From Kiritimatiellales bacterium (lineage in GTDB: Bacteria; Verrucomicrobiota; Kiritimatiellia; Kiritimatiellales; Pontiellaceae), in assembly GCA_030588285.1 (NCBI GenBank), contig JAUUYK010000060.1, forward strand, positions 1 through 6,440: a DNA stretch of 6,440 nucleotides, read 5' to 3'. Each line of letters opens with the position of its first letter. The stretch's first letter is position 1. Under the pieces are notes generated by a model. It had not been told where the DNA came from. It was given only the letters and a program-made list of their open reading frames with translations, and did not search any database. The position numbers and the translations under genes were made by a program. Shown piece by piece: positions 1 to 6,440 of this stretch.

Positions 1-1233
1 CCCTTATTTGTTTATTCAGAAAATGAAATTCGCTCCAAAGTACGCATCGCCAAGCGTGCATTTGAAAAACGGTATCCAAAGGTGAAGTTTGCGTGGTCGT
101 ATAAAACCTGCTATTTGCAGGCCATCTGTTCTATTTTTCACGACGAAGGATCTATCGCCGAGGTCGTTTCTGAATTTGAATACGAAAAGGCGCGAAAATT
201 GGGGGTTCTTGGGCGGGATATTTTGGTGAATGGTCCGTACAAAACCGAATCGCTGTTGCGCCGAGCGGTGGATGAAAACGCCAAGTTACATCTCGATAAT
301 CTTGACGAGTTGTTTGAGCTTGAAGCGATTGCCCGCGAAAAACAAATTACCATCGATGTGGCCATTCGGGTAAATATGGATACGGGGCTGTTGCCTGCGT
401 GGAATAAATTTGGGTTTAACCTGGAAAATGGCGAGGCCATGCAATGCATCCGTCGGATGCGAGCCAATGGGCTGGTTCGTTTGGTGGGGTTGCATTCGCA
501 CATAGGAACCTTTGTGCTTGATCCTCGTTTTTATCAGACGGCCTCTCAGAAGTTGATTGCACTCGGTCGGCAGGCTCAGGAAGAATGTGGTTTCGAAATG
601 GAATATTATGACCTCGGTGGCGGGTTTGCATCGAATAATACCCTGCATGCGCAATACCTGCCCGGCGAGCAGGTGGTGCCGACGTTCGATCAATATGCCG
701 AAGCAATCTGTGGGGTTTTTGTGGCCGAGTTTTCTTCGGCCGGAACGTTGCCTCAGCTTTATCTCGAAACGGGGCGGGCACTGATCGACGAGGCGGGCTA
801 TTTGATTACCTCGATTATTGCCCAAAAACGCGCGGCGGATGGTCGACGCGCGCTGATTGCCGACTGTGGCGTGAATATGCTCTATACCACCACCTGGTAT
901 CGCCTACGCACCTTGCCGGCCAAGCCGGTGACTGCCCCCGTAAGCGATACGGTGCTTTATGGTCCGCTTTGTATGAATATTGATGTGCTCCGTGAAAGCG
1001 TTCCGCTCCCTCCACTCGAACGCGGGGATCAACTGGTGATGCATCCGGTCGGTGCCTACAACGTGGTGCAGTCGATGCAGTTTATTATGTATCGACCGGC
1101 GGTCGTGCTGGTGGCTTCCGACGGGGCCTGTTCGGTGATTCGGGAGAAGGAAAATCTGGAATATGTTGAAGAAATGGAACGGCTTCCAGATCATTTGAAT
1201 CGTAAAAAACTGGCTCAGAGCAACGCGGAATAA
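1..1233 (+). CDS. PLP-dependent amino acid decarboxylase, Orn/DAP/Arg decarboxylase group 2 (5' partial)
   Basis: This is the cytoplasmic alanine-racemase-fold (type III) PLP decarboxylase family, whose members include diaminopimelate and ornithine decarboxylases. The frame is open from base 1 without a start, and translation begins PLFVYSENEIR, a typical near-N-terminal segment, so probably only a few tens of residues are missing; the GTG at 82 is internal. Counting from base 1, Lys35 in SYKT (bases 103-105) is the expected Schiff-base lysine. Other family motifs are HSHIGT (165-170), GGGF (206-209), ETGR (256-259), GPLC with Cys324, Asp328, and GAYN with Tyr353. Oddities: ETGR replaces the usual EPGR, the cysteine is followed by Met instead of Glu/Asp, and DCGVNMLYTTTWY lacks the arginine found at the matching place in diaminopimelate decarboxylases. 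The substrate is therefore unlikely to be diaminopimelate and is unassigned. The stop overlaps the next start, indicating translational coupling. The fold and family are secure; the specificity is not. Confidence 0.9.
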   Translation, partial: PLFVYSENEIRSKVRIAKRAFEKRYPKVKFAWSYKTCYLQAICSIFHDEGSIAEVVSEFEYEKARKLGVLGRDILVNGPYKTESLLRRAVDENAKLHLDNLDELFELEAIAREKQITIDVAIRVNMDTGLLPAWNKFGFNLENGEAMQCIRRMRANGLVRLVGLHSHIGTFVLDPRFYQTASQKLIALGRQAQEECGFEMEYYDLGGGFASNNTLHAQYLPGEQVVPTFDQYAEAICGVFVAEFSSAGTLPQLYLETGRALIDEAGYLITSIIAQKRAADGRRALIADCGVNMLYTTTWYRLRTLPAKPVTAPVSDTVLYGPLCMNIDVLRESVPLPPLERGDQLVMHPVGAYNVVQSMQFIMYRPAVVLVASDGACSVIREKENLEYVEEMERLPDHLNRKKLAQSNAE

Positions 1234-3416
1234 TGACTAAAGCGCTAGATAATTTAAGAAACTGGCTGATGGCGGGGTTTCAGGAGTCGGAATCGGAGGT
1301 TCGTCTGTTTGTCGAATCGATTCTACGAAGCTACGCCATTATCTTTTTTTCGCAAAACCTTCTTCTGGGCGCGGTGCTTTTGGGAGTGACGCTTTTTGCA
1401 CCGTCGTTTGGTTTGCTGGGGCTGGCTGGGCTGATGGTTTGTTATGGCGCTGCCCGCTTGCTTGGCTTTGAACGTTCCAGTATCCAGAGCGGCGTCTATC
1501 TATTTAATTCCTTGCTGGTTTCATTGGCTTTGGCCTATTTGAATAATTTCCAAAAGCTGGAATTTTCGACGTTGTTGATGTTGTTGGTGTCGGCTTCCAT
1601 GATTACGCTATTTGTTTCAGTTGTCATGTTCGATATTTTTGCGCGGCATTACACGTTGCCCGCTTTAAGTTTGCCTTTTGTCGGGGTCGCGTTTGCGCTC
1701 TTTTTTCTGTTTTATTCCTTTAATAGTATGCCGATCACCTCGGAAGCACCGGCCTATATTTTTCCAGAGATTGGCCATTTGCCGGACGGGGTTGTCGGTT
1801 TCTTTCAGTCTCTGGGGGCTATCTTTTTTCTGCCGCATGTCACGGTCGGGGTGGTGGTGTTTATTTGCGTGGCGGCTTGGTCGCGTTTGGCTGTGCTGTA
1901 TGCGGTGGTGGGGTATACCTCCGGCGTGTTGCTGATGAAAGCGCTGGGTATGGATGTGGTCTCTTCCTCGCTGGGTTTTGTGGGGTTTAATTTTATTTTT
2001 TGTGCGATTGCATTGGGGGGTATTTTCTTGGTGCCTTCGCGGGGTTCGTTGTTGATGGTGGTGCTGGGGTCATTCTTCTGCGTGGTCGTGGCTGTGGCCG
2101 TGAAAACTTTTTTGAAATATTTTGGAATTCCGCCGCTTGCGCTCCCGCTCAGTTTAGTCATTTTATTAGTGCTCTATTCGATGAAGTGTCGCACGCGGGT
2201 GACTCATCTGTTTTGTTCTCCGTTTGAACCGGAACGGCCTGAAAGAAATTTCCGCCGGTTTTTTTCCGATACCCGCCGTTTCCCAGACCTTCTACAGCCG
2301 CACCTACATCTTCCCTTTTTTGGAGAGCGTACGGTAACCCAATCGTTCCATGGCAAAGTGACCCATTGCGGTGACTGGGGCGAGGCGTTCGATTTTGAGA
2401 TTCTTGACGAGGCGGGGAATCGGTTTATGCACGAGCCGGTCGATCTGGCGGGTAATCATGTTTTTGATACCCCTGTGCTGGCTCCCTGTAATGGCATGGT
2501 TGTGAATGTGGTGGCCGATGTACGTGATAACGAGATTGGTAAAATGAACTCGGATCGTAATTGGGGCAATGCCATCGTAATTCAGGATGATTTGGGTTAT
2601 TTTGTGAAACTCTGCCACCTGAAAAAAGATTCTATTTTGGTGGTCGAAGGTGTTCGGGTGGCCCAGGGGCAGGTGATTGCTCGCTGTGGAAATACGGGGC
2701 GTTCGCCCGTTCCTCATTTGCACATGCAGGTGCAACGCACGGCTCAGGTGGGCGACAAAACCATTCCGTTCCGCCTCGCGCAGTATTGCACCAAAGTCGG
2801 CGACCGCCTTCAATATCACACCTCCGGGATTCCGGAGAAGGACGCGACGCTTCTGCCTGTCGAGTTTAGCGACCGGATGGCGGCCTGCTTTGAATTTGGC
2901 GAAGCCACGTGGGAATACGATTTTAATGGGCGTTCCGAAACCATTCGGTGCGAGCTCAATTCGCAGGGTGATTATGTGATGACCGCGCCTACGGCTAAAC
3001 TAATTGCGCGAATCAAAGATCGTACCTTTTATACAATTGATTATCAGGGGGGGATCGAAAGCGTGCTGTTCTTTATTCATATCGGACTTTGCCGCGCTCC
3101 CTTTATTTCCGCCGACACCGTGTTCTGGAAGGATCAGGTTGATTTGCGCTCCTTATTGCGCCCCGGTGTGGCGGCAGTGCTTGATTTTGTGGGACCCTTT
3201 GTTGGGTACCCGCTCGCACAGGTAGAGTGTTCTGTCGTGCATAATGAGGCAGGAGGTGTCCGTGTTTGTACGTCGGTAGACTACCCCGTGCCTCGGCGGT
3301 TACTACGGAAGGGGTGTCCAGAAAAAATTGAAATCTCGTTATCAACTGAGGGGATTGATGAGATTCGAGCCTTTGAGGGTGGAGTAAAGGTTTTGATTGA
3401 AAAGAAGGATAAATAA
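1233..3416 (+). CDS. Urea transporter (UT)-family channel fused to M23 metallopeptidase domain
   Basis: This 727-residue inner-membrane protein has three parts. Residues about 33-317 form a hydrophobic two-fold-repeated block matching the urea transporter family. It contains the pore signature LPALSLPF (142-149), a degenerate second copy around GIPPLALPL (298-306), and the paired pore-helix segments near GVYLFNSLLVSLAL (87-100) and GFVGFNFIFCAIALGG (248-263). Residues 318-350 are an Arg-rich linker. Residues about 370-505 match peptidase family M23: zinc ligands His378 and Asp387 (THCG then AFDF), His462 in CHLKKDS, and HLH at 495-497 preceded by GNTGRSPVP. Residues about 545-727 are unassigned. 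UT proteins conduct urea or small amides; M23 enzymes usually cut peptidoglycan cross-links. Family UT proteins are about 300-400 residues, so the rest is a true extension. The start overlaps the upstream stop (TAATG) without a strong Shine-Dalgarno sequence, suggesting coupled translation. Domain calls are firm; the substrate and which side of the membrane the peptidase faces are open. Confidence 0.92.
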   Translation: MTKALDNLRNWLMAGFQESESEVRLFVESILRSYAIIFFSQNLLLGAVLLGVTLFAPSFGLLGLAGLMVCYGAARLLGFERSSIQSGVYLFNSLLVSLALAYLNNFQKLEFSTLLMLLVSASMITLFVSVVMFDIFARHYTLPALSLPFVGVAFALFFLFYSFNSMPITSEAPAYIFPEIGHLPDGVVGFFQSLGAIFFLPHVTVGVVVFICVAAWSRLAVLYAVVGYTSGVLLMKALGMDVVSSSLGFVGFNFIFCAIALGGIFLVPSRGSLLMVVLGSFFCVVVAVAVKTFLKYFGIPPLALPLSLVILLVLYSMKCRTRVTHLFCSPFEPERPERNFRRFFSDTRRFPDLLQPHLHLPFFGERTVTQSFHGKVTHCGDWGEAFDFEILDEAGNRFMHEPVDLAGNHVFDTPVLAPCNGMVVNVVADVRDNEIGKMNSDRNWGNAIVIQDDLGYFVKLCHLKKDSILVVEGVRVAQGQVIARCGNTGRSPVPHLHMQVQRTAQVGDKTIPFRLAQYCTKVGDRLQYHTSGIPEKDATLLPVEFSDRMAACFEFGEATWEYDFNGRSETIRCELNSQGDYVMTAPTAKLIARIKDRTFYTIDYQGGIESVLFFIHIGLCRAPFISADTVFWKDQVDLRSLLRPGVAAVLDFVGPFVGYPLAQVECSVVHNEAGGVRVCTSVDYPVPRRLLRKGCPEKIEISLSTEGIDEIRAFEGGVKVLIEKKDK
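1329..2183 (+). other. UT-type transmembrane channel domain
   Basis: Residues 33-317 of the fusion protein. The segment is almost uninterrupted hydrophobic sequence with few charges and can be split into two homologous halves (about 33-165 and 184-317), as in the UT fold with its five-plus-five helices and two pore helices. The first-half signature has Ser in the position where Thr is usual (LPALSLPF). The second-half copy is more degenerate and ends in LSLV where Pro-Phe is expected, so selectivity may differ from that of a true urea channel. Confidence 0.82.
2340..2747 (+). other. M23 (LytM-like) zinc metallopeptidase domain
   Basis: Residues 370-505 of the fusion protein. All visible family landmarks are present: first-motif His378 and Asp387, the VLAPCNG turn (415-421), NWGNAIVI (443-450), His462, the VAQGQVIARCGNTG strand-turn (475-488) and the HLH zinc/catalytic pair (495-497). 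This suggests an active enzyme, unlike the degenerate LytM domains of division regulators such as EnvC, which lack zinc ligands. Activity and substrate are inferred from the family only. Confidence 0.85.
3401..3408 (+). promoter_or_regulatory. Ribosome binding site that decides the start of the TPR/barrel gene
   Basis: A purine-rich AAAGAAGG lies inside the last codons of the upstream gene, 12 bases before the ATG at 3421. It supports that ATG over the in-frame TTG at 3397, which would add eight charged residues (MKRRINNT) ahead of an otherwise standard signal peptide. Confidence 0.55.
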
Positions 3417-3420
3417 TACG

Positions 3421-4761
3421 ATGAAACGAGTGGTATGCGGAATCAGTGTGTTTTGTTTCTTTTGTGCGGTTCAGGCCGAGCCGTTGCTGGACCGTGGGGC
3501 GTTGGATCGGTTAATGAATGAGGGACAATATGCCCAGGTGGTGGCCACGGTGGCTGCTCAGTATCGCGGGGATGAAAACAGCTGGTTGTTGCCGTATCTC
3601 GGTACGGCCGAGTTTTATCGCGGCAACTATAAAAATGCCATCCATTATTTTAAGTATATTCCCGCTTTTCAGCGTTCGAGAGAGGTGGAATCACTATTGG
3701 CTTGGGCCTACTATTACAGTGGCGATCAGATTGCTGCAAAAAGGGTATTTAGGGCGAACTTACGCAAAAATTCTCAATCGGTGGATGCGCTTTCCGGTAT
3801 TGGCTGGAGTTATTATGCGCAAGGGTTTTATCCTGAAGCAAGGAGCTATTTTCAAAGGGCACTTCAGGTTTCGCCGGGGGATATCCCTACCAAGAAGGGG
3901 TTGGACTACTGCAATGCTTGGATCGCTGTCGGTGATAAATCTGACGAACTAATGGAATGGGATCGACGCTATACGTTGGTGCGCTATTTTGGAACCTATT
4001 CAACCTATGTAGGTGATACCGTAAAGAAAGATGGGCTGGAACACGATTTAATGCTCTCGACGGGGCAGGTGGGCAAGAACTATTTAAACCTGATGCTAAC
4101 CCATGTCAACATTAGCTCACTGGATGGATTTTTTGAATTTAAGCAGTCCGAGATTCGCGCTTCAGGCGGGGTTTATGTGGGGCAATCGCTGTTGTTGCGC
4201 GGGCTGGGGGGCTTTTTTGATCTGGATGATACCCCGCTGGAAGGTGCTCCTGATACCGGAGTCGATGTTACCGCATGGATGGCCGGTGTGGGCGCAGAAA
4301 CGCTGGGTTGGAAGGTGAATCTGTTTGCGGATCTGTATGGGTTTGTAGGCACTGATGCCGGTGTGTATCAAGTGGTTCCTGGTTTGGCGTGGAATCTGTG
4401 GGATGTAAAATTGCGGAGTGCATTGGTGGGGGCGCGCAGTGGTATGACCGGGCAGGATGGCCAGACAACGGCCTATTTCCAGCAATCAGCTCTATGGAGC
4501 CCTACCGTGAATACCTCGCTGTATGGTGGGTTTGGTGTCGGGGAAAGTTATTATGGTCTCCGCACGCCGGGAGGCGTCTTCTATAACCTTCCGGATAAGC
4601 GATTAGTCGATGCGTGGTTGCAATGGTCTATCGACTTTGAGCCATGGGTCTTTTCGGTGGGCGTAAGTTTTGCTCAGTTTGAAACCGCAGCCTTGAGGCA
4701 ATATGAAGCGTATAACACCACGCTTTCGATTGGGCGCAGTTGGGGCAAGGTTCCTCGGTAA
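3421..4761 (+). CDS. Exported TPR-repeat protein with probable C-terminal outer-membrane beta-barrel
   Basis: The protein has 446 residues from the ATG at 3421. A Sec signal peptide is clear: MKR, a hydrophobic core to about residue 16, and a likely cut after VQA at 19/20. Residues about 22-160 are helical repeats of TPR type. The clearest are 52-84 (YLGTAEFYRGNYKNAIHYF), 88-119 (LLAWAYYYSGDQIAAKRVF) and 121-153 (ALSGIGWSYYAQGFYPEARS, then YFQRALQVSPGD). Residues about 183-446 switch to alternating aromatic/hydrophobic strands separated by Gly/Asp turns, about a dozen candidates, ending in TLSIGRSW; this looks like an outer-membrane barrel. The last residue is Arg, not the aromatic residue that often ends such barrels. 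Periplasmic TPRs plus a barrel is an arrangement known from export and surface-polymer proteins. It lies 4 bases after the UT-M23 stop, so it is probably co-transcribed and may be the outer-membrane partner of that protein. I recognise no specific family, and the cargo is unknown. Confidence 0.82.
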   Translation: MKRVVCGISVFCFFCAVQAEPLLDRGALDRLMNEGQYAQVVATVAAQYRGDENSWLLPYLGTAEFYRGNYKNAIHYFKYIPAFQRSREVESLLAWAYYYSGDQIAAKRVFRANLRKNSQSVDALSGIGWSYYAQGFYPEARSYFQRALQVSPGDIPTKKGLDYCNAWIAVGDKSDELMEWDRRYTLVRYFGTYSTYVGDTVKKDGLEHDLMLSTGQVGKNYLNLMLTHVNISSLDGFFEFKQSEIRASGGVYVGQSLLLRGLGGFFDLDDTPLEGAPDTGVDVTAWMAGVGAETLGWKVNLFADLYGFVGTDAGVYQVVPGLAWNLWDVKLRSALVGARSGMTGQDGQTTAYFQQSALWSPTVNTSLYGGFGVGESYYGLRTPGGVFYNLPDKRLVDAWLQWSIDFEPWVFSVGVSFAQFETAALRQYEAYNTTLSIGRSWGKVPR

Positions 4762-4906
4762 AGAGAGGGCGTTCCTGCCGTGGAAATGGACTCTTCGGGC
4801 CGAGTGTGAATTCGTTCAAAATTTGTACACAATCCATAAACTTGAGGCTTGAATTTGGAGATCCGGTGTACAGAATACGCGGAACGGACGAGGTAGGAGC
4901 GGAGAT
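4762..4906 (+). promoter_or_regulatory. Intergenic region, presumed promoter of the yceD-rpmF-plsX unit
   Basis: This is the only noncoding gap over 100 bases in the window and separates the two gene blocks, so a promoter is expected here. The matches are weak: TTCAAA (4815-4820), 16 bases, then TAAACT (4837-4842); or TTGAAT (4849-4854), 16 bases, then CAGAAT (4871-4876). Neither is convincing and the organism's sigma-factor consensus is unknown. A short inverted pair, ACTC/GAGT at 4790-4805, has a poor stem and no T-run, so I do not call a terminator; read-through from upstream is possible. Confidence 0.35.
4895..4899 (+). promoter_or_regulatory. Ribosome binding site of yceD
   Basis: AGGAG lies 7 bases before the ATG at 4907, an ideal spacing that fixes this start. 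A second GGAG at 4901-4904 is too close to the start codon to be the functional site. Confidence 0.7.
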
Positions 4907-5368
4907 ATGAAAATTTTAGTGGCGCGAATTCCTGAAGAGGGATCGAATTACGAAGGGAATGACCCCGGGTCCATATTGCAAGTGGACGGGGAAACTTTTA
5001 TTAAAGATCCGAGCGATGTACATTACGCATTATATGCTCAATGTGTTTCGGATGAACTGGTTGTTCGGGGGGTGCTGAGTGTAGATGTGGGTTTGCAGTG
5101 TGCAAGATGTTCGGAATTTTTCTCGACAACCGTAGGGGTATCCGATTTTCTACGCGCTTATCCCGCCCCAAAGGGAACGGATTCGGTGGATATTACCGAG
5201 GATTTGCGGGAAGAATTATTGCTACAAGTTCCGGGATTTCCGGTGTGCAAAGAAGTGTGCAAAGGAATGTGTTCCCAATGCGGGATTGACCTGAATAAGG
5301 GCACCTGTATATGTAAGAAAGAAGAAGGTCCAACCCCGTGGTCGGCGCTGGATGACATTAATTTATAA
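4907..5368 (+). CDS. yceD: YceD/DUF177 family protein, cysteine-rich
   Basis: This 153-residue protein belongs to the family encoded directly upstream of rpmF in many bacteria and implicated in 23S rRNA processing or large-subunit assembly. The family pattern is clear: a central CARC (Cys65, Cys68), the acidic stretch DITEDLREELLLQVPGFPVC (95-114) before the C-terminal motif, and then Cys114, Cys118, Cys122, Cys125, Cys134 and Cys136, which together look like metal-binding clusters. The C-terminus ends in PTPWSALDDINL, matching the usual Pro-x-Trp-x-x-Leu ending. The start at 4907 has a well-placed AGGAG. The next gene begins 20 bases downstream, so co-transcription with rpmF is expected. The symbol is based on family plus position; the exact biochemical role is not shown by the sequence. 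Confidence 0.93.
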   Translation: MKILVARIPEEGSNYEGNDPGSILQVDGETFIKDPSDVHYALYAQCVSDELVVRGVLSVDVGLQCARCSEFFSTTVGVSDFLRAYPAPKGTDSVDITEDLREELLLQVPGFPVCKEVCKGMCSQCGIDLNKGTCICKKEEGPTPWSALDDINL

Positions 5369-5374
5369 GGTATG

Positions 5375-5382
5375 TAAGGAGG
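5375..5382 (+). promoter_or_regulatory. Strong Shine-Dalgarno sequence of rpmF
   Basis: TAAGGAGG is a near-perfect complement to the 16S rRNA 3' end, 6 bases before the ATG at 5389. It is the strongest ribosome binding site in the window, as expected for a highly expressed ribosomal protein, and shows that the host uses canonical Shine-Dalgarno initiation. Confidence 0.85.
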
Positions 5383-5388
5383 ATTGCT

Positions 5389-5577
5389 ATGGCAGTTCCA
5401 AAAAGAAAAACTTCGAAAAGTAGAACCGCGAGTCGTAAAGCTCAGAATATGAAAAAACCTACAGCACGGGCATCTTCTTGCTCGCAATGTGGCGCTCCTG
5501 CATTGTCTCATCACGCTTGTTCTAGTTGTGGCTATTACAACGGACGCCAAGTGTTGACGGTCGCTACTGAAGACTAG
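5389..5577 (+). CDS. rpmF: 50S ribosomal protein L32 (bL32), zinc-ribbon form
   Basis: The 62-residue product has the normal bL32 length. It begins MAVPKRKTSKSRTASRKAQN, the conserved basic N-terminal tail that enters rRNA. A zinc ribbon follows with Cys31, Cys34, Cys44 and Cys47 (CSQC and CSSC), then GYYNGRQVL, the family's typical ending. With all four cysteines present this is the zinc-binding (C+) paralogue type rather than the zinc-independent form induced under zinc starvation in some bacteria. It lies between yceD and plsX, the standard order, and its stop is 4 bases from the plsX start, so the three are probably one operon. Confidence 0.98.
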   Translation: MAVPKRKTSKSRTASRKAQNMKKPTARASSCSQCGAPALSHHACSSCGYYNGRQVLTVATED

Positions 5578-5581
5578 ACCG

Positions 5582-6440
5582 ATGCGTATCTCGATAGATG
5601 CGATGGGGGGCGACTACGCTCCTTCCGAAATCGTTGCCGGCACACTTCAAGCGGCTGAAAAGCTTGAGGGAATAGAAAAACTTTTTCTAGTTGGCGATGA
5701 AGCACGGATTAAGGTTGAACTGGCTAAATATAAAAAAGCAATACCCTCGTGTATTGAAATTGTCCACGCTTCGGAAGTTGTTGAAATGGGGGATTCTCCG
5801 GCGATTGCGATACGCCGGAAAAAAGATTCTTCCATTTCTCGTGCACTTGAGCTGGTCAAGGATGGAAAGGCCGATGCGCTCTTTTCTGCGGGGAATACGG
5901 GGGCTGTTGTTGTGGGGGCCACGCTTAAGCTGCGGACGCTGAAAGGTGTTTCGCGCCCGGCCATTGCAACGATTATGCCGACTCCAAAAAACCCCTTTGT
6001 TCTGCTTGATGCGGGAGCAAATCCAGATAGCACGCCTGAAATGATTCAGCAATATGCGGTGATGGGTAGTATCTATTCTCGCGAAATCCTCGGGGTCGAA
6101 AACCCTTCCGTGGGTCTCTTGAGTATTGGTGAAGAAGCGGCTAAGGGAAATGAAACCACCAAGAAGACCTTTGGTTTGTTGAAAAAAACGAACCTAAACT
6201 TTATTGGTAATGTCGAAAGTCGCGACCTGTATGGCAGCAAGGTTAGTGTTGCGGTATGCGATGGGTTTGTTGGAAACATTGTTTTGAAAACCAGCGAAGC
6301 CGTGGCGAGTATGATTTCGAACTGGCTCAAATCCATGTTCCGTGCAAATCCGCTCCGGATTATCGGCTATCTTTTTTCCCGTGGAATTTTTAAAGAAATG
6401 CGCGCTCATGCTGATCCTTCCAGCTATGGCGGAGCTCCGC
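5582..6440 (+). CDS. plsX: Phosphate acyltransferase PlsX (3' partial)
   Basis: PlsX converts acyl-ACP and phosphate to acyl-phosphate at the cytoplasmic face of the membrane, feeding PlsY for phosphatidic acid synthesis. From the ATG at 5582 the frame stays open to the window edge for 286 codons plus one base. Recognisable segments are MRISIDAMGGDYAPSE at the N-terminus, MGDSPAIAIRRKKDSS (69-84), SAGNTGA (102-108), LDAGANPDS (142-150), SIGEEAAKGNE (181-191), CDGFVGNIVLKTSE (226-239) and the closing SSYGGAP (280-286). Family members run about 330-345 residues, so some 45-60 residues lie beyond the window. No good Shine-Dalgarno precedes the ATG, and it starts 4 bases after the rpmF stop, so it probably relies on coupling to the strongly translated rpmF. 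Downstream, fabH or other fatty acid genes would be usual but cannot be seen. Confidence 0.97.
   Translation, partial: MRISIDAMGGDYAPSEIVAGTLQAAEKLEGIEKLFLVGDEARIKVELAKYKKAIPSCIEIVHASEVVEMGDSPAIAIRRKKDSSISRALELVKDGKADALFSAGNTGAVVVGATLKLRTLKGVSRPAIATIMPTPKNPFVLLDAGANPDSTPEMIQQYAVMGSIYSREILGVENPSVGLLSIGEEAAKGNETTKKTFGLLKKTNLNFIGNVESRDLYGSKVSVAVCDGFVGNIVLKTSEAVASMISNWLKSMFRANPLRIIGYLFSRGIFKEMRAHADPSSYGGAP

Follow-up and report, generated by a model that had tools for sequence, protein, structure and literature searches.

In the 6,440-nucleotide stretch of DNA analysed here (the window), a single gene joins a urea transporter (UT)-type channel to an M23 metallopeptidase domain, and an operon of this UT-M23 gene with genes for a PqqD-like protein, an ATP-grasp ligase and a PLP-dependent decarboxylase is well supported by its relatives. 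Sequence comparisons indicate that the M23 and C-terminal domains lie in the cytoplasm, and the UT pore appears to be remodelled for a solute other than urea. The reading we favour, with somewhat less than even confidence, is that a ligate-decarboxylate-hydrolyse pathway has UT-M23 as its inner-membrane component, and that the pathway product would cross the remodelled pore.

A single frame joins a UT channel to an M23 domain

As an earlier note on this DNA had read from its letters, one uninterrupted frame of 727 codons encodes both domains (Table 1). Profile searches against PF03253 (E 1.5e-55) and PF01551 matched both, and the M23 fold was matched as well. The PF03253 match (188.9 bits) runs over profile positions 2-289 of 292, covering both halves, and the complete 10-TM fold of solved UTs is kept. 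A search with the fusion protein found 429 homologues, and because 119 of the 120 listed ones (query counted) hold both domains, a frameshift or assembly artefact joining two genes is ruled out. Broken copies do occur, one split between UT and M23 (L094) and another broken in the C-terminal part (L045). The suspicion that the fusion might already be present in databases was also correct, with sources that name homologues mostly using "urea transporter" or a MepM/NlpD-type label. No relative turned up in a single scan of viral contigs, which used seed patterns taken only from the window protein.

The M23 active site is intact, as had been claimed: all five expected metal and catalytic residues are present, each kept in 118-120 of the 120 homologues. 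One base is shared between the decarboxylase stop codon and the fusion-gene start codon, and the TPR-protein gene begins after a gap of 4 bases from the fusion-gene stop codon.

Table 1 Features of the window, with residue numbering of the fusion protein and counts over 120 homologues.
Feature	Position	Strand	Remarks
PLP-dependent decarboxylase	1..1233	+	410 aa present, 5' end beyond window; PF02784 E 2e-30, PF00278 E 4.2e-12
UT-M23 fusion protein	1233..3416	+	727 aa, single frame
UT domain, residues 28-315	1314..2177	+	both inverted halves complete
Ile36	1338..1340	+	aligns with dvUT Gln24; alignment A2: I 47, Q 35, V 14 of 120
Ser146	1668..1670	+	aligns with filter Thr130 of dvUT; Ser in 117/120
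Ala196	1818..1820	+	aligns with dvUT Glu187; Ala in 101/120, Glu or Gln in 0/120
Ala303	2139..2141	+	aligns with filter Thr294 of dvUT
Basic linker after last membrane helix, residues 317-360	2181..2312	+	
M23 domain, residues about 361-517	2313..2783	+	
His378	2364..2366	+	predicted zinc ligand; 120/120
Asp387	2391..2393	+	predicted zinc ligand; 120/120
His462	2616..2618	+	predicted catalytic His; 118/120, remaining two gaps
His495-Leu496-His497 (HxH motif)	2715..2723	+	each His 119/120, remaining one a gap
C-terminal domain, residues 518-727	2784..3413	+	weakly LolA/YmcC-like half-barrel
TPR protein with probable outer-membrane barrel	3421..4761	+	TPR_2 E 2.3e-11

The fusion belongs to a conserved operon

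Relatives share a gene order of PqqD-like protein, ATP-grasp ligase, PLP decarboxylase and UT-M23, often with a TPR/barrel protein. We collected loci as the best 80 of 583 matches to one peptide pattern, so this sample leans toward that motif, and one locus (L069) had no fusion frame in the clustering. In the 50 loci whose sequence extends 4.5 kb or more upstream of the fusion, the decarboxylase was found in 49, the ATP-grasp ligase in 49, the PqqD-like gene in 48 (by a profile built from its own cluster) and all three in 48. Median gaps in the operon are -10, 17 and 22 nt, the former two separating the three upstream genes. In two relatives the PqqD/RRE domain was matched by PF05402 at 36.6 and 31.6 bits (cut-off 23.4). 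The PqqD-like and ATP-grasp genes would fall left of the window edge, and are presumably present there in the window's own genome. A LysW-like amino-group-carrier role of the PqqD-like protein was rejected on its non-conserved C-terminus (30 of 54 aligned sequences shown), as was an anti-phage defence system, a generic TPR match (E 3.7e-4) being the sole PADLOC hit among six operon proteins. The window TPR protein has, judged by eye, a signal-peptide-like N-terminus and a barrel; its position matches that of the relatives' OMB/TPR genes, and it does not cluster with them.

The same association was seen at the genome level. Across 395 genomes, a sample centred on a genome picked for having the fusion (G009), there were 33 fused UTs and one split one; the decarboxylase and ATP-grasp genes occurred in the same 34 genomes, and in none of the ten with only a standalone UT. 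Given so strict a co-occurrence, deleting genes in Bacteroidota that can be cultured should be a simple way to test the system.

The decarboxylases of the operon carry an RRE-type leader motif

The window decarboxylase, which has the motif GPLCMNID, clusters with 76 proteins from the relatives' loci. An RRE-type leader, [YF]xxPx[ILV], was identified in 72/72 intact operon decarboxylases of relatives, a count that allows F or W, uses the stretch before the fold and sets aside five incomplete proteins, including the window's own, whose leader region falls outside the window. An earlier pattern restricted to Y gave YxxP in 61/76 and the longer pattern in 31/76. The motif background was 52/826 in other ORFs, taken from the first 60 residues only and not strictly comparable with 72/72. 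After the motif, the leader mostly runs on as G-x-x-N-K-F-G. Discrete lasso RREs bind [Y/W]xxPx[L/V/I/F/A] (PMC13381572). As to a separate precursor gene, no further frame of at least 70 aa is widely conserved in the relatives' loci.

The nearest solved structure to the decarboxylase is the N-citrylornithine decarboxylase 7kh2 (FigC; E 3.4e-64), and BtrK was matched too. The catalytic loop reads Cys-Met in the decarboxylase and in 7kh2; Cys-Glu stands at this place in the two diaminopimelate decarboxylases compared. Scores against the NCBI FslC profile (207 bits for the incomplete window protein, 247 bits for that of L062) are far under its cut-off of 500. FigC and BtrK use an already conjugated amino acid as substrate (PMC7857480).

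The urea filter is replaced in a conserved pore

In dvUT numbering, Thr130, Thr294 and a Glu or Gln at position 187 are all kept in 9/9 standalone UTs and are absent from the window protein; these nine were compared out of 11 standalone UTs, one with an internal stop (L091) and a G633 copy being left out. Over 104 fused rows (102 distinct genes), Glu or Gln at 187 occurs in none and Thr at 294 in nine, versus 9/9 standalone UTs in both cases. The fusion scores 109.6 bits against the urea-transporter profile TIGR03441, far under the NCBI cut-off of 274.6. A urease alpha search in 50 genomes, those of 50 among the 80 loci, gave no match in 48 and marginal, partial matches in the other two (24 and 22.8 bits). 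Pore-lining positions are strongly conserved (F39 in 118/120, N92 in 119/120, L95 in 117/120 and N253 in 120/120), which favours a working pore.

Topology signals mostly point to a cytoplasmic M23 domain

Counting Lys and Arg in loops whose borders were set by hand from model helices and the Pa, T1a-5a order in PMC4357013, we found a K+R excess on the N/C-terminal (M23) side in 120/120 homologues, and in 108/120 with the termini excluded (10 ties, 2 reversed). The bias has the same sign in 9/9 standalone UTs. In the basic linker, K+R averages 7.22 versus 3.79 for D+E (120 rows of A2). The N- and C-termini of human UT-B are both intracellular (PMC5700210), and the T5a-Pb loop lies on the outer side (PMC4357013).

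Within the same 13 genomes, the fused M23 domains hold 1.51% Cys versus 0.36% in ordinary M23 domains, and domains without any Cys number 0/13 and 19/25, respectively. Cysteine tends to be avoided in exported proteins of Bacteroidota. Matching by genome shrank the contrast (1.51% instead of 2.10% in the fused domains), and L146 gave no M23 match in the survey of ordinary domains. Together, charge bias, known UT topology and Cys content suggest that the M23 domain is cytoplasmic. The location signals disagree, however, with the weak LolA/YmcC-like fold of the C-terminal domain pointing to the periplasm and counting against our preferred explanation.

A possible pathway and its alternatives

For the chemistry of the first three steps, the product and its direction of transport, we infer the following. 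An ATP-grasp enzyme would form an amide on an amino acid, and the conjugate would be decarboxylated by the decarboxylase, tethered through its leader to the RRE-like protein. The M23 zinc site, facing the cytoplasm together with the C-terminal domain and cutting no wall, would then hydrolyse an amide and free the product at the inner pore mouth, from which it may pass the remodelled, non-urea UT pore and exit via the outer-membrane partner.

M23 enzymes are usually exported, the C-terminal domain is YmcC/LolA/RseB-like in fold, and the operon partners include TPR and barrel-like proteins, all consistent with M23 and C-terminal domains that are periplasmic, through an inverted UT or a misjudged charge bias, and that act on the product after its export or make an opening in the wall for the outer-membrane partner. 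We nevertheless hold this unlikely, given a charge bias that is universal among the homologues and has the sign of standalone UTs, the intracellular termini of known UTs, and a Cys content above that of ordinary M23 domains from the same genomes. The same signals bear on the proposal of the earlier note, a urea-type channel coupled to a periplasmic M23 enzyme that cleaves peptidoglycan. The note's fusion, intact M23 site and database presence stood, and the first two of these fit the proposal, but the link from channel to wall cutting was not supported: charge bias, UT topology and cysteines speak for an M23 domain inside the cell, other residues occupy the urea-filter positions, nearly all genomes tested lack a urease-alpha match, and the conserved partners in relatives comprise ligase, decarboxylase and PqqD-like protein rather than wall or urea genes. 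We regard that coupling as improbable.

The pore and the leader can each be read in another way. A UT domain that does not conduct, and serves as an anchor or sensor holding or regulating a cytoplasmic M23-like pathway hydrolase, would have a parallel in the solved sensor Amt protein, but the conserved pore-lining Phe, Asn and Leu positions and the retained 10-TM fold argue against it, and we consider it rather unlikely. The earlier note had likewise raised the channel domain as a sensor, of osmotic or nitrogen state, a role that retains some probability. The decarboxylase leader might also be a true RiPP-type substrate, its N-terminal tail modified by the ATP-grasp enzyme and released by M23 as a small peptide. 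The extension after the RRE motif, the discrete PqqD-like partner and the narrow gaps between the upstream genes, which leave little space for a separate precursor gene, would fit, but core peptides are not usually carried by a catalytic enzyme and a tail peptide may exceed a UT-size pore, making this very improbable.

As descriptions of function, both the "urea transporter" name and the wall-hydrolase label in databases are probably mistaken. Should the topology be true, this would be an M23 enzyme not acting on the wall and mounted on a UT pore that passes a new solute; should the leader be true, RRE domains would serve to organise not only peptide precursors but also enzymes. More tentatively still, we propose an as yet undescribed system combining biosynthesis and export: an RRE-like protein would recruit a decarboxylase by a leader, rather than a precursor peptide, and a cytoplasmic M23 would free the product into a UT-type pore refitted for another solute, channel and releasing enzyme forming one unit. 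Within a literature search that covered few subscription papers, no UT-M23 fusion was described (text and title/abstract-opening search), no paper combined three of PqqD, ATP-grasp, M23 and diaminopimelate decarboxylase, and nothing was found on cysteine in exported proteins. PqqD, ATP-grasp and decarboxylase were co-mentioned within that search only in a lanthipeptide-engineering review.

Comparison with known systems

Compared with the UT family (PF03253; dvUT, UT-A, UT-B), UT-M23 carries an M23 and a third domain, has Thr130 replaced by Ser, Thr294 by Ala or Ser and Glu187 by Ala, falls under the NCBI urea-transporter cut-off and is set in a biosynthetic operon. It shares with M23 metallopeptidases (LytM, ShyA, Csd1/Csd2, DipM, EnpA) the fold and all expected metal and catalytic residues, but its M23 domain is predicted to be cytoplasmic from charge bias and Cys content, sits on a multi-spanning channel and is partnered by biosynthetic enzymes. 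As in RiPP pathways that depend on a discrete RRE, for example those of lasso peptides, a discrete PqqD-like protein adjoins a [YF]xxPx[ILV] leader; unlike in lasso-type pathways, this leader is on a decarboxylase and not on a short precursor peptide, and the conserved neighbour clusters scanned gave no match to a lasso cyclase or lasso-type protease. Finally, by PDB matches the decarboxylase resembles the conjugate-type AR-fold enzymes (FigC/FslC, SbnH, AcsE, MccE, BtrK), with FigC as nearest structure and a Cys-Met loop like that of FigC, whereas an ATP-grasp partner replaces the NIS synthetase of those systems, a PqqD-like protein replaces the acyl carrier, and a membrane M23 partner is added.

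Distribution of the UT-M23 fusion

The joining of a urea-transporter-type (UT) channel to an M23 peptidase, reported in the earlier note for the window protein, stands as observed and represents a family: a protein search returned 429 homologues (E up to 1e-5), and of the 120 entries listed, the query among them, 119 had both domains. Scanning genome contigs yielded at least 583 confirmed matches, the best 80 of which form our locus set, with titles mainly from Bacteroidota, Ignavibacteria, and Chlorobiota, and some from Verrucomicrobiota, Planctomycetes, and Deltaproteobacteria. Across 395 genomes from the phylum to which G009 belongs (it carries locus L034 and is titled Bacteroidetes), UT was above cut-off in 44, comprising 33 with long fused frames of at least 535 aa, one split into two overlapping frames, and 10 standalone. 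The window protein was matched in 7 of 387 genomes from the phylum to which the Verrucomicrobia bacterium G004 belongs, one of the seven having a standalone UT.

Several irregular copies were also observed (see table). Of the 34 operon-bearing genomes in the 395-genome sample, that of L094 is the only one whose copy is split, which reflects either a naturally divided gene or a frameshift. The L003 contig, labelled Akkermansia muciniphila, bears the operon, and the listed size of its genome is 6.5 Mb; since A. muciniphila genomes are generally smaller than this, either the species name or the binning may be in error.

Coordinates of features in the window and in related loci
Sequence	Position	Feature	Remarks
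Window	1233-3416 (+)	UT-M23 fusion	727 aa
Window	2613-2615	Cys461	M23 domain
Window	2685-2687	Cys485	M23 domain
Window	4907-6439	yceD, rpmF, plsX	After operon; plsX by eye
L026	3709-4299	AraC-type regulator	Upstream of operon
L094	1411-3665	Split UT-M23	
L094	1411-2487	UT frame	
L094	2484-3665	M23/C-terminal frame	4-base overlap with UT frame
L045	Downstream of 3697	Interrupted copy	Two frames, 574 and 157 codons; break in C-terminal part
L001 (planctomycete)	About 9940-11390	Further UT-like frame of 484 aa	Three frames downstream of UT-M23; PF03253 match weak, in two pieces
G002 contig C317		468-aa frame	Half a UT match

Pore and peptidase residues

Judged from alignment, the pore of UT-M23 is changed relative to dvUT, a bacterial urea transporter, with Gln24, Thr130, Glu187, and Thr294 replaced in the window protein by Ile, Ser, Ala, and Ala, respectively. 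Among 120 aligned rows, position 187 is Ala in 101 and Glu or Gln in none, and position 130 is Ser in 117; at position 294, 95 rows have Ala, 24 have Ser, and 1 has Thr. As a control, 9 standalone UTs were set against 104 fused rows (102 distinct genes): all nine standalone proteins kept Thr130, Thr294, and Gln24, with Glu (6/9) or Gln (3/9) at position 187, whereas the fused rows kept Thr130 in 6/104, Thr294 in 9/104, Glu or Gln at 187 in 0/104, and Gln24 in 80/104. According to passages of PMC12171576, mouse UT-A with Val in place of both filter threonines shows weakened or no transport of urea, water, and ammonia; our site numbering and Sm set (L84, T130, L247, T294) are consistent with excerpts of PMC4357013. 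The proposal that the fusion couples urea passage to peptidoglycan cleavage probably does not hold.

Two cysteines common in the family lie in the M23 domain, Cys461 (65/120 rows), which adjoins catalytic His462, and Cys485 (91/120); an extra metal or redox role is possible.

A leader-bearing operon

What merits attention is the operon, which seems to be a membrane-bound, leader-organised pathway whose channel bears its own inward-facing hydrolase. Its members were found by clustering ORFs around the 80 loci. Where at least 4.5 kb was available upstream (50 loci), we found a decarboxylase in 49, an ATP-grasp protein in 49, and a PqqD-like protein in 48, all three together in 48; the median gaps are -10, 17, and 22 nt. 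Downstream of UT-M23, a TPR protein clustered in 64 of the 80 loci and a barrel protein in 55; the TPR gene lies upstream instead in L001, L002, L003, L009, L050, and L077. Locus L010 is without operon neighbours; its decarboxylase is encoded on a separate contig of that genome. Within the window, the visible operon members besides the fusion are limited to the decarboxylase and the TPR/barrel gene. In the 395-genome sample, the decarboxylase, the ATP-grasp protein, and fused or split UT-M23 share the same 34 genomes and no others, at cut-offs of our choosing (E up to 1e-60 for the decarboxylase and 1e-40 for ATP-grasp) that the weakest matches well surpass (1.0e-141 and 2.2e-91).

In 19 of the 80 loci, the operon has an AraC-type regulator upstream, the N-terminus of which resembles by eye a metal-binding HMA domain; this might hint at metal control. 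The yceD-rpmF-plsX genes that follow the operon in the window are an ordinary housekeeping cluster.

Each of the 72 decarboxylases whose N-terminus is intact (five cut by contig or window ends were set aside) carries [YF]xxPx[ILV] ahead of the enzyme fold, mostly continued by G-x-x-N-K-F-G, against a background of 52 of 826 other ORFs of the same loci (first 60 residues). This leader matches the motif bound by discrete lasso-peptide RREs, as described in parts of PMC13381572 and PMC12710340, and both PqqD-like proteins tested were above the Pfam cut-off, which together make it probable that the RRE-like protein serves as a docking site for the decarboxylase itself.

Comparison with known decarboxylases

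Among solved structures, FigC, an N-citrylornithine decarboxylase, comes closest to the decarboxylase of locus L062 (E 3.4e-64), and BtrK, which decarboxylates carrier-bound glutamate, also matches (7.4e-37). Conjugated amino acids are the substrates of FigC, SbnH, AcsE, MccE, and BtrK, according to sections of PMC7857480. This likeness is consistent with a pathway where ligation would fall to the ATP-grasp enzyme, the decarboxylase would act on the ligated conjugate, and a hydrolase, here M23, would release the product. Around the catalytic Cys, GPLCMN occurs in 71 of 77 operon decarboxylases (the remaining six did not match the search pattern) and GPSCMQ in FigC; in place of the Cys-Met of the operon enzymes, the catalytic loop has Cys-Glu in the diaminopimelate decarboxylases shown and Cys-Thr in BtrK.
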